From positions 1 through 64,000 of the forward strand of contig NZ_BAUX01000021.1 in the NCBI RefSeq assembly GCF_002897035.1: DNA of 64,000 nt, in the 5' to 3' direction. The notes under the pieces are model-generated. The model had not been told where the DNA came from and did no database searches. It saw only the letters and a program-made list of their open reading frames with translations. Source of the stretch: Methylopila sp. Yamaguchi (GTDB taxonomy: Bacteria > Pseudomonadota > Alphaproteobacteria > Rhizobiales > Methylopilaceae). The stretch's first letter is position 1. Every line of letters starts with the position of its first letter. The translations under genes and the position numbers were made by a program. Of the stretch, positions 1 to 64,000 are shown one piece after another.

Positions 1-13
1 AAAAATCGACATA

Positions 14-265
14 TCACGCATTACTCCGCAGAGCTTGGATCGTCTTCGCTAGATCGTCGACGGTCACAACACTCGCCATGTCATGCAGCGGAATCGAGAT
101 GTCGAACTTGTCCTCCAGCGCCATGCAGAAGTTCATCACGGCAATTGAATCAAGGCCAAGATCGTTCACGATGTTCATATCCGTTCGTAACTCGACCCGC
201 CGATTGACTACCGTCTCTAGCACTTCGGAAATCTCAGCGAGCAACTCGTTTTTCTCTTCACTCAT
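14..265 (-). CDS. Acyl carrier protein
   Basis: An 83-residue carrier protein with the phosphopantetheine attachment motif GLDSIAVMNF (serine in the DSI triplet) and the flanking acidic helices typical of ACPs. It should carry an acyl chain as a thioester for a partner enzyme. The start at 265 gives the usual ACP length; an upstream in-frame ATG at 358 would add 31 residues that do not look like ACP. It is the last gene on the strand that carries the fatty acyl-AMP ligase upstream (714-2396), which suggests that the ligase loads it. A hand count of one 60-base line in the gene (121-180) gave about 43% GC, well below the neighbours, so it may be a recent acquisition. Confidence 0.85.
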   Translation of the reverse strand: MSEEKNELLAEISEVLETVVNRRVELRTDMNIVNDLGLDSIAVMNFCMALEDKFDISIPLHDMASVVTVDDLAKTIQALRSNA

Positions 266-713
266 CTTTTCGTCCAAGCGGACGGATCCGTATTTCGTTG
301 TCAGCGCGGAAAATATGGAGTTGTCGTCGATCTGTAAAGTTTCTGCGCCGGCCAGCAAATCAACAGGGGATTCAGCGTGTTACACATGCGCCACATCTCC
401 CCGCGAGCGGATTTCGGCCAAATGTTCCGTCGCCGCTTCGTTCCGCCGTCAGGTGTTGCGAAAATGGCAATGCCCCGCCAATGGCTCGGCGAGACCGTGG
501 CGCTCCTGGTCCTCCAACTGAGGCGGCCGCCAATGGGCGCCTTTCAGCCTTGGAAACTCCTGATAATCCAGAAGACGGCACATCTGGTTAACGAAGCGTC
601 TGCGCGTCCTCGGCGGCGCCCGCCGACGCGCGAGCGTTGCAAACCCGCAAAAGGATACGGCGTCGGCGCCGCCGGATCAGCCGGGAGTTGAAACAGAACG
701 GCGCCGAATGTGT
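266..713. other. Intergenic stretch between ACP and acyl-AMP ligase genes
   Basis: About 450 bases without a convincing gene. Several short open frames exist on both strands, but none has a ribosome binding site or recognisable protein. The long gap from the ligase stop to the ACP start suggests that the ACP may have its own promoter here; I could not assign one. Confidence 0.4.
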
Positions 714-2396
714 TCAGCTTTCGGCGGAACCCAGCGAGAGATGGAGCTCACGGGAGCGGCTTCGGCTGAGCTTTCCTGACGACGTGACCGGCAGCGCATG
801 GGCTCCGACCAGGCGCACGACCGGCGCGACGCCGAACCGCATCCGAAGCACTTTCTCCACCTCGGCCCTCAGCGCGTCGCGAACGTCGGGGGCGCTCGCG
901 CGGCACTGGACCAGCGCGACGACTTCCTCGCCCTCGGCGGAGTCCACCGAGAACACCGCTACGTCCCCGCTGCGCAGGCCGCCGACCTCGCTCTCGGCCG
1001 CCCATTCCATGTCCTGGGGCCAGATGTTGCGCCCGTTGATCAGGATCAGATCCTTGGCGCGGCCCGTGATCACGATCTGGCCGTCGACGAGGTATCCGAG
1101 ATCGCCGGTGTCGAGCCAGCCGGCGGCGTCGATCGCCGCGGCCGTGGCTTCATCCTCGCGGAAGTAGGCCTGCATCAGGCTCGGCCCCCGCGCGAACACC
1201 TGGCCGACGGCGCGCTCCGGCTGCGACGCGCCGGCGGGGTCGCGGACTTCGATCGCGTGGCCGGGGAGGGCGACGCCGCACAGCACGAATTCACGCGTCC
1301 GGTCGGCATCCGCCACGGCGGCGGCGACGCCGTCGCTCTCCAGCTTGTCGAGGTCGAGCGTTTCGGTGCGGAGCCCCTCGCTCAGCGGCGCGAACGACAG
1401 CGCGAGCGTGGCCTCGGCCATGCCGTAGCTCGGCACGAAGCTCCCGAGCCGGAATCCGTGGGCTGCGAAGCGATCGGCGAACCGGCGCAGCACATGGGGA
1501 CGGATCATGTCGCCGCCGATGCCGGCGATCCGCCAGGAGGTCAGGTCCAGAGCGCCGAGGTCGAGCGTCGCGGCGCGCTGCACCGAGAGCTCGAAACCGA
1601 AGCTCGGGCTGTAGGAAATCGTGGCGCGGTTGCGCGAGATCAGCTCGAGCCACATCAGCGGCCGTCGCGCGAAGTCGCGGGTCGAGAGGTAGTCGACCGA
1701 GAGCCCCGCCACGATCGGCGTGAGCATGAAGCCGACGAGCCCCATGTCGTGGTAGAAGGGGAGCCAGGACACGCAGCGGTCGTCCGGCGTGGTTTCAAGT
1801 CCGGCGCGGCTGATACCGACGGCGTTCGCCATCAGCGCCGCATGGGTCACCATGATGCCCTTCGGGAAGCGCGTGCTGCCGGAGGAAAACTGAAGGTAGG
1901 CGAGGTCCTCGGACGCGGGACGGACAAGCTCGCCGCTTGCCTCCGCCTCGGGGACGTCGGCGATCGACCCCACCAGCTTCAGCGGCAGCCCGTCCACCGC
2001 CTCCAGCAACCACTCCTTGAGGTTCGCCGGGGCGAAGGCGGCGGCGGCGTCCGCGGTCTCCACCATGCGGCGGATGTGAGCGAGGTAGGTCTCGCGCCCC
2101 CCGAAGGCCATCGGCAGCGGCATCGGCGCCGGCACGAGCCGCGCGTAACCGCACGCGAAGAACAGCCGCACGAAATCGGCTTCCGTCTCGGCGATCAGTC
2201 CCACGCGGTCGCCGGGCGTCAGGCCCGCCCCGAGCAGGCGGGCGGCGAGCGCGCGGGCGTCCTCGCGCAGCCGCGCATAGGGCAGATCGGCCAGGACCTC
2301 GCCGCGGGCCGAATGGAACGTGAAGCCGCGGTCGCCCGTCGCCGCGGCGTCGAGCGCGTCGAGGATGGTCTCGTGCGGGAAGGGGCGATCCGTCAT
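714..2396 (-). CDS. Fatty acyl-AMP ligase (ANL superfamily)
   Basis: A 560-residue adenylate-forming enzyme. It should activate a fatty acid with ATP to an acyl-adenylate and pass it to a carrier protein. The ATP-binding loop SSGSTRFPKG lies at about residues 171-180, followed by the motifs YGMAEATLALSF and GWLDTGDLGYL, the hinge region GRAKDLILINGRN and a C-terminal SSGKLSR with the catalytic lysine. The overall length and the GRNIWPQDME stretch fit the FAAL/FadD32 branch rather than acyl-CoA synthetases. The neighbouring ACP is the obvious acceptor. It lies 51 bases downstream of the ABC exporter and is probably cotranscribed with it, so the acyl group may be destined for an exported glycolipid. 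Confidence 0.85.
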   Translation of the reverse strand: MTDRPFPHETILDALDAAATGDRGFTFHSARGEVLADLPYARLREDARALAARLLGAGLTPGDRVGLIAETEADFVRLFFACGYARLVPAPMPLPMAFGGRETYLAHIRRMVETADAAAAFAPANLKEWLLEAVDGLPLKLVGSIADVPEAEASGELVRPASEDLAYLQFSSGSTRFPKGIMVTHAALMANAVGISRAGLETTPDDRCVSWLPFYHDMGLVGFMLTPIVAGLSVDYLSTRDFARRPLMWLELISRNRATISYSPSFGFELSVQRAATLDLGALDLTSWRIAGIGGDMIRPHVLRRFADRFAAHGFRLGSFVPSYGMAEATLALSFAPLSEGLRTETLDLDKLESDGVAAAVADADRTREFVLCGVALPGHAIEVRDPAGASQPERAVGQVFARGPSLMQAYFREDEATAAAIDAAGWLDTGDLGYLVDGQIVITGRAKDLILINGRNIWPQDMEWAAESEVGGLRSGDVAVFSVDSAEGEEVVALVQCRASAPDVRDALRAEVEKVLRMRFGVAPVVRLVGAHALPVTSSGKLSRSRSRELHLSLGSAES

Positions 2397-2447
2397 GCGC
2401 AGGCTAAGTCCAACAGGAGCGGGGGAGGCGCTGCGCCGCGGGTCGCA

Positions 2448-4196
2448 TCACGCGGCGTGGCTGTCAACCTTCACCACGCGCCCTTCGGCCAGATGAACCA
2501 CGTGGTCGGCCGCCCGCGCCCAGGCCGGCTGATGCGAAATCGCCAGCACCGTCAGGCCCGTGGAGCGCGCCAGATCCATCACGTTGCGCACGATGTTGGC
2601 CTCTGTGTCCGGGTCGAGCGCCGTCGTCGCCTCGTCCAGGATCAGGAGCTGCGGCCGGTGGATCAGCGCGCGCGCGATGGCGATGCGCTGCCGCTGGCCG
2701 CCGGAGAGGCGTGCCCCGCGCTCGCCCACGATCGTCTCGACGCCCTCCGGCAGCCGGGCCACGAAGTCCGCGGCGCCTGCGGCCTCCAGCGCGCGCTCGA
2801 CGTCCTCGCGGGTGAACTCCGGCTGGCCGAGGGTGACGTTCGAGAGCAAGGTGTCGTGGAACAGGATGAGCTCCTGCGGCACGTAGCCGGTCATCCGCCG
2901 CCAGGCGACGAGGTCGACGTCGGGCAGCGGGGCGCCGTCGATCAGGATCTCGCCGGCGGTCGGCTCGTGCAGCCCGAGCAACAGGTCGACGGTGGTGGTC
3001 TTGCCCGCGCCGGAGCCGCCGGTGATCGTGGTGACGAGCCCCTTCGGCACCTCGAAGGAGGCGTTTTCAATCACCGGCTCGCGGTCGTAGGCGAAGCTCA
3101 CGTCCCGGAACGTGACCGCCCGCTCGAAGCGGGGCGCCGCGCCGGGATGAAGCGATTCGCGCGCGCGTCGGGCGAGGTCGATCGTCTCGGTCACCGCCAC
3201 GAAGCCCGCCTCGGCGATGCGCACCGCCTGCAGGCCCTGCTGGGCCTTGCCGATGGTCGTCACGGTGCGCACCAGAAGCACCGACATGACCAGCACCTCG
3301 CCGGCCGGCAGGTCGAGCACGACGAGGGCGAAGTAGATGCCGACCGCGAGGCAGATCGCGAGGATCGGCTCCTGGAGGGCCTTGTTGGCGTGCCGCGCGA
3401 AAGACTGGCGGCGCTGCGCCTTGCGGATGATCTTCACGTCCCGCTCGAACAGCGCCTGGAAGCGCGCGTGACGGCCCATCGCCTTCATGGGCTTGATGCC
3501 CACGAGGAGATCGGTCAGCCCAGCCACCATCCGCTTGACGTGGCGGGTCTGCTTTCGCGCCGTCCGCTTTGCGATCAGGATGAAGCGGTTGAGCGTCAGC
3601 ACCATGATCAGGCCGACGCCCAGCGACAGCAGGCCGACTTGCCAGGAGTAAAGCGCCACGATCGTGAGGTAGGTGACGACCTGGATCACCTCCGACGCGA
3701 GCTGGGCGGCCTGGTTGTAGGCGTCCCCCGCCTGCGCGGATTCGCTCGACAGCGCGTTGGCGAAGCGCCCGACGGGCTGTCGCACGTAGTAAGCCCAGCG
3801 GGCCGCGAGCAGGGCGTCGATCAGGTCGAGCCGGACCTTGACCGCGACGTCGGCCATCGCGCGCCCGACCTGGTGCATGGCGAACAGCGTGAGGGCGGCC
3901 TTGAGGGTCATGCCCACGACCAGGGCCGTCAGAAAGAACCCGATCGTCGGCTCGAAGCCGAGCCCGTGGATGAAATCGAGCGCCTTGGCGCTCCCGCCCT
4001 TTGGATCTCCGCCTTCGCCGATCAGCGTGATGAGCGGCAGAAGGCTCGCGATGCCCAGGCCCTCCGCCACGCCGGCGAAGACGAGGCAGGCGAGCGTCGC
4101 CGCGGTCCGACCGAGCGGAATGATGGACGCGAGGCGGATCCACGTGCCAAGCGTCGCTTGCGTCGCGACGTTACGTTTGGTCGAGGTTTTCGGCAC
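2448..4196 (-). CDS. ABC exporter, fused membrane and ATPase domains (MsbA-like)
   Basis: A 582-residue half-transporter. An N-terminal six-helix membrane domain covers roughly residues 20-320; the ATPase domain has a Walker A GGSGAGKT at 393-400, the signature LSGGQRQRIAIARAL and the Walker B LLILDEATTALD. Such proteins work as homodimers that export lipids, lipid-linked glycans or peptides across the inner membrane. Placed between glycosyltransferase-like genes and the acyl-AMP ligase/ACP pair, it probably exports the acylated product of this island; the substrate is inferred, not visible. Confidence 0.85.
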   Translation of the reverse strand: MPKTSTKRNVATQATLGTWIRLASIIPLGRTAATLACLVFAGVAEGLGIASLLPLITLIGEGGDPKGGSAKALDFIHGLGFEPTIGFFLTALVVGMTLKAALTLFAMHQVGRAMADVAVKVRLDLIDALLAARWAYYVRQPVGRFANALSSESAQAGDAYNQAAQLASEVIQVVTYLTIVALYSWQVGLLSLGVGLIMVLTLNRFILIAKRTARKQTRHVKRMVAGLTDLLVGIKPMKAMGRHARFQALFERDVKIIRKAQRRQSFARHANKALQEPILAICLAVGIYFALVVLDLPAGEVLVMSVLLVRTVTTIGKAQQGLQAVRIAEAGFVAVTETIDLARRARESLHPGAAPRFERAVTFRDVSFAYDREPVIENASFEVPKGLVTTITGGSGAGKTTTVDLLLGLHEPTAGEILIDGAPLPDVDLVAWRRMTGYVPQELILFHDTLLSNVTLGQPEFTREDVERALEAAGAADFVARLPEGVETIVGERGARLSGGQRQRIAIARALIHRPQLLILDEATTALDPDTEANIVRNVMDLARSTGLTVLAISHQPAWARAADHVVHLAEGRVVKVDSHAA

Positions 4197-4215
4197 GCGC
4201 TGACTCTCTTAGGCG

Positions 4216-4264
4216 GCGGCCGTTCCGGCCGACGGTTCCAGAGCCCGCCGGCCGGAACGGCCGC
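4216..4264. repeat. Long perfect inverted repeat between ELM1-like gene and ABC exporter
   Basis: Two arms, CGGCCGTTCCGGCCG at 4217-4231 and its exact reverse complement at 4249-4263, extend by one more pair to 4216/4264 around a 17-base loop. No T-tract follows on either side, so it is not a standard intrinsic terminator. It sits in the 102-base gap inside the minus-strand gene run, where it could attenuate or protect the transcript. Confidence 0.6.
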
Positions 4265-4298
4265 TGAGCGAGCGTGGTAAAACCAATCACCGGCGGTC

Positions 4299-5348
4299 TC
4301 AAGGGTTGGCGGGACGAACAAGCGCACGCACCCGCGTCGCGGCCTCCTCCAATTCCGCCGCGGCGCGACGCCTCGCCCTGTCGCCGCCCGCCATTAGGCC
4401 CTCGGCTTCGAGCCGTTCCGCATAGCGGTCGAGGTCACGGATCGAGGTGACGATCCCACGGGCGATCAGCCGATCGAACATCGCCCGGGCGACTCCGACG
4501 CGGTCGACGAGGGCGCGCGCCAGCGCCATCCGTCGGTGCGCGGCGGTCGGGCGCCGAGGCAGCCGATGAAGCGTCACCGGCGCGCCGGACAGGACGGCGT
4601 CGGCCGTCATCGCGGCGCTGTCGTCAGTGACGACGATCGCGTCGGCGGCCGTGAGGAACGCCGCATAGTGGTTTGTCCCTTCGCCGAACACCGACAGGCG
4701 GATTGGCCGCGTCGCGTCCGCGAGGACGGACGTCAGCGCGGCGACCGCGTCCGGCGAGGTTCGCGGCGAGGTCGCGACCAGCAGCGATCCCTGATCGCGC
4801 GCGGCGCGCTCGATCGCGGCTTTCCCGAGCGCGCGCGCGGCTGCGGCGTCTAGGACGCGGGGCGGGCTGTCGCCGCCCACCAGCACGAGAAGCCTTGGGC
4901 GCGGCAGCGCCTCCAGCGCGGGATCGCGAGCGGCGGCGCGCGGCGTCGTCAGCGGCAGCGCGTTGATCAGCACGTTCGGGGCCGCAGGCAGGCCATACTG
5001 AGGCGTGGTGACGACCAGGTCGAACCAGCTGAGGGGCCGCCAGGGCCGGCCGACATGCACCAGCCGCGTTCGCCCGCCCGAGGCGTGACGGATTGCAAGC
5101 GCGATGGGCGCCGACCAGCGGCCGGCCGCCACCACCACATCCGGCCATGGCGGAACGAGGCTCGCGCGCGATGGGGCGTCGAGCGCCCGGAATGAGCCGT
5201 TCCGGGTTGCGGCGCGCTTCGTCAGGTCGCCGAAGGCGAGCGGCTTGGCCTCCCAAGCCAGGCCCGAGGCCTCAGCGAGGGCGACGATCTGGCGGTTGTC
5301 GCCCGCGCGACGGCCGAGCAACGCCCAGAGCCGCCCAGGCGCGGTCAC
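4299..5348 (-). CDS. ELM1/GtrOC1-family putative glycosyltransferase
   Basis: A 349-residue protein with the layout of the bacterial ELM1 (mitochondrial fission ELM1) family: an N-terminal LLGRRAGDNRQ segment, a middle LLVLVGGDSPP stretch and a C-terminal ADAIVVTDDSAAMTADAV segment resembling the nucleotide-sugar-binding region of GT-B enzymes. Family members usually sit in LPS or polysaccharide loci and have no firmly established reaction. It lies 31 bases downstream of the GT8-like gene and is probably cotranscribed with it. The family call is fairly secure; glycosyltransferase activity is inference. Confidence 0.75.
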   Translation of the reverse strand: MTAPGRLWALLGRRAGDNRQIVALAEASGLAWEAKPLAFGDLTKRAATRNGSFRALDAPSRASLVPPWPDVVVAAGRWSAPIALAIRHASGGRTRLVHVGRPWRPLSWFDLVVTTPQYGLPAAPNVLINALPLTTPRAAARDPALEALPRPRLLVLVGGDSPPRVLDAAAARALGKAAIERAARDQGSLLVATSPRTSPDAVAALTSVLADATRPIRLSVFGEGTNHYAAFLTAADAIVVTDDSAAMTADAVLSGAPVTLHRLPRRPTAAHRRMALARALVDRVGVARAMFDRLIARGIVTSIRDLDRYAERLEAEGLMAGGDRARRRAAAELEEAATRVRALVRPANP

Positions 5349-5379
5349 AGCGGCGCCCCGGCGCGCCGGCGGCGCGCGA

Positions 5380-6681
5380 TCAAGCGGCCCGTGCGGTCGC
5401 CTGTCCGCCCCTGGCGGCCTCGCGCCTGCCGCCGCTCGTGGTCGTCAGGCTCCACAGCCGTCCAGGGTTCCTGCCTTCCGCGAGCTCCAGCTGGAGCCGC
5501 CACCATGCGGCAGGCAGCGCGCCGGCGCGTCCGGGGCGGGCCGGATCCAGGGCGACCGCCACGCAGAGGAAGCTGCGGCCCGCGGCGAATAGCGCGTCGA
5601 GCGCCCACGGCACATCCTCCTCGGGCAGCTCGGAGAGGCCGCCCGCACAGATCACGCCGTCGCCGCCACGGTTGGCTCCGGCCCGCAGCAGGTCCTCCAA
5701 CCGCGCCGTCTCGACGCTCAGCCCCCGGATCGAAATTTGACCCTCGCCGCGCGGCGAGACCAGCAGGGCGGTCTTGGCGCCGACGGCCTCGGCGAGCTTG
5801 CCCGCCTCCCGCCCGATGCGCTCCAGCCCTGCCGCCGGGGTCGATGCGAGCGCGCCGAGGGCCTGCGCGAAGTCCTCGCTCGGCCGCTCGCGCGTGAAGC
5901 CGTTGAAGCGGGCGGCATTGGACGATCTCTCAAGCGCGAACCACACCTCCCCGTCGGGATGATCCGCGTAGAACAACTGGTCCGGAAACGGCTTCCACGG
6001 CTGAGTCCGCAGGGTCGTGAAATGGAAGCACTTCGAAGCGTTTGCGCTGAACTCGCTGTCGCGGGCGTTCCAGACGCCGGGAAGCTCGCCCCATAGGTTC
6101 TCGCGCGCGATGATGTCGAGGAAGTACTTGCGCTTGAGCGTCTTGCGCGCGTCCTCGATCCGCCAGTGCTTCGCCATCCGGGCGCAGTCGATCAGCGCCA
6201 CCGAGGTCTCGTCCTTCTGGACGCACAGGATGCCGGCGCCCTTCATGTCGAGATCGAACATCTCGGCGGGGTCGGCCAGGTAGATCTGGTCGACGTCGTT
6301 GTAGATCGCGCGGCCCTGTTCGCCGGCCAGCGCGGGGATCGCGTAGCGGTAGTTCGTAAAGCCCGTGGTCCAGTCGGTTCGGTCGAAGCCTTCGAGGTCC
6401 TTCATCAGGTAGACTTCGTAGACGCGCGCCGGATCGCGGTGGCGCTCGACGGACCACAGGAACACGCGTTCCGCGCGGGCCTGCTGCGGCTCCGTGCCGA
6501 GGAAGATGCGCACGGGCGGCTTGGGGCTCGGAGCGACGCCGGGTTGCGGCTCGAAGCGCACCAGCGCCGGCGCGCTTCGATGGCCGGCCGGACGCGGTCG
6601 GTCTTTTCTGAACCAGTACTTGGGGTGTCTGTGGTACCAGCGCGTTTTATACTTTACGCGCGTGTCTGCTGTCTTGGACAA
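5380..6681 (-). CDS. GT8-like glycosyltransferase with methyltransferase-like C-terminus
   Basis: A 433-residue protein. The basic N-terminus is followed by a nucleotide-diphospho-sugar transferase fold: RIFLGTEPQQ at about 58, then GRAIYNDVDQIYLADP at about 123-138, whose DVD is the likely metal-binding DxD motif. The last ~150 residues differ and resemble the second half of a class I SAM methyltransferase (GLSELPEEDVPWALDALF, then PAAWWRLQLELA), but I see no glycine-rich SAM-binding motif. The call is therefore a sugar transferase with a degenerate or partial methyltransferase-like tail. It opens the minus-strand run toward the ABC exporter. Confidence 0.65.
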   Translation of the reverse strand: MSKTADTRVKYKTRWYHRHPKYWFRKDRPRPAGHRSAPALVRFEPQPGVAPSPKPPVRIFLGTEPQQARAERVFLWSVERHRDPARVYEVYLMKDLEGFDRTDWTTGFTNYRYAIPALAGEQGRAIYNDVDQIYLADPAEMFDLDMKGAGILCVQKDETSVALIDCARMAKHWRIEDARKTLKRKYFLDIIARENLWGELPGVWNARDSEFSANASKCFHFTTLRTQPWKPFPDQLFYADHPDGEVWFALERSSNAARFNGFTRERPSEDFAQALGALASTPAAGLERIGREAGKLAEAVGAKTALLVSPRGEGQISIRGLSVETARLEDLLRAGANRGGDGVICAGGLSELPEEDVPWALDALFAAGRSFLCVAVALDPARPGRAGALPAAWWRLQLELAEGRNPGRLWSLTTTSGGRREAARGGQATARAA

Positions 6682-7004
6682 GGCGGTTATTCACCGGTTT
6701 TGGAAAGGTTCTTGTCTCGAAAAGGGCGGGGGAGACCTCTCGATCCTACGCCATCGGGCCGCAGAGAGGCAAGGGAGCCGGCGTTGTCGATAGGCTGCGA
6801 GGCGGCGTCGTGGCGTGCGGACGGACTTCGCAGGTCGCAGCCTTGCCGAGGGTTTAAGGGGCCTGTGCGCAAATGCTAGGATGCGTCGATGATTAATGAG
6901 GCGCTTCCCCCGGGGCACCTGGTCTTAGGCCATTCTGCTGCATGAGCGGAATACGCCGGATCGCGGCGGCGGAAGTCCTGTCTTGGTACCAGGACTGTCC
7001 ACTT
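6682..7004. other. Divergent intergenic region
   Basis: About 320 bases between the divergent GT8-like gene and the second ELM1-like gene. It must hold promoters for both. A relatively AT-rich patch at about 6640-6700 near the minus-strand start could be part of a promoter, but I see no clear -35/-10 pair and no gene. Confidence 0.4.
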
Positions 7005-7970
7005 ATGAAGACGATTGTCGTCAGCGCGGCGAAAAACGGCCACGTCAACCAGTGTCTAGCGGTTTGCGACGTCGCCGGGTGGCGGCCCGATGGGGTTGTG
7101 CGCATCCCCGCTCCCGGACGCATGACCCCTTGGCCCCAGCGCGTCTGGTTGAAGCTCCGGCGCGCGTTCGCGACCTCGCGCGCGCTGCCCGACCGCCGTG
7201 AGGGCGAGCGGTTGCGGATCGTGGCGAGCGGCGCCGCCTCCGAGCGCGTCGTCGCCGCCTATCGCGCGCTCTACGGCCGCGATCTGTTCGCCGCCTTTAG
7301 CGGCCGCCCGAACTGGTCGACGCCGATCTTCGATGTCGCGCTCGTTCCAAGGCACTCGCTCTCCGAAAACGAATGCCCGGACACGTTCGAAGTGGCCGGC
7401 GCGCGGCGCGCGATCCTGAGGCGCGGCGTTCCCGTCCGGACATCGCCCGTGCCCGCGTGCGAGGGTCAGGGCGTGCTCGCGATGATCGGCGGCGTGAACA
7501 AGGCGTTCGACGTGGAGCCCGTGCGGATCGTTCAGCAGGTGGATCAGATGCTGCAGCGCGGGGTCGACGGGCCGTTCTTGATGGCGTTTTCACGCCGCAC
7601 GCCGGGCTCGGTCGAGGGCGCCCTTAGAGCCTCGTTGAAGGACAAGAACGTCGACTTCATCGATCGCCACGACCGCGCCGGCTTCGAGCGCGCCCTGTAC
7701 GGCGCCGCCCGGTATGTGGTCACCCCGGATTCGCTGACCATGCTCTGCGAGGCCTGCAACACCGGGCGTCCCACGCAGGTGTTCGATCTGCACTGCTTCG
7801 ACCCGTCCTCCACGACGGCGCGCTGCGTCCAGGATCTGGTCGACGGCGGCGAAGTGGCGCGGGCGTCGCAGGGGACGCCCGCGGCTTCCGCGCCAGGCGG
7901 CTTCGTGGCGCCCGCCGCGGCGCTGGACGCCTACGAGGCTTGGCGGGCGGAACTTGCGGACGCCCCCTGA
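7005..7970 (+). CDS. ELM1-like putative glycosyltransferase (second copy)
   Basis: A 321-residue protein from the ATG at 7005 (MKTIVVSAAKNGH); an in-frame ATG at 6942 would add 21 residues of no evident conservation. It shows the ELM1-family pattern: a central VLAMIGGVNKAFD loop and a C-terminal YVVTPDSLTMLCEACNTGRP segment. It is only distantly similar to the ELM1-like gene at 4299-5348, so the two are not recent duplicates. It ends 9 bases before the stop of the convergent pyruvyl transferase. The role in glycan assembly is inferred from context. Confidence 0.6.
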   Translation: MKTIVVSAAKNGHVNQCLAVCDVAGWRPDGVVRIPAPGRMTPWPQRVWLKLRRAFATSRALPDRREGERLRIVASGAASERVVAAYRALYGRDLFAAFSGRPNWSTPIFDVALVPRHSLSENECPDTFEVAGARRAILRRGVPVRTSPVPACEGQGVLAMIGGVNKAFDVEPVRIVQQVDQMLQRGVDGPFLMAFSRRTPGSVEGALRASLKDKNVDFIDRHDRAGFERALYGAARYVVTPDSLTMLCEACNTGRPTQVFDLHCFDPSSTTARCVQDLVDGGEVARASQGTPAASAPGGFVAPAAALDAYEAWRAELADAP

Positions 7971-7979
7971 AAGTCGCGG

Positions 7980-9083
7980 TTACCCGAAGATTCGGCGCAG
8001 GAGCGACGGCTTTCGCGACTTAGCCTTAGTGTGGGCGTCCTCCTGAGCCCGTCGCTTGAGGACGTTGCGGCGGTCGGCGGCCGCAAGGTCGGGCCGCGCT
8101 TCGACGTCTTTTCGGAGCCGCGCAACTTCCGTCTCCTCGTCCGAATCGGATCCCTGGCCCAGGATGTCGAAGTGCTGAAGGTCGCGCGCCGCCGCGAGCC
8201 GGTCGAAAGCGGCGTCGTAGGCGGGGCGCCGCGCCTCGATGTGGTCTAGCGCCGACCGCAGGCCGCCTTCGCTCTCCACCATCGGCAGATCGCCACCTAG
8301 CGTCTCGAGCAGGCCCTCGCCCTTCCAGGTGCGGCCCCTCAAGGCGATGAAGGGCGTTCGGGCGAGACCGGCGAGGTAAAGCCCGTGGTGTCGGCTGGAC
8401 ACCACGGCTCGGGCCGCCGAGAGAGCGGCGACCGCCTTCGGCCAGGCGTCCATCTCGCCGCGTTCGCCGTGGACGGCGAACAACTCGCACGCGCTTCCAA
8501 GGTCGGCCGACTGACGCAGCCCCATCGATACGGCCCCCGCTCCGGGATCGTTCTTCGCCGTCCAGTCAGTCAGGACGATCTTGTCGCCGAGGTCGCTCGG
8601 GCCGCTTGCGAAGCGCGCCGCCACGATCGAGTCGAAGGTCTGCACGCACTCGACGCCCCGGGACCGCATGTAGGCCGCAGATCGGGTCTCCCGCACGCTG
8701 AGCCGGTCGAACGCTGCGAGCAGGTCGTCAGCGAGCGGAACCTCCTCCAGGAGGCAGTTGACCAGCAGGGTCGCCTTTCGCCGCCGCTTCGCGACGTGCA
8801 GCGCGGCGATCAAGGCGAGGCCTGATCCGTGATGGATCGTCCCCTCGCCGTTCACCACCACGGCCTCGACGCCGTCAAGCGCCGCCATGAACCGGTCGTC
8901 GCGTTCGACCGCGGCGACCAACTGCTCGAACCGGTCTTCCCCGTCCACCCGGATCTCGTTGACGAAGAACCGCGCCGTCACCGCATGGCCCAGCCGGCCA
9001 AGCATGCGCGCATGAGCGTCCGAGACCGCCCGGCAGCCGACGTGCGATTTTACGGCGGTGTCGTTGCACACCATGACTTTCAT
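7980..9083 (-). CDS. Polysaccharide pyruvyl transferase family protein
   Basis: A 367-residue protein with the N-terminal MKVMVCNDTAVKSHVGC, EAVVVNGEGTIHHGSG and SSRHHGLYLAGLARTPF segments characteristic of the pyruvyl transferase family (CsaB/WcaK-like), which transfer pyruvate from phosphoenolpyruvate to a sugar as a ketal. The C-terminus (from about residue 310) is charged and rich in Arg, Lys and Glu and is outside the core fold. Ketal pyruvylation adds negative charge to exopolysaccharides or cell-wall glycans. The family call is good; the acceptor is unknown. Confidence 0.8.
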   Translation of the reverse strand: MKVMVCNDTAVKSHVGCRAVSDAHARMLGRLGHAVTARFFVNEIRVDGEDRFEQLVAAVERDDRFMAALDGVEAVVVNGEGTIHHGSGLALIAALHVAKRRRKATLLVNCLLEEVPLADDLLAAFDRLSVRETRSAAYMRSRGVECVQTFDSIVAARFASGPSDLGDKIVLTDWTAKNDPGAGAVSMGLRQSADLGSACELFAVHGERGEMDAWPKAVAALSAARAVVSSRHHGLYLAGLARTPFIALRGRTWKGEGLLETLGGDLPMVESEGGLRSALDHIEARRPAYDAAFDRLAAARDLQHFDILGQGSDSDEETEVARLRKDVEARPDLAAADRRNVLKRRAQEDAHTKAKSRKPSLLRRIFG

Positions 9084-9311
9084 CGACGCTCTCCGTGGTC
9101 CTCAGGCCGGTCCCGGCGGCGCAGGTCCATAGCATGGCGCGAAAGCGTCGCTCCAAGACAAACGGCTGACCGTCATCGTCCTGTCCCTTGTGCTTCGAGT
9201 AAGCCGCATGATATCGCGGCGGGACAGAGACGGGCCTGCGCCGAGCGCAGGGTCCCGGCGGCCGCGCTCCACGTCGAAGAGCGCAGAGCGCCCATCGAGG
9301 ATCCGAACGCC
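9084..9311. promoter_or_regulatory. Divergent promoter region of pyruvyl transferase and GT2 genes
   Basis: A 228-base gap between divergent starts at 9083 and 9312, so both promoters should lie here. No strong consensus element or repeat is visible to me. Confidence 0.35.
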
Positions 9312-10328
9312 ATGACGATCACCGAAAACAAGATCCCCGCGGTCACCTTCATCATCGAGTGGGAGAACGCGATCGACGTCGAGGACGAGTGGGCGAAGCG
9401 CGCCATGTCGTCCTTCCAGAACGAACTCGAGCGCAACCACAACCGCATGAGCGCCCGTCCGCGCATCATGTATCTGTACGACGACGGCGCCGTGCAGGCC
9501 TCCACGATCCAGGGCGTCATCGATGAGGTCGCGCCGCGGCTCAAAGAGTTGGCGGACCTCGAGCTGGTCGCCGCTCCGGGCATGACTTACTATAAGCTCA
9601 AGAACTTCGGTGTCTCACGCGCGAACACCGAACTCGTCGTGATGCTCGACAGCGACGCCGGCCCGCAGCCGGGCTGGCTGGAGAACCTGCTCAAGCCGTT
9701 CACGGATCCGGAGATCATGGCGGTGGGCGGTTTCACCGTCCTCGGCCACGAGGATCTCCTATCGAAGACCATGGCGCTGAGCTGGATCTTCAATCTGCCG
9801 AGCGAGCGCTCCAAGACCGAGAAGCGCAAGAAGATCCACGCCAACAATTGCGCCTTCCGGACGGCCTTCTTTAAGAGTAACCCGTTTCCGGACCTTCCTG
9901 CGTTCAAGAAGCAGTGCGGTTTCTGGCTGAGGGACATCGAAGCGCGCGGCTACAAGTACGTCCGGACCGCCGACGCGATGACGGTGCACGCACCCCATCC
10001 CGGCTACAAGTTCCTGGCGTGGCGAGCCTGGACGACGGGGCTCGACCGCGATTTCCAAGCTTACCACACCATCACCAAGTCCCGCGTCGGTCGGTTCGCC
10101 TACAGCTTCCAGTTCTTCGCGAGCAAACTTGCCCGGTCGTGGAAGCGGATCTGGACCAAAGGCGACGAGGTCGACCTGCCGGTCTGGCAGCGCCCGATCG
10201 CGATGGCGCTCTCGCTCGCTTACTTCGTCACCGCGCTCATCGGGCAGATCGTCAGCTCTCTGACGCGCAGTTTCGGCCCGTTGCCGGCGACCGGCCCGAT
10301 GAAGCCGCCGGCCGTCGCGCACGGCTGA
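9312..10328 (+). CDS. Family 2 glycosyltransferase
   Basis: A 338-residue inverting GT-A transferase. The ATG at 9312 was chosen because the protein then begins just before the fold (PAVTFIIEWENAI); the frame stays open upstream but that part overlaps the divergent gene and has no family match. The metal- and donor-binding motif is VVMLDSDAGPQPGW, and the acceptor region contains CGFWLRDIEARGYKY. A hydrophobic stretch near the C-terminus (AMALSLAYFVTALIGQIV) suggests membrane attachment. It is convergent with the next glycosyltransferase, whose stop lies 6 bases away. Confidence 0.8.
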   Translation: MTITENKIPAVTFIIEWENAIDVEDEWAKRAMSSFQNELERNHNRMSARPRIMYLYDDGAVQASTIQGVIDEVAPRLKELADLELVAAPGMTYYKLKNFGVSRANTELVVMLDSDAGPQPGWLENLLKPFTDPEIMAVGGFTVLGHEDLLSKTMALSWIFNLPSERSKTEKRKKIHANNCAFRTAFFKSNPFPDLPAFKKQCGFWLRDIEARGYKYVRTADAMTVHAPHPGYKFLAWRAWTTGLDRDFQAYHTITKSRVGRFAYSFQFFASKLARSWKRIWTKGDEVDLPVWQRPIAMALSLAYFVTALIGQIVSSLTRSFGPLPATGPMKPPAVAHG

Positions 10329-10334
10329 CCGGCG

Positions 10335-11237
10335 TCAGTTCTCGCGGGGCGTGCGTCTGCGGCGAACGACTTCGCCGACGCCTTCGAGGACAAGCCCCGC
10401 GAGCGTCCCGCGGCCGAACGCGTCGCCGAATCGGCGCGCGTCTTTGAGGGCGACGCCGATCCGTCCCTTGCGCGTCAGCCGGATGAAGTGGCGGGCGAGA
10501 TCCCGCGCCAGCCCGACGCGGTGTTCCGGCGTCATGATGTAGTTCGGGTGCCTTCGGACGAGGTCGATCGTGGCCGCCATGAAGGTGTCGTTCTTGGCGG
10601 AGATCGCATCCGGCGACCATTCCTTGGTCCAAAGCACCGCGTCGGTCGAGGCGCAGCGCGCCGTCTTGACCAGACGGAGCACCAGATCGAAATCCTGCCG
10701 CCGCTTTAGCGTTTCGTCGAACAGGCCGGCCGCCACGATGGCGGGCTTGCGCAGGCTGATCGCGGGCGTGGCCTTGAACATGCGTCGAGCGTAGAGGGCG
10801 GTCTCGATCGCGCTGCTGTTGTCGAGTACGGGATTTCGCCGGGCGGCTTTCGGCTTGTTCATCTCGGGCGGATAGACCAGCTCGAAGCTGTCGATCAGCA
10901 CGTCGATCTCCGGGCGCCGCGCGAAAACCTCGACCACGTGCGCGAGCTTGTGCGGCAGGAAGCAGTCGTCGCTGTCGAGAAACGAGATCAGGGAAGCTTG
11001 AGCCTCTCGGACGCCGCGATTGCGTGCGGCGTTGCCGCCGCGGTTTTCCGGCTGGCGCAGCAGGCGCACGCGGGGGTCGGCGAACGCCTCGACCGCCGCG
11101 GCCGTGCCGTCCTTCGAGCCGTCGTCCACGATCACCAGTTCGAAGTCGGCGTGGGTCTGTGCGAGCACGCTTTCAATCGCGCGGCCGACAACCCGTTCCC
11201 GATTGTAGACGGGCATCACGACCGAGATCGACGGCAC
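10335..11237 (-). CDS. Family 2 glycosyltransferase
   Basis: A 300-residue GT-A enzyme with a textbook N-terminus: VVMPVYNRERVVGRAIESVL, then ELVIVDDGSKDGT and the DxD-type motif SLISFLDSDDCFLP at about residue 90. Substrate and linkage cannot be read from the sequence. It is the outermost member of the glycan island; the catabolic island begins about 100 bases beyond its start. Confidence 0.85.
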   Translation of the reverse strand: MPSISVVMPVYNRERVVGRAIESVLAQTHADFELVIVDDGSKDGTAAAVEAFADPRVRLLRQPENRGGNAARNRGVREAQASLISFLDSDDCFLPHKLAHVVEVFARRPEIDVLIDSFELVYPPEMNKPKAARRNPVLDNSSAIETALYARRMFKATPAISLRKPAIVAAGLFDETLKRRQDFDLVLRLVKTARCASTDAVLWTKEWSPDAISAKNDTFMAATIDLVRRHPNYIMTPEHRVGLARDLARHFIRLTRKGRIGVALKDARRFGDAFGRGTLAGLVLEGVGEVVRRRRTPREN

Positions 11238-11333
11238 GCGCAGTTCTCCTAAGGCCTGCCCCCAAGGGGCGCGCGATCCTTCCCCGCCCGGTCGCGCAAA
11301 GTCAAACCTGCTGGCTGATGGTTGCCGCCCCCC

Positions 11334-12563
11334 TCAGCCCGGCGGGGGCATCAGCGTCGGCGCGGGGCGCTCGAAGCTGAGGCGGCCGCGCTTGAGGCCG
11401 AAGACGGGGAGCGCGATCTCGGCGATCGCGGTCTCCGCGTCGGGGGCGTCCAGCACGACGACGTCCGCCTGACGGCCGACAGCGATCCCGTAGTCGGCGA
11501 GGTTCATCAGGCGCGCGGGGCCTGCCGTCACCAGGTCGAGGCAGGCGGGGAAACCATCGGGGCCCACCTGCGCCACATTGGCGTAGAGGTTCGCCATCCG
11601 CATCAGCGACAGGTCGCCGAAGGGCGTGAAGGGGTTCATCACGTTGTTGGTCGCGACGGAGCAGAGCACGCCGCGCCGCTCCAATTCGTGCACGCGGGTC
11701 ACTCCGCGCGGCGTGTCGAAAGGCCGGTCGCGGCCGTTGAGGTAGAGGTCGGTCGCGGGCAGGGCGGTGACCGCCACGCCAGCGTCGGAGAGCCGGCGGG
11801 CGGCGCGCTCGAAGGCGTTTGGCGTCATCGCGGAGAGTTTGGTCGCATGGCCGATCGTGACGCGTCCGCCACGGCCGTAGGCTTCCGCCCGACGACAGAC
11901 GTCCTCCAGGTGACCCCAAGACGGGTCGAGGTCGAAGTCGAGATGCAGGTCGAGGTCGACGTCGTAAGCCCGGGCGAGATCGAACAGGCGGTCGAGCTGA
12001 GCCTCCGGGTTGGCGTCGGTGTAGGGGCAGCCGCCCAGCAGATCGGCGCCCCCGTCGAGCGCCTCGACGAGGAGCGGATCGCAGCCCGGGTCGTTGGTGA
12101 GCCCCTCCTGCGGGAAGGCGCAGAGCTGCAGCTCGATCGCCCAGGCGTAGTCGCGCTTCAGGCGCCGCAGCGCCTCGAAGCTGCGGAGCCCGGCGCGCGG
12201 GTCCACCTCCACATGGGCGCGCATGTGCGTCGTGCCGAACCCGATCGCCCTGTCGAGGCAGCGCGCCCCCCGGGCGTAGACGTCGTCCTCCGTGAAGTCC
12301 CGCTTCAGCGCCGAGACGGCGGCGATCGCAGCCTTAAGGTCGCCGTGGTCGTGGCCGCAGCGGCCGAGCAGGCAGGCCTTGTCCAGATGCACGTGGCTGT
12401 CGACGAAGCCGGCGATGGCGAGCCGCCCGCCCGCCGGGAGCCTCGGCGCATCGCAGACGATCGCGGGGGCGATCTCCGCCACACGGCCGGCCCTGATCCC
12501 GATCGAGACGGGAGACGCGCGGCCCGGCAGGCGCGCGTCGGTGACGACGAGGTCGAGGCTCAC
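11334..12563 (-). CDS. Amidohydrolase, cytosine deaminase-like
   Basis: A 409-residue metal-dependent hydrolase of the CodA/AtzC branch. Metal ligands are visible in DSHVHLDKACL (HxH), THMRAHVEVD, DLDLHLDFDL, GHATKLSAM and the late LCSVATNNVM segment, in the order expected for cytosine-deaminase-like TIM barrels. I chose the GTG at 12563 (start of VSLDLVVTDARLPG) because it has AGGA about 11 bases upstream and matches the family N-terminus; a GTG at 12599 would add 12 residues without a ribosome site. It is divergent from the SnoaL-like gene across a region holding a candidate GntR operator. The substrate is likely a pyrimidine-like or other cyclic N-compound (inference). Confidence 0.8.
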   Translation of the reverse strand: MSLDLVVTDARLPGRASPVSIGIRAGRVAEIAPAIVCDAPRLPAGGRLAIAGFVDSHVHLDKACLLGRCGHDHGDLKAAIAAVSALKRDFTEDDVYARGARCLDRAIGFGTTHMRAHVEVDPRAGLRSFEALRRLKRDYAWAIELQLCAFPQEGLTNDPGCDPLLVEALDGGADLLGGCPYTDANPEAQLDRLFDLARAYDVDLDLHLDFDLDPSWGHLEDVCRRAEAYGRGGRVTIGHATKLSAMTPNAFERAARRLSDAGVAVTALPATDLYLNGRDRPFDTPRGVTRVHELERRGVLCSVATNNVMNPFTPFGDLSLMRMANLYANVAQVGPDGFPACLDLVTAGPARLMNLADYGIAVGRQADVVVLDAPDAETAIAEIALPVFGLKRGRLSFERPAPTLMPPPG

Positions 12564-12637
12564 GGGAGACGGGGTCCTGAACGGTTCCGAGGCGCCCACA
12601 AACTAGCGTTTCGAACGAGCAATCTGCATGAACTAAA

Positions 12638-12649
12638 TGCATGCACTTT
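12638..12649 (+). promoter_or_regulatory. Candidate GntR operator, copy 1
   Basis: The word TGCATGCACTTT lies in the ~136-base gap between the divergent amidohydrolase and SnoaL-like genes. The same 12 bases recur at 14089-14100 beside the GntR gene. It contains the palindrome TGCATGCA, and another TGCATG lies 14 bases to the left at 12624. Binding by the GntR protein is inferred from position and recurrence. Confidence 0.55.
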
Positions 12650-12699
12650 GCCGGCGCTTCTGCTTAAGATTTGGTCGAAGCGCTTCCGGAGCCAGCCCC

Positions 12700-13110
12700 A
12701 TGTCCCTCTCTGACGCCGCCCTCTCCCCCGACGCCGCCCTCGTGCGCGACTTTCTCGAGGCCTCGATGGCGCCGGATCCGGAGCGGGCCGCCACCTACAT
12801 GGCGGAGGACGTCCGGATCGTGTTCACCGGCGGCCGGCCGTTCTCGCATCCGAGCGGGCCGACCGGTTTCAACGCGATGCGCTACGCCTGGGTAAAGAAG
12901 CGCATGGAGCGCTTCGACGTGGCGCCGGGCGACGGCGAGACGGTGGTCTACAGCGTCGGCACGCTCTACGGAGCATGGCCGGACGGGGAGACCTTCGAAG
13001 GCAACCGCTACGTCGACCGTTTCGTGGTGCGCGGCGGCAAGATCGTGCGGATGGACGTGTGGAACGACAGCGCCGAGCGCATCCTCACGCGCCGCGGCAT
13101 CGAGGCCTGA
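12700..13110 (+). CDS. SnoaL-like / NTF2-fold protein
   Basis: A 136-residue protein starting at the ATG at 12700 (MSLSDAALSP). The pattern LVRDFLEASMAPDPERAATYMAEDVRIVF at the start, conserved glycines and aromatic residues in the middle and a final VVRGGKIVRMDVWNDSAE strand is typical of NTF2-fold proteins of the SnoaL type, which serve as small isomerases, hydrolases or binding proteins. It is convergent with the GntR gene and shares the candidate operator region with the CodA-like amidohydrolase, so it probably takes part in the same pathway. The reaction is unknown. Confidence 0.65.
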   Translation: MSLSDAALSPDAALVRDFLEASMAPDPERAATYMAEDVRIVFTGGRPFSHPSGPTGFNAMRYAWVKKRMERFDVAPGDGETVVYSVGTLYGAWPDGETFEGNRYVDRFVVRGGKIVRMDVWNDSAERILTRRGIEA

Positions 13111-13257
13111 CGCGCGGCCTGCTCCTCGCCCTTGGCGGCAGGCCAGCCGGGCGGGTGCGTCGCAGGATGAGGCTCCGTGGAGGGCAGTCCGCCCTACGTC
13201 AGAAGAGCCTGCAGCGCGCGGAGGATTTCCCGCGCCAGGCGCGATGCCGTCAGGCGC

Positions 13258-13998
13258 TCACCCTCCCGCGCGGCGTTTCTTCGGTCCCGCGGCGTCGGTC
13301 ACGTAAGGCGCGAGCACGTCCATGATGTCCCGGGGCTTCGCGGCTTCGGACACGAGCGCCCGGCTGGCGACGGCCTCCAGATGGTGGTCCATCAGGGCGC
13401 AGGCGCGGTCGGCGTCGCCCGAGGCCAGCGCGGCGACGATCTCCAGGTGCTCGTTCACCGCGCATTCCGAGGAGTGCGGCCGACCGAACAGCGACAGGGT
13501 GAGGCCGCAGCGGTAGCCGATCTCGCTGACGTAGCGGATGAGGATCGGGCTCCCCGTCATCTCGGCGAGCGTGATGTGAAACTCGGTCGCGAGCCGGATG
13601 GAGGCCGACTCGGGGCCGCCCTGCGCCTCGCGCTCCTCGGCGATGCCGGCTTCCAATTCTTCGATCTGCTCCCGCGTCAGTCGCCCGGCGAGCTGCTTGA
13701 CCACTAGCCGCTCGAGGCTCACGCGCACGTCGAACAGGTCCCGCGCCTCCTCCCAGCTGGGCGTCGCCACCACCGCGATCCGGTTGCGGCGGAGCTCCAC
13801 CAGACCCTCGGATCCGAGCTGTCCCAGCGCGTAGCGCGCGATGGTGCGGCTGACGCCGAAGCGCTCGCCCAGCGCGTCCTCCGGCAGCTTGTCGCCGGGC
13901 CGCAGCGCCCGCTCGAGGATCGCGCGCCGCAGCGCCCGGCAGATCAGTCCGAGGCGGTCGGTGGAGCCGCTTTCGGACTCGTCGCTGTCCGCCGCCAT
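13258..13998 (-). CDS. GntR-family transcriptional regulator (FCD subfamily)
   Basis: A 246-residue regulator. The N-terminal winged helix runs from ICRALRRAILERALRPGDKL through ALGERFGVSRTIARYAL; the C-terminal all-helical FCD domain carries the metal-ligand pattern EFHITLAEMTGSP and NEHLEIVAALASGDADRA...MDHHL. The start at 13998 (MAADSDES) is preferred for its purine-rich GGGCGGA upstream; in-frame ATGs at 14055 and 14148 would run into the divergent promoter. It is divergent from the ABC importer genes. FCD regulators usually respond to the pathway substrate; it probably controls the whole 11.3-18.3 kb island. Confidence 0.85.
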   Translation of the reverse strand: MAADSDESESGSTDRLGLICRALRRAILERALRPGDKLPEDALGERFGVSRTIARYALGQLGSEGLVELRRNRIAVVATPSWEEARDLFDVRVSLERLVVKQLAGRLTREQIEELEAGIAEEREAQGGPESASIRLATEFHITLAEMTGSPILIRYVSEIGYRCGLTLSLFGRPHSSECAVNEHLEIVAALASGDADRACALMDHHLEAVASRALVSEAAKPRDIMDVLAPYVTDAAGPKKRRAGG

Positions 13999-14088
13999 TT
14001 CCGCCCGCCGCTCCGCCCGCTCGTTCTCGCCACCTCGGTGATAGCGCCCGCCCATGGCCTGACGCAAGCGACCCGTGGCGCCAGACTT

Positions 14089-14100
14089 GCATGCACTTTT
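14089..14100 (+). promoter_or_regulatory. Candidate GntR operator, copy 2
   Basis: TGCATGCACTTT lies between the GntR start (13998) and the ABC ATPase start (14121), identical to 12638-12649. A partial inverted match, TATGCAAAA, follows at 14113-14121. Its location just upstream of the importer ribosome site (GGAGG at 14106-14110) would suit repression of the importer operon and of gntR itself. Confidence 0.55.
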
Positions 14101-14120
14101 GCGACGGAGGCGTATGCAAA

Positions 14121-14966
14121 ATGACGGACGCTTTGATGCCACTTTCACCGGCGCGCGGCGGAGCGGCGATCGACCTGTCGCAGGCGGCGGTCATCTTCGG
14201 CCGCGGCGCGAAGGCGACCCGGGCGCTGCAGCCAACGACGCTCAGGATCAACGACGGTGAGTTCGTGGCGCTGGTCGGGCCCTCCGGCTGTGGCAAGTCG
14301 ACGATCCTCAAGCTCGTCAGCGGCCTGATCGCGCCGAGCGGCGGCGTGGTCGTGGTCGGGGGCCGGGAGCCCTCCGCGAAGGCCGCGCGCATCGGCATGG
14401 CGTTCCAGAACCCGACGATGCTGCCCTGGCTGACCGTCGAGCAGAACGTGATGCTGCCGCTCAAGATCGTGCGGCCGTTCCGGAGCGAGTACCGCGCCAA
14501 GCGCAAGACCGAGTTTCGCGATCGGGCGCATGCGCTGCTCGACCAGGTCGGTCTCAAGGGCTTTGCGGCCAAATACCCCTGGCAGCTCTCCGGCGGCATG
14601 CTGCAGCGGGCGAACCTCTGCCGCGCGTTGATCCACGAGCCGCGGCTGCTGCTGCTCGACGAGCCTTTCGGCGCGCTCGACCAGTTCACGCGCGAGGAGC
14701 TGTGGGGGGTGCTGCAGGACCTGTGGCTGCTGCACAGGCCGACGGTGCTGCTTGTCACCCACGATCTGAAGGAGGCCGGCTACCTCGCGAGCCGCATCTG
14801 CGTGATGAGCGCGCGCCCCGGCCGCATCCTCGACGACAGCCCGGTGGAGTTTCCGCGCCCGCGCACCGTCGCGATGACCTTCGAGCCTGATTTCGTCGCG
14901 CTCAATCAGCGTCTGAGGGCGCGCATCGTCGAGGCCCGTGGCGGGTCCGAGGAGCTGGCCCGATGA
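14121..14966 (+). CDS. ABC importer ATPase (NrtD/SsuB/TauB type)
   Basis: A 281-residue ATPase. The ATG at 14121 follows GGAGG by 10 bases; an ATG at 14091 falls inside the candidate operator and is less likely. Walker A is GPSGCGKSTIL, the Q-loop region AFQNPTMLPWLTVEQNV, the signature LSGGMLQRANLCRAL, and Walker B LLLLDEPFGALDQFT. The sequence LPWLTVEQNV is typical of nitrate/sulfonate/taurine-type importers. Its stop overlaps the permease start by four bases (ATGA), so the two are translationally coupled. Confidence 0.88.
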   Translation: MTDALMPLSPARGGAAIDLSQAAVIFGRGAKATRALQPTTLRINDGEFVALVGPSGCGKSTILKLVSGLIAPSGGVVVVGGREPSAKAARIGMAFQNPTMLPWLTVEQNVMLPLKIVRPFRSEYRAKRKTEFRDRAHALLDQVGLKGFAAKYPWQLSGGMLQRANLCRALIHEPRLLLLDEPFGALDQFTREELWGVLQDLWLLHRPTVLLVTHDLKEAGYLASRICVMSARPGRILDDSPVEFPRPRTVAMTFEPDFVALNQRLRARIVEARGGSEELAR

Positions 14967-15742
14967 CCGATTTCGCCGCCGTCCGCCGCAAGCTCTGGGC
15001 CGTCGTCCTGATCGTGGGCTTCTTCGCGCTGTGGGAGGTGCTCTGCCTGGCGCTGGGGGTCTCGGATCTCGTGCTGCCGCGGCCGAGCCAGGTGTTCGCC
15101 ACCCTGTTCGAGCGGCTGCCGATCCTGTGGCCGCACATCCTGCAGACGCTGATGACGACGATGATCGGCTTCGTCGGCGGGGTGGTGATCGGGGTCGCCA
15201 TCGGCGCGCTGATCGGCGTCTCGAAGGTGGCCTACGACACCGCCTATCCGCTGCTGATCGGCTTCTCGTCGATCCCGAAGGTCGCGGTGGTGCCGATCTT
15301 CGTGCTGTGGTTCGGCTCCGGCACCGTGCCGGCGGTGCTGACCTCGCTCATCATCTGCTTCTTCCCAATCGTCGTGAACGTCGCGACCGGCCTCGCCACC
15401 ACCGAGCCCGAGCTTGAGGACGTGCTGAAGGCGCTGGGCGCCTCCAAGTTCGACATCCTTTGGAACGTCGGCCTGCCGAGGGTGATGCCGTTCTTCTTCG
15501 CCGCGCTGAAGGTGTCGATCACCTACGCCTTCGTTGGCACCGTGCTGGCCGAGACCGTCGCCTCCAACCGCGGCGTCGGCAACGTGATGATGAGCGCCTC
15601 GTCGAACTTCGACGTGCCGCTGGTCTTCGCCGGCCTGTTCATCCTGGCGGCGCTCGGCGTCGCCCTCTACGTCGCCTTCTCCCTCATCGAACGCCGCGTC
15701 ACCGGTTGGGCGACGCGCCGCGACGACTTCGCGGCGGCCTGA
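14963..15742 (+). CDS. ABC importer permease (SsuC/TauC type)
   Basis: A 259-residue inner-membrane protein with about six hydrophobic segments and the EAA-like loop EDVLKALGASKFDILWNVGLP at about residues 153-173, which contacts the ATPase. The opening helix LWAVVLIVGFFALWEVLCL and the motif YDTAYPLLIGFSSIPKVAVVP match the nitrate/sulfonate/taurine permease family. It partners the ATPase (four-base overlap upstream) and the periplasmic binding protein 42 bases downstream. Confidence 0.88.
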   Translation: MTDFAAVRRKLWAVVLIVGFFALWEVLCLALGVSDLVLPRPSQVFATLFERLPILWPHILQTLMTTMIGFVGGVVIGVAIGALIGVSKVAYDTAYPLLIGFSSIPKVAVVPIFVLWFGSGTVPAVLTSLIICFFPIVVNVATGLATTEPELEDVLKALGASKFDILWNVGLPRVMPFFFAALKVSITYAFVGTVLAETVASNRGVGNVMMSASSNFDVPLVFAGLFILAALGVALYVAFSLIERRVTGWATRRDDFAAA

Positions 15743-15784
15743 GGCCGCCCGCCCATGACACCGACCCTCAGAAGGACCGCCGCC

Positions 15785-16813
15785 ATGTTGAAGTCCGCCG
15801 TCGCCGCAGCGCTCGCGCTGGGGCTCGTCCTCGCCGGCCCCGCCGCCGCCGAGACCACCAAGATCAAGTTCACGCTCGGTTGGAAGACCCAGGGCTCGGA
15901 CGCCGCCTTCTTCCTCGCCAAGGACAAGGGCTACTTCGCGGCCGAGGGCCTCGACGTACAGATCGATCAGGGCGAGGGCTCGGGCGCGACGGTGACGCGC
16001 ATCATGTCGGGCGCCTACGACGCCGGCTTCGGCGACATCAACGCCATCATCCAGAACGCCTCCGCGCGCCCGGATCAGGCGCCGGTGATGGTCTACCAGA
16101 TGTGGAACCGGCCGCCCTTCGCCATCGTGGTGAAGGCCGACAGCACGGTGAAGGGGGCGAAGGACTTCGAGGGCAAGACGCTGGGCGGAGCGCAGGGCAC
16201 GCCGACGACCCGTCTGCTCCCCGTCTTCGCCAAGACCAACGGCGTCGACATGGACAAGGTGAAGGTGTCGAACATGGCGCCGAACCTCCAGGAGCCGCTG
16301 CTGATCCGCGGCGAGATCGACGGCGCGCTGGTGTTCAACATCACGAGCTACTTCAACCTCGTGCTGAACCGGCAGGACCCGGACAAGGACTACCGCTGGT
16401 TCTCGTTCGGCGACTACGGCCTCGACCTCTACTCGAACGGCATGATGGTCTCGCGCAAGCTGATGACCGAGAACCCGAAGGCGGTCGAAGGCCTGGTGCG
16501 CGCCGTCAACAAGGCGACGATCGAGATCGGCAAGGACCAGGAGGCCGGCATGGCGGCGGCTCAGAACTTCGATAACCTCATCAACATGAAGGTCGAAAAG
16601 CGCCGCCTGCAGTTCGCCTATGAGAAGCTCATGGTCTCGCCGGAAGCCGCCGAGATCGGCGTTGGCGATCTCAAGGACGACCGGCTGAAGCGCGCGATCG
16701 ACATCGTCGTCGCGGGCTACGGCCTCACCCGCGCGCCGGAGCCGAAGGAGATCTTCTCGCGCGCCTTCCTGCCCGCCCGCGACCAGCGCGAGCTGGCCTA
16801 CGCCGCGAACTGA
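15785..16813 (+). CDS. Periplasmic substrate-binding protein (NMT1/SsuA type)
   Basis: A 342-residue protein with an N-terminal Sec signal (MLKSAVAAALALGLVLAG, likely cut after AAA at about residue 22). The mature start TTKIKFTLGWKTQGSDAAFF is the strand-loop that begins the NMT1/THI5-like fold; GEGSGATVTRIMSGAYDAGFGD and GGAQGTPTTR are further ligand-cleft segments. The ATG at 15785 has AGAAGGA eight bases upstream, better than the in-frame ATG at 15755. Relatives bind thiamine pyrimidines, riboflavin precursors, nitrate or sulfonates; with two deaminase-like enzymes nearby a pyrimidine-like ligand is plausible. Confidence 0.85.
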   Translation: MLKSAVAAALALGLVLAGPAAAETTKIKFTLGWKTQGSDAAFFLAKDKGYFAAEGLDVQIDQGEGSGATVTRIMSGAYDAGFGDINAIIQNASARPDQAPVMVYQMWNRPPFAIVVKADSTVKGAKDFEGKTLGGAQGTPTTRLLPVFAKTNGVDMDKVKVSNMAPNLQEPLLIRGEIDGALVFNITSYFNLVLNRQDPDKDYRWFSFGDYGLDLYSNGMMVSRKLMTENPKAVEGLVRAVNKATIEIGKDQEAGMAAAQNFDNLINMKVEKRRLQFAYEKLMVSPEAAEIGVGDLKDDRLKRAIDIVVAGYGLTRAPEPKEIFSRAFLPARDQRELAYAAN

Positions 16814-16818
16814 GCGCC

Positions 16819-18258
16819 GTGGCGCGCACGCTCGCCTGCGCCGCGCTGTTCGACGGGACGGCGCTGCGCCGCGATGTCGTCCTGCGCGTCGAGGGCGGCG
16901 TGGTCGCCGGGGTCGCGCCGGCGGAGGGGCCGGTTTCTGGCCCCCGCCGGCTGGCGCTGCCGGCGCTGGTGGACGCGCATGACCACGCCCGGCCCTTGCC
17001 CATGAGCTCCTTCGGCACGGCGTTCCAGCCGTTGGAGACCTGGCTGCCGCGCACCGTGTTCGCCACGCCGCCGGACGCCTACCTCGCGGCGGTCGCCCCG
17101 CTCGCCCGCGCCGCGCGGGCCGGCTGCGGGGCCGCGATGGTGCATTACACCCGGCCGAGCGGCAGGCTTTCGCCGGTCGACGAGGCCCAAGCGGTGGCGC
17201 GCGCCGCCTCCGACGTCGGGATACGCATCGCCTTCGCGCTCGCGGTTCGCGACCAGAACCCGCTGGTCTACGGCGACGAGGCGGACCTGATGGCGGAGCT
17301 GCCGCCTGAGGCCGCGCGGATCGTCCGCGACCTGTTCCTGAAGCCGGCGGCGGCCCCCGCCGCCTATGTCGCGCTCGTCGACGAGATCGCGGAGGCGATC
17401 GCCGGGCCGCGGGTGGACGTCCAGTACGGTCCGGCCGGTCCGCAGTGGTGCTCGACCCCGCTGCTGGAAGCTATCGCCGAGGCCTCCGCTCGCACCGGGC
17501 GGCGCGTGCACATGCATCTGCTGGAGACCGAGCGCCAGCGCGCCTGGGCGGACCGCGCCTTTCCCGTTGGGATCGTTCCTCATCTCCAGCGGATCGGCCT
17601 GCTCACCGAGCGGCTGACGTTGGCGCACTGCGTCCACGCGCGGCCGGACGAGCTCGACCTGATCGCTGCGAGCGGCGCGCGGATCGTGACGAACCCTGGC
17701 TCCAACCTGCACCTGCGCTCCGGCCTCGGTCCCATCCGCGAGGCGCGCGCCCGCGGCTGCCGGATCGCGGTCGGCGTCGACGGGCAGGCCTTCGACGAGG
17801 ACGACGACGCGCTGCGCGAGCATCGCCTCGCCCATGCGCTTCACGCCGGCGCCGGCCTCGACCCGGCGTGGACGCGCCAAGCCTTCCTGCGTGAGACTGT
17901 AGCCGCGGGCCGCGCGGCGGTCGGGGCGCCCGGCGATGGCGCGCTGGTTCCGGGCGCGCCCGCCGACCTCATCGTCGTCGACCTCGACGCCCTCGACCGC
18001 GACGCGATCCTCGACGTCGACGCGCTCGACCTGCTGTTCGCGCGCGGGACCGCGGCGCACATCGTCGAGACGATGGTGGACGGCCGGACGATCGTGGCCG
18101 ACGGCGTCGTGACGGGGGTCGATCTGCCGGCGGTCGAGGCGGAGCTTCGCGCTCGCTACCGCACGGAGGTCCGCCGCTACGACGGCCTCGAACGCAGCTG
18201 GGGCGCGCTGGACGGCGGGCTGCGGCGGTGGTTCGCCGGCTGCGCGGGCTGCGGCTGA
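16819..18258 (+). CDS. Amidohydrolase, TRZ/ATZ-guanine deaminase type
   Basis: A 479-residue metal-dependent hydrolase starting at GTG 16819, five bases after the binding-protein stop. Ligand motifs are LVDAHDHARPLPM, HMHLLETERQ, LAHCVHARPDELD and CRIAVGVDGQAFDEDDD, the order expected for atrazine chlorohydrolase, S-adenosylhomocysteine deaminase and guanine deaminase relatives. A late GAPADLIVVDLDAL segment closes the composite beta-sandwich. It is the last gene of the importer operon, so its substrate or an intermediate is probably the imported compound. It differs from the CodA-like enzyme of the same island, implying two successive hydrolytic or deamination steps. Confidence 0.8.
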   Translation: MARTLACAALFDGTALRRDVVLRVEGGVVAGVAPAEGPVSGPRRLALPALVDAHDHARPLPMSSFGTAFQPLETWLPRTVFATPPDAYLAAVAPLARAARAGCGAAMVHYTRPSGRLSPVDEAQAVARAASDVGIRIAFALAVRDQNPLVYGDEADLMAELPPEAARIVRDLFLKPAAAPAAYVALVDEIAEAIAGPRVDVQYGPAGPQWCSTPLLEAIAEASARTGRRVHMHLLETERQRAWADRAFPVGIVPHLQRIGLLTERLTLAHCVHARPDELDLIAASGARIVTNPGSNLHLRSGLGPIREARARGCRIAVGVDGQAFDEDDDALREHRLAHALHAGAGLDPAWTRQAFLRETVAAGRAAVGAPGDGALVPGAPADLIVVDLDALDRDAILDVDALDLLFARGTAAHIVETMVDGRTIVADGVVTGVDLPAVEAELRARYRTEVRRYDGLERSWGALDGGLRRWFAGCAGCG

Positions 18259-18262
18259 AACC

Positions 18263-19078
18263 TCAGCGCACGAAGGCGAGGGGCGCGGCGGTCTGCGGAT
18301 GGGAGATCACCTCCATCGGCACGCCGTAGATCCGCTCCAGCGTCGCCGGGTCGACGATCTCCCCCGGCGCCCCGCGGGCGATCAGCCGGCCGGAGTGCAG
18401 CGCCACGATCTCGTCGCAGAACCGCGCGGCCATGTTGATCTCGTGCAGCACGACGATCACGCCCAGGCCGCGCGCCTCGGAGAGCCGCCGCACCAGCGCC
18501 AGCACCTCGACCTGGTGGGCGACGTCGAGCGCCGAGGTCGGCTCGTCCAGCAGCAGCCAGCTCGCTTCTTGCGCCACCAGCATGGCGAGCCACACCCGTT
18601 GGCGTTCGCCGCCGGAGAGCTCCTCGACCAGCCGGTCCGCGAAGGGCTCGATGTCGGTCAGCTCCATCGCGGTCTTCACGGCGGCCGCGTCCGCCGCGCC
18701 GAACCGACCGAGCGCGCCGTGCCAGGGGTAGCGGCCGAGCGCCACCAGTTCGCGCGCCGTCATGCCGGTCGCGGCCGGCGGTTGCTGCGGCAGGTAGGCG
18801 ACTTCGCGGGCGAAGGCGCGCGAGCCCCAGCTTGCGATCGGCTCGCCGCCGAAGCGAACCGCGCCCCCGGTCGGCTGCTGCTGGCGGGCGATCAGTTTGA
18901 GCAGGGTCGACTTGCCCGAGCCGTTATGGCCGATAAGCCCGACCACCCGCGCGCCGTCGAAGCCCAAGGTGAGCGGCTGCAGCAGGGTGCGCCCGTCGAC
19001 TGCGAAGGTCAGCCCCTCGAGCTCGAACGAGGGCGCGGCGTTTGCGTCGGCGCGGACCGCGCGGTGGGCGAAGAACAT
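18263..19078 (-). CDS. ABC ATPase, siderophore/heme-importer type (FhuC/FepC-like)
   Basis: A 271-residue ATPase: Walker A GHNGSGKSTLLKLI, Q-loop VAYLPQQPPAATGMTAREL, the family-typical GRYPWHG, signature ELSGGERQRVWLAMLVAQ and Walker B WLLLDEPTSALDVAHQ, with the switch histidine in VVLHEIN. These are the marks of Fe3+-siderophore, heme or B12 importers. No cognate permease or binding protein is within the window, so it must work with products encoded elsewhere or be a remnant. It is convergent with the amidohydrolase (4-base gap). Confidence 0.8.
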   Translation of the reverse strand: MFFAHRAVRADANAAPSFELEGLTFAVDGRTLLQPLTLGFDGARVVGLIGHNGSGKSTLLKLIARQQQPTGGAVRFGGEPIASWGSRAFAREVAYLPQQPPAATGMTARELVALGRYPWHGALGRFGAADAAAVKTAMELTDIEPFADRLVEELSGGERQRVWLAMLVAQEASWLLLDEPTSALDVAHQVEVLALVRRLSEARGLGVIVVLHEINMAARFCDEIVALHSGRLIARGAPGEIVDPATLERIYGVPMEVISHPQTAAPLAFVR

Positions 19079-19528
19079 CGAAGGGCTCTTTCTCGCGAGG
19101 GAACCTCGTCGTCGCCCGGCCGGCCCCGTGGGTCAAGCCACGGCGTGGCCGCAGCCGCCGCTGCGCCATGTCTGACCCGTCTGAGACTGCCGTCCTGGTC
19201 AAGGCGGGTTCGCCACGGATGCGGATCCCGGCGGGCCTCGGCCGGGAGGAAGAAGGCCTTGACACCCTCAGCGCTATTGGCATACCAAATACCACAAAGC
19301 GCACAAAAGTCCTCAAGGACAGCGCGCGAGAGCGGCGAAGCCGCCTCGACAGAGTGGAGGAAATGAACCCGTGACGCGCCGCACCCGCACCACCTGACGC
19401 ACGACGTCGTCGCGCCGAACATGAACGTAGACGCTGCTCGCCCGTCGTCCGGGTCGTGGCCGCGTTCGGCGTTCCCGTCGGCGCTTGTCCGAGGAAATCG
19501 ACGAGACGCGGCTTCGCCGCAGGCCAGC
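19079..19528. promoter_or_regulatory. Intergenic region with promoter-like sequence and palindrome
   Basis: About 450 bases between the divergent FhuC-like and PAS genes. A TTGACA at 19259-19264 is followed by an AT-rich patch containing ATTGGCATACCAAAT (19276-19290), whose TTGG/CCAA arms are a small palindrome of the kind GntR or LacI regulators bind. An open frame from the ATG at 19168 (69 codons) has no ribosome site and no recognisable features; I do not call it. Confidence 0.35.
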
Positions 19529-19972
19529 ATGTCCGCAGAGATCGATTACGCCCAGATCGTCGAAACCGCCGGTGACGCTGTCGTCGTCTCGGATGCGGCC
19601 GGCTTGATCACGGTCTGGAATGCGGCGGCCGAACGGATTTTCGGGTTCACCGCCGACGAGGCGATCGGCCGGTCGCTCGACCTGATCACGCCGGAGCGCC
19701 ACCGCGCGCGCCATTGGGCGGGATACGAGAAAAGCATGCGGACGGGCGAAACGCGCTACGGCGCGGAAACGCTTCGCGTGCCTGCTTTGCACAAGGACGG
19801 GCGCCAGCTGTCGATCGCCTTCACGGTCGGCCTGCTGAACGCGCCCGACGGCTCGGTCGCTGGAATCTCCGCGATCGTTCGCGACGAAACCACGCGCTGG
19901 AACGACGAACGCCAGATGCGCCGCCGCTTGGCGGAGCTCGAAGCGGCCGCACGCCCAGCGCCGGTCAGCTGA
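19529..19972 (+). CDS. Stand-alone PAS-domain protein
   Basis: A 147-residue protein consisting of one PAS domain: IVETAGDAVVVSDAAGLITV, WNAAAERIFGFTADEAIG, a central R/H-rich loop (ERHRARHWAGYEKSMRTGET) and the beta strands through ISAIVRDETTRWNDERQ, with a short C-terminal helix. The arrangement resembles the PAS module of oxygen/redox-sensing proteins, but there is no kinase, cyclase or HTH output, so it presumably acts by binding another protein. The ATG at 19529 was chosen because upstream in-frame sequence has no conserved features. Neighbouring frc is 90 bases downstream on the same strand. Confidence 0.7.
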   Translation: MSAEIDYAQIVETAGDAVVVSDAAGLITVWNAAAERIFGFTADEAIGRSLDLITPERHRARHWAGYEKSMRTGETRYGAETLRVPALHKDGRQLSIAFTVGLLNAPDGSVAGISAIVRDETTRWNDERQMRRRLAELEAAARPAPVS

Positions 19973-20062
19973 CCGCGCGGGCGCCCAGCGCCTGCGCGTC
20001 CAAAGCCAACGCGCCAGATCGACCAAGAGGGTCGGGTGGCGCCAAGAGGGAGTGACACTGCG

Positions 20063-21313
20063 ATGACCCAGCCGCTCGAGGGAATCAAGATCATCGACTT
20101 CACGCACGTGCAGGCCGGACCGGCGTGCACGCAGCTGCTCGCCTGGTTCGGCGCGGACGTCATCAAGGTCGAGCGTCCCGGCGCCGGCGACGTGACTCGC
20201 TCGCAGCTGCGCCACATCGAAGACGCCGACGCGCTGTACTTCACGATGCTGAACTCGAACAAGCGCTCGCTGACGCTCGACACCAAGACGCCGGAAGGCA
20301 AGGAAGTCCTTGAGAAGCTCATCAAGGAATCCGACGTCATGGTCGAGAACTTCGGCCCCGGCGCGCTCGACCGCATGGGCTTCTCCTGGGCCCGCATCCA
20401 GGAGCTCAACCCGGGCATGATCCTGGCCTCGGTCAAGGGCTTCTCGGACGGCCACCACTACGAGGACCTGAAGGTCTACGAGAACGTCGCGCAGTGCGCC
20501 GGCGGCGCGGCCTCGACCACCGGCTTCTGGGACGGCCCCCCCACCGTGTCGGCCGCCGCTCTCGGCGACTCGAACACCGGCATGCATCTCGCGATCGGCA
20601 TCCTCACGGCGCTCCATCAGAAGAACAAGACCGGCAAGGGCCAGAAGGTCGCCGTGTCGATGCAGGACTCGGTGCTGAACCTCTGCCGCGTCAAGCTGCG
20701 CGACCAGCAGCGCCTCGACGCGCTCGGCTACCTGGAAGAGTACCCGCAGTACCCGCACGGCGAGTTCTCGGACGTGGTGCCGCGCGGCGGCAACGCGGGC
20801 GGCGGCGGCCAGCCGGGCTGGGTGCTGAAGTGCAAGGGCTGGGAGACCGATCCCAACGCCTACATCTACTTCACCATCCAGGGTCACGCCTGGGCGCCGA
20901 TCTGCAAGGCGATCGGCAAGGAGGAGTGGATCGACGATCCGGCCTACAACACCGCCCGCGCGCGCCAGGACAAGATCATGGACATCTTCGGCGTGATCGA
21001 GGAGTGGCTTGCCGACAAGACCAAGTTCGAGGCGGTCGACATCCTGCGCAAGTTCGACATCCCGTGCTCGCCGGTGCTGTCGATGAAGGAAATTTCGGTC
21101 GATCCGAGCCTGCGCGCCAGCGGCACGGTGGTCGAGGTCGATCATCCCAAGCTCGGCAAGTACCTGACCGTCGGCAGCCCGATCAAGTTCTCGGACATGA
21201 AGGTCGACATCAAGGCCTCGCCGCTGCTCGGCGAGCACACCGACGAAGTGCTCAAGGATCTCGGCTACACCGAGCAGCAGATCGAGCGTCTGCACCAGGC
21301 CCGAGCGGTCTGA
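20063..21313 (+). CDS. frc: Formyl-CoA:oxalate CoA-transferase
   Basis: A 416-residue class III CoA-transferase, the same length as E. coli YfdW. It moves CoA from formyl-CoA or a similar donor to oxalate. The start [20 protein letters not shown], the segment [19 protein letters not shown], the catalytic-aspartate region [11 protein letters not shown] and the glycine loop [15 protein letters not shown] (GGGGQP is diagnostic of Frc) all fit. The ATG at 20063 is preferred over GTG at 20036, with AGAGGGAG about 12 bases upstream. No oxalyl-CoA decarboxylase gene is in the window. In methylotrophic alphaproteobacteria frc also serves C2 metabolism, so a role beyond oxalate breakdown is possible. 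Confidence 0.9.
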
Positions 21314-21348
21314 GGAGGGGCGCCCTCCGACCCTCGTAGCCCGCGTGG

Positions 21349-21382
21349 GAGGCGGCGCCGTCGGGCGCCGCCTCTTGCCTTT
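21349..21382 (+). terminator. Intrinsic terminator after frc
   Basis: Perfect 11-bp stem GAGGCGGCGCC (21349-21359) / GGCGCCGCCTC (21364-21374) with a GTCG loop, followed by TTGCCTTTT. It sits 36 bases after the frc stop, before the HPP gene. Confidence 0.7.
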
Positions 21383-21507
21383 TCGCTCGCCGTCATTCCA
21401 CAGATCGACCCCGTGTCCCGCGTCCGCCGCGGCGCGCCGGGCCGTGACGCCTGGACGGTCCCCGCGCCGCCGCTCGCGGTCCGCGCCGTTCAGGAGGCTT
21501 TCCGCCG

Positions 21508-22677
21508 ATGCCCTTCCGCCTGCGCGATCTCATTCCCGAGATGGGTCCCATCAGCCTGCAGGAGCGGGCGCGGTCCGGGATCGGGGCGCTGATCGGGATT
21601 CTCGTCACCGGTCTCGTCAGCCGCGCCGTCGTCGGCGACAGCTCCGCGCTGCCCATTCTGATCGCGCCGATGGGCGCCTCCTCCGTGCTGCTGTTCGCGG
21701 TGCCGGCGAGCCCGCTCGCCCAGCCCTGGTCGATCCTCGGCGGCAATCTGGTCGCGGCCCTGGTCGGGGTCACCGCGGTCCTGCTGATCCCGAACGTCTA
21801 TGTCGCTGCGGCGGTCGCCGCGGGCGTCGCGATTGCGCTCATGGCCTCGCTGAAGTGCCTGCATCCGCCGAGCGGCGCCGTGGCGCTGACCGCCGTGTTG
21901 GGCGGTTCCGCGATTCATGACCTCGGCTACGGCTTCGTGCTCTGGCCGGTGCTCGCAAACTCGATCCTGCTGCTCGCGACCGCGCTCGTCTTCAACAACC
22001 TGACCGGCCGGACCTATCCGCACCGGCCCACGCGCGCCGCACCAGGCCGCGGGACCGCCGATCCCACGCCCGCCGCCCGTCTCGGACTGTCCGCCTCTGC
22101 CCTCGCCGCGGCGCTCGAGGATTACGGCCAGGTGCTGGACGTCTCCCCGGCCGACCTCGCGGCGATCTTCCGGCGCGCGCAGGTCCACGCCTACCGGCCG
22201 GGCGAGGGCGCCGCCACCTGCGCTGAGATCATGTCCAAGGACGTCATCGGGGTCGGTCCCGACGCCCCGATGAAGGAGGCGCTCGAACTGATGCGCGGCC
22301 ATCACGTGAAGATGCTGCCGGTGACGGACGAACGCGCGCGCGTGCTGGGCGTCGTGACCCAGACGGACCTGCTCGACAAGACCACCTGGGGCGCGGGGGG
22401 GCCGAGGCTCGGCCTGCGCCAGCGCATCCGCGTCAGCCTAAGCGGCCTGCGCGCTCCGCACGGCGTGGTCGCCGACATCATGACGCGCGCGGTGACGGCG
22501 GTCCGGCCCGAGACCTCGATTGCAGAGGTGGTGCTGCGCATGACCGAGGCGGGGCTGCATCACCTGCCGGTCGTGGACGGCGACGGACGGCTCGCTGGCG
22601 TCGTGTCCCAGACCGATCTCGTGGTCGCCCTGCTGGCGCAGGCGACCGCCGGCCAGCCCTCCGCGGCGCCGGCCTGA
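21508..22677 (+). CDS. HPP-family membrane protein with two CBS domains
   Basis: A 389-residue protein. The N-terminal ~170 residues hold four hydrophobic segments with the family motif MASLKCLHPPSGAVAL. After a proline-rich linker, two CBS domains follow (CAEIMSKDVIGVGPDAPMKE and VADIMTRAVTAVRPETSIAE, each with a closing VLGVVTQTDLL / LAGVVSQTDLV). CBS pairs bind adenine nucleotides and usually regulate the attached transporter or channel. HPP proteins have been linked to nitrite transport in cyanobacteria; the solute here is unknown. Confidence 0.85.
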   Translation: MPFRLRDLIPEMGPISLQERARSGIGALIGILVTGLVSRAVVGDSSALPILIAPMGASSVLLFAVPASPLAQPWSILGGNLVAALVGVTAVLLIPNVYVAAAVAAGVAIALMASLKCLHPPSGAVALTAVLGGSAIHDLGYGFVLWPVLANSILLLATALVFNNLTGRTYPHRPTRAAPGRGTADPTPAARLGLSASALAAALEDYGQVLDVSPADLAAIFRRAQVHAYRPGEGAATCAEIMSKDVIGVGPDAPMKEALELMRGHHVKMLPVTDERARVLGVVTQTDLLDKTTWGAGGPRLGLRQRIRVSLSGLRAPHGVVADIMTRAVTAVRPETSIAEVVLRMTEAGLHHLPVVDGDGRLAGVVSQTDLVVALLAQATAGQPSAAPA

Positions 22678-22707
22678 CCCGCAGCACCCAAGCAACGGGA
22701 CCTTCGC

Positions 22708-23385
22708 ATGCTCGATCCCCATCTCGCCGGCCGGCTCGACTTCATGCATCGCCTGCCGACGGAGGACCCCCTCGTCCCCGGCCTGAACCGGCTCGGCCTG
22801 TTCGAGGAGCGCGACGCGTTCCTGTTGGTCCCCGGGAGCGTGAACCCGCGCCGCCCTACGCCGCTGATGACGCTGTTCCATGGCGGGGGCGGCAGCGCCG
22901 AGAAGATCCTGCCGATGATGCGCGACCACGCGGAGGAGCGCGGCTTCCTTCTGCTCGTGCCGCAGTCGCTTTTCCCCACCTGGGACATCGTGATCGCCGG
23001 CAACGGTCCGGACCGGGAGCGGCTCGACGCCGCGCTGGAGGCGGTCGCCTCGCGCTACATGATCGACCCCACGCGCTTCGCCTTCGCCGGCCACTCCGAC
23101 GGCGGCAGCTACACGCTCTCGCTTGGGCCCACCAACGGGCATCTCGTGACGCACATGATCGTGTCCTCCGCCGGCTTCATGTCCGTGCACATGCAGGCCG
23201 GCGCGCCCCGGATCTTCATCTCGCACGGGCTGAGGGACGAGCAGATCCCGATCGAGCGCAGCGGCCGCCGGCACGCGGCCGCGCTGAAGGACGCCGGCTA
23301 CGACGTCACCTATGTGGAGTACGACGGCCCGCACGCCTGGCGGCCGGCGGTCGCCGCCCGCGCGGTCGATTTCTTCCTCAGCTGA
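22708..23385 (+). CDS. Alpha/beta hydrolase (carboxylesterase / depolymerase-like)
   Basis: A 225-residue serine hydrolase. TLFHGGGGSAEK is the oxyanion-hole region, FAGHSDGGSYTLSLG the nucleophile elbow with Ser, ISHGLRDEQIPIE the acid-residue segment, and YDGPHAW supplies the catalytic His. No signal peptide, so cytoplasmic. It belongs to the phospholipase/carboxylesterase-PHB depolymerase-like group; the ester substrate is unknown. Its 3' end overlaps that of the convergent ccmA by 8 bases. Confidence 0.75.
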   Translation: MLDPHLAGRLDFMHRLPTEDPLVPGLNRLGLFEERDAFLLVPGSVNPRRPTPLMTLFHGGGGSAEKILPMMRDHAEERGFLLLVPQSLFPTWDIVIAGNGPDRERLDAALEAVASRYMIDPTRFAFAGHSDGGSYTLSLGPTNGHLVTHMIVSSAGFMSVHMQAGAPRIFISHGLRDEQIPIERSGRRHAAALKDAGYDVTYVEYDGPHAWRPAVAARAVDFFLS

Positions 23386-24007
23386 CGGAGGTCAGCGGGG
23401 TCCGCAGGCTCGTGCCGCTGAGGTCCAGCGTCGCCGAGCCGGGAAGGCCAAGCTCGGCGTGGGTCGCGGCCACGATCAGGCCGCCCTTCGCGCGGTGGTC
23501 CGCCATCAGCCGCGCCAGCAGCCGCTGGCCGCCGGCGTCGAGCGCCGCGGTGGGCTCGTCCAGCAGCCATAGGGGGCGCGGAGCGGCGAGGAGGCGCGCG
23601 AGCGCCAGGCGGCGGCGCTGCCCGGCGGAGAGCGCCGAGCCGGGTAGGTCGGCGATGTGGCCAAGGCCGACCGTCTCCAGCGCGGCGTCGAGGTCGCCGC
23701 CGCCGCCGAGCACGTCGCGGGCGAAGGCTAGGTTGCGGCGCACGGCAAGGCCGCCCTTCACCGCGTCGAGATGGCCGAGCATGTGGGTCTGCTCGCGGAG
23801 CGCGAGCTCCGGATCGCCGCCCTCGAGCGCGACGCGGCCCGCGGCCGGGGCGATCAGGCCCGCGATCGTCCTGAGAAGCGTGGATTTTCCGGCGCCGTTG
23901 GGGCCGAGGACGGCAAGCGCTTCGCCGGCTCCGACGCTGAAGCCGACATCGCGCAGAACGGGGCGGCCGCCGCGGTCGACCCCGAGACCTTCGACGACAA
24001 GCTTCAT
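23378..24007 (-). CDS. ccmA: Heme exporter ATP-binding protein CcmA
   Basis: A 209-residue ATPase: Walker A GPNGAGKSTLLRTIAGL, signature ALSAGQRRRLALARLLAAPR and Walker B LWLLDEPTAALDAGGQ. The signature SAGQ rather than SGGQ and the short length are typical of CcmA, which with CcmB and CcmC drives heme delivery to CcmE for cytochrome c maturation. Divergence from acnA is the standard arrangement in rhizobia. Unusually, ccmB and ccmC do not follow; an opposing esterase gene does. Confidence 0.88.
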   Translation of the reverse strand: MKLVVEGLGVDRGGRPVLRDVGFSVGAGEALAVLGPNGAGKSTLLRTIAGLIAPAAGRVALEGGDPELALREQTHMLGHLDAVKGGLAVRRNLAFARDVLGGGGDLDAALETVGLGHIADLPGSALSAGQRRRLALARLLAAPRPLWLLDEPTAALDAGGQRLLARLMADHRAKGGLIVAATHAELGLPGSATLDLSGTSLRTPLTSVS

Positions 24008-24230
24008 GGCCGCCGCCCGGGGCTGGCCGTTGGAACGCTTCGACGCCCGCTCGATTTCGCGTGCGAGCCACGAACTTTCGCGCCCGCGGGATGCCGCTTC
24101 AACCGCGTCTCGACTTCCCCTATAACCGCGCAGGACTTACTAGTTGTGCAGCGCACGCGTCACTCCGGCCGCTCGTCCGCGCATCCCGCGCAGGCGTTCA
24201 AGGCCCCCTTCAAGCAAGGAGCCCGCCCCC

Positions 24231-26912
<2,682 letters not shown>

Positions 26913-26933
26913 GCGGCGAGACGCCATCTTCCT

Positions 26934-26971
26934 GCCTCCGGCCGGCTCCCCGCCGCCGGAGGCGCCTTTGC
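26934..26971 (+). terminator. Possible terminator after acnA
   Basis: Stem GCCTCCGGC (26934-26942) and GCCGGAGGC (26955-26963) with a 12-base loop, followed by a weak GCCTTTG. The T-tract is poor, so this is a candidate only. Confidence 0.4.
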
Positions 26972-27083
26972 GGGACCCGCGTCGATCACGAGGCCGCGCG
27001 TCACCGCCATGTGAGTGGTCTCGCATGGGCGTCGCGACCTACTCTCCGACTCCCCGAATGCGTCCCACGTCCGGCTGTTCCCC

Positions 27084-27866
27084 ATGCGTCTCGTCGCTCT
27101 CGCCTTCGCTTCTTTCCTCGCGGCCGCCCCGGTCGCGCAGGCGGGCGAAACCGCGCCTCGCGGCGTGATCGAGCTGTTCACCAGCCAGGGCTGTTCGGCC
27201 TGCCCGCCGGCCGACCGTCTGGCGAGCGAACTGGCGCGTGACGGGCAGAACCTCGTGCTGACGCTGCCCGTGGACTATTGGGACTATCTCGGCTGGCGCG
27301 ACACGCTGGCGAGCCCCGCCAACAGCGCGCGGCAGCGCGCCTATGCGGCGACCCGCGGCGACCGCAAGATCTACACCCCGCAGATCGTCGTGAACGGCCG
27401 AGAGGCCGCCGTCGGCGGCGACGGCGCGGCGGTCGCGGGGGTCGTGACCCGCGCCGAAGCCGGCGACAACGCCCTGACGCTTCCGGTCGCGGTCACCGCG
27501 GCGGACGGCCGGGTGTCGGTCGCGGTCGCCCAGGCGCGGACCGGGGGCGAACCTCGCCATGCGGAAGTCTGGGCCTTCTCGGTCGAGCGCTCGCGCACCG
27601 TCCAGATCGGGCGGGGCGAGAACGCGGGACGGACGGTCACCTACGCCAACGTGGTCCGCAAGATGACCCGCCTGGGCGTCTGGAACGGGGACGCCGCCAA
27701 GTTCGACGTGCCGGCCGACGAACTCAGCCACCCCGACAGCGACGCCGTCGCAATCGTCGTGCAGGCGGGCAGCGGCGGCCAGCCGGGGCCGATCCTCGGC
27801 GCGGCGCAGGTCGACCAGCCGAAGATCGCGCCCACGCTGCAGTCGCGTCTGCGAGATCCCTTGTGA
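27084..27866 (+). CDS. DUF1223 thioredoxin-like periplasmic protein
   Basis: A 260-residue protein with a Sec signal (MRLVALAFASFLAAAPVAQA). The mature part opens with GVIELFTSQGCSACPPADRL, a CxxC-containing thioredoxin-like motif, followed by the highly conserved LPVDYWDYLGWRDTLASP typical of DUF1223. These proteins are common in alphaproteobacteria and have no settled function; a periplasmic redox role is plausible. I chose the ATG at 27084 because the signal peptide begins there; an ATG at 27015 is upstream. The stop overlaps the next gene's GTG by three bases. Confidence 0.82.
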   Translation: MRLVALAFASFLAAAPVAQAGETAPRGVIELFTSQGCSACPPADRLASELARDGQNLVLTLPVDYWDYLGWRDTLASPANSARQRAYAATRGDRKIYTPQIVVNGREAAVGGDGAAVAGVVTRAEAGDNALTLPVAVTAADGRVSVAVAQARTGGEPRHAEVWAFSVERSRTVQIGRGENAGRTVTYANVVRKMTRLGVWNGDAAKFDVPADELSHPDSDAVAIVVQAGSGGQPGPILGAAQVDQPKIAPTLQSRLRDPL

Positions 27867-28867
27867 TCCGTCGCCTGGCGGTTATCGCCGCGGCTCTGCT
27901 GGCCTCCGCCGGCGGCGCGGGGGCGGCCGCCTACGGCGAGCGTCTGGACGGCTTCGCCTACCCCTATCAGGTCATGACCTTCGCCTTCGTCTCGCAGGGC
28001 GAGCCGGCCGAGATGGCCTACATGGACATCGCGCCGACCGGCCCCGCGAACGGCCGGACGGTCGTGACGCTGCACGGCAAGAACTTCTGCGCCGCGACCT
28101 TCGAGAGCGCGATCGGCGCGCTCACGCGGGCGGGCTATCGCGTGATCGCGCCGGACCAGATCGGCTTCTGCAAGTCGTCGAAGCCGGCCGCCTACCAGTA
28201 CTCGTTCAACCAGCTCGCGGCGAACACCCACGCGCTCCTGCAGAGCCTGAAGATCCCGCGCGCCACGATTGTCGGCCATTCCATGGGCGGCATGCTCGCC
28301 GCGCGCTACGCGCTCAGCTATCCGGCTGAGGTCGAGCGGTTGGTGATGGTGAACCCGATCGGCCTCGAGGACTGGAAGGCTAAGGGCGTGCCCTACGCGC
28401 CCATCGACCAGCTCCTCGCCGCCGAGCGCAAGACCTCGTTCGACAGCGTGAAGGCCTATCAGCTGAAGTACTACTACTCCGGCGAATGGCGCGCGCCCTA
28501 CGATCGCTGGGTCGACATGTACGCGGGAATGTACGCGGGCGACGGCAAGGACGCGGTCGAACGCGCCTCCGCGCGCACGAGCGACATGATCTACACCCAG
28601 CCGGTCGTGTACGAGTTTCCGAAGATCGCGGTTCCGACCACGCTGATGATCGGCCAGCTCGATCGCACCGCCCCGGGCGCGAACCGCGCGGCTCCCGAGA
28701 TCGCGAAGACGCTCGGCGACTACCCGGCGCTCGGTCGCGCCGCGGCGGCGGCGATCCCCGGCGCGACGCTGGTCGCCTTCGATAGGCTCGGGCACTCCCC
28801 GCATGTGCAGGCGCCCGCCGAGTTCGAGGCGGCGCTCCTCAAGGCCCTGAGCGCGCCCGCGCCCTGA
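27863..28867 (+). CDS. Secreted alpha/beta hydrolase
   Basis: A 334-residue protein starting at GTG 27863, which overlaps the previous TGA (GTGA), so the pair is coupled. The N-terminus VIRRLAVIAAALLASAGGAGA is a likely signal peptide. Fold motifs are TLHGKNFCAATF (oxyanion region), VIAPDQIGFCKSS, VGHSMGGMLAARYAL (nucleophile Ser), the acid in IGQLDRTAPGA and the His in RLGHSPHVQ. Substrate unknown. The HGKNF start resembles a group of periplasmic alpha/beta hydrolases in proteobacteria. Confidence 0.8.
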   Translation: MIRRLAVIAAALLASAGGAGAAAYGERLDGFAYPYQVMTFAFVSQGEPAEMAYMDIAPTGPANGRTVVTLHGKNFCAATFESAIGALTRAGYRVIAPDQIGFCKSSKPAAYQYSFNQLAANTHALLQSLKIPRATIVGHSMGGMLAARYALSYPAEVERLVMVNPIGLEDWKAKGVPYAPIDQLLAAERKTSFDSVKAYQLKYYYSGEWRAPYDRWVDMYAGMYAGDGKDAVERASARTSDMIYTQPVVYEFPKIAVPTTLMIGQLDRTAPGANRAAPEIAKTLGDYPALGRAAAAAIPGATLVAFDRLGHSPHVQAPAEFEAALLKALSAPAP

Positions 28868-28942
28868 TCGCCCCCGCGTCGCCGCGCCGCTTGCGCTCCC
28901 CCGTCCGGGGCGCGATCATGACGGCGCGATGAAGGAGGCGCC

Positions 28943-29326
28943 ATGAGCGATCAGGAGCCCATACGTTTTACGCCGCGTCCGACGCCCAGCGTCCCGCCTG
29001 CGGCGCCCGCCCCGCAACCCACTCCCGCCCAGGTCTCGTTCGACCGCCGCGAGCTTCAGGCCATCCTGGGGCTCTACGGTCGCATGGTGGCGGCCGGCGA
29101 GTGGCGCGACTACGCCATCGACTTTCTCAAGGAACAGGCGGTGTTCTCGGTGTTCCGGCGCGCGAGCGAGGCGCCGCTCTACCGCATCGAGAAGACGCCC
29201 AGGCTCGCCCGCCGGCAGGGCGCCTACGCGGTGGTCACGACCACCGGGCTGATCCTCAAGCGCGGGCACGATCTCGCCCGCGTTCTTGACGTGCTGGACC
29301 GGAAGCTCCGCCTCGTCACGACCTGA
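28943..29326 (+). CDS. DUF2794 protein
   Basis: A 127-residue protein with AAGGAGG just before its ATG. After a proline-rich N-terminus (residues 9-33) comes the conserved block VSFDRRELQAILGLYGRMVA, EWRDYAIDFLKEQAVFSVF, and RIEKTPRLARRQGAYAVV, characteristic of the alphaproteobacterial DUF2794 family. Function is unknown. Its end overlaps the convergent Rid gene by 11 bases. Confidence 0.8.
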   Translation: MSDQEPIRFTPRPTPSVPPAAPAPQPTPAQVSFDRRELQAILGLYGRMVAAGEWRDYAIDFLKEQAVFSVFRRASEAPLYRIEKTPRLARRQGAYAVVTTTGLILKRGHDLARVLDVLDRKLRLVTT

Positions 29327-29699
29327 CGCGGGCGGTCACCTCGATTTCGATCTTCATCTCGGGCTTGATCAGAGCGCAGACGACGGTGGTGTTCGCCGGG
29401 CGGATCTCGCTGAAGATCTCGCCGGTGACGGTGAACAGTTCGCCTGCGGTCGCGGGGTCGGTCAGGTAATAGCGGGTCTGCACGACGTCGGCGAACGTCG
29501 CGCCGGCGTCCTTCAGCGCCTTCTCGATGGTCGCGAAGGCGTTGCGGGCCTGCTGCTCGACGCTGTCCGGCATCGTCATGGTGGCGTAGTCGTAGCCGGT
29601 GGTGCCGGAAACGAACACGAGGTCGCCGTCGACCACAGCGCGGCTGTAGCCCGCCGTCTTCTCGAAGGGCGAACCGGTGGAGATCAGGCGGCGGGTCAT
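29316..29699 (-). CDS. RidA-family protein lacking the catalytic arginine
   Basis: A 127-residue Rid (YjgF/YER057c/UK114) protein starting at ATG 29699; upstream in-frame sequence has no family match. SRAVVDGDLVFVSGTTGYDY and DVVQTRYYLTD are family signatures. In canonical RidA the enamine-deaminase arginine lies in PARS before the last strand; here the corresponding segment is RPANTTVVCALIKP, with Asn in place of Arg, so imine deaminase activity is doubtful. It lies downstream of leuD on the same strand, 123 bases away. Confidence 0.8.
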   Translation of the reverse strand: MTRRLISTGSPFEKTAGYSRAVVDGDLVFVSGTTGYDYATMTMPDSVEQQARNAFATIEKALKDAGATFADVVQTRYYLTDPATAGELFTVTGEIFSEIRPANTTVVCALIKPEMKIEIEVTARVRS

Positions 29700-29822
29700 G
29701 GTTGGGCTCTGTCGTAGGACACGTGAGACGTCATGGTCCGGCTTGGGCGGACCATGATCTGCGGCGTCAAGATGGCGCTGGCGGTGGGTCCTCCGGTCGA
29801 GCCGGAGGAGCACTGCGGTGAT

Positions 29823-30428
29823 TTACGCCCAGGGGCGGTCGGCGGCGAGCTTCTGCTCGAAACCGGAGATGCGGTCGACCTTCTCCATCGTCAGGCCGAT
29901 GTCGTCGAGGCCTTCCAGCAGGCAGCGCTTGCGGAAGGGGTCGATCTCGAAGGTCACCGTCCCGCCGTCCGGTCCGGAGATGGTCTGCGCCGCGAGGTCG
30001 ATGGTCAGCCGGGCGTTGGCGCCGCGTTCCGCGTCGTCCAACAGCTTGGCGTGGTCCTCCGGGGACACGACGATCGGCAGAATGCCGTTCTTGAAGCAGT
30101 TGTTGTAGAAGATGTCCGCGAACGAGGTCGAGATCACGCAGCGGATGCCCTTGTCCAGCAGCGCCCAGGGAGCGTGCTCGCGGGACGATCCGCAGCCGAA
30201 GTTGTCGCCGGCGACCAGGATCTCCGCGTTCTTGTAGGCCGGCTGGTTCAGCACGAAGTCCGGGTTCTCCGAACCGTCGGCGTTGTAGCGCAGCTCCGAG
30301 AACAGGCCCGCGCCGAGCCCGGTCCGCTTGATCGTCTTGAGGTACTGCTTCGGGATGATCATGTCGGTGTCGATGTTGATCATCGGCAGGGGGGCGGCGA
30401 CGCCCGTCAGCGTGGTGAACTTCTGCAT
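29823..30428 (-). CDS. leuD: 3-Isopropylmalate dehydratase small subunit
   Basis: A 201-residue protein. The start [20 protein letters not shown], the segment [39 protein letters not shown] and the motif [11 protein letters not shown] are diagnostic of LeuD, which with LeuC isomerises 2- to 3-isopropylmalate in leucine synthesis. LeuC is not in the window, as is common in this group where leuC and leuD are apart. Confidence 0.95.
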
Positions 30429-30526
30429 GGGTCTTCTCCTCGCGCGCTGTCATGCTCCGGCGCCGGCGGGCGGTCAACCCGTTCCGAAGCGCGCGCTCTC
30501 TCGGCCTCATATGGGAGGCCGCCCGT

Positions 30527-31060
30527 TCATCTCAGCGGATAGGCCGCCTCGACCACATAGGGGCCGCCGCCGACGGAATCGCGCGAGGAGTAGATCACGA
30601 ACTGCTCCGCCCGGAACGACAGCCGCGCCGGCCCGCCGCGGAGGCCGAGATAGTCCGCGACCGCGCGGGGCGAGGCGTCGCGCAGGCGCGCCAGCGTCAC
30701 GTGCGGCGTGAACTTGCGCGACTCCGCCGGGAGCCCCGCCCGACGCATCAACCGTTCGTGCTCGGCCTGCAGCTCGAGGATGGCGGGCGAGGGCGCGACC
30801 TTGGCGATCAGCGCCCGCGGCCGCGCGCCGCCGAAGGCGTCGAGGCCCTCGATCGCCACGTCGAACGGCGGACGCCGGATCGCGCCCAGCAGGTAGGCCG
30901 CCTCCTGCGCGACGCCTTCGTCCACGTCGCCGAGGAAGCGCAGGGTGACGTGGTAGTTCTCGACGTCGATCCAGCGCGCGCCGGACAGACCGCCGCGGTA
31001 GCCGGAAAGCGCGAGGCCGATGTCCTCGGGCACCTCGATCGCGGTGAACAGCCGCGGCAT
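30527..31060 (-). CDS. thpR: RNA 2',3'-cyclic phosphodiesterase
   Basis: A 177-residue 2H phosphoesterase. Both HxTx motifs are present: NYHVTLRFLG at about residue 40 and FTPHVTLARL at about 127. The start MPRLFTAIEVPEDIGLALSG is typical of ThpR/LigT. It hydrolyses 2',3'-cyclic phosphate RNA ends or ligates tRNA halves in vitro; the physiological role is unclear. It is separated from the aldo-keto reductase upstream by 42 bases. Confidence 0.88.
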   Translation of the reverse strand: MPRLFTAIEVPEDIGLALSGYRGGLSGARWIDVENYHVTLRFLGDVDEGVAQEAAYLLGAIRRPPFDVAIEGLDAFGGARPRALIAKVAPSPAILELQAEHERLMRRAGLPAESRKFTPHVTLARLRDASPRAVADYLGLRGGPARLSFRAEQFVIYSSRDSVGGGPYVVEAAYPLR

Positions 31061-31102
31061 GGCGCGTCTCCTCGCAACACGCGTCCCGCGGCGGTCAGGC
31101 CC

Positions 31103-32155
31103 TCAGGGACAAGGATTCGCGCGGACCTTGTGGATGGCGTCGACGCGGGCTTCGATGTCCTCCGACCACGGCTGGTCGAAGGCCGCGAGGTCGTGGTCGA
31201 GCTGCTCCAGAGTGGTCGCGCCGATGATCACGGAGGTCATGAAGGACCGGGTCGCGGCGAACTTCAAGGCGAGATGGGCGGCGCTCCAGCCGATCTCCCC
31301 AGCTAGATCGCAATAGGCCTCCACCGCGCCTTCCGCCCCCGCCGTCTCGTAGCGCTGGAGGCGGTCGAACAGCGTCTTGCGGGCGCCGGCGGGCAGCGCG
31401 CCGTCGCGGTACTTGCCCGTGAGATAGCCCTGGCCCAGCGGCGAATAGGCCAGCAGCCCGACGTCCTCGCGCAGGGCGACCTCGGCGAGGTTGGTCTCGA
31501 AGGTGCGGTTCAGAAGATTGTACGCGTTCTGGATCGAAGCCACGCGCGGCAGCCCGCGGGCGTCGGATTCGGCAAGGAAGCGCATGGTCCCCCAAGCGCT
31601 TTCGTTCGAGAGCCCGATGTGACGGATCTTGCCCTCACGCACCAGCTCGCCAAGGATCTCCAGCGTCTCGTGGATCGGGTGCTCGCCCGGCGCCGGCTCC
31701 ACCGGGCGGAAGACGACCGGGTTCGAGCCGAACTGCGTCACCTCCCGGTCCGGCCAATGCAGCTGGTAGAGGTCGATGTAGTCGGTGCGAAGCCGCCGCA
31801 GGCTGCCTTCGACCGCCTCGCGGATCTGGCCGCGCGACAGCTCGCCCTTCGAGCCGTCCTTTCGGAACCACTCCATCACGGTGCGGCCGACCACCTTGGT
31901 GGCGACGATCGTCTTGTCGCGGCCACCGCGGTCCGCGAGCCAGGAGCCGATGATCTCCTCGGTCCTCCCCTGCGTCTCGGGCTTCGGCGGGATCGGGTAG
32001 AGCTCGGCGGCGTCGAGAAAGTTCACGCCCGCGTCGCGAGCGCGGTCCATCTGCGCATGGCCCTCAGCCTCGGTGTTTTGCTCGCCGAAGGTCATGGTGC
32101 CGAGGCACACGACGCTGACGTCGAGCTCCGTCCGCCCGAGCTTGCGATACTCCAT
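31103..32155 (-). CDS. tas: Aldo/keto reductase, Tas type
   Basis: A 350-residue NADPH-dependent reductase closely following E. coli Tas: GTMTFGEQNTEAEGHAQMD, LDAAELYPIPPKPETQGRTE, and VIIGATTLEQLDHDLAAF. The catalytic tetrad is visible as Asp/Tyr in FLDAAELYP, Lys in VATKVVG and His in YQLHWPD. The ATG at 32155 (MEYRKLGRTELDVS) is the family start; the frame is open further upstream but without similarity. Substrate unknown; Tas complements a tyrosine/prephenate defect in E. coli. Confidence 0.88.
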   Translation of the reverse strand: MEYRKLGRTELDVSVVCLGTMTFGEQNTEAEGHAQMDRARDAGVNFLDAAELYPIPPKPETQGRTEEIIGSWLADRGGRDKTIVATKVVGRTVMEWFRKDGSKGELSRGQIREAVEGSLRRLRTDYIDLYQLHWPDREVTQFGSNPVVFRPVEPAPGEHPIHETLEILGELVREGKIRHIGLSNESAWGTMRFLAESDARGLPRVASIQNAYNLLNRTFETNLAEVALREDVGLLAYSPLGQGYLTGKYRDGALPAGARKTLFDRLQRYETAGAEGAVEAYCDLAGEIGWSAAHLALKFAATRSFMTSVIIGATTLEQLDHDLAAFDQPWSEDIEARVDAIHKVRANPCP

Positions 32156-32237
32156 CGAATAGGCCTTTGCGTTGAGGTCGGCAGCGCGCCCGCAGCCGCC
32201 AGCGCGGGGCGGGACGCAGTGCTGAGGGGTGGCGGGC

Positions 32238-32966
32238 TTACGATCGCCGCGCGGCGATCTGGGCGAGAAATTTTTCGACCGTCGGCGTGATGTTTGCGAC
32301 CACCACGTCCACCCCCTTGGCGGTGGGGTGCAGGCCGTCAGGAAGATTGAGGGAGCGGTCGCCAACCACGCCTTCGAGGAAGAACGGGTAAAGCACCAGG
32401 CCGCGCTCTTTCGCAAGGTCGGGATAGATGCTCTCGAACCGCCTGACGTAGTCCGACCCGAGGTTCGGCGAGGCGCGCATGCCGGCGAGCATGGCGGGGA
32501 TTTTGCGGGCCGCCAGACGGTCAAGGATGCGGGTCAGCGCGGCGCGCGTGATCTTCGGGTCGACGCCGCGGAGCATGTCGTTCGCGCCGAGCTCCACAAT
32601 CACGCCGTCGGTCCCGTCCGGCACCGACCAGTCCAGCCGATCGGCGCCGCCGCTCGCGGTGTCGCCGGAGACGCCGGCGTTCGCGACCACGACATTGTGC
32701 CCGCGGCTCTTGAGCGCCGCCTCCAGACGCGGCGCGAAGCCTTCCCGCGGCCCGAGCCCGTAGCCGGCCGTAAGGCTATCTCCGAAGGCGACCAGTCTGA
32801 TCGGAGACTGGGCGCGCGCCGTACGCAGAGGCATCACGCTTGCGAGAGCGGCGGCGGCGAGCGCCAGCAAGGCGCGGCGGGACGGCTGGCGCGCCGCGTT
32901 CCCGTCGTTATCTGACGTGATGCTGCGCCGCACAGGCGCGTTCCGCGCCGAGACCAGAGGCTTCAT
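32238..32966 (-). CDS. tesA: SGNH arylesterase / lysophospholipase (TesA-like)
   Basis: A 242-residue GDSL hydrolase. FGDSLTAGYGL carries the nucleophile Ser, VELGANDMLRG the Asn of block III, and DGLHPTAKG the Asp/His pair. An N-terminal export signal follows SRRALLALAAAALAS, with a twin-arginine flavour. From the ATG at 32966 the start codon overlaps that of the divergent ybbA; a GTG at 32933 would shorten the N-terminus by 11 residues and relieve this. The divergent tesA / ybbA-ybbP arrangement is the same as in E. coli. Confidence 0.88.
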   Translation of the reverse strand: MKPLVSARNAPVRRSITSDNDGNAARQPSRRALLALAAAALASVMPLRTARAQSPIRLVAFGDSLTAGYGLGPREGFAPRLEAALKSRGHNVVVANAGVSGDTASGGADRLDWSVPDGTDGVIVELGANDMLRGVDPKITRAALTRILDRLAARKIPAMLAGMRASPNLGSDYVRRFESIYPDLAKERGLVLYPFFLEGVVGDRSLNLPDGLHPTAKGVDVVVANITPTVEKFLAQIAARRS

Positions 32967-33648
32967 GTCTGCGATCGAACTCCGAAACGTCAATCTGTCG
33001 CTGGGCCAGGGTCCCGCGCGGGTCCACATCCTGAAGGACGTGAGCCTTGTTATAGGGCGAGGCGAAGTGGTCGGATTGGTCGGCCCGTCTGGGTCCGGCA
33101 AGTCCACCCTCCTCATGACGCTCGCAGGCCTGGAGCGCCCGGATGGCGGAACGGTCTCGATCCTGGGCCAGGATCTCGGCGCGCTGGACGAGGACGGCCT
33201 CGCGCGCTTCCGCGGCCGCAACGTAGGCGTCGTGTTCCAGTCTTTCCACCTCATCCCCACCATGACCGCGCTCGAAAACGTCGCGGTGCCGCTGGAGCTC
33301 GCGGGCGTGAACGACGCGATTGAGCGCGCCAAGGCGGAGCTCGCCGCGGTCGGGCTCGGGCATCGGCTCGATCATCATCCGGCGGAGCTCTCGGGCGGCG
33401 AGCAGCAGCGCGTCGCGCTCGCGCGGGCGCTCAGCTCGCGGCCGGAGCTGCTGGTGGCTGACGAGCCTACCGGCAATCTCGATGAGACGACCGGCCGGCA
33501 GATCGCCGACCTGCTGTTCGCCAAGACCGCCGAGCGTGGCGCGACGCTGGTGCTCGTCACGCATGATCCCGCGCTCGCCGCGCGTTGCGGCCGGACGGTG
33601 CGCCTGCGTTCGGGCCGGATTGAGGATCTAGTGGAGGCCGCGGCGTGA
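32965..33648 (+). CDS. ybbA: ABC ATPase, LolD/YbbA type
   Basis: A 227-residue ATPase from ATG 32965 (AGAGG upstream). Walker A GPSGSGKSTLLMTLAGLE, FQSFHLIPTMTALENVAVPLEL, signature LSGGEQQRVALARALSSRP and Walker B LLVADEPTGNLDE place it in the MacB/LolD/FtsE-like group. It partners the permease that starts in its stop codon (GTGA). The complex probably acts mechanically on periplasmic or envelope substrates rather than transporting across the membrane. Confidence 0.9.
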   Translation: MSAIELRNVNLSLGQGPARVHILKDVSLVIGRGEVVGLVGPSGSGKSTLLMTLAGLERPDGGTVSILGQDLGALDEDGLARFRGRNVGVVFQSFHLIPTMTALENVAVPLELAGVNDAIERAKAELAAVGLGHRLDHHPAELSGGEQQRVALARALSSRPELLVADEPTGNLDETTGRQIADLLFAKTAERGATLVLVTHDPALAARCGRTVRLRSGRIEDLVEAAA

Positions 33649-36227
33649 GCGACGTCGCCGCCGCCCGCCCCGCCGACCGCCGCTCCGCGTTTCGCCTGCC
33701 CATTCCGTTCCGGCTCGCCGCGCGCGATCTGCGCGGAGGGGTGCAGGGGTTCATCGTGTTCCTCGGGTGCCTCGCGCTCGGCGTCGCGGCGATCGCGGGC
33801 GTCGGCTCGCTGTCGCGCGGGCTGACCGAGGGCCTGCAGCGCGAGGGTCGCGCCATCCTCGGCGGCGACGCCGCCTTCGCGCTGATGCACCGGGAGGCCA
33901 CGCCCGCCGAGCGGACGCTGCTGGAGGCCAAAGGCCGGATCGCGACGGTGGCCACCATGCGCTCCATGGGCCGCGCGGCCTCCGGCGACTCGACGCTGAT
34001 CGAACTCAAGGCGGTCGACGGAGCTTGGCCGATGGTCGGCCGCGCCACGACCGAGCCCGCCGCGCCGCTGCCGGAGCTTCTGGCGGTAAAGGACGGCGCG
34101 TTCGGCGCGGCGGTCGACCCGGCGTTGCTCGCCCGGCTGGACGTCAAGGTCGGGGATCGCATCGAGATCGGCTCCTCCCGCTTCGACATCCGCGCGACCC
34201 TGACGCAGGAGCCGGACAAGCTGTCGGACGGCGTCGGCTTCGGCCCGCGCGTGCTGGTGTCCGAGCCCGCGCTCAAGGCCTCGGGCCTGCTGCAGCCCGG
34301 CAGCCTCGTGCGCTGGTCCTACCGGGTCGCGATGCCCGGCGAGCCGAGCGACGACGCGGTGCGGGCGCTGCTTGCCGACGTCGAGCGCGAGGCGAAGGGC
34401 TCCGGCTTTGAAGCCCGCTCCCGCCTCAACGCCGCGCCGCAGCTGCAGCGCAACGTCGACCGTTTCACCCAGTTTCTCACGATCGTCGGCCTCGCCGCGC
34501 TCGTGGTCGGCGGGGTGGGCGTCGCCAACGCGATCTCCGCCTTCGTCGACCGCAAGCGCAACACCATCGCCATTCTGAAGAGCGTCGGCGCCTCCGGGCG
34601 GACCGTCTTTCTCGTCCACCTGATCGAGGTGGCGGCGCTCGGCGCGCTGGGCGTCGCCATCGGCTTGGTCCTGGGCGCGGCGATCCCGTTCGGAGCGGCC
34701 GCTGCGCTCAAAGGCCTGCTGCCGCTGCCGCTCGCGCCGTCGATCTTCCCGCGGGAGCTGGCGCTCGCCGCGGCCTACGGCGGCCTGACCGCGCTCGCCT
34801 TCGCGTTCTGGCCGCTCGGGCGCGCGCATGACGTGCCGGTCGCGGCGCTGTTCCGCGACGCGATCGCGCCGGACCGCCGCTATCCTCGCCTCGGCTACAT
34901 GGTCGCGACCGGCCTGGCCGCCGCGGCGCTTGCCGGGCTTGCGGTGTTCGCGGCCTACGACCGGCGCATCGCCACCGCCTTCGTCGTCGCGACGATCGGC
35001 GCTTTCATTGCGTTGCGACTGATCTCCTGGGGCATCATGGCGGTCGCCGCGCGGCTGCCGCGGCCGAAGCGGGTGGAGCTGAAGCTCGCGCTCGCCAACG
35101 TCCACCGGCCGGGCGCGCTGACGCCGTCCGTCGTCATGTCGCTCGGTCTCGGGCTCGTGCTGCTGGTGGCGCTGACGCTGATCGACTCCTCGATCCGCCG
35201 CCAGCTCTCGAACGAGCTGCCTCAGAAGGCGCCGGCGTTCTTCTTCCTCGACATCCCCTCCACCGAGCGGGAGCGCTTCGCAGAGGTGGTGAAAGCGAAG
35301 GCGCCCGAGGCGGACTTCAACAGCACGCCAATGCTGCGCGGCTCGATCGTGTCGTTGAAGGGCGAGCCTTCCGAAGACGCGGCCGTCGATCCCGAGTCCC
35401 GCTGGGCGCTGCGCGGCGACCGCGGCGTCACCTTCTCCGCGACGGCGCCCGAAGGCTCGACGGTGATCTCGGGCGAATGGTGGCCGGCGGACTACGCCGG
35501 ACCGCCGCTGGTCTCGTTCGACCGGCGGCTGGCCGAGGGCCTTCGGCTCAAGGTCGGCGATGAGATCGGCGTCAACGTGCTCGGCCGGACGATCACCGCG
35601 AAGGTCGCGAACCTGCGCGAGATCCACTGGGAGACCATGGGGATCAACTTCTTCATGGTGTTCTCGCCGAACGCCTTCGCCGGCGCGCCGTACATGACGC
35701 TCGCGACCGTCGGCTTCCCGCAAGGCGCCGGCGACGCGAAGGAGCTCGGCCTGCTCCGGGACCTGACGCGCGACTTCCCCACGATGACGGCGATCCGGGT
35801 GAAGGACGCGCTCACCGCTATCGAGGCCATCGTCGGCAACCTCGCGCTGGCGATCCGCGCCGCGAGCGGGGTGACGCTGGTCGCGAGCATCCTCGTGCTG
35901 GCGGGCGCGCTCGCCGCGGGCCACCGCCGCCGGGTCTACGAAGCGGTGGTGCTGAAGACGCTGGGCGCTACTCGTGGCCGCCTGCTCGCGGCCTTTGCGG
36001 CGGAGTACGCACTGCTGGGGTTGGTGACCGCGGTCTTCGGCCTCGTCGTCGGCTCGCTTGCGGCCTGGGCGGTCGCGACCGAGATCATGCGCATCGACTT
36101 CTGGTTCGACCCTGTCGGGGCGGGCGGCGCCGCGCTTGTCGCGCTGGTGCTGACCATCGTGCTCGGCCTTGTCGGCACCTGGCGCATCCTGGGCGAGACC
36201 CCTGCGCGGCACTTGCGGAACCTCTAA
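33645..36227 (+). CDS. ybbP: FtsX-like ABC permease (YbbP)
   Basis: An 860-residue membrane protein with GTG start overlapping the ybbA stop. One N-terminal helix (GFIVFLGCLALGVAAIAGVG) precedes a large periplasmic region, then FtsX-type helices from TIVGLAALVVGGVGVANAIS, a second half with its own periplasmic portion, and the final three helices ending near IVLGLVGTWRILGETPARH. Length and two-half layout match YbbP. With YbbA and TesA it forms a conserved envelope/lipid-related module of unknown substrate. Confidence 0.88.
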   Translation: MSDVAAARPADRRSAFRLPIPFRLAARDLRGGVQGFIVFLGCLALGVAAIAGVGSLSRGLTEGLQREGRAILGGDAAFALMHREATPAERTLLEAKGRIATVATMRSMGRAASGDSTLIELKAVDGAWPMVGRATTEPAAPLPELLAVKDGAFGAAVDPALLARLDVKVGDRIEIGSSRFDIRATLTQEPDKLSDGVGFGPRVLVSEPALKASGLLQPGSLVRWSYRVAMPGEPSDDAVRALLADVEREAKGSGFEARSRLNAAPQLQRNVDRFTQFLTIVGLAALVVGGVGVANAISAFVDRKRNTIAILKSVGASGRTVFLVHLIEVAALGALGVAIGLVLGAAIPFGAAAALKGLLPLPLAPSIFPRELALAAAYGGLTALAFAFWPLGRAHDVPVAALFRDAIAPDRRYPRLGYMVATGLAAAALAGLAVFAAYDRRIATAFVVATIGAFIALRLISWGIMAVAARLPRPKRVELKLALANVHRPGALTPSVVMSLGLGLVLLVALTLIDSSIRRQLSNELPQKAPAFFFLDIPSTERERFAEVVKAKAPEADFNSTPMLRGSIVSLKGEPSEDAAVDPESRWALRGDRGVTFSATAPEGSTVISGEWWPADYAGPPLVSFDRRLAEGLRLKVGDEIGVNVLGRTITAKVANLREIHWETMGINFFMVFSPNAFAGAPYMTLATVGFPQGAGDAKELGLLRDLTRDFPTMTAIRVKDALTAIEAIVGNLALAIRAASGVTLVASILVLAGALAAGHRRRVYEAVVLKTLGATRGRLLAAFAAEYALLGLVTAVFGLVVGSLAAWAVATEIMRIDFWFDPVGAGGAALVALVLTIVLGLVGTWRILGETPARHLRNL

Positions 36228-36240
36228 CGCCCACAAGACA

Positions 36241-36282
36241 ACGAAAAAGGCCCCGGGGAGCGATCTCCGGGGCCTTTTTCGT
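36241..36282. terminator. Bidirectional intrinsic terminator
   Basis: A near-symmetrical hairpin: ACGAAAAAGGCCCCGG on the left and CCGGGGCCTTTTTCGT on the right with a ~10-base loop. A-tract and T-tract flank the stem, so it can end transcription from ybbP and from the small gene on the opposite strand. Confidence 0.9.
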
Positions 36283-36286
36283 GGCC

Positions 36287-36370
36287 TCAGCTCAGGTAGC
36301 CGAGGAACCAGAGAATGAGAATGATCGGCAGCGGAATGCCGATCAGCCAGAGAAGCCCGCCCTTGAACAT
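36287..36370 (-). CDS. 27-residue hydrophobic membrane peptide
   Basis: An 84-base frame starting at ATG 36370 with an excellent ribosome site (GGAGG, about nine bases upstream). The product starts MFKGGLLWLIGIP and continues as one transmembrane helix (PLPIILILWFLGYL) to the end. It ends five bases from a strong bidirectional terminator. Very similar short peptides occur in alphaproteobacterial genomes as unannotated ORFs. Function unknown; a regulatory or subunit-like membrane peptide is likely. Confidence 0.75.
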   Translation of the reverse strand: MFKGGLLWLIGIPLPIILILWFLGYLS

Positions 36371-36447
36371 GATCGTCGCCTCCGTGTGGTCTCGACGAAC
36401 AAACTCCAGAGCTTAGGACTCGGTTCCGATCGGGCGGGAGCGGCCGC

Positions 36448-37731
36448 TCAGATCTGGTCCTTCTGGTCGGTGATGAGCCGCGCGCCGCGCTGGAAGGTCA
36501 TGAAGTCCCACACCCACTTGAACGCGACGGCGATGCGGTGGCGCACGCCGATCAGGAAGAACACGTGGATGACGGACCAGAACAGCCAGGCCGTGATTCC
36601 GGTCAGGTTCATGTAGGGCAGCTTCACCACCGCGGACTTCCGCCCGATGGTCGCGAGATCGCCCTGGTGCTTGTAGCGGAAGGCCGGCGGCGGGACGGCG
36701 TCGCGGGCGCGCGACGCGATCACGTCCGCCACGTAGACGCCCATCTGCTTGGCGGCGGGCGCGACGCCCGGCACCGGGGAGCCGTCCTCGCGGGAGACGG
36801 AGGAGGTGTCGCCGATGACGAAGATCTCGGGGTGGCCCGGGACCGTCAGGTCCTTCTCCACCTGCACGCGGCCGGCCCGGTCGCTCGGCGCGCCGAGCCA
36901 GACGCCGGCGGGCGAGGCGACCACGCCGGCCGCCCAGATCACGGTTGACGCGTCCAGTCGCCCGCCCTCGAGATCGACGCCGCTCGCGTCGCAGTTTGTT
37001 ACCCGCGTGTTAACCCGAACGTCCACGCCCATCTTCTCGAGCGAGGCGTGGGTGTAGGCCGACAGCGTCTCCGGGAACGCTGGCAGCACGCGCGGCCCGG
37101 CCTCGATCAGGATGACGCGGGCGGTGCGCGGGTCGATTCGGCGGAAGTCGGACGGCATCACATGCTTCGCGACCTCGACGATGGCGCCCGCCATCTCCAC
37201 GCCGGTCGGGCCCGCGCCCACGATCGCGAAGGTCAGCAGCTGCTCGCGCTCGGCCGGGTCGTCGGCGAGCTCCGCCCGCTCGAAGGCGATCAGCAGCTTG
37301 CGGCGGATGACGGTGGCGTCCTCGATCCGCTTCAGGCCGGGGGCGAAGGCCGCCCAGTCGTCGCGCCCGAAGTAGGAGTGCGTGGCGCCGGTCGCGAGCA
37401 CGAGCTCGTCGTAAGGCACGGTCACCGTGTCGGCGACGACGCGCTTGTTCTCGACGTCGACGCCGGTGACGTTCGCCAGCAGCACCTTGGCGTTGGCCTG
37501 GTACTTCAGCACGTGCCGGATCGGCCAGGCGATGTCCGCCGGCGAGAGTTCGGCGGTCGCGACCTGGTAGAGCAGCGGCTGGAAGCAGTGGTAGTTGTGC
37601 CGGTCCAGCACCGTCACATCCACGTCCGCCTTGGCGAGGCCGCGCGCGACGGTGAGCCCGGCGAAGCCTGCGCCAACCACGACGACCTTGCGGCGGGCCT
37701 TTGGGGTGTCAGCCAGGGGCGTGTCGGTCAT
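36448..37731 (-). CDS. ndh: NADH dehydrogenase type II
   Basis: A 427-residue flavoprotein transferring electrons from NADH to quinone without pumping protons. The FAD site is VVVVGAGFAGLTVARGLA, the NADH site AIVGAGPTGVEMAGAIVEVA, and PEIFVIGDTSSVSRED is the second FAD motif. The C-terminal GITAWLFWSVIHVFFLIGV anchors it to the membrane. The ATG at 37731 starts the protein just before the FAD motif; the frame is open upstream without similarity. It is divergent from ybbN. Confidence 0.92.
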   Translation of the reverse strand: MTDTPLADTPKARRKVVVVGAGFAGLTVARGLAKADVDVTVLDRHNYHCFQPLLYQVATAELSPADIAWPIRHVLKYQANAKVLLANVTGVDVENKRVVADTVTVPYDELVLATGATHSYFGRDDWAAFAPGLKRIEDATVIRRKLLIAFERAELADDPAEREQLLTFAIVGAGPTGVEMAGAIVEVAKHVMPSDFRRIDPRTARVILIEAGPRVLPAFPETLSAYTHASLEKMGVDVRVNTRVTNCDASGVDLEGGRLDASTVIWAAGVVASPAGVWLGAPSDRAGRVQVEKDLTVPGHPEIFVIGDTSSVSREDGSPVPGVAPAAKQMGVYVADVIASRARDAVPPPAFRYKHQGDLATIGRKSAVVKLPYMNLTGITAWLFWSVIHVFFLIGVRHRIAVAFKWVWDFMTFQRGARLITDQKDQI

Positions 37732-37934
37732 CGGCGGCGGTGTCCTTTGCGGATCGTGTGGGTCTTGGGTCCACAATGCCTCGGAACGGGGGGCGGTTGT
37801 CCACCCCGGGCTCCGCGACCATCTGCCCTGCGGGCCGGCGCGGCCCATTTGCATTCGCGCTCCGGTTCCCCCATCTGTCACGCCAACGAAAGCTGCGGAT
37901 CACTGCGTCCGCCGTCCTCATCAGGAGACCGCGC
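37732..37934. promoter_or_regulatory. Divergent promoter region ndh / ybbN
   Basis: A 203-base gap between divergent starts. No clear consensus element is seen. AGGAGA at 37923-37928 is the ybbN ribosome site. Confidence 0.35.
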
Positions 37935-38849
37935 ATGACGCTCGCCGATGGCGCCACGCCCCCCGTCGGAGCCGCCGACGGCCTCATCGTCGAGACCACG
38001 ACCCGGACCTTCATGGCCGACGTGGTCCAGGCGTCCCAGACCGTCCCGGTTCTCGTCGACTTCTGGGCGCCCTGGTGCGGCCCCTGCAAGCAGCTCACCC
38101 CCGTGCTCGAGAAGGTGGTCAAGGCGGCGGGCGGCAAGGTCAAGCTCGCCAAGATGAACATCGACCAATACCCGGAGATCGCGGGCCAGCTCGGCGTGCA
38201 GTCGATTCCGGCGGTGTTCGCCTTCACCCGCGGCCAGCCGGTCGACGGCTTCATGGGCGCGCTGCCGGAGGCGCAGGTGCAGGCGTTCGTGGAACGGCTG
38301 CTGGGCGAGCCGGTCGGCGGCGGCGGGATCGCCGAGGCGCTTGCGGAGGCCGAGGCGACGCTGGCGGAGGGCGACGCAGTAACCGCCGCCGCGATCTTCG
38401 CCGACATTCTCGCGGAGGAGCCGGAGGAGGTCGCGGCGATCGGGGGCCTCGCCCGCGCGCTCATCGCCCAGGGCGACCTCGCCGCGGCGAAGGCGACGCT
38501 CGACGCCGCCCCCGAGGCGAAGGCCGGCGACCCGGCGCTTGCGGCCGCGCGGGCGCAGATCGAACTCGCCGAGAAGGCTGCGGCCGTCGGCGATCTCGCC
38601 CCGCTCGAGGCCAAGGTCGCGGCGGATCCGGCCGACCATCAGGCGCGCTTCGATCTCGCCGTCGGGCTTGCGGCCGCGGGTCTGCGGAAAGAGGCGGTCG
38701 GCCACCTGCTCGAGATCGTCAAGCGCGACCGCGCGTGGAACGACGACGGCGCCCGCAAGGAGCTCGTGACCCTGTTCGAGGCCTGGGGGCCGAAGGACGA
38801 GCACACGATCGCGGGCCGGAAGCGCCTGTCCTCGTTGCTGTTCTCGTGA
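37935..38849 (+). CDS. ybbN: Thioredoxin-TPR co-chaperone YbbN (CnoX)
   Basis: A 304-residue protein. The thioredoxin domain contains VLVDFWAPWCGPCKQLTP with the CGPC motif, followed from about residue 145 by TPR-like helical repeats (EALAEAEATLAEGDAVTAAA, ALIAQGDLAAAKATL). The family hands oxidation-damaged proteins to GroEL/DnaK. In E. coli YbbN lacks the active CxxC, but alphaproteobacterial members keep it, as here, so it may be redox-active. The next genes on this strand are a Lon-domain protein and Trm112. Confidence 0.9.
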   Translation: MTLADGATPPVGAADGLIVETTTRTFMADVVQASQTVPVLVDFWAPWCGPCKQLTPVLEKVVKAAGGKVKLAKMNIDQYPEIAGQLGVQSIPAVFAFTRGQPVDGFMGALPEAQVQAFVERLLGEPVGGGGIAEALAEAEATLAEGDAVTAAAIFADILAEEPEEVAAIGGLARALIAQGDLAAAKATLDAAPEAKAGDPALAAARAQIELAEKAAAVGDLAPLEAKVAADPADHQARFDLAVGLAAAGLRKEAVGHLLEIVKRDRAWNDDGARKELVTLFEAWGPKDEHTIAGRKRLSSLLFS

Positions 38850-38861
38850 GAGGGTGGCGGG

Positions 38862-39533
38862 ATGGCCTCCAACATCGTCTACCATAAGCTCGACGAGCTT
38901 CCGGCCGTCCTCCCTCTGTTTCCGCTGCGCGCCGCCCTGCTGCTGCCGCGGGGCGAGTTGCCCCTCAACATCTTCGAGCCGCGCTATCTCGCGATGATCG
39001 AGGACTCGATCCGGTCCCACCGCCTGATCGGGCTGATCCAGCCGACGCCGGAGGCCTCCGACGACGAGGAGCGGCCGGCCCTTGTCCGCGTCGGCTGCGC
39101 CGGCCGCCTGACGGCCTTCGCGGAGACAGGCGACGGCCGTTATCTCGTCACCCTGACGGGCGTCGCGCGGTTCGCGCTTGTCGAGGAGCTGACCGCCGCG
39201 ACGCCCTACAGGCAGGCGCGCGTGACGTTCGACGAGTTCGCTCTCGATCTCGCGCCCGGCGAAGGCCAGGAGGATGTCGACCGCGAGGCTCTGCTCAAGA
39301 CGCTCAAGGATTATCTCGCCGCCAACGAGCTCGAGGCCGACTGGGACGGCATCCGTCGTGCGCCCAACGAGGCGCTCGTCAACGCGCTCGCCATGATGAG
39401 CCCCTTCGGCGCCCGCGAGAAGCAGGCGCTGCTCGAAGCTCCGGATCTCAAGTCGCGCGCTGAGATCCTGGTCGCCGTCACGGAGATGGAGCTGGCCAAA
39501 GCGCGCGGCGATGCGAGTTCATCACTGCAATGA
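38862..39533 (+). CDS. LON substrate-binding-domain protein
   Basis: A 223-residue protein comprising only the N-terminal (substrate recognition) domain of Lon: [34 protein letters not shown] is the conserved opening and [21 protein letters not shown] the core. There is no ATPase or protease domain. It begins 12 bases after ybbN and overlaps trm112 by four bases (ATGA), indicating one operon devoted to protein quality. Confidence 0.88.
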
Positions 39534-39736
39534 CCGACGCGACCGACCTTCCGCCCCGCGCCAGCGGCGTCGATCCGAAGCTGCTCGAGATCCTGGTGTG
39601 CCCGCTCACCAAGGCGACGCTGACCTATGACGCGGCGCGCCAGGAGCTGATCTCGAAGCCCGCCAAGCTCGCTTATCCCATCCGCGACGGCATTCCGATC
39701 ATGCTGCCGGACGAGGCTCGCCCGCTCGAGGATTGA
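39530..39736 (+). CDS. Trm112-family protein
   Basis: A 68-residue protein with [19 protein letters not shown] and [16 protein letters not shown], the hallmarks of bacterial Trm112-like proteins. The eukaryotic relative activates methyltransferases; bacterial partners are less clear. It is convergent with the ubiH-like gene, 9 bases away. Confidence 0.9.
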
Positions 39737-39745
39737 GACCGGCGT

Positions 39746-40927
39746 TCAGCCGCCGGCCGCGATCTCGACGATCTTCCGTTTGAGCGCCGGCGTCCGGTCA
39801 ACGAGCCCCATGCCGACGTCGCGCGCAAGGCGGGCGGCGTCAGAGCGGAACAGCCGATAGAGCCCATCGGTCGCCGCGGCGAGCGCGGCGACGTCAAACC
39901 GTCGCGCGCGCTCGTAGCGGTCGAGCGTCTGGGGGGCTCCCCAGTCCTCGCCCGCGCGGGCGGCCTCCGCCACGACGCTCGCGAGCGCCATGACGTCGCG
40001 CAGCCCGACGTTCAGGCCCTGACCGGCGAGCGGATGCACCACATGGCCGGCGTCGGCGACAAGCGCGACCCGGTCTCCCACGAAGCTCCGGGCCAGCAGC
40101 AGCCGCAGCGGGAAGGACCCGCGGCGCCCCGCCAGCGTGATCGCGCCGAACGCGGGCCCGGCGCGGCGTTCGACTTCGGCCAGGAACGCGGCGTCGTCGG
40201 ATGCCATCACGGCCTCGGCGGCCGCGCGCCGCTCGCTCCACACCAGCGCGGACCTGTTCCCGGCCAGCGGCAGCATCGCGAAGGGGCCGCCCGGCAGGAA
40301 GTGCTGGGTCGCGATGCCGTCGTGCGGCCGCTCGTGGGCGAGGGTCGCGGTCAACGCGATCTGGTCGTAGGCCATCACGTGGGCCGCGATTGTCGCGCGC
40401 TCCCTCACGCTCGACCGCGCGCCATCGGCGGCGACCAGAAGGCGCGCTGTCGTCTCTCCGCCCGAAGCGAGCGAAAGCGCAAGGCCCCCGCTCGCGGACC
40501 GATGCCCGACGACGCCGTCGGCGGCCAGACCGACGCCCAGGGCTTCGGCCTGCGCGCGCAGGGCCGCTCGCAGATCCGCGTCGAACGCCATGTGGGCGAA
40601 AGGCTCGCCCGCAATCTTCGCTCCAAGCTCGAGAAAGATCGGGCGGAGGACGTCGTCGAGCCGGCTGTCGGTGATCCGGAGCCCGGAGACCGGGGAGGCC
40701 GCCTCCGGCCAGCCGCCGAGATCGCTGAGAAAGCGCCTGACGTCGGCCGCAAGCATGGAGGCGCGGCCGTCGTCTCGCGGCTCGCGTCCGAGCGCTGGAT
40801 CGAACGCCGTGATCCTGAGGCCGGGGCCCAGCGCCCGCTTCAGCGCCACGGCGAGAGCGAGGCCCGCGGCGCCGGCGCCGGCGACGGCGACGTCGAGGGG
40901 AGCGGAGGACGTGGCGGGAGCGGTCAT
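39746..40927 (-). CDS. UbiH/UbiF-family FAD-dependent hydroxylase
   Basis: A 393-residue flavin monooxygenase of ubiquinone biosynthesis. LDVAVAGAGAAGLALAVALK binds FAD at the N-terminus, LLVAADGARSSVRE is the middle motif, and GDRVALVADAGHVVHPLAGQGLNVGLRDV is the C-terminal FAD signature. UbiH, UbiF and VisC cannot be told apart by eye. The ATG at 40927 is the first before the FAD motif; 20 bases upstream lies a small secreted-type gene on the same strand. Confidence 0.88.
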   Translation of the reverse strand: MTAPATSSAPLDVAVAGAGAAGLALAVALKRALGPGLRITAFDPALGREPRDDGRASMLAADVRRFLSDLGGWPEAASPVSGLRITDSRLDDVLRPIFLELGAKIAGEPFAHMAFDADLRAALRAQAEALGVGLAADGVVGHRSASGGLALSLASGGETTARLLVAADGARSSVRERATIAAHVMAYDQIALTATLAHERPHDGIATQHFLPGGPFAMLPLAGNRSALVWSERRAAAEAVMASDDAAFLAEVERRAGPAFGAITLAGRRGSFPLRLLLARSFVGDRVALVADAGHVVHPLAGQGLNVGLRDVMALASVVAEAARAGEDWGAPQTLDRYERARRFDVAALAAATDGLYRLFRSDAARLARDVGMGLVDRTPALKRKIVEIAAGG

Positions 40928-40947
40928 GAGGCGCGTGATAGCACGGC

Positions 40948-41130
40948 CTAGCGCGGCCGGCATTTCCAGGATTTCACCGTCCACTTGGGATGGCGGTCGG
41001 TCCAGTCGACGACGACCGGCTGGGCGCTGACGATGCAGCCCATCGCCGGACCTTCGAACTCGACCCGCTCCTCGTGGCACGCGCTCGGATCGGTCGCGCG
41101 GCAGACGGTCATCAGGATGGCGAACAGCAT
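40948..41130 (-). CDS. Small 60-residue cysteine-containing protein
   Basis: A 60-residue product beginning MLFAILMTVCRATDPSACHE and ending in WTDRHPKWTVKSWKCRPR. The hydrophobic start and four cysteines suggest an exported or membrane-attached protein, and the HPKWTV-W-C ending is typical of a small alphaproteobacterial family without known function. It lies just upstream of ubiH on the same strand and divergent from tesB. Confidence 0.65.
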   Translation of the reverse strand: MLFAILMTVCRATDPSACHEERVEFEGPAMGCIVSAQPVVVDWTDRHPKWTVKSWKCRPR

Positions 41131-41265
41131 CGGCTGGTCCTCCGCGCGTCGGCCGGCGCGCTCGCTTTCGCTCGCGCCGAGGCTCCGTTCGGATCGACCG
41201 GGCCGCGCCTTGACGCCGGACGCGCTGCGTCCATGCTCGCACAACGCACGAGTCAGGGAATCCGC

Positions 41266-42129
41266 ATGTCCGCCGTCGCCGATCTGTTGAAGATTCTCGA
41301 CCTCGAGCCGCTGGAGAAGAACCTGTTTCGGGGCCTGAGCCCGCAGACCGGCTGGCAACGGGTGTTCGGCGGCCAGGTCGTGGGCCAGGCGCTGGTGGCG
41401 GCGACCCGCACCGTCGACGGCCGCCCGCCCCACTCGCTCCACGGCTACTTCATGCGCCCGGGCGATCCCAAGACGCCGATCATCTACGAGGTCGACCCGA
41501 TCCGCGACGGCCGCAGCTTCGTCACCCGTCGCGTCGTCGCGATCCAGCACGGCGAGGCCATCTTCTCGATGTCGGCCTCCTATCATCTCGACGAGGAGGG
41601 CTACGAGCATCAGCTCGACATGCCTGAGGTTCCACGGCCCGAAGACCTGCCCGACGAGCGCACGCTCAAGGAGCAGCTGATGCCGACCATGCCGGAGGCG
41701 ATCCGCAATTACTTCGAGCGCGAGCGGCCGATCGAGCTCCGGCACGTGGACCCCATGCGTTATCTGGACGGTAAGCCGCGGCCGCCGCACCAGAGCGTGT
41801 GGATCCGGACCACCGCCGCGCTGCCCGAGGATCCCGCGATCCACCAGTGCGTGCTCGCCTACGCTTCCGACATGACGCTGCTGGACACCGCGCTTGTGGC
41901 TCACGGCAGTTCGGTGTTCTCGGGCGAGATCCAGGCCGCAAGCCTGGATCACGCGCTCTGGTTCCACCGGCCGTTCCGGGCGGACCAGTGGCTGCTTTAC
42001 ACTCAGGACAGTCCCTTCGCCGGCGGCGCCCGGGGGTTCACGCGCGGGCGGATCTACACGGAATCCGGCCAACTCGTGGCCTCGGTCGCGCAGGAAGGTT
42101 TGATCCGCCGGCGCCGCCCTGGCGCATAA
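41266..42129 (+). CDS. tesB: Acyl-CoA thioesterase II
   Basis: A 287-residue double-hotdog thioesterase that hydrolyses acyl-CoA. FRGLSPQTGWQRVFGGQVVGQALVAA is the family opening; the catalytic Asp/Thr/Gln triad is visible in SLDHALWFHRPF, YASDMTLLDT and VASVAQEGLIR. Start at ATG 41266 within a good context (AGGGAA upstream). An intrinsic terminator follows 45 bases after the stop. Confidence 0.93.
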   Translation: MSAVADLLKILDLEPLEKNLFRGLSPQTGWQRVFGGQVVGQALVAATRTVDGRPPHSLHGYFMRPGDPKTPIIYEVDPIRDGRSFVTRRVVAIQHGEAIFSMSASYHLDEEGYEHQLDMPEVPRPEDLPDERTLKEQLMPTMPEAIRNYFERERPIELRHVDPMRYLDGKPRPPHQSVWIRTTAALPEDPAIHQCVLAYASDMTLLDTALVAHGSSVFSGEIQAASLDHALWFHRPFRADQWLLYTQDSPFAGGARGFTRGRIYTESGQLVASVAQEGLIRRRRPGA

Positions 42130-42173
42130 ACCGGCGACGGTATTGCTCACTTCCTAAGCGTCGCCATGCGGAC

Positions 42174-42206
42174 GCCTAATTTGACGGCCGCATAATTAGG
42201 CTTTTT
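42174..42206 (+). terminator. Intrinsic terminator after tesB
   Basis: Stem GCCTAATT (42174-42181) / AATTAGGC (42194-42201), 12-base loop, then TTTTT. Confidence 0.75.
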
Positions 42207-42241
42207 GCATATAAATCATGCAACTTGCCCGTAGAGCGTGA

Positions 42242-42784
<543 letters not shown>

Positions 42785-42836
42785 CGAGCCGCGGTCGACG
42801 CCCCAACCCTATCCGACGTCTTCGGGAGTTCACTCG

Positions 42837-44285
42837 ATGAAACTGAGTTCCGTGCTCCGCTGGGGAGCCCCGGCTTTGACGGCCGGCCTGATGCTCGCGA
42901 CCGCGGCCTACGCGCAGGACGCGGCCGCGCCCGCGGCCGCCGCCGCTCCGGCCGCCCCCGTGCCCAACAAGGGCGACACCACTTGGATGCTGCTGTCCAC
43001 CATCCTCGTGCTGCTGATGACCGTTCCCGGCCTCGCGCTGTTCTACGGCGGCCTCGTCCGCACCAAGAACATGCTGTCGGTGCTCATGCAGGTGATGGCG
43101 ATCTCCTGCCTCGTGATGATCATCTGGGTCGTCTACGGCTACTCGCTCGCCTTCACCGACGGCGGCTCGCTCAACCCCTTCGTCGGCGGCTTCTCGAAGG
43201 CCTTCCTTGCGGGCGTCGACGTCACCACCGTGGTCGAGAGCTTCTCGCGCGGCGTCGTGATCCCCGAGCTGGTGTTCGTCTGCTTCCAGATGACCTTCGC
43301 CGCGATCACGCCGGCCCTGATCGTCGGCGCCTTCGCCGAGCGCATCAAGTTCTCGGCGCTGCTGCTGTTCACGGTCCTCTGGGTCACGTTCATCTACTTC
43401 CCGATGGCCCACATGGTGTGGTTCTGGGGCGGTCCGGAGTTCGCCGCGACTCATCCGGCTGAAGAGACCGTCGCTACCGCGGGTCTGATCTGGAGCTTCG
43501 GCGCGATCGACTTCGCCGGCGGCACCGTCGTGCACATCAACGCCGGCATCACCGCCCTCGTCGGCGCGCTCGTCCTCGGCAAGCGCATCGGCTACGGCAA
43601 GGAGCTGATGGCGCCCCACTCCCTCACCCTCACCCTGGTCGGCGCCGGCCTGCTGTGGGTCGGCTGGTTCGGCTTCAACGCCGGCTCCAACCTCGAGGCC
43701 AACGGCTACGCCGCTCTCGCCATGATCAACACCTTCCTCGCGACCGCCGCAGCGGCTCTCGCCTGGATGTTCGTGGAGTGGATGGCCAAGGGTCACCCGA
43801 GCATGCTCGGTCTGGCCTCCGGCGCCGTCGCCGGCCTCGTCGCGGTCACCCCGGCCGCCGGTTTCGCCGGCCCGATGGGCTCGATCGTCCTCGGCCTCGG
43901 CGCCGGCGTGGTCTGCTTCATCGCCTGCACCAGCGTGAAGAACGCCCTCGGCTACGACGACTCGCTGGACGTCTTCGGCGTCCATTGCGTCGGCGGCATC
44001 CTGGGCGCCATCGCCACCGGCATCCTGGTCAACCCGGCCCTCGGCGGCGCGGGCGTGGTGGATTACACGCTCGACAACGGCGCCGGCACCGCGGGCGCCT
44101 ACGACCTGGCCACGCAGGTGATCGCCCAGCTCAAGGGCGTCGGCGTCACGATCCTGTGGTCGGGCATCGGCTCGTTCATCATCTACAAGATCGTCGACGT
44201 GGTCATCGGTCTCCGCGTGACCGAGGACAAGGAGCGCGAAGGCCTCGACGTCACCGAGCACGGCGAGCGCGCCTACAACCTCTGA
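42837..44285 (+). CDS. amtB: Ammonium transporter AmtB
   Basis: A 482-residue Amt/Mep/Rh channel. A cleavable signal (to about residue 22, LMLATAAYAQ) precedes eleven membrane segments; the twin pore histidines lie in GTVVHINAGITALVGALVLG and FGVHCVGGILGAIATGILV. The C-terminal RVTEDKEREGLDVTEHGERAYNL is the GlnK-regulated tail. Forms a trimer in the inner membrane. Confidence 0.96.
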   Translation: MKLSSVLRWGAPALTAGLMLATAAYAQDAAAPAAAAAPAAPVPNKGDTTWMLLSTILVLLMTVPGLALFYGGLVRTKNMLSVLMQVMAISCLVMIIWVVYGYSLAFTDGGSLNPFVGGFSKAFLAGVDVTTVVESFSRGVVIPELVFVCFQMTFAAITPALIVGAFAERIKFSALLLFTVLWVTFIYFPMAHMVWFWGGPEFAATHPAEETVATAGLIWSFGAIDFAGGTVVHINAGITALVGALVLGKRIGYGKELMAPHSLTLTLVGAGLLWVGWFGFNAGSNLEANGYAALAMINTFLATAAAALAWMFVEWMAKGHPSMLGLASGAVAGLVAVTPAAGFAGPMGSIVLGLGAGVVCFIACTSVKNALGYDDSLDVFGVHCVGGILGAIATGILVNPALGGAGVVDYTLDNGAGTAGAYDLATQVIAQLKGVGVTILWSGIGSFIIYKIVDVVIGLRVTEDKEREGLDVTEHGERAYNL

Positions 44286-44327
44286 GATCTCCGGCCGCGG
44301 TCGTGCGGCCGTCGATCCCAAACCTCG

Positions 44328-44355
44328 AAAGGCCCCGGCGCAAGCCGGGGCCTTT
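44328..44355 (+). terminator. Intrinsic terminator after amtB
   Basis: AAAGGCCCCGGC / GCCGGGGCCTTT, a 12-bp stem with a GCAA loop followed by one extra T. It lies about 43 bases after the amtB stop and carries the same GGCCCCGG core as the hairpin at 36241-36282. Confidence 0.85.
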
Positions 44356-44472
44356 TGCGTTCGTGGAGCGCCGCATCAGCGCGCGGAGAGAGGTGTCTTG
44401 GCGCCGTCTGAGGCCGCGGGGTAAGGCCCTCTTAACCGTCTCGGGCTAAGACTCTGAGAAACGATCGACCAC

Positions 44473-47217
44473 ATGTCGGTCAAGCGTTCAGAAGGGTCGC
44501 GTCGTTCATGCAGGTGCGTTGCAAGGACGAAATCGCGGGTGGCGAAGCCGTCCGCAGGGGCATGTCGCGTCGGAAGTCCGGCCGCGCGGCCGAGGCGTCC
44601 TGAGGTGCGGGCCGTCCGCTCCCGCTCGCGCGGCTTCCAGTCGGTCGCTCTGCTGCCGGACAGCCTGCGCGACACGCTGCTGAAGCGGGCGACGGAGCTC
44701 GGCGGGCTGGCCCTGGTCGCGCTCGGCGCGCTCGCCGCCGTCGCCCTCGCGACCTGGTCGGTGCAGGACCCGAGCTTCAGCCACGCCACCAACGGTCCGG
44801 TCCACAACGCGCTTGGCCCGCTCGGGGCGGTGGTCGCCGACCTTCTGACGCAGACCTTCGGCCTCGCCGCCGCAGTCTTTGTGCTCCCCGTCGCCATCTG
44901 GGGCTGGCGTCTGCTGACCCACCGCGCGGTCGAGCGCGAGAAGATCAAGCTTCTTGCCTGGCCGCTCGCCGCGACGCTGATCGCGGGAGGCGCCGGGCTG
45001 CTGCCGGCGACGCCGTCCTGGCCTCTGCCGACCGGCCTCGGCGGCGTGCTCGGCGATCTCGTCCTCATGACCGCGGACGCCCTGGGGATCGCCAGCGGCG
45101 CCATCCGCGCCGGCGTAGCTGCGGCGCTCGCCGGCGGCGGCGCGGTGGCCTTCGCGCTCGCGATCGGGGCCACGCCGACGTTCCGCCGCGCCGAGGCCGA
45201 CGAGCCGGCCCGCGCCGCGCCGCCGCTGTCGGCCGCCCGCGCCGAGCCGCGCATGACGGCCGAGCGCACGTCGGCCGCGCCGGAGGCCGAAGCCGATCCT
45301 TACGAGGACGACGACGACCGCCGCCTGATCTCGCTCGGCCTGCTCACCCACTGGGCGCTGTCGGCGAAGGCCGCCGCCGGGCGCGCCTTCTCCCGCCGGG
45401 GCGGAGAGCGCGACGACGACCGCGCGCTGTCCCGCATCCTCGAGCGCGCCTCCCGCGACGACGAGGACCTCGGCGCTCCGCTGCGGCGCGAGCCCGGCTT
45501 CGGCGTGGGCGAAGAGCGTCGCGAGCCGCCGCTGCGCCGCGAGACCCCCTCCGTTCTGGGCGGCGCCCCGCTGCAGCTTGCGGCTGGAGATCGGCCGATA
45601 GGCCGGGTCGCCGCGCCCCCGGCCGCGCCCAAGCCTGGCCGCCGTCTGGCGCGCGAGGCGCAGCCCTCGCTGCTCGACCGCGACGGCTACGAGCTGCCGC
45701 CGCTCTCGCTGCTGGCCGAGCCCAAGCGCACGATCGCTCCCCAGGTCAGCCACGAGGCGCTGGAGCAGAACGCGCGCATGCTGGAGGCGGTGCTGCAGGA
45801 CTACGGCGTCCGCGGCGCCATCATCAACGTCAAGCCCGGCCCCGTGGTGACGCTCTATGAGCTGGAGCCCGCGCCCGGCGTGAAGTCGAGCCGCGTCATC
45901 AGCCTCGCCGAGGACATCGCCCGCTCCATGAGCGCGGTCGCGGCCCGCGTCGCCGTCATTCCCGGCCGCAACGCCATCGGCATCGAGTTGCCGAACGCGC
46001 GCCGCGAGACCGTCTACCTGCGCGAACTGCTGGCCTCCGCCGACTTTGAGAAGGCCAAGATGCGGTTGCCGCTCTGCCTCGGCAAGACGATCGGCGGCGA
46101 GCCGGTGATCGCCGAGCTCGCGCGCATGCCGCACCTGCTGATCGCCGGCACCACCGGCTCCGGCAAGTCCGTCGCGATCAACACCATGATCCTGTCGCTG
46201 CTCTACCGGCTGAAGCCGGAGGAGTGCCGCCTGATCATGATCGACCCCAAGATGCTGGAGCTCTCGATCTACGACGGCATTCCGCACCTTCTGACGCCCG
46301 TCGTCACCGACCCGAAGAAGGCGGTGGTCGCGCTGAAATGGGCGGTCCGGGAGATGGAGGACCGCTACCGCAAGATGTCGAAGCTCGGCGTCCGCAACAT
46401 CGACGGCTTCAACGCCCGCGTGGCGCAGGCGGTCGAGAAGGGCGAGGCGATCACCCGCACGGTGCAGACCGGCTTCGACAAGGAGACCGGCGAGGCGGTC
46501 TACGAGCAGGAGATCATGGAGCTCGGCAAGCTCCCCTACATCGTCGTCATCGTCGACGAGATGGCGGACCTGATGATGGTCGCCGGCAAGGAGATCGAGG
46601 GCGCGATCCAGCGTCTGGCGCAGATGGCGCGCGCGGCCGGCATCCACATCGTGATGGCGACGCAGCGTCCTTCGGTCGACGTCATCACCGGCACGATTAA
46701 GGCGAACTTCCCGACCCGGATCTCCTTCCAGGTCACGTCCAAGATCGACAGCCGCACGATCCTCGGCGAGATGGGCGCGGAGCAGCTGCTCGGCCAGGGC
46801 GACATGCTGCACATGGCCGGCGGCGGCCGCATCTCCCGCGTCCACGGACCGTTCTGCTCCGACGAGGAGGTCGAGGACATCGTGGCGCATCTGAAGGCGC
46901 AGGGGCAGCCCGACTACCTCGACGCCGTCATCACCGAGGACGACGAGGCGGGCGAGGCCGGCGACGACGGCGCGGTGTTCGACAAGGGCGGCTTCGGGGA
47001 CGAGGGCGCGGACGTCTACGACCAGGCGGTCGCGGTGGTGCTGCGCGACAAGAAGTGCTCGACCTCGTACATCCAGCGCCGCCTGCAGATCGGCTACAAC
47101 CGCGCGGCCTCGCTGGTCGAGCGGATGGAGAAGGAAGGCGTCGTGGGCCCGGCGAACCACGCCGGCAAGCGCGAGATCCTGCTCGAGGGCGCCGACCGCG
47201 ACGACGACGCGGCCTGA
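44473..47217 (+). CDS. ftsK: DNA translocase FtsK
   Basis: A 914-residue cell-division and chromosome-segregation motor. The N-terminal third has membrane helices ([34 protein letters not shown] and others), followed by a low-complexity linker rich in Arg, Ala and Glu. The motor has Walker [16 protein letters not shown] and Walker [21 protein letters not shown]; the C-terminal gamma winged helix ([25 protein letters not shown]) reads KOPS-type sites. Start ATG 44473; the first ~60 residues are Arg-rich and a shorter start is possible. Order amtB-ftsK-lolA-xth is conserved in this group. Confidence 0.95.
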
Positions 47218-47224
47218 CGGGCGG

Positions 47225-47938
47225 TCAGTCCTCGAGGAGTCGAGCCACCACGCTCGCGGGGTCCGCCAGAAAGCGCTTGTAGAGCCGGACGTGGCCCAGC
47301 TCGTGGTAGGCGCGGCGCTCGAGGCCGCGTTCGGTGAGCTCGTAGAGGGCCGCGCCGGGAAGCGCCATCAGCAGCGGCGAGTGCGTCGCGAGCACGAACT
47401 GCGCCCCGCGGCGGGCGAGCTCGGCGATCGCGGCGATCGCTTCGAACTGGGTCTCGGGCGCGAGCGCGGCCTCCGGCTCGTCCATCACGTAGATCCCGCG
47501 TGGTGAGAACCGGTGGCGCAGCAGCTGAATCACGGACTGCCCGTGCGACATGTCGTGGAAGTCGTCGCCCCCGTAGAATTCCATCCGGGCGCCGATGCGC
47601 CGCATCTCGGTCGCCAGATTGTAATAGGTGTCGGCGCGGTAGAAGAACGCGTCTTTGTGCGTCGGCGCCCCACGGATCAGGCGGAGCGTCCGGTGAAGCG
47701 GAGAAAGAGTGTCTTCGGTCACAAAGTTGTAGTGCGACGAGCCGCCCTCGGGATTGCAGCGGAGCTGCGTCGCGATCGCCTCCAGCAGCGTCGATTTGCC
47801 GGACCCGTTCGAGCCGACGAGGATCGTGATCGAAGCGCTGAGGTCGAGCTCTTCGATCTGCGCGAGCGCGGGAATGTCATAGGGGTAGACGCCGCGGTCC
47901 TCGACCTTGCTCCACTCGATCCGCAGGCCCCGCAGCAT
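47225..47938 (-). CDS. AAA family ATPase (SMC/ABC-like), stand-alone
   Basis: A 237-residue ATPase with Walker A VGSNGSGKSTLLEAIATQL at about residue 41, an ABC-like middle, and Walker B GIYVMDEPEAALAPETQ followed by FVLATHSPLLMALPG (switch His). This is the AAA_21/RecF-like type found alone or in defence and retron-type systems; here there is no obvious partner gene. It is on the opposite strand to its neighbours ftsK and lolA, which are normally adjacent. Confidence 0.72.
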   Translation of the reverse strand: MLRGLRIEWSKVEDRGVYPYDIPALAQIEELDLSASITILVGSNGSGKSTLLEAIATQLRCNPEGGSSHYNFVTEDTLSPLHRTLRLIRGAPTHKDAFFYRADTYYNLATEMRRIGARMEFYGGDDFHDMSHGQSVIQLLRHRFSPRGIYVMDEPEAALAPETQFEAIAAIAELARRGAQFVLATHSPLLMALPGAALYELTERGLERRAYHELGHVRLYKRFLADPASVVARLLED

Positions 47939-48091
47939 GCCGTCTCCTCACGCGTTCCGGCGGAGGATGCCCGCGGGCGGCGCGTCGCGAAACCTCAAAA
48001 CGCCACGAACGCGTCCTAGGCACCATCGACCGACCGACCGTCGCGCCCTAGTCTCCGGGCGCCGCCCCCTATGACGAGGCCCTCTCTGCAG

Positions 48092-48799
48092 ATGACTCGC
48101 CTTCTCGCCTCCACGTTGCTCGCCAGCCTCGCCTTCGCCGGCCCCGCCTTCGCCCAGCAGCAGGCGGCGCCGATGGACGTCTCGCCCCCGCCCGGCGTCG
48201 CCGACGCCCAGCTGGCGGCGGCGAACCGCGGCGTGCCGGTGGCGAAGCTCGATTCGACGCAGCGCGCGACGCTCTCCCGCGTGAACACCTATTTCAACGC
48301 CCTGCAGCAGATGACGGCGAAGTTCGTGCAGGTCGGGCCGGACGGCCAGCGCACCACCGGCACGCTGTGGATGGACCGGCCGGGCAAGATCCGCTTCCAG
48401 TACGACTCCCCGAGCCCGCTCGAAATCATCGCGGACGGCAACTCGGTGGTGGTCCGCAACCGCCGGCTCAACACCCAGGACATGTACCCCCTGAGCCAGA
48501 CGCCCCTGCGCTTCCTGCTCCAGAGCAAAGTAGATCTGCTCGGCGACGCGAACGTGCTCGGCGTCTTCCAGGAGCCGGAGCTCGTCTCCGTGATCCTTGA
48601 GGAGAAGCGCTCGATCGGCGGCAGGGCCCAGCTCCAGCTGATGTTCGGCGGCGCCGACTATCAGCTTCAGCAATGGACGGTGACGGACGCCCAGGGGATG
48701 GAGACCTCGGTCGCCCTGTCGAACGTGGACACCTCCGCCAAGCCTGATCCGCGGATCTTCCGCATCAACCGCCAGGGCGTGGCGCGACCGCCAAAGTAG
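48092..48799 (+). CDS. lolA: Outer-membrane lipoprotein carrier LolA
   Basis: A ~235-residue periplasmic chaperone that takes lipoproteins from LolCDE to the outer membrane. MTRLLASTLLASLAFAGPAFA is a Sec signal. The mature protein contains YFNALQQMTAKFVQVGPDG, TGTLWMDRPGKIRFQYDSP and PLEIIADGNSVVVRNRRL, typical of LolA. An in-frame ATG at 48071 adds seven residues; neither start has a strong ribosome site, so the choice rests on signal-peptide shape. Confidence 0.85.
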   Translation: MTRLLASTLLASLAFAGPAFAQQQAAPMDVSPPPGVADAQLAAANRGVPVAKLDSTQRATLSRVNTYFNALQQMTAKFVQVGPDGQRTTGTLWMDRPGKIRFQYDSPSPLEIIADGNSVVVRNRRLNTQDMYPLSQTPLRFLLQSKVDLLGDANVLGVFQEPELVSVILEEKRSIGGRAQLQLMFGGADYQLQQWTVTDAQGMETSVALSNVDTSAKPDPRIFRINRQGVARPPK

Positions 48800-48985
48800 G
48801 TTTTTCCCGCGTCGATCTTTTCTACGTAGATTTACGCATTCAGGCCTTGACGCCATGGCTCGGCGGGCCCATCTCGGATCTCGAGCGAGGCGAACGAGCC
48901 ACAGACCGCGTCCCCCCGTCGCGTCTGCAGCCGCACCCCGCGTCGTCGGTCTTCCCCCGATGCCGACGAAAGCGCTTCAAGCGCG

Positions 48986-49027
48986 AGACGCCCAGCCTTC
49001 CCCCCGAGGCTGGGCGTCTTTCTTTTT
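48986..49027 (+). terminator. Intrinsic terminator
   Basis: AGACGCCCAGCC / GGCTGGGCGTCT stem (48986-49019) with a 10-base loop, then TTCTTTTT. It separates lolA from xth. The 300-base gap (48800-49103) otherwise contains only a 10-base palindrome TCTACGTAGA at 48821-48830 and no gene. Confidence 0.85.
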
Positions 49028-49103
49028 GGCGAGGTCGCTGGCGCCGCGGAGCGCGATGGCCTAAAGCCGGCCGAATCCTCCGATCGGTCGCCTGTCTCCG
49101 CCC

Positions 49104-49907
49104 ATGCCGCTTCGCCTCGCCACTTGGAACATCAACTCGGTGCGCCTGCGCATCGGGCTCGTCGAGAAGCTCGTTCGCGAGCACGGCATCGACGTGCTGT
49201 GCCTGCAGGAGACCAAGTGCCCAGACGACAAGTTTCCGATGTCGGACGTGCGCAAGCTCGGTTTCGAGCACGTCGCGCTGCACGGCCAGAAGGGCTACCA
49301 CGGGGTCGCGACATTCTCGCGCTTCCCCTTCGTCACGACCGCGCGTGAGCGGTTCGCCGACAAGGACGATGCGCGGCACCTGGCCACGACCTTCGCGGCC
49401 GGTCCGCTCGAAGGCGTCACGGTGCACAACTTCTATGTGCCGGCCGGCGGCGACGAGCCCGACCCGCTCGTCAACCCGAAGTTCGCCCACAAGCTGCAGT
49501 TCCTGTCCGAGCTGACCGACTGGTCGACGCGGATCGCCGACACGGGCGGTCGCATCATGGTCGGCGACCTCAACATCGCGCCGGACCCGAGCGACGTCTG
49601 GAACCACAAGCAGCTGCTCAAGATCGTGAGCCACACGCCGATCGAAACCGAGGGCCTCGACGCCATGCGCGAGGCCGGCCGGTGGGTGGACGCGGTGCGG
49701 ACCCATGTGCCGCATCCCGAAAAGCTCTATTCGTGGTGGAGCTACCGCGCCGCCGACTGGGAGGCGGTCGACCGCGGCCGCAGGCTCGACCACATCTGGG
49801 CGAGCGCCGACGTCGCCGGGCGCACCACCGGCGTCGAGACCCTGCGCTTCGCCCGCAGCTGGGAACGCCCGTCCGACCACGTGCCGGTGATCGTCGACAT
49901 CGGGTGA
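49104..49907 (+). CDS. xthA: Exodeoxyribonuclease III
   Basis: A 267-residue AP endonuclease/3'-5' exonuclease of base-excision repair. LATWNINSVRLRIGLVEKLV, LCLQETKCPDDKFP, VGDLNIAPDPSDVWN and the final SDHVPVIVDI supply the metal ligands and catalytic Asp/His of the XthA fold. It ends a conserved ftsK-lolA-xth block; a repeat block follows. Confidence 0.95.
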   Translation: MPLRLATWNINSVRLRIGLVEKLVREHGIDVLCLQETKCPDDKFPMSDVRKLGFEHVALHGQKGYHGVATFSRFPFVTTARERFADKDDARHLATTFAAGPLEGVTVHNFYVPAGGDEPDPLVNPKFAHKLQFLSELTDWSTRIADTGGRIMVGDLNIAPDPSDVWNHKQLLKIVSHTPIETEGLDAMREAGRWVDAVRTHVPHPEKLYSWWSYRAADWEAVDRGRRLDHIWASADVAGRTTGVETLRFARSWERPSDHVPVIVDIG

Positions 49908-49945
49908 GGGAATTCGTACCGGCTCCGCGCCTTCAAAATTGAAGC

Positions 49946-50005
49946 GCGGGCGATCCCTCCCCCGGGAGGGAGGGTGGACGGGCGAAGCCCGGCCGGGTGG
50001 GGTGG
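49946..50005 (+). repeat. GC-rich repeat, unit A (copy 1)
   Basis: Begins GCGGGCGATCCCTCC, contains the stem GGGC-GAA-GCCC and ends GGGTGGGGTGG. It recurs with one inserted base at 50151-50211 and appears in inverted, diverged form as unit B. Confidence 0.8.
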
Positions 50006-50052
50006 GGCGCCGCACTGAGTTCGCCGACGCCGCCGCGCCTTACGCTCCAAAG

Positions 50053-50121
50053 CCCCACCCGACCTCGGCTGGCGCCGAGGCCACCCTCCCCACGCCTCCG
50101 GCGCGAGGAGGGATCCCCGCG
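50053..50121 (-). repeat. GC-rich repeat, unit B (copy 1), inverted relative to A
   Basis: Starts CCCCACCCGACCTCGG and ends GAGGAGGGATCCCCGCG. Its reverse complement shares GATCCCTCC, GGGAGGGTGG and GGGTGGGG with unit A in the same order, so A and B are members of one family. The stem here is CCTCGGC-GCC-AGCCGAGG. Confidence 0.8.
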
Positions 50122-50150
50122 TCCGGCTTCTCAGCTCTCGCAGAACAAGC

Positions 50151-50211
50151 GCGGGCGATCCCTCCCCCGGGAGGGGAGGGTGGACGGGCGAAGCCCGGCC
50201 GGGTGGGGTGG
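50151..50211 (+). repeat. GC-rich repeat, unit A (copy 2)
   Basis: Differs from 49946-50005 only by one extra G in the run GGGAGGGGAGGG. It is 205 bases after copy 1. Confidence 0.8.
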
Positions 50212-50260
50212 ATTTAGGACGTGACGCTCGCGTTTCGGTCGCCGCGCCCTACGCCCAAGG

Positions 50261-50330
50261 CCCCACCCGACCTCGGCTGGCGCCGAGGCCACCCTCCCCA
50301 CGCCTTCGGCGCGAGGAGGGATCTCCCGCG
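50261..50330 (-). repeat. GC-rich repeat, unit B (copy 2)
   Basis: Nearly identical to 50053-50121 with a few substitutions (ACGCCTTCGG for ACGCCTCCGG, GATCTCCCGCG for GATCCCCGCG). The four units form an A-B-A-B array of alternating orientation filling the gap between xth and ispG. Confidence 0.8.
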
Positions 50331-50358
50331 TTTCGTTTTGGACCGTGCAGTCGGAAAC

Positions 50359-51690
<1,332 letters not shown>

Positions 51691-51693
51691 CGC

Positions 51694-52239
51694 TTAATCC
51701 TCGTGCGCCCCTTCGGCGGCGCGGCAGTGGGCGCAGTCGCCGGCGATCTCGATCACCGGCGCGCGGGGACGGAAGCCCGCGGCCCTGGTCAGTTCGTCGA
51801 GCGCGGCTCCGAGCTTCGGCGTCGCCGCCTCGCCGACCGCGCCGCAGCGCTCGCAGATGAGAAACACCACCGGCTGCCGTGCGTCCGGCCCGTGGTCGTG
51901 GCTGCAGGCGACGAAGGCGTTGCGGCTTTCGATGCGGTGGGCGAAGCCGTGCGCGAGCAGGAAGTCGAGCGCGCGGTAGACGGTGATGGGCGCCGGCCGC
52001 CGCTCGCCGTCTTTCGCGAGCCGCTCGATCACCTCATAGGCGCCGGCGGGCGCATGGTCGGCGGCCAGCGCCTCCAGCACGCGCCGGCGGATCTCGGTGA
52101 GCCGGGCCCCCCGGGCTGCGCACAGCCTCTCGGCGCGGGCGATCACGTCGCGCGCGCAGGCGTGGTGGTCATGGTCGGGGCCCGCAAAGGCGTGGGCGTG
52201 GTCGTGTGTCGCGTGAGCCTGCGTCATCGGTCGGTTCAT
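51694..52239 (-). CDS. zur: Fur-family zinc uptake regulator Zur
   Basis: A 181-residue metalloregulator. The His-rich N-terminus (HATHDHAHAFAGPDHDHH) is followed by the winged helix (LTEIRRRVLEALAADHAPAG, ITVYRALDFLLAHGFAHRIE) and NAFVACSHDHG. Two CxxC pairs (ICERCG and CAHC) make the structural zinc site. NAFVAC and VYRALDFLLAHG point to Zur rather than Fur or Irr. It sits upstream of ispG and divergent from the 3-hydroxybutyrate dehydrogenase; I see no clear Zur box in the short divergent region. Confidence 0.85.
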   Translation of the reverse strand: MNRPMTQAHATHDHAHAFAGPDHDHHACARDVIARAERLCAARGARLTEIRRRVLEALAADHAPAGAYEVIERLAKDGERRPAPITVYRALDFLLAHGFAHRIESRNAFVACSHDHGPDARQPVVFLICERCGAVGEAATPKLGAALDELTRAAGFRPRAPVIEIAGDCAHCRAAEGAHED

Positions 52240-52343
52240 AGCATGGTTCGTGTGACGGCGCGTTGCGAAGGCCGGGGCTGCGCTCCAGATTGTCGCCGTC
52301 CAAGGACGGCTCGTCCGAGCCGCGAACGCATCAGGAGCGCGCC

Positions 52344-53126
52344 ATGCTGAAGGGCAAGACGGCCGTCGTCACGGGTTCCACCAGCGGCATCGGGCTCGCG
52401 GTCGCCCGGGGGCTTGCGCAGGCCGGAGCGAACGTCGTGATCAACGGCTTCGGCGACAAGGGGGAGATCAAGGCGATCCGCTCCGCCATCGAGGCCGAGT
52501 TCGGCGTCACCGCGGTCTACGACGGCGCCGACATGAGCGACCCGAAGGCGATCGCCGCCATGGTCAAGGCGGCGGACGACCGTTTTGGCGGGGTCGACAT
52601 CCTGGTCAACAACGCCGGCGTGCAGTTCGTGGCGGCGGTGGACGAGTTCCCCGAGGACAAATGGGACCAGATCATCGCGATCAATCTGTCCTCGGCGTTC
52701 CACGCCACCAAGGCTGCGCTTCCGGGCATGAAGCGCAAGGGCTGGGGCCGGATCGTCAACACCGGCTCGGCGCACGCTCTGGTCGCCTCGCCCTACAAGT
52801 CGGCTTACGTCGCCGCGAAGCACGGGATCGCCGGGTTCACCAAGTCGGTCGCCCTCGAGGTGGCTCAGCAGGGAATCACGGCCAACACCATCTGCCCCGG
52901 CTACGTCTGGACGCCGCTGGTCGAGCGCCAGATCCCCGACACGATGAAGGCCCGCGGGCTGACGGAGGAGCAGGTCAAGACCGACGTGCTGCTCGCCGCC
53001 CAGCCGACGAAGCAGTTCGTCACCGTCGAGCAGGTCGCGGCCTTCGTGGTGTTTCTGTGCTCGGACGCGGCCTCGCAGATCACCGGCGCGACGCTGCCCA
53101 TCGATGGCGGCTGGACGGCGGCCTGA
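52344..53126 (+). CDS. bdhA: 3-Hydroxybutyrate dehydrogenase
   Basis: A 260-residue short-chain dehydrogenase that oxidises D-3-hydroxybutyrate to acetoacetate in polyhydroxybutyrate turnover. TGSTSGIGLAVARGLA binds NAD, NNAGVQFV is the second motif, and the catalytic Ser and YxxxK lie in GRIVNTGSAHALVASPYKSAYVAAKHG. NTICPGYVWTPLVERQIPDT is characteristic of BDH. ATG 52344 has AGGAGCG upstream; the frame is open further upstream without similarity. Confidence 0.92.
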   Translation: MLKGKTAVVTGSTSGIGLAVARGLAQAGANVVINGFGDKGEIKAIRSAIEAEFGVTAVYDGADMSDPKAIAAMVKAADDRFGGVDILVNNAGVQFVAAVDEFPEDKWDQIIAINLSSAFHATKAALPGMKRKGWGRIVNTGSAHALVASPYKSAYVAAKHGIAGFTKSVALEVAQQGITANTICPGYVWTPLVERQIPDTMKARGLTEEQVKTDVLLAAQPTKQFVTVEQVAAFVVFLCSDAASQITGATLPIDGGWTAA

Positions 53127-53169
53127 GGCGCCGCGCCGCGGGGGCGGCAGGGGGAGCCGAAAGCGCAGC

Positions 53170-53200
53170 GAGGCGGCGTCGCAGGACGACGCCGCCTCGT
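53170..53200 (+). terminator. Strong hairpin after bdhA
   Basis: A perfect 13-bp stem CGAGGCGGCGTCG / CGACGCCGCCTCG with a 5-base loop, 43 bases after the bdhA stop. There is no T-tract, so it may be a Rho-independent terminator of poor quality or an RNA-protecting hairpin. Confidence 0.5.
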
Positions 53201-53454
53201 ACGCTTGCCTCGACCGGGAATGGCGTGGCCGAAGCAATTTCGGTGATGATCGTCTGAAAAGGGCGGTCTCTGTCCGCCGTCTCTTCACCGCTTCATCTTG
53301 AAATCACAATTACGACAACCATGATCAAGCTTCAATCAAATTCATCTCGAATTTTAGATGAACTTGTGCGGTTCATTGCTTGTGGTTAACGAAGGTTAAG
53401 GCGGTCTTTACCGGGCGCATTAACGGCCATTGACCATCAGCCGACGGCGCCGCT
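53201..53454. other. AT-rich intergenic region
   Basis: About 250 bases between convergent bdhA and glk, with a low-GC patch at roughly 53290-53400 containing many short A/T runs. The longest start-to-stop frame I noticed is 18 codons. TTAAC and TTAA half-sites spaced six apart occur at 53386-53399. It could contain a small RNA or promoter but I cannot prove one. Confidence 0.4.
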
Positions 53455-54405
53455 TCAGGCGCCGATGGTCGCCCTTGCAGCGGCGGCGCAGCCGATCAGG
53501 CCGGCGATCTCGCTCGTGACGACGACGGTGGCCGTCCTGCGCATCAGCGCCTCGTGGGGGCGTTTCGCCTCGAACGCGGCGCGAAAGTCCGCGACGTCGA
53601 GCAGGCCGAGCAGCTTGGGCGCCACCCCGCCGCAGAGATAGACGCCGCCCTGCGCGCCGAAGGTCAGCGCCACGTCGCCGGCGAAGCGGGCGAGCAGCCG
53701 CAGGAACAGCGCGGTCGCCTCCGCCGCCCGGGCGTCTCCCGCCTCCGCCCGAGCGACGATCTCCGCCGGCTCCAGGCCCGGCGCCGGGGCGCCTTCGACG
53801 GCGGCCAGCGCCTCGTGCAACCGGCGCAGGCCGGGGCCGGAAAGAACATGCTCGGCCGAAATGCGGCCGAAGCCCTGGCGGACACGGTCGAAGATCGCGA
53901 ACTCGCGGGCGTCGACCGTCGCGAGTTCGATGTGCCCGCCCTCGCTCGGAACGGGGAGCCACGCGCCGCCGGCGCGCAGCAGCCCCGCGACGCCGAGCCC
54001 CGTGCCAGGCCCGAGCGCGGCCTTCGACGCCGCGTCGGAGGGCGCCACGTCCCCGATCGCCGTGGTTTCGCCGATCTGGAAATGAGGGAGCGCGGAGGCC
54101 TGGGCCACGAAATCGTTGAGCAGGGCGACGTGGTCCAGGCCAAGACGCGCCTCGAGCGCGTCGGCGTCGATCGGCCAATCCCGGTTGGTGAGCCTCGACA
54201 CCCGCCCGACCACCGGTCCCGCGAGCGCGAAGGCCGCCCGCGTCGGGCGCTCCGCCGCGGCGTCGAGATAGGAGACGACGGCCTCCTCGAACGAGGCATG
54301 ATCGTCGTTCCGGATGGTCAGAACGCCGTGGGGACGAAGGTCGCCTCCCGCCACGAGCCCGAAGCGCGAGTTGGTGCCGCCGATGTCGCCGACGAGAAGG
54401 GTCAC
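53455..54405 (-). CDS. glk: Glucokinase
   Basis: A 316-residue ATP-dependent glucokinase. LLVGDIGGTNSRFGLV is the N-terminal phosphate-binding motif; ALNDFVAQASALPHF, LGPGTGLGVAGLL and EGGHIELATVDARE carry the glucose- and ATP-site residues, and GGVYLCGGVAPKLL closes the fold. It supplies glucose-6-phosphate for Entner-Doudoroff or glycogen routes. The small monooxygenase gene upstream ends 34 bases before the start of glk and lies on the same strand. Confidence 0.93.
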   Translation of the reverse strand: MTLLVGDIGGTNSRFGLVAGGDLRPHGVLTIRNDDHASFEEAVVSYLDAAAERPTRAAFALAGPVVGRVSRLTNRDWPIDADALEARLGLDHVALLNDFVAQASALPHFQIGETTAIGDVAPSDAASKAALGPGTGLGVAGLLRAGGAWLPVPSEGGHIELATVDAREFAIFDRVRQGFGRISAEHVLSGPGLRRLHEALAAVEGAPAPGLEPAEIVARAEAGDARAAEATALFLRLLARFAGDVALTFGAQGGVYLCGGVAPKLLGLLDVADFRAAFEAKRPHEALMRRTATVVVTSEIAGLIGCAAAARATIGA

Positions 54406-54438
54406 AACGCCTCCGGAGCCAGGAACGGAGCGGCCGTC

Positions 54439-54735
54439 TTAGCCAAGATCGAACAGCCGCACGCGCTTCAACTTGACGAAGGGCCGCACGGCCTCCTCGA
54501 AAGCGCGGCCGGCGGCGGTCCGGTCATGGGCGGCGGCCGCCTGGTCGTCGGCGTAGAGCGCGGAAGTCAGAAAAAAGCCCGGCGCCTCCGGGTCCTCGGC
54601 GATCGCCACCCCGCGGCACGCTGGATCGGCGCGCTCGACCTCGTTCGCGCTCGCGAAAACCGCGGCGCGGAAGGCGGATATGTGTTCGGGGTCGACTTCG
54701 AAGACGGTGGCGACAAGCTTCATCAGCGCCGACAT
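54439..54735 (-). CDS. Antibiotic biosynthesis monooxygenase / quinol monooxygenase family
   Basis: A 98-residue ferredoxin-like ABM protein: LVATVFEVDPEHISAFRAAV, the ADPACRGVAIAEDPEAPGFF core, and AYAD-like helix ALYADDQAAAAHDRTAAGR followed by VRPFVKLKRVRLFDLG. Relatives are cofactor-free monooxygenases (YgiN) or stress proteins; no substrate can be inferred. ATG 54735 is used; a second in-frame ATG is four codons in. It is divergent from the pseudouridine synthase. Confidence 0.75.
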   Translation of the reverse strand: MSALMKLVATVFEVDPEHISAFRAAVFASANEVERADPACRGVAIAEDPEAPGFFLTSALYADDQAAAAHDRTAAGRAFEEAVRPFVKLKRVRLFDLG

Positions 54736-54786
54736 AGTGCGGCCTCGCCCGTCGCCTATACCGATCCGAGACCCAGCGCTTCGCAA

Positions 54787-55518
54787 ATGCGTCACATCAA
54801 CGACTTCACGCCGGACGATCTCGCCGCCCGCGTCCTGCACAGGGACGGGCTGATGCTCGTCGTCGATAAGCCGGCTGGCCTGCCGGTGCACGCCGGGCCG
54901 AAGGGCGGCGCGAATCTGGAGCAGATGTTCGACGCCCTGCGCTTCGGCCTGCCGCGCAACCCCGCGCTCGCCCACCGCCTCGACAAGGACACCAGCGGCT
55001 GCCTCGTTCTTGGCCGCCATCGCAAGGCGCTCGCCCGGCTTGGCAAACTGTTCTCCAACGGCCGGGTGGCGAAGACCTACTGGGCTGTGGTGCGCGGCGC
55101 GCCCGAGGCGGACGAGGGCCGGATCGACGCGCCGCTCGCCAAGCGCAGCCCCGAGCGGGGCTGGTGGATGGCGGTCGATCCCGCGGGACAGCCGTCCGTC
55201 ACGGAATGGAAGGTGATGGCCCGCGGCGCGGGCTTGGCATGGGTCGCCTTCTCGCCGCTCACCGGCCGCACCCACCAGATCCGGGTGCACGCCGCCCACA
55301 TCGGCCTGCCGCTTCTGGGCGACCCGATCTACGGGGCGGAGGCGGCCGGCGGCGCGGCGCTCCATCTCCACGCTCGCGCGCTGTCGATCCCGATGCGCGA
55401 GAAGTTGCCGCCGGTGGTGGTCGAGGCGCCGCTGCCGCCGCACATGGCGGCGACCTTCGCCGCGCTTGGCTGGGAGGCGCCGGCGCCCATATCCACGGGA
55501 GAGGTCGCGCCTATATAG
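54787..55518 (+). CDS. RluA-family RNA pseudouridine synthase
   Basis: A 243-residue enzyme converting uridine to pseudouridine in rRNA or tRNA. The catalytic-aspartate motif is AHRLDKDTSGCLVLGR; further family signatures are LMLVVDKPAGLPVHAGPKGG and GRTHQIRVHAAHIGLPLLGDPIYG. It lacks an S4 domain and is shorter than RluC or RluD, resembling RluA/TruC-type or alphaproteobacterial paralogues; the target base is unknown. ATG 54787 is the family start. Confidence 0.88.
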   Translation: MRHINDFTPDDLAARVLHRDGLMLVVDKPAGLPVHAGPKGGANLEQMFDALRFGLPRNPALAHRLDKDTSGCLVLGRHRKALARLGKLFSNGRVAKTYWAVVRGAPEADEGRIDAPLAKRSPERGWWMAVDPAGQPSVTEWKVMARGAGLAWVAFSPLTGRTHQIRVHAAHIGLPLLGDPIYGAEAAGGAALHLHARALSIPMREKLPPVVVEAPLPPHMAATFAALGWEAPAPISTGEVAPI

Positions 55519-55565
55519 CGCGGAGATTTCGCCGCCTCATCGAACCCATCGAAGGACCGACGCCG

Positions 55566-56558
55566 ATGGCCCGCTGCCTCGTGCTGCTCAACCCGCGCGC
55601 GGGAACGCTGAAGGACCTTGCGGGCGACGGCGACGGCGCGGACGCCGCGGAGCGGGTGCGCAAGGCCTTCGCCGCCGCCGGCAAGGACGTCGACGTGCGC
55701 CTGATCCCGCCGCGCGACCTCGGCCGCGTGCTGGACGAACTCAACGCCGCCGACACTCACGACGAGATCATCGTCGGCGGGGGCGACGGCTCGCTGTCAC
55801 GTTCGCTGCGGAAGCTGATCTCGTCGGGCAAGACCTTCGGCGTCCTCCCGTTCGGCACGATGAACCTGCTGGCCCGCGACCTCGGCGTGCCGCAACAGGT
55901 GGAGGAGGCGATCTCCGCGCTGGCCCGCTCCGAGCCTCAGATGATCGATCTCGCCTCCATCAACGGGCGGCCGTTCCACTCGATCTCCGGTCTCGGGTTC
56001 TTCGCGCAGATGGCCCGGGCGCGCGAGGCGGCCCGGGGGCTGAAGGGCTTCGGCCGCTACGCCGGCTTCAGCCTGGCCGCCCTGCGGGCGTTCTTCCGCT
56101 CCGGCCGCTCGCGCTACACGCTCGTCATCGACGGCGCGCCGATCAAGGTGGACGCGACCGCGGTGCTCGTCACCAACAATGCGTTCGGCGACGGCGCCTG
56201 GCGGAGGCCGCGGCTCGACGCAGGCGAGCTGGAGATCATCGTCGCCCATTCCGGAACGATGAAGGAGCGGCTGCGGCTCGGCCTCGACGTCGTGGCGGGC
56301 GGGTGGCGGACCAACCCGCTGATCGAGTCGTTCCGCGCGCGCAAGGTCGAGGTGACGAAGTCGTGGCGCCGCCGCGCCTGGGTCGCGACCGACGGCGAGC
56401 TGACCCGCGAGACCATGCCGGTGGTTTACGAGACGCTGCCGAAGGCTGCGCGGATGATGGTCCCGGTGAGCTCGGCGGCCGTTCTGGCGGCCCCCCCGCC
56501 GTCCGCCGGCGAAGCCGGCGTCGAGACGACCGCGCCGGCGCGCTCGGTCGCCGGCTGA
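55566..56558 (+). CDS. Diacylglycerol kinase-family lipid kinase
   Basis: A 330-residue protein of the DAGK_cat family. LVLLNPRAGTLKDLAGDGDG opens the fold; EIIVGGGDGSLSRSL and VLPFGTMNLLARDLGVP are the ATP- and catalytic-site motifs. It phosphorylates a lipid or lipid-like alcohol; alphaproteobacterial members include undecaprenol- and sphingosine-type kinases. The last ~40 residues (AAPPPSAGEAG) are low complexity. It begins 47 bases after the pseudouridine synthase and is likely cotranscribed. Confidence 0.85.
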   Translation: MARCLVLLNPRAGTLKDLAGDGDGADAAERVRKAFAAAGKDVDVRLIPPRDLGRVLDELNAADTHDEIIVGGGDGSLSRSLRKLISSGKTFGVLPFGTMNLLARDLGVPQQVEEAISALARSEPQMIDLASINGRPFHSISGLGFFAQMARAREAARGLKGFGRYAGFSLAALRAFFRSGRSRYTLVIDGAPIKVDATAVLVTNNAFGDGAWRRPRLDAGELEIIVAHSGTMKERLRLGLDVVAGGWRTNPLIESFRARKVEVTKSWRRRAWVATDGELTRETMPVVYETLPKAARMMVPVSSAAVLAAPPPSAGEAGVETTAPARSVAG

Positions 56559-56562
56559 AGCC

Positions 56563-57294
56563 TTACGCGGCCGCCTGTGTCTCTAAGGTCGCAGGCAGGC
56601 TGCGCGCGTCCTGCGCGTCGGCGTCGTGCAGCTTGCGAAGCACGTCGCGAATGCCGGCGTCGTGGGTCTCCGCCACCTGCCGGATCTCCTCCGCGTCCGA
56701 GAGTACGCGCTGGGCGTGGAACACGTGCTCGCGCACGCGGATCATCACCATGGCGTTGTGGAACGAGAGCATCAGCGCGCGCTCGCCCTCGAGCATGGGT
56801 CGCTTCGCCAGCGGCGGCAGACCCTCTTCGCGGCGCCATTCGTCGAGCATCGCGGTCCAGATCGGCCAGCAGCGGTTGGCGCTGGCGAAGATCGGGCCGG
56901 GATAATTGTCGAGGCCGGCGCGGAACAGCAGGCGGGTCGCCGTGCAGGTCATGCGCGACACCATGCCTTCGTAGACCGCGGACGTCCGCTCGACCATCGG
57001 CAGGTTCGCCGTCATCTTGAGCGTCTCGAGCGCGCCTTCGGCCCAGTGGTCGCGGAACACCTCGGCGAACACGGCGTCGATCAGGTCGGTCTTGCGGTCG
57101 AAGTAGCGATAGAGCAGCGCCTGCGTCACGCCGATCGACGCGGCGAGATCCCGGGTGGGGCCGCTGAAGCCGTTGTCGGCGAAGAAGGTGCACGCGGCGG
57201 CGACGATTTGCGCGCGTCGGGCGTCGCCCGCCAGACGAGGCGCGCGGCGGCGCGGCTGGGCGGGGAGGGCTGCTGCCACGGGGGAAGATGACAT
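56563..57294 (-). CDS. TetR-family transcriptional regulator
   Basis: A 243-residue regulator starting at ATG 57294. The HTH is AACTFFADNGFSGPTRDLAASIGVTQALLYRYFDRKTDLIDAVF; the rest is a helical ligand-binding domain. The N-terminal ~25 residues are basic and proline-rich. A TetR regulator between the lipid kinase and the sdh operon could control either, or a gene elsewhere. Its 3' end is 4 bases from the convergent kinase stop. Confidence 0.85.
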   Translation of the reverse strand: MSSSPVAAALPAQPRRRAPRLAGDARRAQIVAAACTFFADNGFSGPTRDLAASIGVTQALLYRYFDRKTDLIDAVFAEVFRDHWAEGALETLKMTANLPMVERTSAVYEGMVSRMTCTATRLLFRAGLDNYPGPIFASANRCWPIWTAMLDEWRREEGLPPLAKRPMLEGERALMLSFHNAMVMIRVREHVFHAQRVLSDAEEIRQVAETHDAGIRDVLRKLHDADAQDARSLPATLETQAAA

Positions 57295-57656
57295 CTGGCG
57301 TCCCGACGTTAGCGACCGCACAAAGCGCGGCTGATCTTTCGAACACAATGCCTGCTTGACCCCCGTCGTGCCAGACAGGTAAAACACCTAGCGGCGTTAT
57401 GCCGCATAGTTCTTATGTCTAAACCCCTTGCGGCCTGTAATCGCGGCTCCAAATCGCAAGCTGGCTCAGTCAGTTGGCGGCGGGAGTGGCGATCCGATGG
57501 CCGGCGGCGAGAGACGTCCGCCTAAGCAGCTTCGACGCTCAGCTCCGTGATCTGCGCGTCTCAGATATTCGTCTCAGAGGGGGGTCTGCGACATTGCGCT
57601 GCAGCGCAGCGTCCGCTAACCCCATCCGGCGCATACTTCGAAGAGGTCCAAAAGCG
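57295..57656. promoter_or_regulatory. Upstream region of sdhCDAB
   Basis: A 362-base divergent gap. A TTGACC at 57356-57361 and TAAAAC at 57380-57385 are 18 bases apart and form the best -35/-10 candidate toward sdhC, giving a leader of over 250 bases. No convincing gene lies in the gap. Confidence 0.4.
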
Positions 57657-58067
57657 ATGGCGTCGTCGAACGCCGGTTCAAGCCGGCCGCTGTCCCCGCA
57701 CCTCCAGATCTACCGTCCGATGCTCTCGATGATGATGTCCATCGTGCATCGCATCACGGGGGCGGCGCTCTATGTCGGGTCCCTCCTGCTGGTGATCTGG
57801 CTGGTCGCAGCGGCGTCGGGACCTTCGGCTTTCGAGACTGCCCAGTCGATCTACGGGTCGATCCTCGGCCAGCTCGTGCTGTTCGGCTACACCTGGGCGC
57901 TCATTCATCACGCCCTCGGCGGCGTCCGGCACCTGATCTGGGACACCGGCCGCGGCTTCGATCACCAAAGCCGAGAGCGGCTGATCAAGGGCGGCCTGAT
58001 TGGCTCGATCGCTCTCACCGTCCTGATCTGGGTCGTCGTCTACGCGACCCACGGCGCGACGGGCTGA
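57657..58067 (+). CDS. sdhC: Succinate dehydrogenase cytochrome b556 subunit
   Basis: A 136-residue membrane anchor with three helices. RPLSPHLQIYRPMLSMMMSI and VHRITGAALYVGSLLLVIWL are characteristic; the heme-ligand helix is YTWALIHHALGGVRHLIWD. ATG 57657 matches the family start. Quinone is reduced at the interface with SdhD and SdhB. Confidence 0.93.
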   Translation: MASSNAGSSRPLSPHLQIYRPMLSMMMSIVHRITGAALYVGSLLLVIWLVAAASGPSAFETAQSIYGSILGQLVLFGYTWALIHHALGGVRHLIWDTGRGFDHQSRERLIKGGLIGSIALTVLIWVVVYATHGATG

Positions 58068-58078
58068 AGGAGGCATTC

Positions 58079-58453
58079 ATGCGCACCCCTCTCGGCCAGG
58101 TCCGCGGACTCGGCGCCGCCGGCTCCGGCACCGACCATTTTTGGCTCCAGCGGCTGACCGCCGTCTCGAACCTCGTGCTGTCGACGGTCTTCGTCGGGGT
58201 GCTGGTGTCGCTCGCCGGCGACAGCCACGCGAGCGTCGTCGCGACCCTGTCGAACCCGATCGTCGCGATCCTGATGCTGCTGTTCGTGATCTCGGTCGTG
58301 GTCCACATGCGTATCGGCATGCAGGTGATCATCGAGGATTACGTCCATGCGGAGCTGCCCAAGCTGCTTCTGCTGATGGGCAACACCTTCTTTGCGATCG
58401 TCGTCGGCCTGTCGGCGGTGTTCGCGCTTCTGAAGATCAGTTTCGGAGTCTGA
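58079..58453 (+). CDS. sdhD: Succinate dehydrogenase hydrophobic membrane anchor
   Basis: A 124-residue protein with three membrane helices. The N-terminal [26 protein letters not shown] and the conserved helix [18 protein letters not shown] (His, Asp, Tyr) are typical of alphaproteobacterial SdhD. GAAGGAGG-like ribosome site upstream; it begins 11 bases after sdhC. Confidence 0.92.
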
Positions 58454-58457
58454 CGCC

Positions 58458-60290
58458 ATGGCCGACGCCGCGAAGCCAAACGGCGCTCCTGGCCTCAACG
58501 GCCGCGCCTATCCCTTCATCGACCACGCCTTCGACGTGGTCGTCGTCGGCGCCGGCGGCGCGGGCCTGCGCGCCGTCGTCGGTTGCTCGGAAGCCGGCCT
58601 GAAAACCGCCTGCATCACGAAGGTGTTTCCGACACGCAGCCACACGGTCGCGGCGCAGGGCGGCATCTCGGCCGCGCTCGGCAACATGGGCGAGGACGAC
58701 TGGCGCTTTCACATGTACGACACCGTCAAGGGCTCCGACTGGCTCGGCGACCAGGACGCGATCGAGTACCTCGTGCGCAATGCGCCGGCCGCCGTCTACG
58801 AGCTCGAGCATTGGGGCGTGCCGTTCTCCCGCACGGAGGAAGGCAAGATCTACCAGCGCCCGTTCGGCGGCATGACGACCCATTACGGCAAGGGGACCGC
58901 CCAGCGCACCTGCGCCGCGGCCGATCGCACCGGCCACGCCATCCTGCACACGCTCTACGGCGCGGCGCTGAAGGCCAAGGCCGAGTTTTTCATCGAATAC
59001 TTCGCCATCGACCTGATGATGGACGACGAGGGCGCCTGCGTCGGCGTCATCGCTCTCAAGATGGACGACGGCACGCTGCACCGCTTCCGCAGCCACAAGA
59101 CCATCCTCGCGACCGGCGGCTACGGCCGCGCCTACTTCTCGGCGACCTCGGCCCACACCTGCACCGGCGACGGCAACGCCATGGTGCTGCGCGCTGGCCT
59201 GCCGCTGCAGGACATGGAGTTCGTGCAGTTCCACCCGACCGGCATCTACGGCGCGGGCTGCCTGATCACCGAAGGCGCCCGCGGCGAGGGCGGCTATCTC
59301 ACGAACTCCGAGGGTGAGCGCTTCATGGAGCGCTACGCGCCCTCCGCGAAGGACCTCGCCTCCCGCGACGTGGTCTCCCGTTCGATGACGGTGGAGATCC
59401 GCGAAGGCCGCGGCGTCGGCAAGAACAAGGACCACATCTACCTCCACCTCGACCACCTCGACCCGAAGATCCTGCACGAGCGGCTGCCGGGCATCTCCGA
59501 GAGCGCGAAGGTGTTCGCGGGCGTGGACCTCACCAAGGAGCCGATCCCGGTGCTGCCGACCGTGCACTACAACATGGGCGGCATCCCCACGAACTTTCAC
59601 GGCGAGGTGCTGACCAAGTCGAACGGCGACCCCGACACGGTGGTCCGTGGGCTGATGGCGCTGGGCGAGGCCGCCTGCGTGTCGGTGCACGGCGCCAACC
59701 GCCTGGGCTCGAACTCGCTGATCGATCTCGTGGTGTTCGGCCGCGCCGCCGCCGACCGCTGCGCCGCGACCATGGAGCCGAACGCGACCCACCGCGAGCC
59801 GCAGGCCGCCTATTCCGAGCCCGCGATCGCCCGGCTCGACCGCCTGCGCAACGCCTCCGGCGGCACGTCCACGGCTGAGCTTCGTCTTCGGATGCAGAAG
59901 GTCATGCAGTCCAACTGCGCGGTGTTCCGCACCGGCGAGGTGCTGCAGGAAGGCCATGGCCTCATCCACGAGGTCTGGTCCGGCGCGGAGGACGTGCGGA
60001 TCGCCGACCGTTCGCTGGTCTGGAACTCGGACCTGATCGAGACGCTCGAGTTTGACAACCTGATCGCCCAGGCCGTCGTCACCATGGACAGCGCGGTCAA
60101 CCGCAAGGAGAGCCGCGGCGCCCACGCCCGCGAGGACTTCCCGGATCGCGACGACAAGGAGTGGATGAAGCACACGCTCGCCTGGGCGGACGTCGCGAAA
60201 CGGCAGGTCTCGCTCGATTACCGGCCGGTCCACACCTACACGATGACCAACGACATCCAGTACATCGAGCCCAAGGCGCGGGTGTACTAA
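58458..60290 (+). CDS. sdhA: Succinate dehydrogenase flavoprotein subunit
   Basis: A 610-residue FAD subunit oxidising succinate to fumarate. [17 protein letters not shown] binds FAD; the covalent flavin His is residue 62 in [38 protein letters not shown] and the catalytic-Arg region [15 protein letters not shown] are conserved. It starts 4 bases after sdhD. Normally sdhB follows directly; here a foreign-looking gene intervenes. Confidence 0.97.
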
Positions 60291-60307
60291 GAGCCTGGAG
60301 ATCGGCG

Positions 60308-60787
60308 ATGACCTGGGAACGCGCAATCGCCGTCCTCAGCGTTCTCGTCGCCTTAGCTTCCGCCGGCTTTGCGTACCGCGGCCAAATTCGCGTTCAGGAA
60401 TTGGAGCGGGAAGCTCGATATAATCAAGAGCGATTATCTAAGTTGGTGGAGCTCCGTTCTGGTATTCTTAAGGCTCTCTATGAGGCAAACCCTTGCTTCC
60501 AAGCAGCTGGCTTCGATGGCGAAACAACTGAATGCAATCAAAATTCTAAGCTGACCGCAAAGCAATCGAACGAAGCCGTCGGGCAGACGATCTATCGAAT
60601 GCTAGTTAATGCTCGGCCTTACCTCTCTCATCAAGCGCGGAATGAGATTTTCGTTCTTGGTGAGGACGGCACACCGACGCCGACAACAGCCGACAAGATT
60701 ATTTACGACCTGGATGATTATGAACTACTCACACGCGTATCGGAAATAGTAAAGTCGCTCGATAGCGAATTAGAGCGCTGGTCTTAG
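60308..60787 (+). CDS. Membrane-anchored hypothetical protein inserted between sdhA and sdhB
   Basis: A 159-residue product starting at ATG 60308 (GGAG eight bases upstream). N-terminal transmembrane helix RAIAVLSVLVALASAGFAY (residues 5-23), then a charged, probably coiled-coil stretch GQIRVQELEREARYNQERLS to about residue 55, and a soluble C-terminal part with two cysteines (ANPCFQ, TTECNQ). Hand counts of three 60-base lines in 60421-60780 gave 42-48% GC, against about 60% or more in adjacent sdh genes. Codon use is correspondingly A/T-rich. No family recognised; insertion by transfer is likely. Confidence 0.75.
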   Translation: MTWERAIAVLSVLVALASAGFAYRGQIRVQELEREARYNQERLSKLVELRSGILKALYEANPCFQAAGFDGETTECNQNSKLTAKQSNEAVGQTIYRMLVNARPYLSHQARNEIFVLGEDGTPTPTTADKIIYDLDDYELLTRVSEIVKSLDSELERWS

Positions 60788-60808
60788 CGGTAATAAATAG
60801 GAACAGTC

Positions 60809-61594
60809 GTGGTTCAGCTCAACCTGCCCAAGAACTCCCGCATCGTCGGCGGCAAGTCCTGGCCGAAGCCGGCCGGGGCGAAGACCACGACGGAATTCAA
60901 GGTCTACCGCTGGAACCCGGAGGACGGACAGAATCCGCGCGTCGACACCTTCTACGTCGACCGCGAGGACTGCGGCCCGATGGTCCTCGACGGCCTGATC
61001 TACATCAAGTCCAAGATCGACTCGACGCTGACCTTCCGCCGCTCGTGCCGCGAAGGCATTTGCGGCTCCTGCGCGATGAACATCGACGGGACCAACACGC
61101 TCGCCTGCACCAAGGGCATGGACGATTGCGCCTCGGGCGGGACGGTGAAGATCTACCCGCTGCCGCACATGCCGGTGGTGAAGGATCTCGTGCCGGACCT
61201 CACCCAGTTCTACGCCCAGCACGCCTCGGTCGAGCCCTGGCTGAAGACCGACACCCGCGCGCCGGGCGACGAGTGGAAGCAGTCCCGCGAAGACCGCGAG
61301 AAGCTCGACGGCCTCTACGAGTGCATTCTCTGCGCCTGCTGCTCGACCTCGTGCCCGAGCTACTGGTGGAACGGCGATCGGTACCTCGGCCCCGCCGCCT
61401 TGCTGCAGGCCTACCGCTGGCTGATCGACAGCCGCGACGAGGCGACCGGCGAACGGCTGGACGACCTCGAAGACCCGTTCAAGCTCTACCGCTGCCACAC
61501 CATCATGAACTGCGCCAAAGCCTGCCCGAAGGGTCTCAACCCGGCAAAGGCGATCGCCGAGATCAAGGGCATGATGGTCGCGCGGCAGTTCTGA
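60809..61594 (+). CDS. sdhB: Succinate dehydrogenase iron-sulfur subunit
   Basis: A 261-residue subunit starting at GTG 60809. [22 protein letters not shown] holds the 2Fe-2S ligands; [16 protein letters not shown] and [17 protein letters not shown] hold the 4Fe-4S and 3Fe-4S clusters. It passes electrons from SdhA to quinone. The 21-base gap after the inserted gene includes a weak AGGAAC ribosome site. Confidence 0.96.
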
Positions 61595-61614
61595 GGCTGG
61601 TCAGGCGGCGGCCT

Positions 61615-61977
61615 GTGGCTTCCGACGCCCTGGTCACCGTGGCGGTCTGTTACGGCTATCCCGCCGCCGCGGTCACGCAGTCGGCGCTTGAGGCCGAAGG
61701 CATCCCTGTCACGGTCGTCGGCGGCGCGTTCGCCTCGCTCGATTGGCGTTTGCTTTCAGCGCTGGGCGGGATCGAGATCAGGACAGCGGCGAGAGATGCG
61801 GAGCTCGCCCGCGCGCGCCTAGCCGGCGATAGCCCGCCCCTGCGGGAATCGCGTGCGTTCTGGGCTGCACCGATCCGCAACGCCGCGACGTTCTTCCTGA
61901 TGTTCTATATCGCGGGCGTCGCAGTTCCGTTCTGGATCCGGCGAACGGTGCCGACGGATATCGTCGAATCCGCCTGA
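61615..61977 (+). CDS. DUF2007-like protein with C-terminal membrane helix
   Basis: A 120-residue product starting at GTG 61615. The N-terminal alpha-beta part VTVAVCYGYPAAAVTQSALE AEGIPVTVVGG resembles DUF2007 (putative signal-transducing protein, PII-like fold); a hydrophobic segment AATFFLMFYIAGVAVPFWI lies near residues 93-111. It follows sdhB by 20 bases, but another start codon is possible. Function unknown. Confidence 0.6.
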   Translation: MASDALVTVAVCYGYPAAAVTQSALEAEGIPVTVVGGAFASLDWRLLSALGGIEIRTAARDAELARARLAGDSPPLRESRAFWAAPIRNAATFFLMFYIAGVAVPFWIRRTVPTDIVESA

Positions 61978-62060
61978 ATTTTAGGCGTGCCTAGCGCTCG
62001 AAAGGCGTCTGCCTCCGACCCACGTCGATCGAACGATCAACGCGTGTCAGGGAGGTTGCG

Positions 62061-62234
62061 ATGAACGACGTTGTCGACCAGGACCGTCCGTGGACGGTGG
62101 AGAACGTGCAAGATCTTCAGGCGCTCGCCCGCGAGAAGGTGCCCGCGAGCGTCATCGCCATGCGGCTGCGTCGCTCGCAAAGCGACGTCCACGCCAAGGC
62201 CTCCGAACTCGGGGTGACGCTCGTCGCCGAGTAG
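62061..62234 (+). CDS. 57-residue helix-turn-helix-like protein
   Basis: A short frame with GGAGG six bases before ATG 62061. The product is mostly one motif: WTVENVQDLQALAREKVPAS followed by IAMRLRRSQSDVHAKASELGV, the pattern of small GcrA/SANT-like helix-turn-helix proteins (trihelix with a final LGV). It ends 1 base before the convergent MAPEG gene. A DNA-binding role is inferred from the motif only. Confidence 0.65.
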   Translation: MNDVVDQDRPWTVENVQDLQALAREKVPASVIAMRLRRSQSDVHAKASELGVTLVAE

Positions 62235-62235
62235 T

Positions 62236-62616
62236 TCAGCTCCACGCCGGTGACGTGAACAGCGCGACGGTCGCGAGGAAGCTGAGGCTCCACACGCCGG
62301 AGCGCAGCGTCGGCCGGTCGGCGAGATAGCAGACGACGTAGACGACGCGCAGCAGGACGAAGGCGACCGCGAGGGCGTTCGCCGTGACCGGATTCCCGTC
62401 CTGCGTGACGGCGACCAGCGCCGCTGTGGCGAACAGCGGGAAGACCTCGAAGCCGTTCTGCTGGGCGGCCACGGCGCGCTTGCGCCAGCCGGTCAGGCCG
62501 TCCGCCCAACGACGCGGGTTGGCGTTGTCGAAGCCACGGTCGCTCCATTTGGCGAGGCCGACGGTAAGGATCGGCAGCAGTCCTGCGATCAGCACGCACC
62601 AGAGCGTCAGGGGCAT
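62236..62616 (-). CDS. MAPEG family protein
   Basis: A 126-residue integral membrane protein. LWCVLIAGLLPILTVGLAKW, then DNANPRRWADGLTGWRKRAVAAQQNGFE and RVVYVVCYLADRP, match the MAPEG family (eicosanoid/glutathione-like), here of the bacterial type whose reaction is unknown. ATG 62616 is the family start. It is divergent from the AhpD-like gene. Confidence 0.8.
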   Translation of the reverse strand: MPLTLWCVLIAGLLPILTVGLAKWSDRGFDNANPRRWADGLTGWRKRAVAAQQNGFEVFPLFATAALVAVTQDGNPVTANALAVAFVLLRVVYVVCYLADRPTLRSGVWSLSFLATVALFTSPAWS

Positions 62617-62761
62617 TGGGGTCTCCGGCCTCGTCGCAGAACGGGCGGCGTCGCGACGCCTCAGATACGAGTTTCCGCGCTGGCGGACCACCGCCAAGCG
62701 CAGGGTTGCGGTTCGCCGCGCGGGGCGGAATGGTCCACGGCCCCATGCTCAGGAGACTGCA

Positions 62762-63166
62762 ATGTCGGATCCCCGTCCTCTCCTTCCGCTCGTCGACGAC
62801 ACTCTGGCCGACCCACGCGTGCGCGCGGTGTTCGACGACATCCGTGCGGTTCGCAAGACCGACCTCGTCAACAACTTTTGGCGTGCGCTCGCGAACGACC
62901 CGGCGGCGCTGGAGCGCACCTGGACCGAGGTCAAGGCGGTGATGGGCGAGGGCGCGTTGAACCCGCTGACCAAGGAACTCGTCTACATCGCCGTCTCGGT
63001 GACCAACGGCTGCGAGTACTGCATCCGCTCGCACACCGCGGGCGCCCGCGCCAAGGGGCTGGACGACGCCGGCCTCGCCGAGCTGCTGTCAGTGATCGCT
63101 CTCGCGAACAAGACCAACGCCTTGGTCAACGGCCTGCGGCCGACGGTGGACGAGGCGTTCCGCTGA
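62762..63166 (+). CDS. Carboxymuconolactone decarboxylase / AhpD-like protein
   Basis: A 134-residue all-helical protein with the active-site motif NGCEYCIRSHTAGARAKG (CxxC plus His), which classifies it with AhpD-like peroxidase/reductase proteins. VKAVMGEGALNPLTKELVYIAV is the family core. It probably uses the cysteines for peroxide or disulfide chemistry; electron donor unknown. ATG 62762 starts before DPRPLLPLVDD; the frame is open upstream without similarity. Confidence 0.82.
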   Translation: MSDPRPLLPLVDDTLADPRVRAVFDDIRAVRKTDLVNNFWRALANDPAALERTWTEVKAVMGEGALNPLTKELVYIAVSVTNGCEYCIRSHTAGARAKGLDDAGLAELLSVIALANKTNALVNGLRPTVDEAFR

Positions 63167-63174
63167 GCCGATCG

Positions 63175-63456
63175 TCAATAACGCCACCAGTACTCCCGCA
63201 TGTTGCCGCGCTTGCCCGTGGAGAAGTCATACATCGACTGCTGCTCCTGCTCCTGGGTCTGGTAGCGCGGGCCGTAGGGCGTGTCCGGCGCGTAGGTCCG
63301 CCGCTCCCGAACGCCGCCGAAAGGCTGCCAGGCGTCGTCCGGCGCGCGGTCGTAGATGCGCGCCTCGCGGCGAGCGTGGGATTTGGTCTGGCCAGCGTCC
63401 GCGGCGGCGACGCCGGCTGCGAGCAAACCGAGGGCGAGACAGAGTGCGATGCGCAC
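63175..63456 (-). CDS. Small exported hypothetical protein
   Basis: A 93-residue protein with a Sec signal (MRIALCLALGLLAAGVAAADA) and a polar, Arg-, Tyr- and Gln-rich mature part ending in GNMREYWWRY. It has no recognised domain. It is probably periplasmic. It converges with the AhpD-like gene, ending 8 bases from its stop. Confidence 0.6.
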   Translation of the reverse strand: MRIALCLALGLLAAGVAAADAGQTKSHARREARIYDRAPDDAWQPFGGVRERRTYAPDTPYGPRYQTQEQEQQSMYDFSTGKRGNMREYWWRY

Positions 63457-63698
63457 GCGAGGACTCCTTCCCGTGGGGTTGCCGAAGGCGGGGGTGAAGC
63501 CGCGCCTAGCCTCTGAAAAACGCCTCCGTCGCCGGCCGCGTTCCGCGCCCCCGCAGATGTGATGCGCGCACGACGAAGGTCTGTCCCACGATCGGACCGC
63601 ATGACGGGTCTCCGATCGTCTGCTAAGCGACGGTCATCCCTCCCGGACCGCGGCCCCTGTCCGCGCTCCGCCACCTCGCGAGGCGTCGCGTCCCTGCG
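63457..63698. other. Intergenic region
   Basis: A 242-base divergent gap before zapE. Nothing beyond presumed promoters could be identified. Confidence 0.3.
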
Positions 63699-64000
63699 AT
63701 GACCGAAACCACCACACAGCGCTACGAAGCGCTCGTCCGATCGGGCGCGCTCGATCGCGATCCCGCTCAGGAGGCGGTGGTGCGTCGCCTGGGCGAGCTT
63801 GACCAAGCGCTGCGGGACCGCGGGCGCGGCAAGTCGGGCGCCCTCGGCTGGCTGTTCGCCAAGCGCGCCGCCGAACCGCTGCGGGGACTCTACGTCTGGG
63901 GCGACGTTGGGCGCGGCAAGACGCGGCTGATGGACCTGTTCTTCGAGTCGGTCCCGGTCGCGAAAAAGCGGCGCGCGCATTTCCATGACTTCATGATCGA
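63699..64000 (+). CDS. zapE: Cell division ATPase ZapE (partial)
   Basis: The first ~100 residues of an AFG1/ZapE-type ATPase, starting at ATG 63699 and cut by the window edge. YEALVRSGALDRDPAQEAVV is the family opening; LRGLYVWGDVGRGKTRLMDLFF contains the Walker A GDVGRGKT, and KRRAHFHDFMI is the segment that follows it. ZapE interacts with the division Z-ring under stress; its yeast homologue helps turnover of mitochondrial proteins. In this group zapE usually sits near TCA-cycle genes, consistent with the nearby sdh operon. Confidence 0.9.
   Translation, partial: MTETTTQRYEALVRSGALDRDPAQEAVVRRLGELDQALRDRGRGKSGALGWLFAKRAAEPLRGLYVWGDVGRGKTRLMDLFFESVPVAKKRRAHFHDFMI

Follow-up and report, generated by a model that had tools for sequence, protein, structure and literature searches.

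Core operons are stock examples of stable gene order. A life-cycle of operons was reportedly described by Price in 2006, and mosaic operons are said to have been described by Omelchenko in 2003. Alphaproteobacterial nuo operons contain unidentified reading frames. The case described here is similar, in that small unknown genes lie among respiratory genes and nuo junctions of the genus are open also, and it differs in that 11 of 13 congeners have a filled sdhA-sdhB junction, with enzymes and toxin-like genes among the occupants. Integration hotspots and genomic islands likewise combine one site with lineage-dependent cargo; however, the cargo of sdhA-sdhB usually amounts to one or two genes inside a core operon, and the locus studied here lacks an integrase, a tRNA and any clear repeats at its flanks.

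ORFans of E. coli are the subject of an earlier paper (PMC2275313). What ORFans and acquired genes in operons share with the present locus is that a conserved operon contains a short gene that is AT-rich and specific to one species, whereas here one sdh junction repeatedly turns over with unrelated genes and the other two were closed in our survey. Titles and abstract openings of the literature matches listed contained no description of the sdhA-sdhB site.

An orphan reading frame in the sdh operon

The window, a 64,000-nucleotide stretch of Methylopila sp. Yamaguchi (source genome of 4.42 Mb, G000), contains sdhCDAB and, between sdhA and sdhB, an open frame of 159 codons that runs from an ATG to its stop on the strand of the operon (Table 1). 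The gene, its orientation, its own ribosome site and its short spacers had been pointed out in a sequence-only reading, and all of them are present, the ribosome site as a motif read by eye.

Table 1. Features of the sdh operon in the window.
Feature	Coordinates	Strand	Remarks
sdhC	57657..58067	+	start inferred within ORF 57474-58067; translation, agrees with relatives
sdhD	58079..58453	+	translation and relatives
sdhA	58458..60290	+	stop TAA here, TGA in 12/12 congeners
17-nt spacer	60291..60307	+	GGAG ahead of ATG, ribosome-site-like (by eye)
orphan ORF, 159 aa	60308..60787	+	predicted membrane helix at the N terminus, then a long helix and a helical domain at the C terminus
21-nt spacer	60788..60808	+	AGGA ahead of sdhB GTG (by eye)
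sdhB	60809..61594	+	start GTG here, ATG in 12/12 congeners

The mean GC of the orphan is 50.6%, against 68% for sdhA and 66% for sdhB, and the lowest-GC kilobase of the window is 60-61 kb. The low GC noticed earlier is confirmed by these values, although the hand-counted 42-48%, taken from single lines, falls slightly under the mean. GC3 is 52%, against 93.5% for sdhA and sdhB, and this deficit is the largest among 49 loci measured, with the doubtful ORF of locus L056 a close second. Codon-position GC (59/41/52%) is coding-like. That the frame is no gene, and merely opened by chance in inserted AT-rich DNA, is hardly credible: there is no homologue to reveal purifying selection, but 159 open codons at this composition have a chance of ~6e-4 (simple iid estimate), the codon positions look coding-like, each end has a ribosome-like site, and a membrane helix and a single-sequence pLDDT of 75 also speak against it. 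Between 60150 and 60900 we found neither a sigma-70-like promoter nor a terminator-like site on the strand of the operon; the lone terminator-like match was on the opposite strand, 0.8 being expected by chance. Transcription of the orphan most likely starts at the sdh promoter, and it would be translated from its own ribosome site into a membrane-anchored helical protein.

The predicted protein has one hydrophobic segment (approximately residues 5-24), in agreement with the N-terminal membrane helix proposed earlier, followed by a charged helix. AlphaFold2, run on the single sequence, gave one helix spanning residues 3 to 60 plus five shorter ones (mean pLDDT 75, pTM 0.61). Positive residues come after the membrane helix, so that the soluble part probably faces the cytoplasm, and the product is probably a membrane-anchored helical protein of this topology. 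No family or fold could be assigned to it. Searches of the orphan against Pfam and PDB sequences, and of Rfam, returned no match, NCBIfam gave the FtsL model alone (14.8 bits, cut-off 50), and the PADLOC models of anti-phage defence genes had no family at E<=1. Fold searches returned 242 matches in the PDB at E<=10 (best E 0.46) and 325 among viral models (best E 0.056), with none at E<=0.001 in either set.

The viral fold search was topped by two uncharacterised siphovirus models (E 0.056 and 0.10; TM 0.52 and 0.49), and PHROGs yielded one weak match, function unknown, with an E of 0.0057 over 20 residues. Together with the low GC and the orphan status, these matches are consistent with a phage-derived gene, such as a moron-like membrane protein, stranded at a permissive spot. 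However, long-helix models may match by shape alone, none of them reached E<=0.001, and viral contigs, plasmids and phages gave no match to the orphan. The locus also has no integrase or transposase ORF (the lone ORF that occupies the gap matches no such family), and clear edge repeats are absent: the search for flanking direct repeats found one 18-nt pair of 72% identity, inside both coding genes and chance-like. We therefore regard a phage origin as unlikely. There is no tRNA within 56-64 kb, and the locus thus shows neither of the marks of a genomic island or integrative element that were looked for, an integrase or transposase in the insert on the one hand and flanking direct repeats or a tRNA target on the other.

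The orphan is present as a single copy in its own genome. It had no relative in 12 congeners, nor in 396 other genomes of the order at E<=1e-3; three weak matches (E 0.003-0.06) were seen among 60 relatives. The species-contig and IMG/VR scans gave no match, and neither did tblastn against plasmids and phages; the contig scans depend on short near-exact stretches, so that remote relatives may escape them. Samples of the class (385 genomes) and phylum (398), which overlap with the order and relative sets, contained a match in one genome besides its own, G646 (E 2.9e-4, residues 16-95, 808-aa frame); this was set aside as a helix match, covering the helix region only. With no homologue and a composition unlike that of its host (GC3 0.52 against 0.94), the orphan behaves as an ORFan. 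Since no source genome was found, the argument for transfer from elsewhere is built on composition and absence. The earlier suggestion of a recently acquired cargo gene is strengthened by the absence of the gene from all 12 congeners (the same gene in most relatives would have spoken against it), by a GC3 far under that of the operon and by intergenic DNA dissimilar to the other gaps.

Occupants of the sdhA-sdhB junction in the genus

Across the 13 genomes of the genus, the sdhA-sdhB gap measures 518, 878, 413, 232, 722, 244, 2306, 258, 249, 242, 242, 23 and 62 nt and is filled in 11, whereas in the same genomes the sdhC-sdhD gap is at most 24 nt and the sdhD-sdhA gap at most 12 nt. Two genomes, G007 and G010, are each 95-96% identical to G000 over the final 900 nt of sdhA, and in sdhB DNA the value is 95%; judged by this sdh DNA identity of ~95%, they are its nearest congeners. 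The occupant is an alpha/beta hydrolase in G010 and a VapD-like gene in G007 (60 bits for NCBIfam VapD against a cut-off of 100, and 23.7 bits for Pfam Cas2 against 23.8). G009 has a PIN-domain protein behind an ORF that was read by eye as antitoxin-like and has no Pfam match. In G004 a polysaccharide pyruvyl transferase is accompanied by another ORF, to which no family could be assigned, and the small ORF of G008 begins, by eye, with a signal-like segment. A coiled coil of 74-81 aa occupies the junction in five congeners, the sister G005 among them.

In G009 (L119:4049-4701) the first 32 coiled-coil residues run in frame into the antitoxin-like ORF, followed by the PIN-domain gene, as if the two genes had been inserted into an earlier coiled-coil occupant. 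In another genus of the same family (G015, L130:4627-5253) the gap has an antisense ORF, which weakly resembles the REase_MTES_1575 endonuclease domain, under the cut-off.

Two bases set G000 apart from all 12 congeners, the final one of the sdhA stop codon and the initial one of the sdhB start codon, as if the exchange had spanned stop to start. The horizontally acquired orphan would have replaced the entire intergenic stretch. The alternative that it is no new acquisition, but a fast-diverged descendant of an older occupant, e.g. of the coiled-coil gene, could draw on the sister species that have this gene at the junction and on the long helix that the orphan also possesses. Against such a descent, the insert DNA had no blastn-short match to other gaps >=60 nt at E<=1, G000 has no match to the coiled-coil profile at E<=1e-4, and GC3 is 0.52 in the orphan and 0.75-0.83 in the coiled-coil genes, which makes it very improbable.

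The sequence-only reading had also considered a modulator of the SDH complex. An accessory or assembly factor of SDH that is restricted to this lineage and was fixed by its action on the complex would fit the shared strand, the tight spacers, the membrane anchor and the position between two subunit genes, as well as the recurrence of certain occupants. Some occupants do persist (an FkbM-like gene at 11 loci, the coiled coil in 5 of 13 congeners), so that a role tied to the operon may exist. However, relatives with unrelated genes at the junction, the nearest ones included, are ~99% identical in SdhA and SdhB protein, two congeners have gaps of merely 23 and 62 nt, and the orphan is unlike the operon in composition. 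Neither conservation with SDH (0/12 congeners) nor a match to an SDH family model was found. The modulator thus fares poorly, and we consider an accessory factor improbable; because unrelated genes often stand at the same spot in relatives, the orphan looks like exchangeable cargo and not like a part of the enzyme.

The junction across the order and in other operons

The assumption that sdhCDAB is normally gapless proved wrong for the order. The sdhA-sdhB gap is often filled and was >=150 nt at 50 of 141 readable loci, a share that is raised because 40 of these loci, all with G handles, were taken from genomes in which no single alignment covered both sdhA and sdhB and are thus enriched for long or frame-shifted gaps. 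By source, 16 of the 73 named loci, which were picked by SdhB similarity, and 34 of the 68 G-handle loci were occupied; among the first 30 relatives, with no gap-based choice, 27 loci were readable and 16 of these were occupied, including ten from congeners. The sdhC-sdhD gap reached 150 nt at 0 of 116 loci (maximum 144) and the sdhD-sdhA gap at 0 of 123 (maximum 140). Where all three junctions were readable (n=116), 35 loci had >=150 nt at sdhA-sdhB, and 0 and 0 at the other two. Gap GC was below sdhA GC in 39 of the 50 occupied loci.

Loci fetched twice were dropped before the 141 (L007-L019, L021, L022, L028, L032-L034, L036 from Methylopila jiangsuensis and L037 from Chenggangzhangella methanolivorans). 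Also dropped were L064 (its counterpart is L140), L066 (from a different genome, likewise occupied, with almost the same cargo) and the loci without a readable SdhA (L031, L041, L044, L107, L133, L138). A check of identical sdhB starts across the 141 loci found no remaining duplicates. One of them, L105, is labelled Rhodobacteraceae. The 1714-nt gap of L081 is due to an early stop within sdhA and stands outside the 50. Gaps >=150 nt without a credible gene exist (e.g. L056, L099, L153).

Cargo was grouped at E<=1e-4. An FkbM-like methyltransferase, found at L052, L089, L101, L145, L154, L172, L174, L027, L029, L141 and L167 (Pfam on L141 only, the others by clustering), is apparently a long-lived occupant. 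PIN-like cargo was found at 4 loci (by Pfam in 3, at L161 by clustering), a small secreted-looking protein at 4 (one tested, no Pfam), VapD-like cargo at 2 and DUF5615 at 2; there were one further pair, many singletons and a mixed group of 11 in which coiled coils and antitoxin-like ORFs fall together. The families represented are PIN, DUF5615, DUF433, alpha/beta hydrolase, PS_pyruv_trans, FkbM, GT25 and SUFU. VapD/Cas2-like genes stand at the junction in two different genera (L117:4270-4638 and L137:4137-4544). Parsimony on a FastTree tree gave 29 changes of occupancy, and 40 when cargo type, as labelled by us, was used.

As a control, twelve nuo junctions were assessed in the same 13 genomes, with the genes named by order and by eye (a family search was made for NuoD only) and the nuoD junctions omitted for a poor gene model. 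The nuoF-nuoG junction was open (>=150 nt) in 8 genomes and had a coiled-coil ORF in 6; two junctions were open in 5 genomes each, two in 4 and seven in 0-2. Many open nuo gaps lacked a credible gene, and several had implausible ORFs only. An apparent opening of nuoA-nuoB in G006 was NuoA itself and was discarded as an artefact. In G000 (L177) and G010 (L179) the nuoF-nuoG gap is 305 nt long, with 48-49% GC and no ORF >66 aa; sisters of these two genomes have the coiled-coil gene there. Thus, junction opening is general in the genus, and sdhA-sdhB has the highest open count among the junctions assessed but is not unique.

A profile, A1, built from the sdhA-sdhB micro-gene of the sisters had 15 matches in 8 of the 13 congeners: 6 at sdhA-sdhB (one a fragment), 6 at nuoF-nuoG and 1 each at nuoG-nuoH, atpG-atpD and metF-metH, the atp and met names being assigned by eye. 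At E<=1e-4 there was no A1 match in G000 or G010, nor to the resembling coils at nuoB-nuoC of G007 and G009. In the order, 38 of 239 genomes matched at E<=1e-5; since scoring was limited to 24 candidates per genome, this is a minimum. Outside the genus 26 loci were fetched, and 12 of these belong to nuo, sdh or atp operons (nuoF-nuoG 5, nuoE-nuoF 1, sdhA-sdhB 1, atpG-atpD 5). The other 14, named by eye from translations, are at sufB-sufC (3), in an amidase-dihydropyrimidinase stretch (3), at pur genes (2), behind an ABC ATPase (2) and behind a ferredoxin reductase-like gene (1), with 3 in no assigned context. Five of the 26 matched spans contain a stop codon, so that some copies may be decayed. 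These 70-80-aa coiled-coil loci (L190-L216 and L223, e.g. L201:1501-1722 at atpG-atpD) span several Hyphomicrobiales families and often lie between subunit genes of one complex; L206 is an exception to this pattern.

Probable cargo at a proposed permissive junction

The orphan ORF, its isolation, its composition and the turnover at its junction are observed directly. In the reading that we find probable, the orphan was horizontally acquired and is cargo on the essential and well expressed sdh operon, neither a subunit nor a regulator of SDH. The sdhA-sdhB junction would be permissive, with lineages repeatedly gaining, swapping and losing unrelated genes there, while sdhC-sdhD and sdhD-sdhA stay closed. 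Co-transcription with sdh, the membrane topology, the transfer from elsewhere and the absence of an SDH role are our inferences.

A further-reaching view, which we put forward as a doubtful possibility, is that sdhA-sdhB of Hyphomicrobiales is a true recombinase-free site of cargo exchange and that the dispersed coiled-coil family serves assembly or minimal hitch-hiking. Unrelated small genes, including toxin-antitoxin-like modules and orphans, would then be swapped cleanly from stop to start, and coiled-coil micro-genes of 70-80 residues would lodge where subunit genes of one complex meet, at sdhA-sdhB, nuoF-nuoG, atpG-atpD and sufB-sufC (by eye). Since nuo junctions open too, the case for a dedicated exchange site at sdhA-sdhB is lowered.

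The junction, more than the gene, is the main point, and the evidence favours cargo over an SDH modulator. One of the three junctions in a TCA-cycle operon varies between close species, and the other two never open in the survey. Nature thus provides an experiment on what makes certain operon junctions receptive to foreign genes and on how the exchange stays clean, and it bears on whether riding on an essential transcript aids the persistence of toxin-like and orphan genes.
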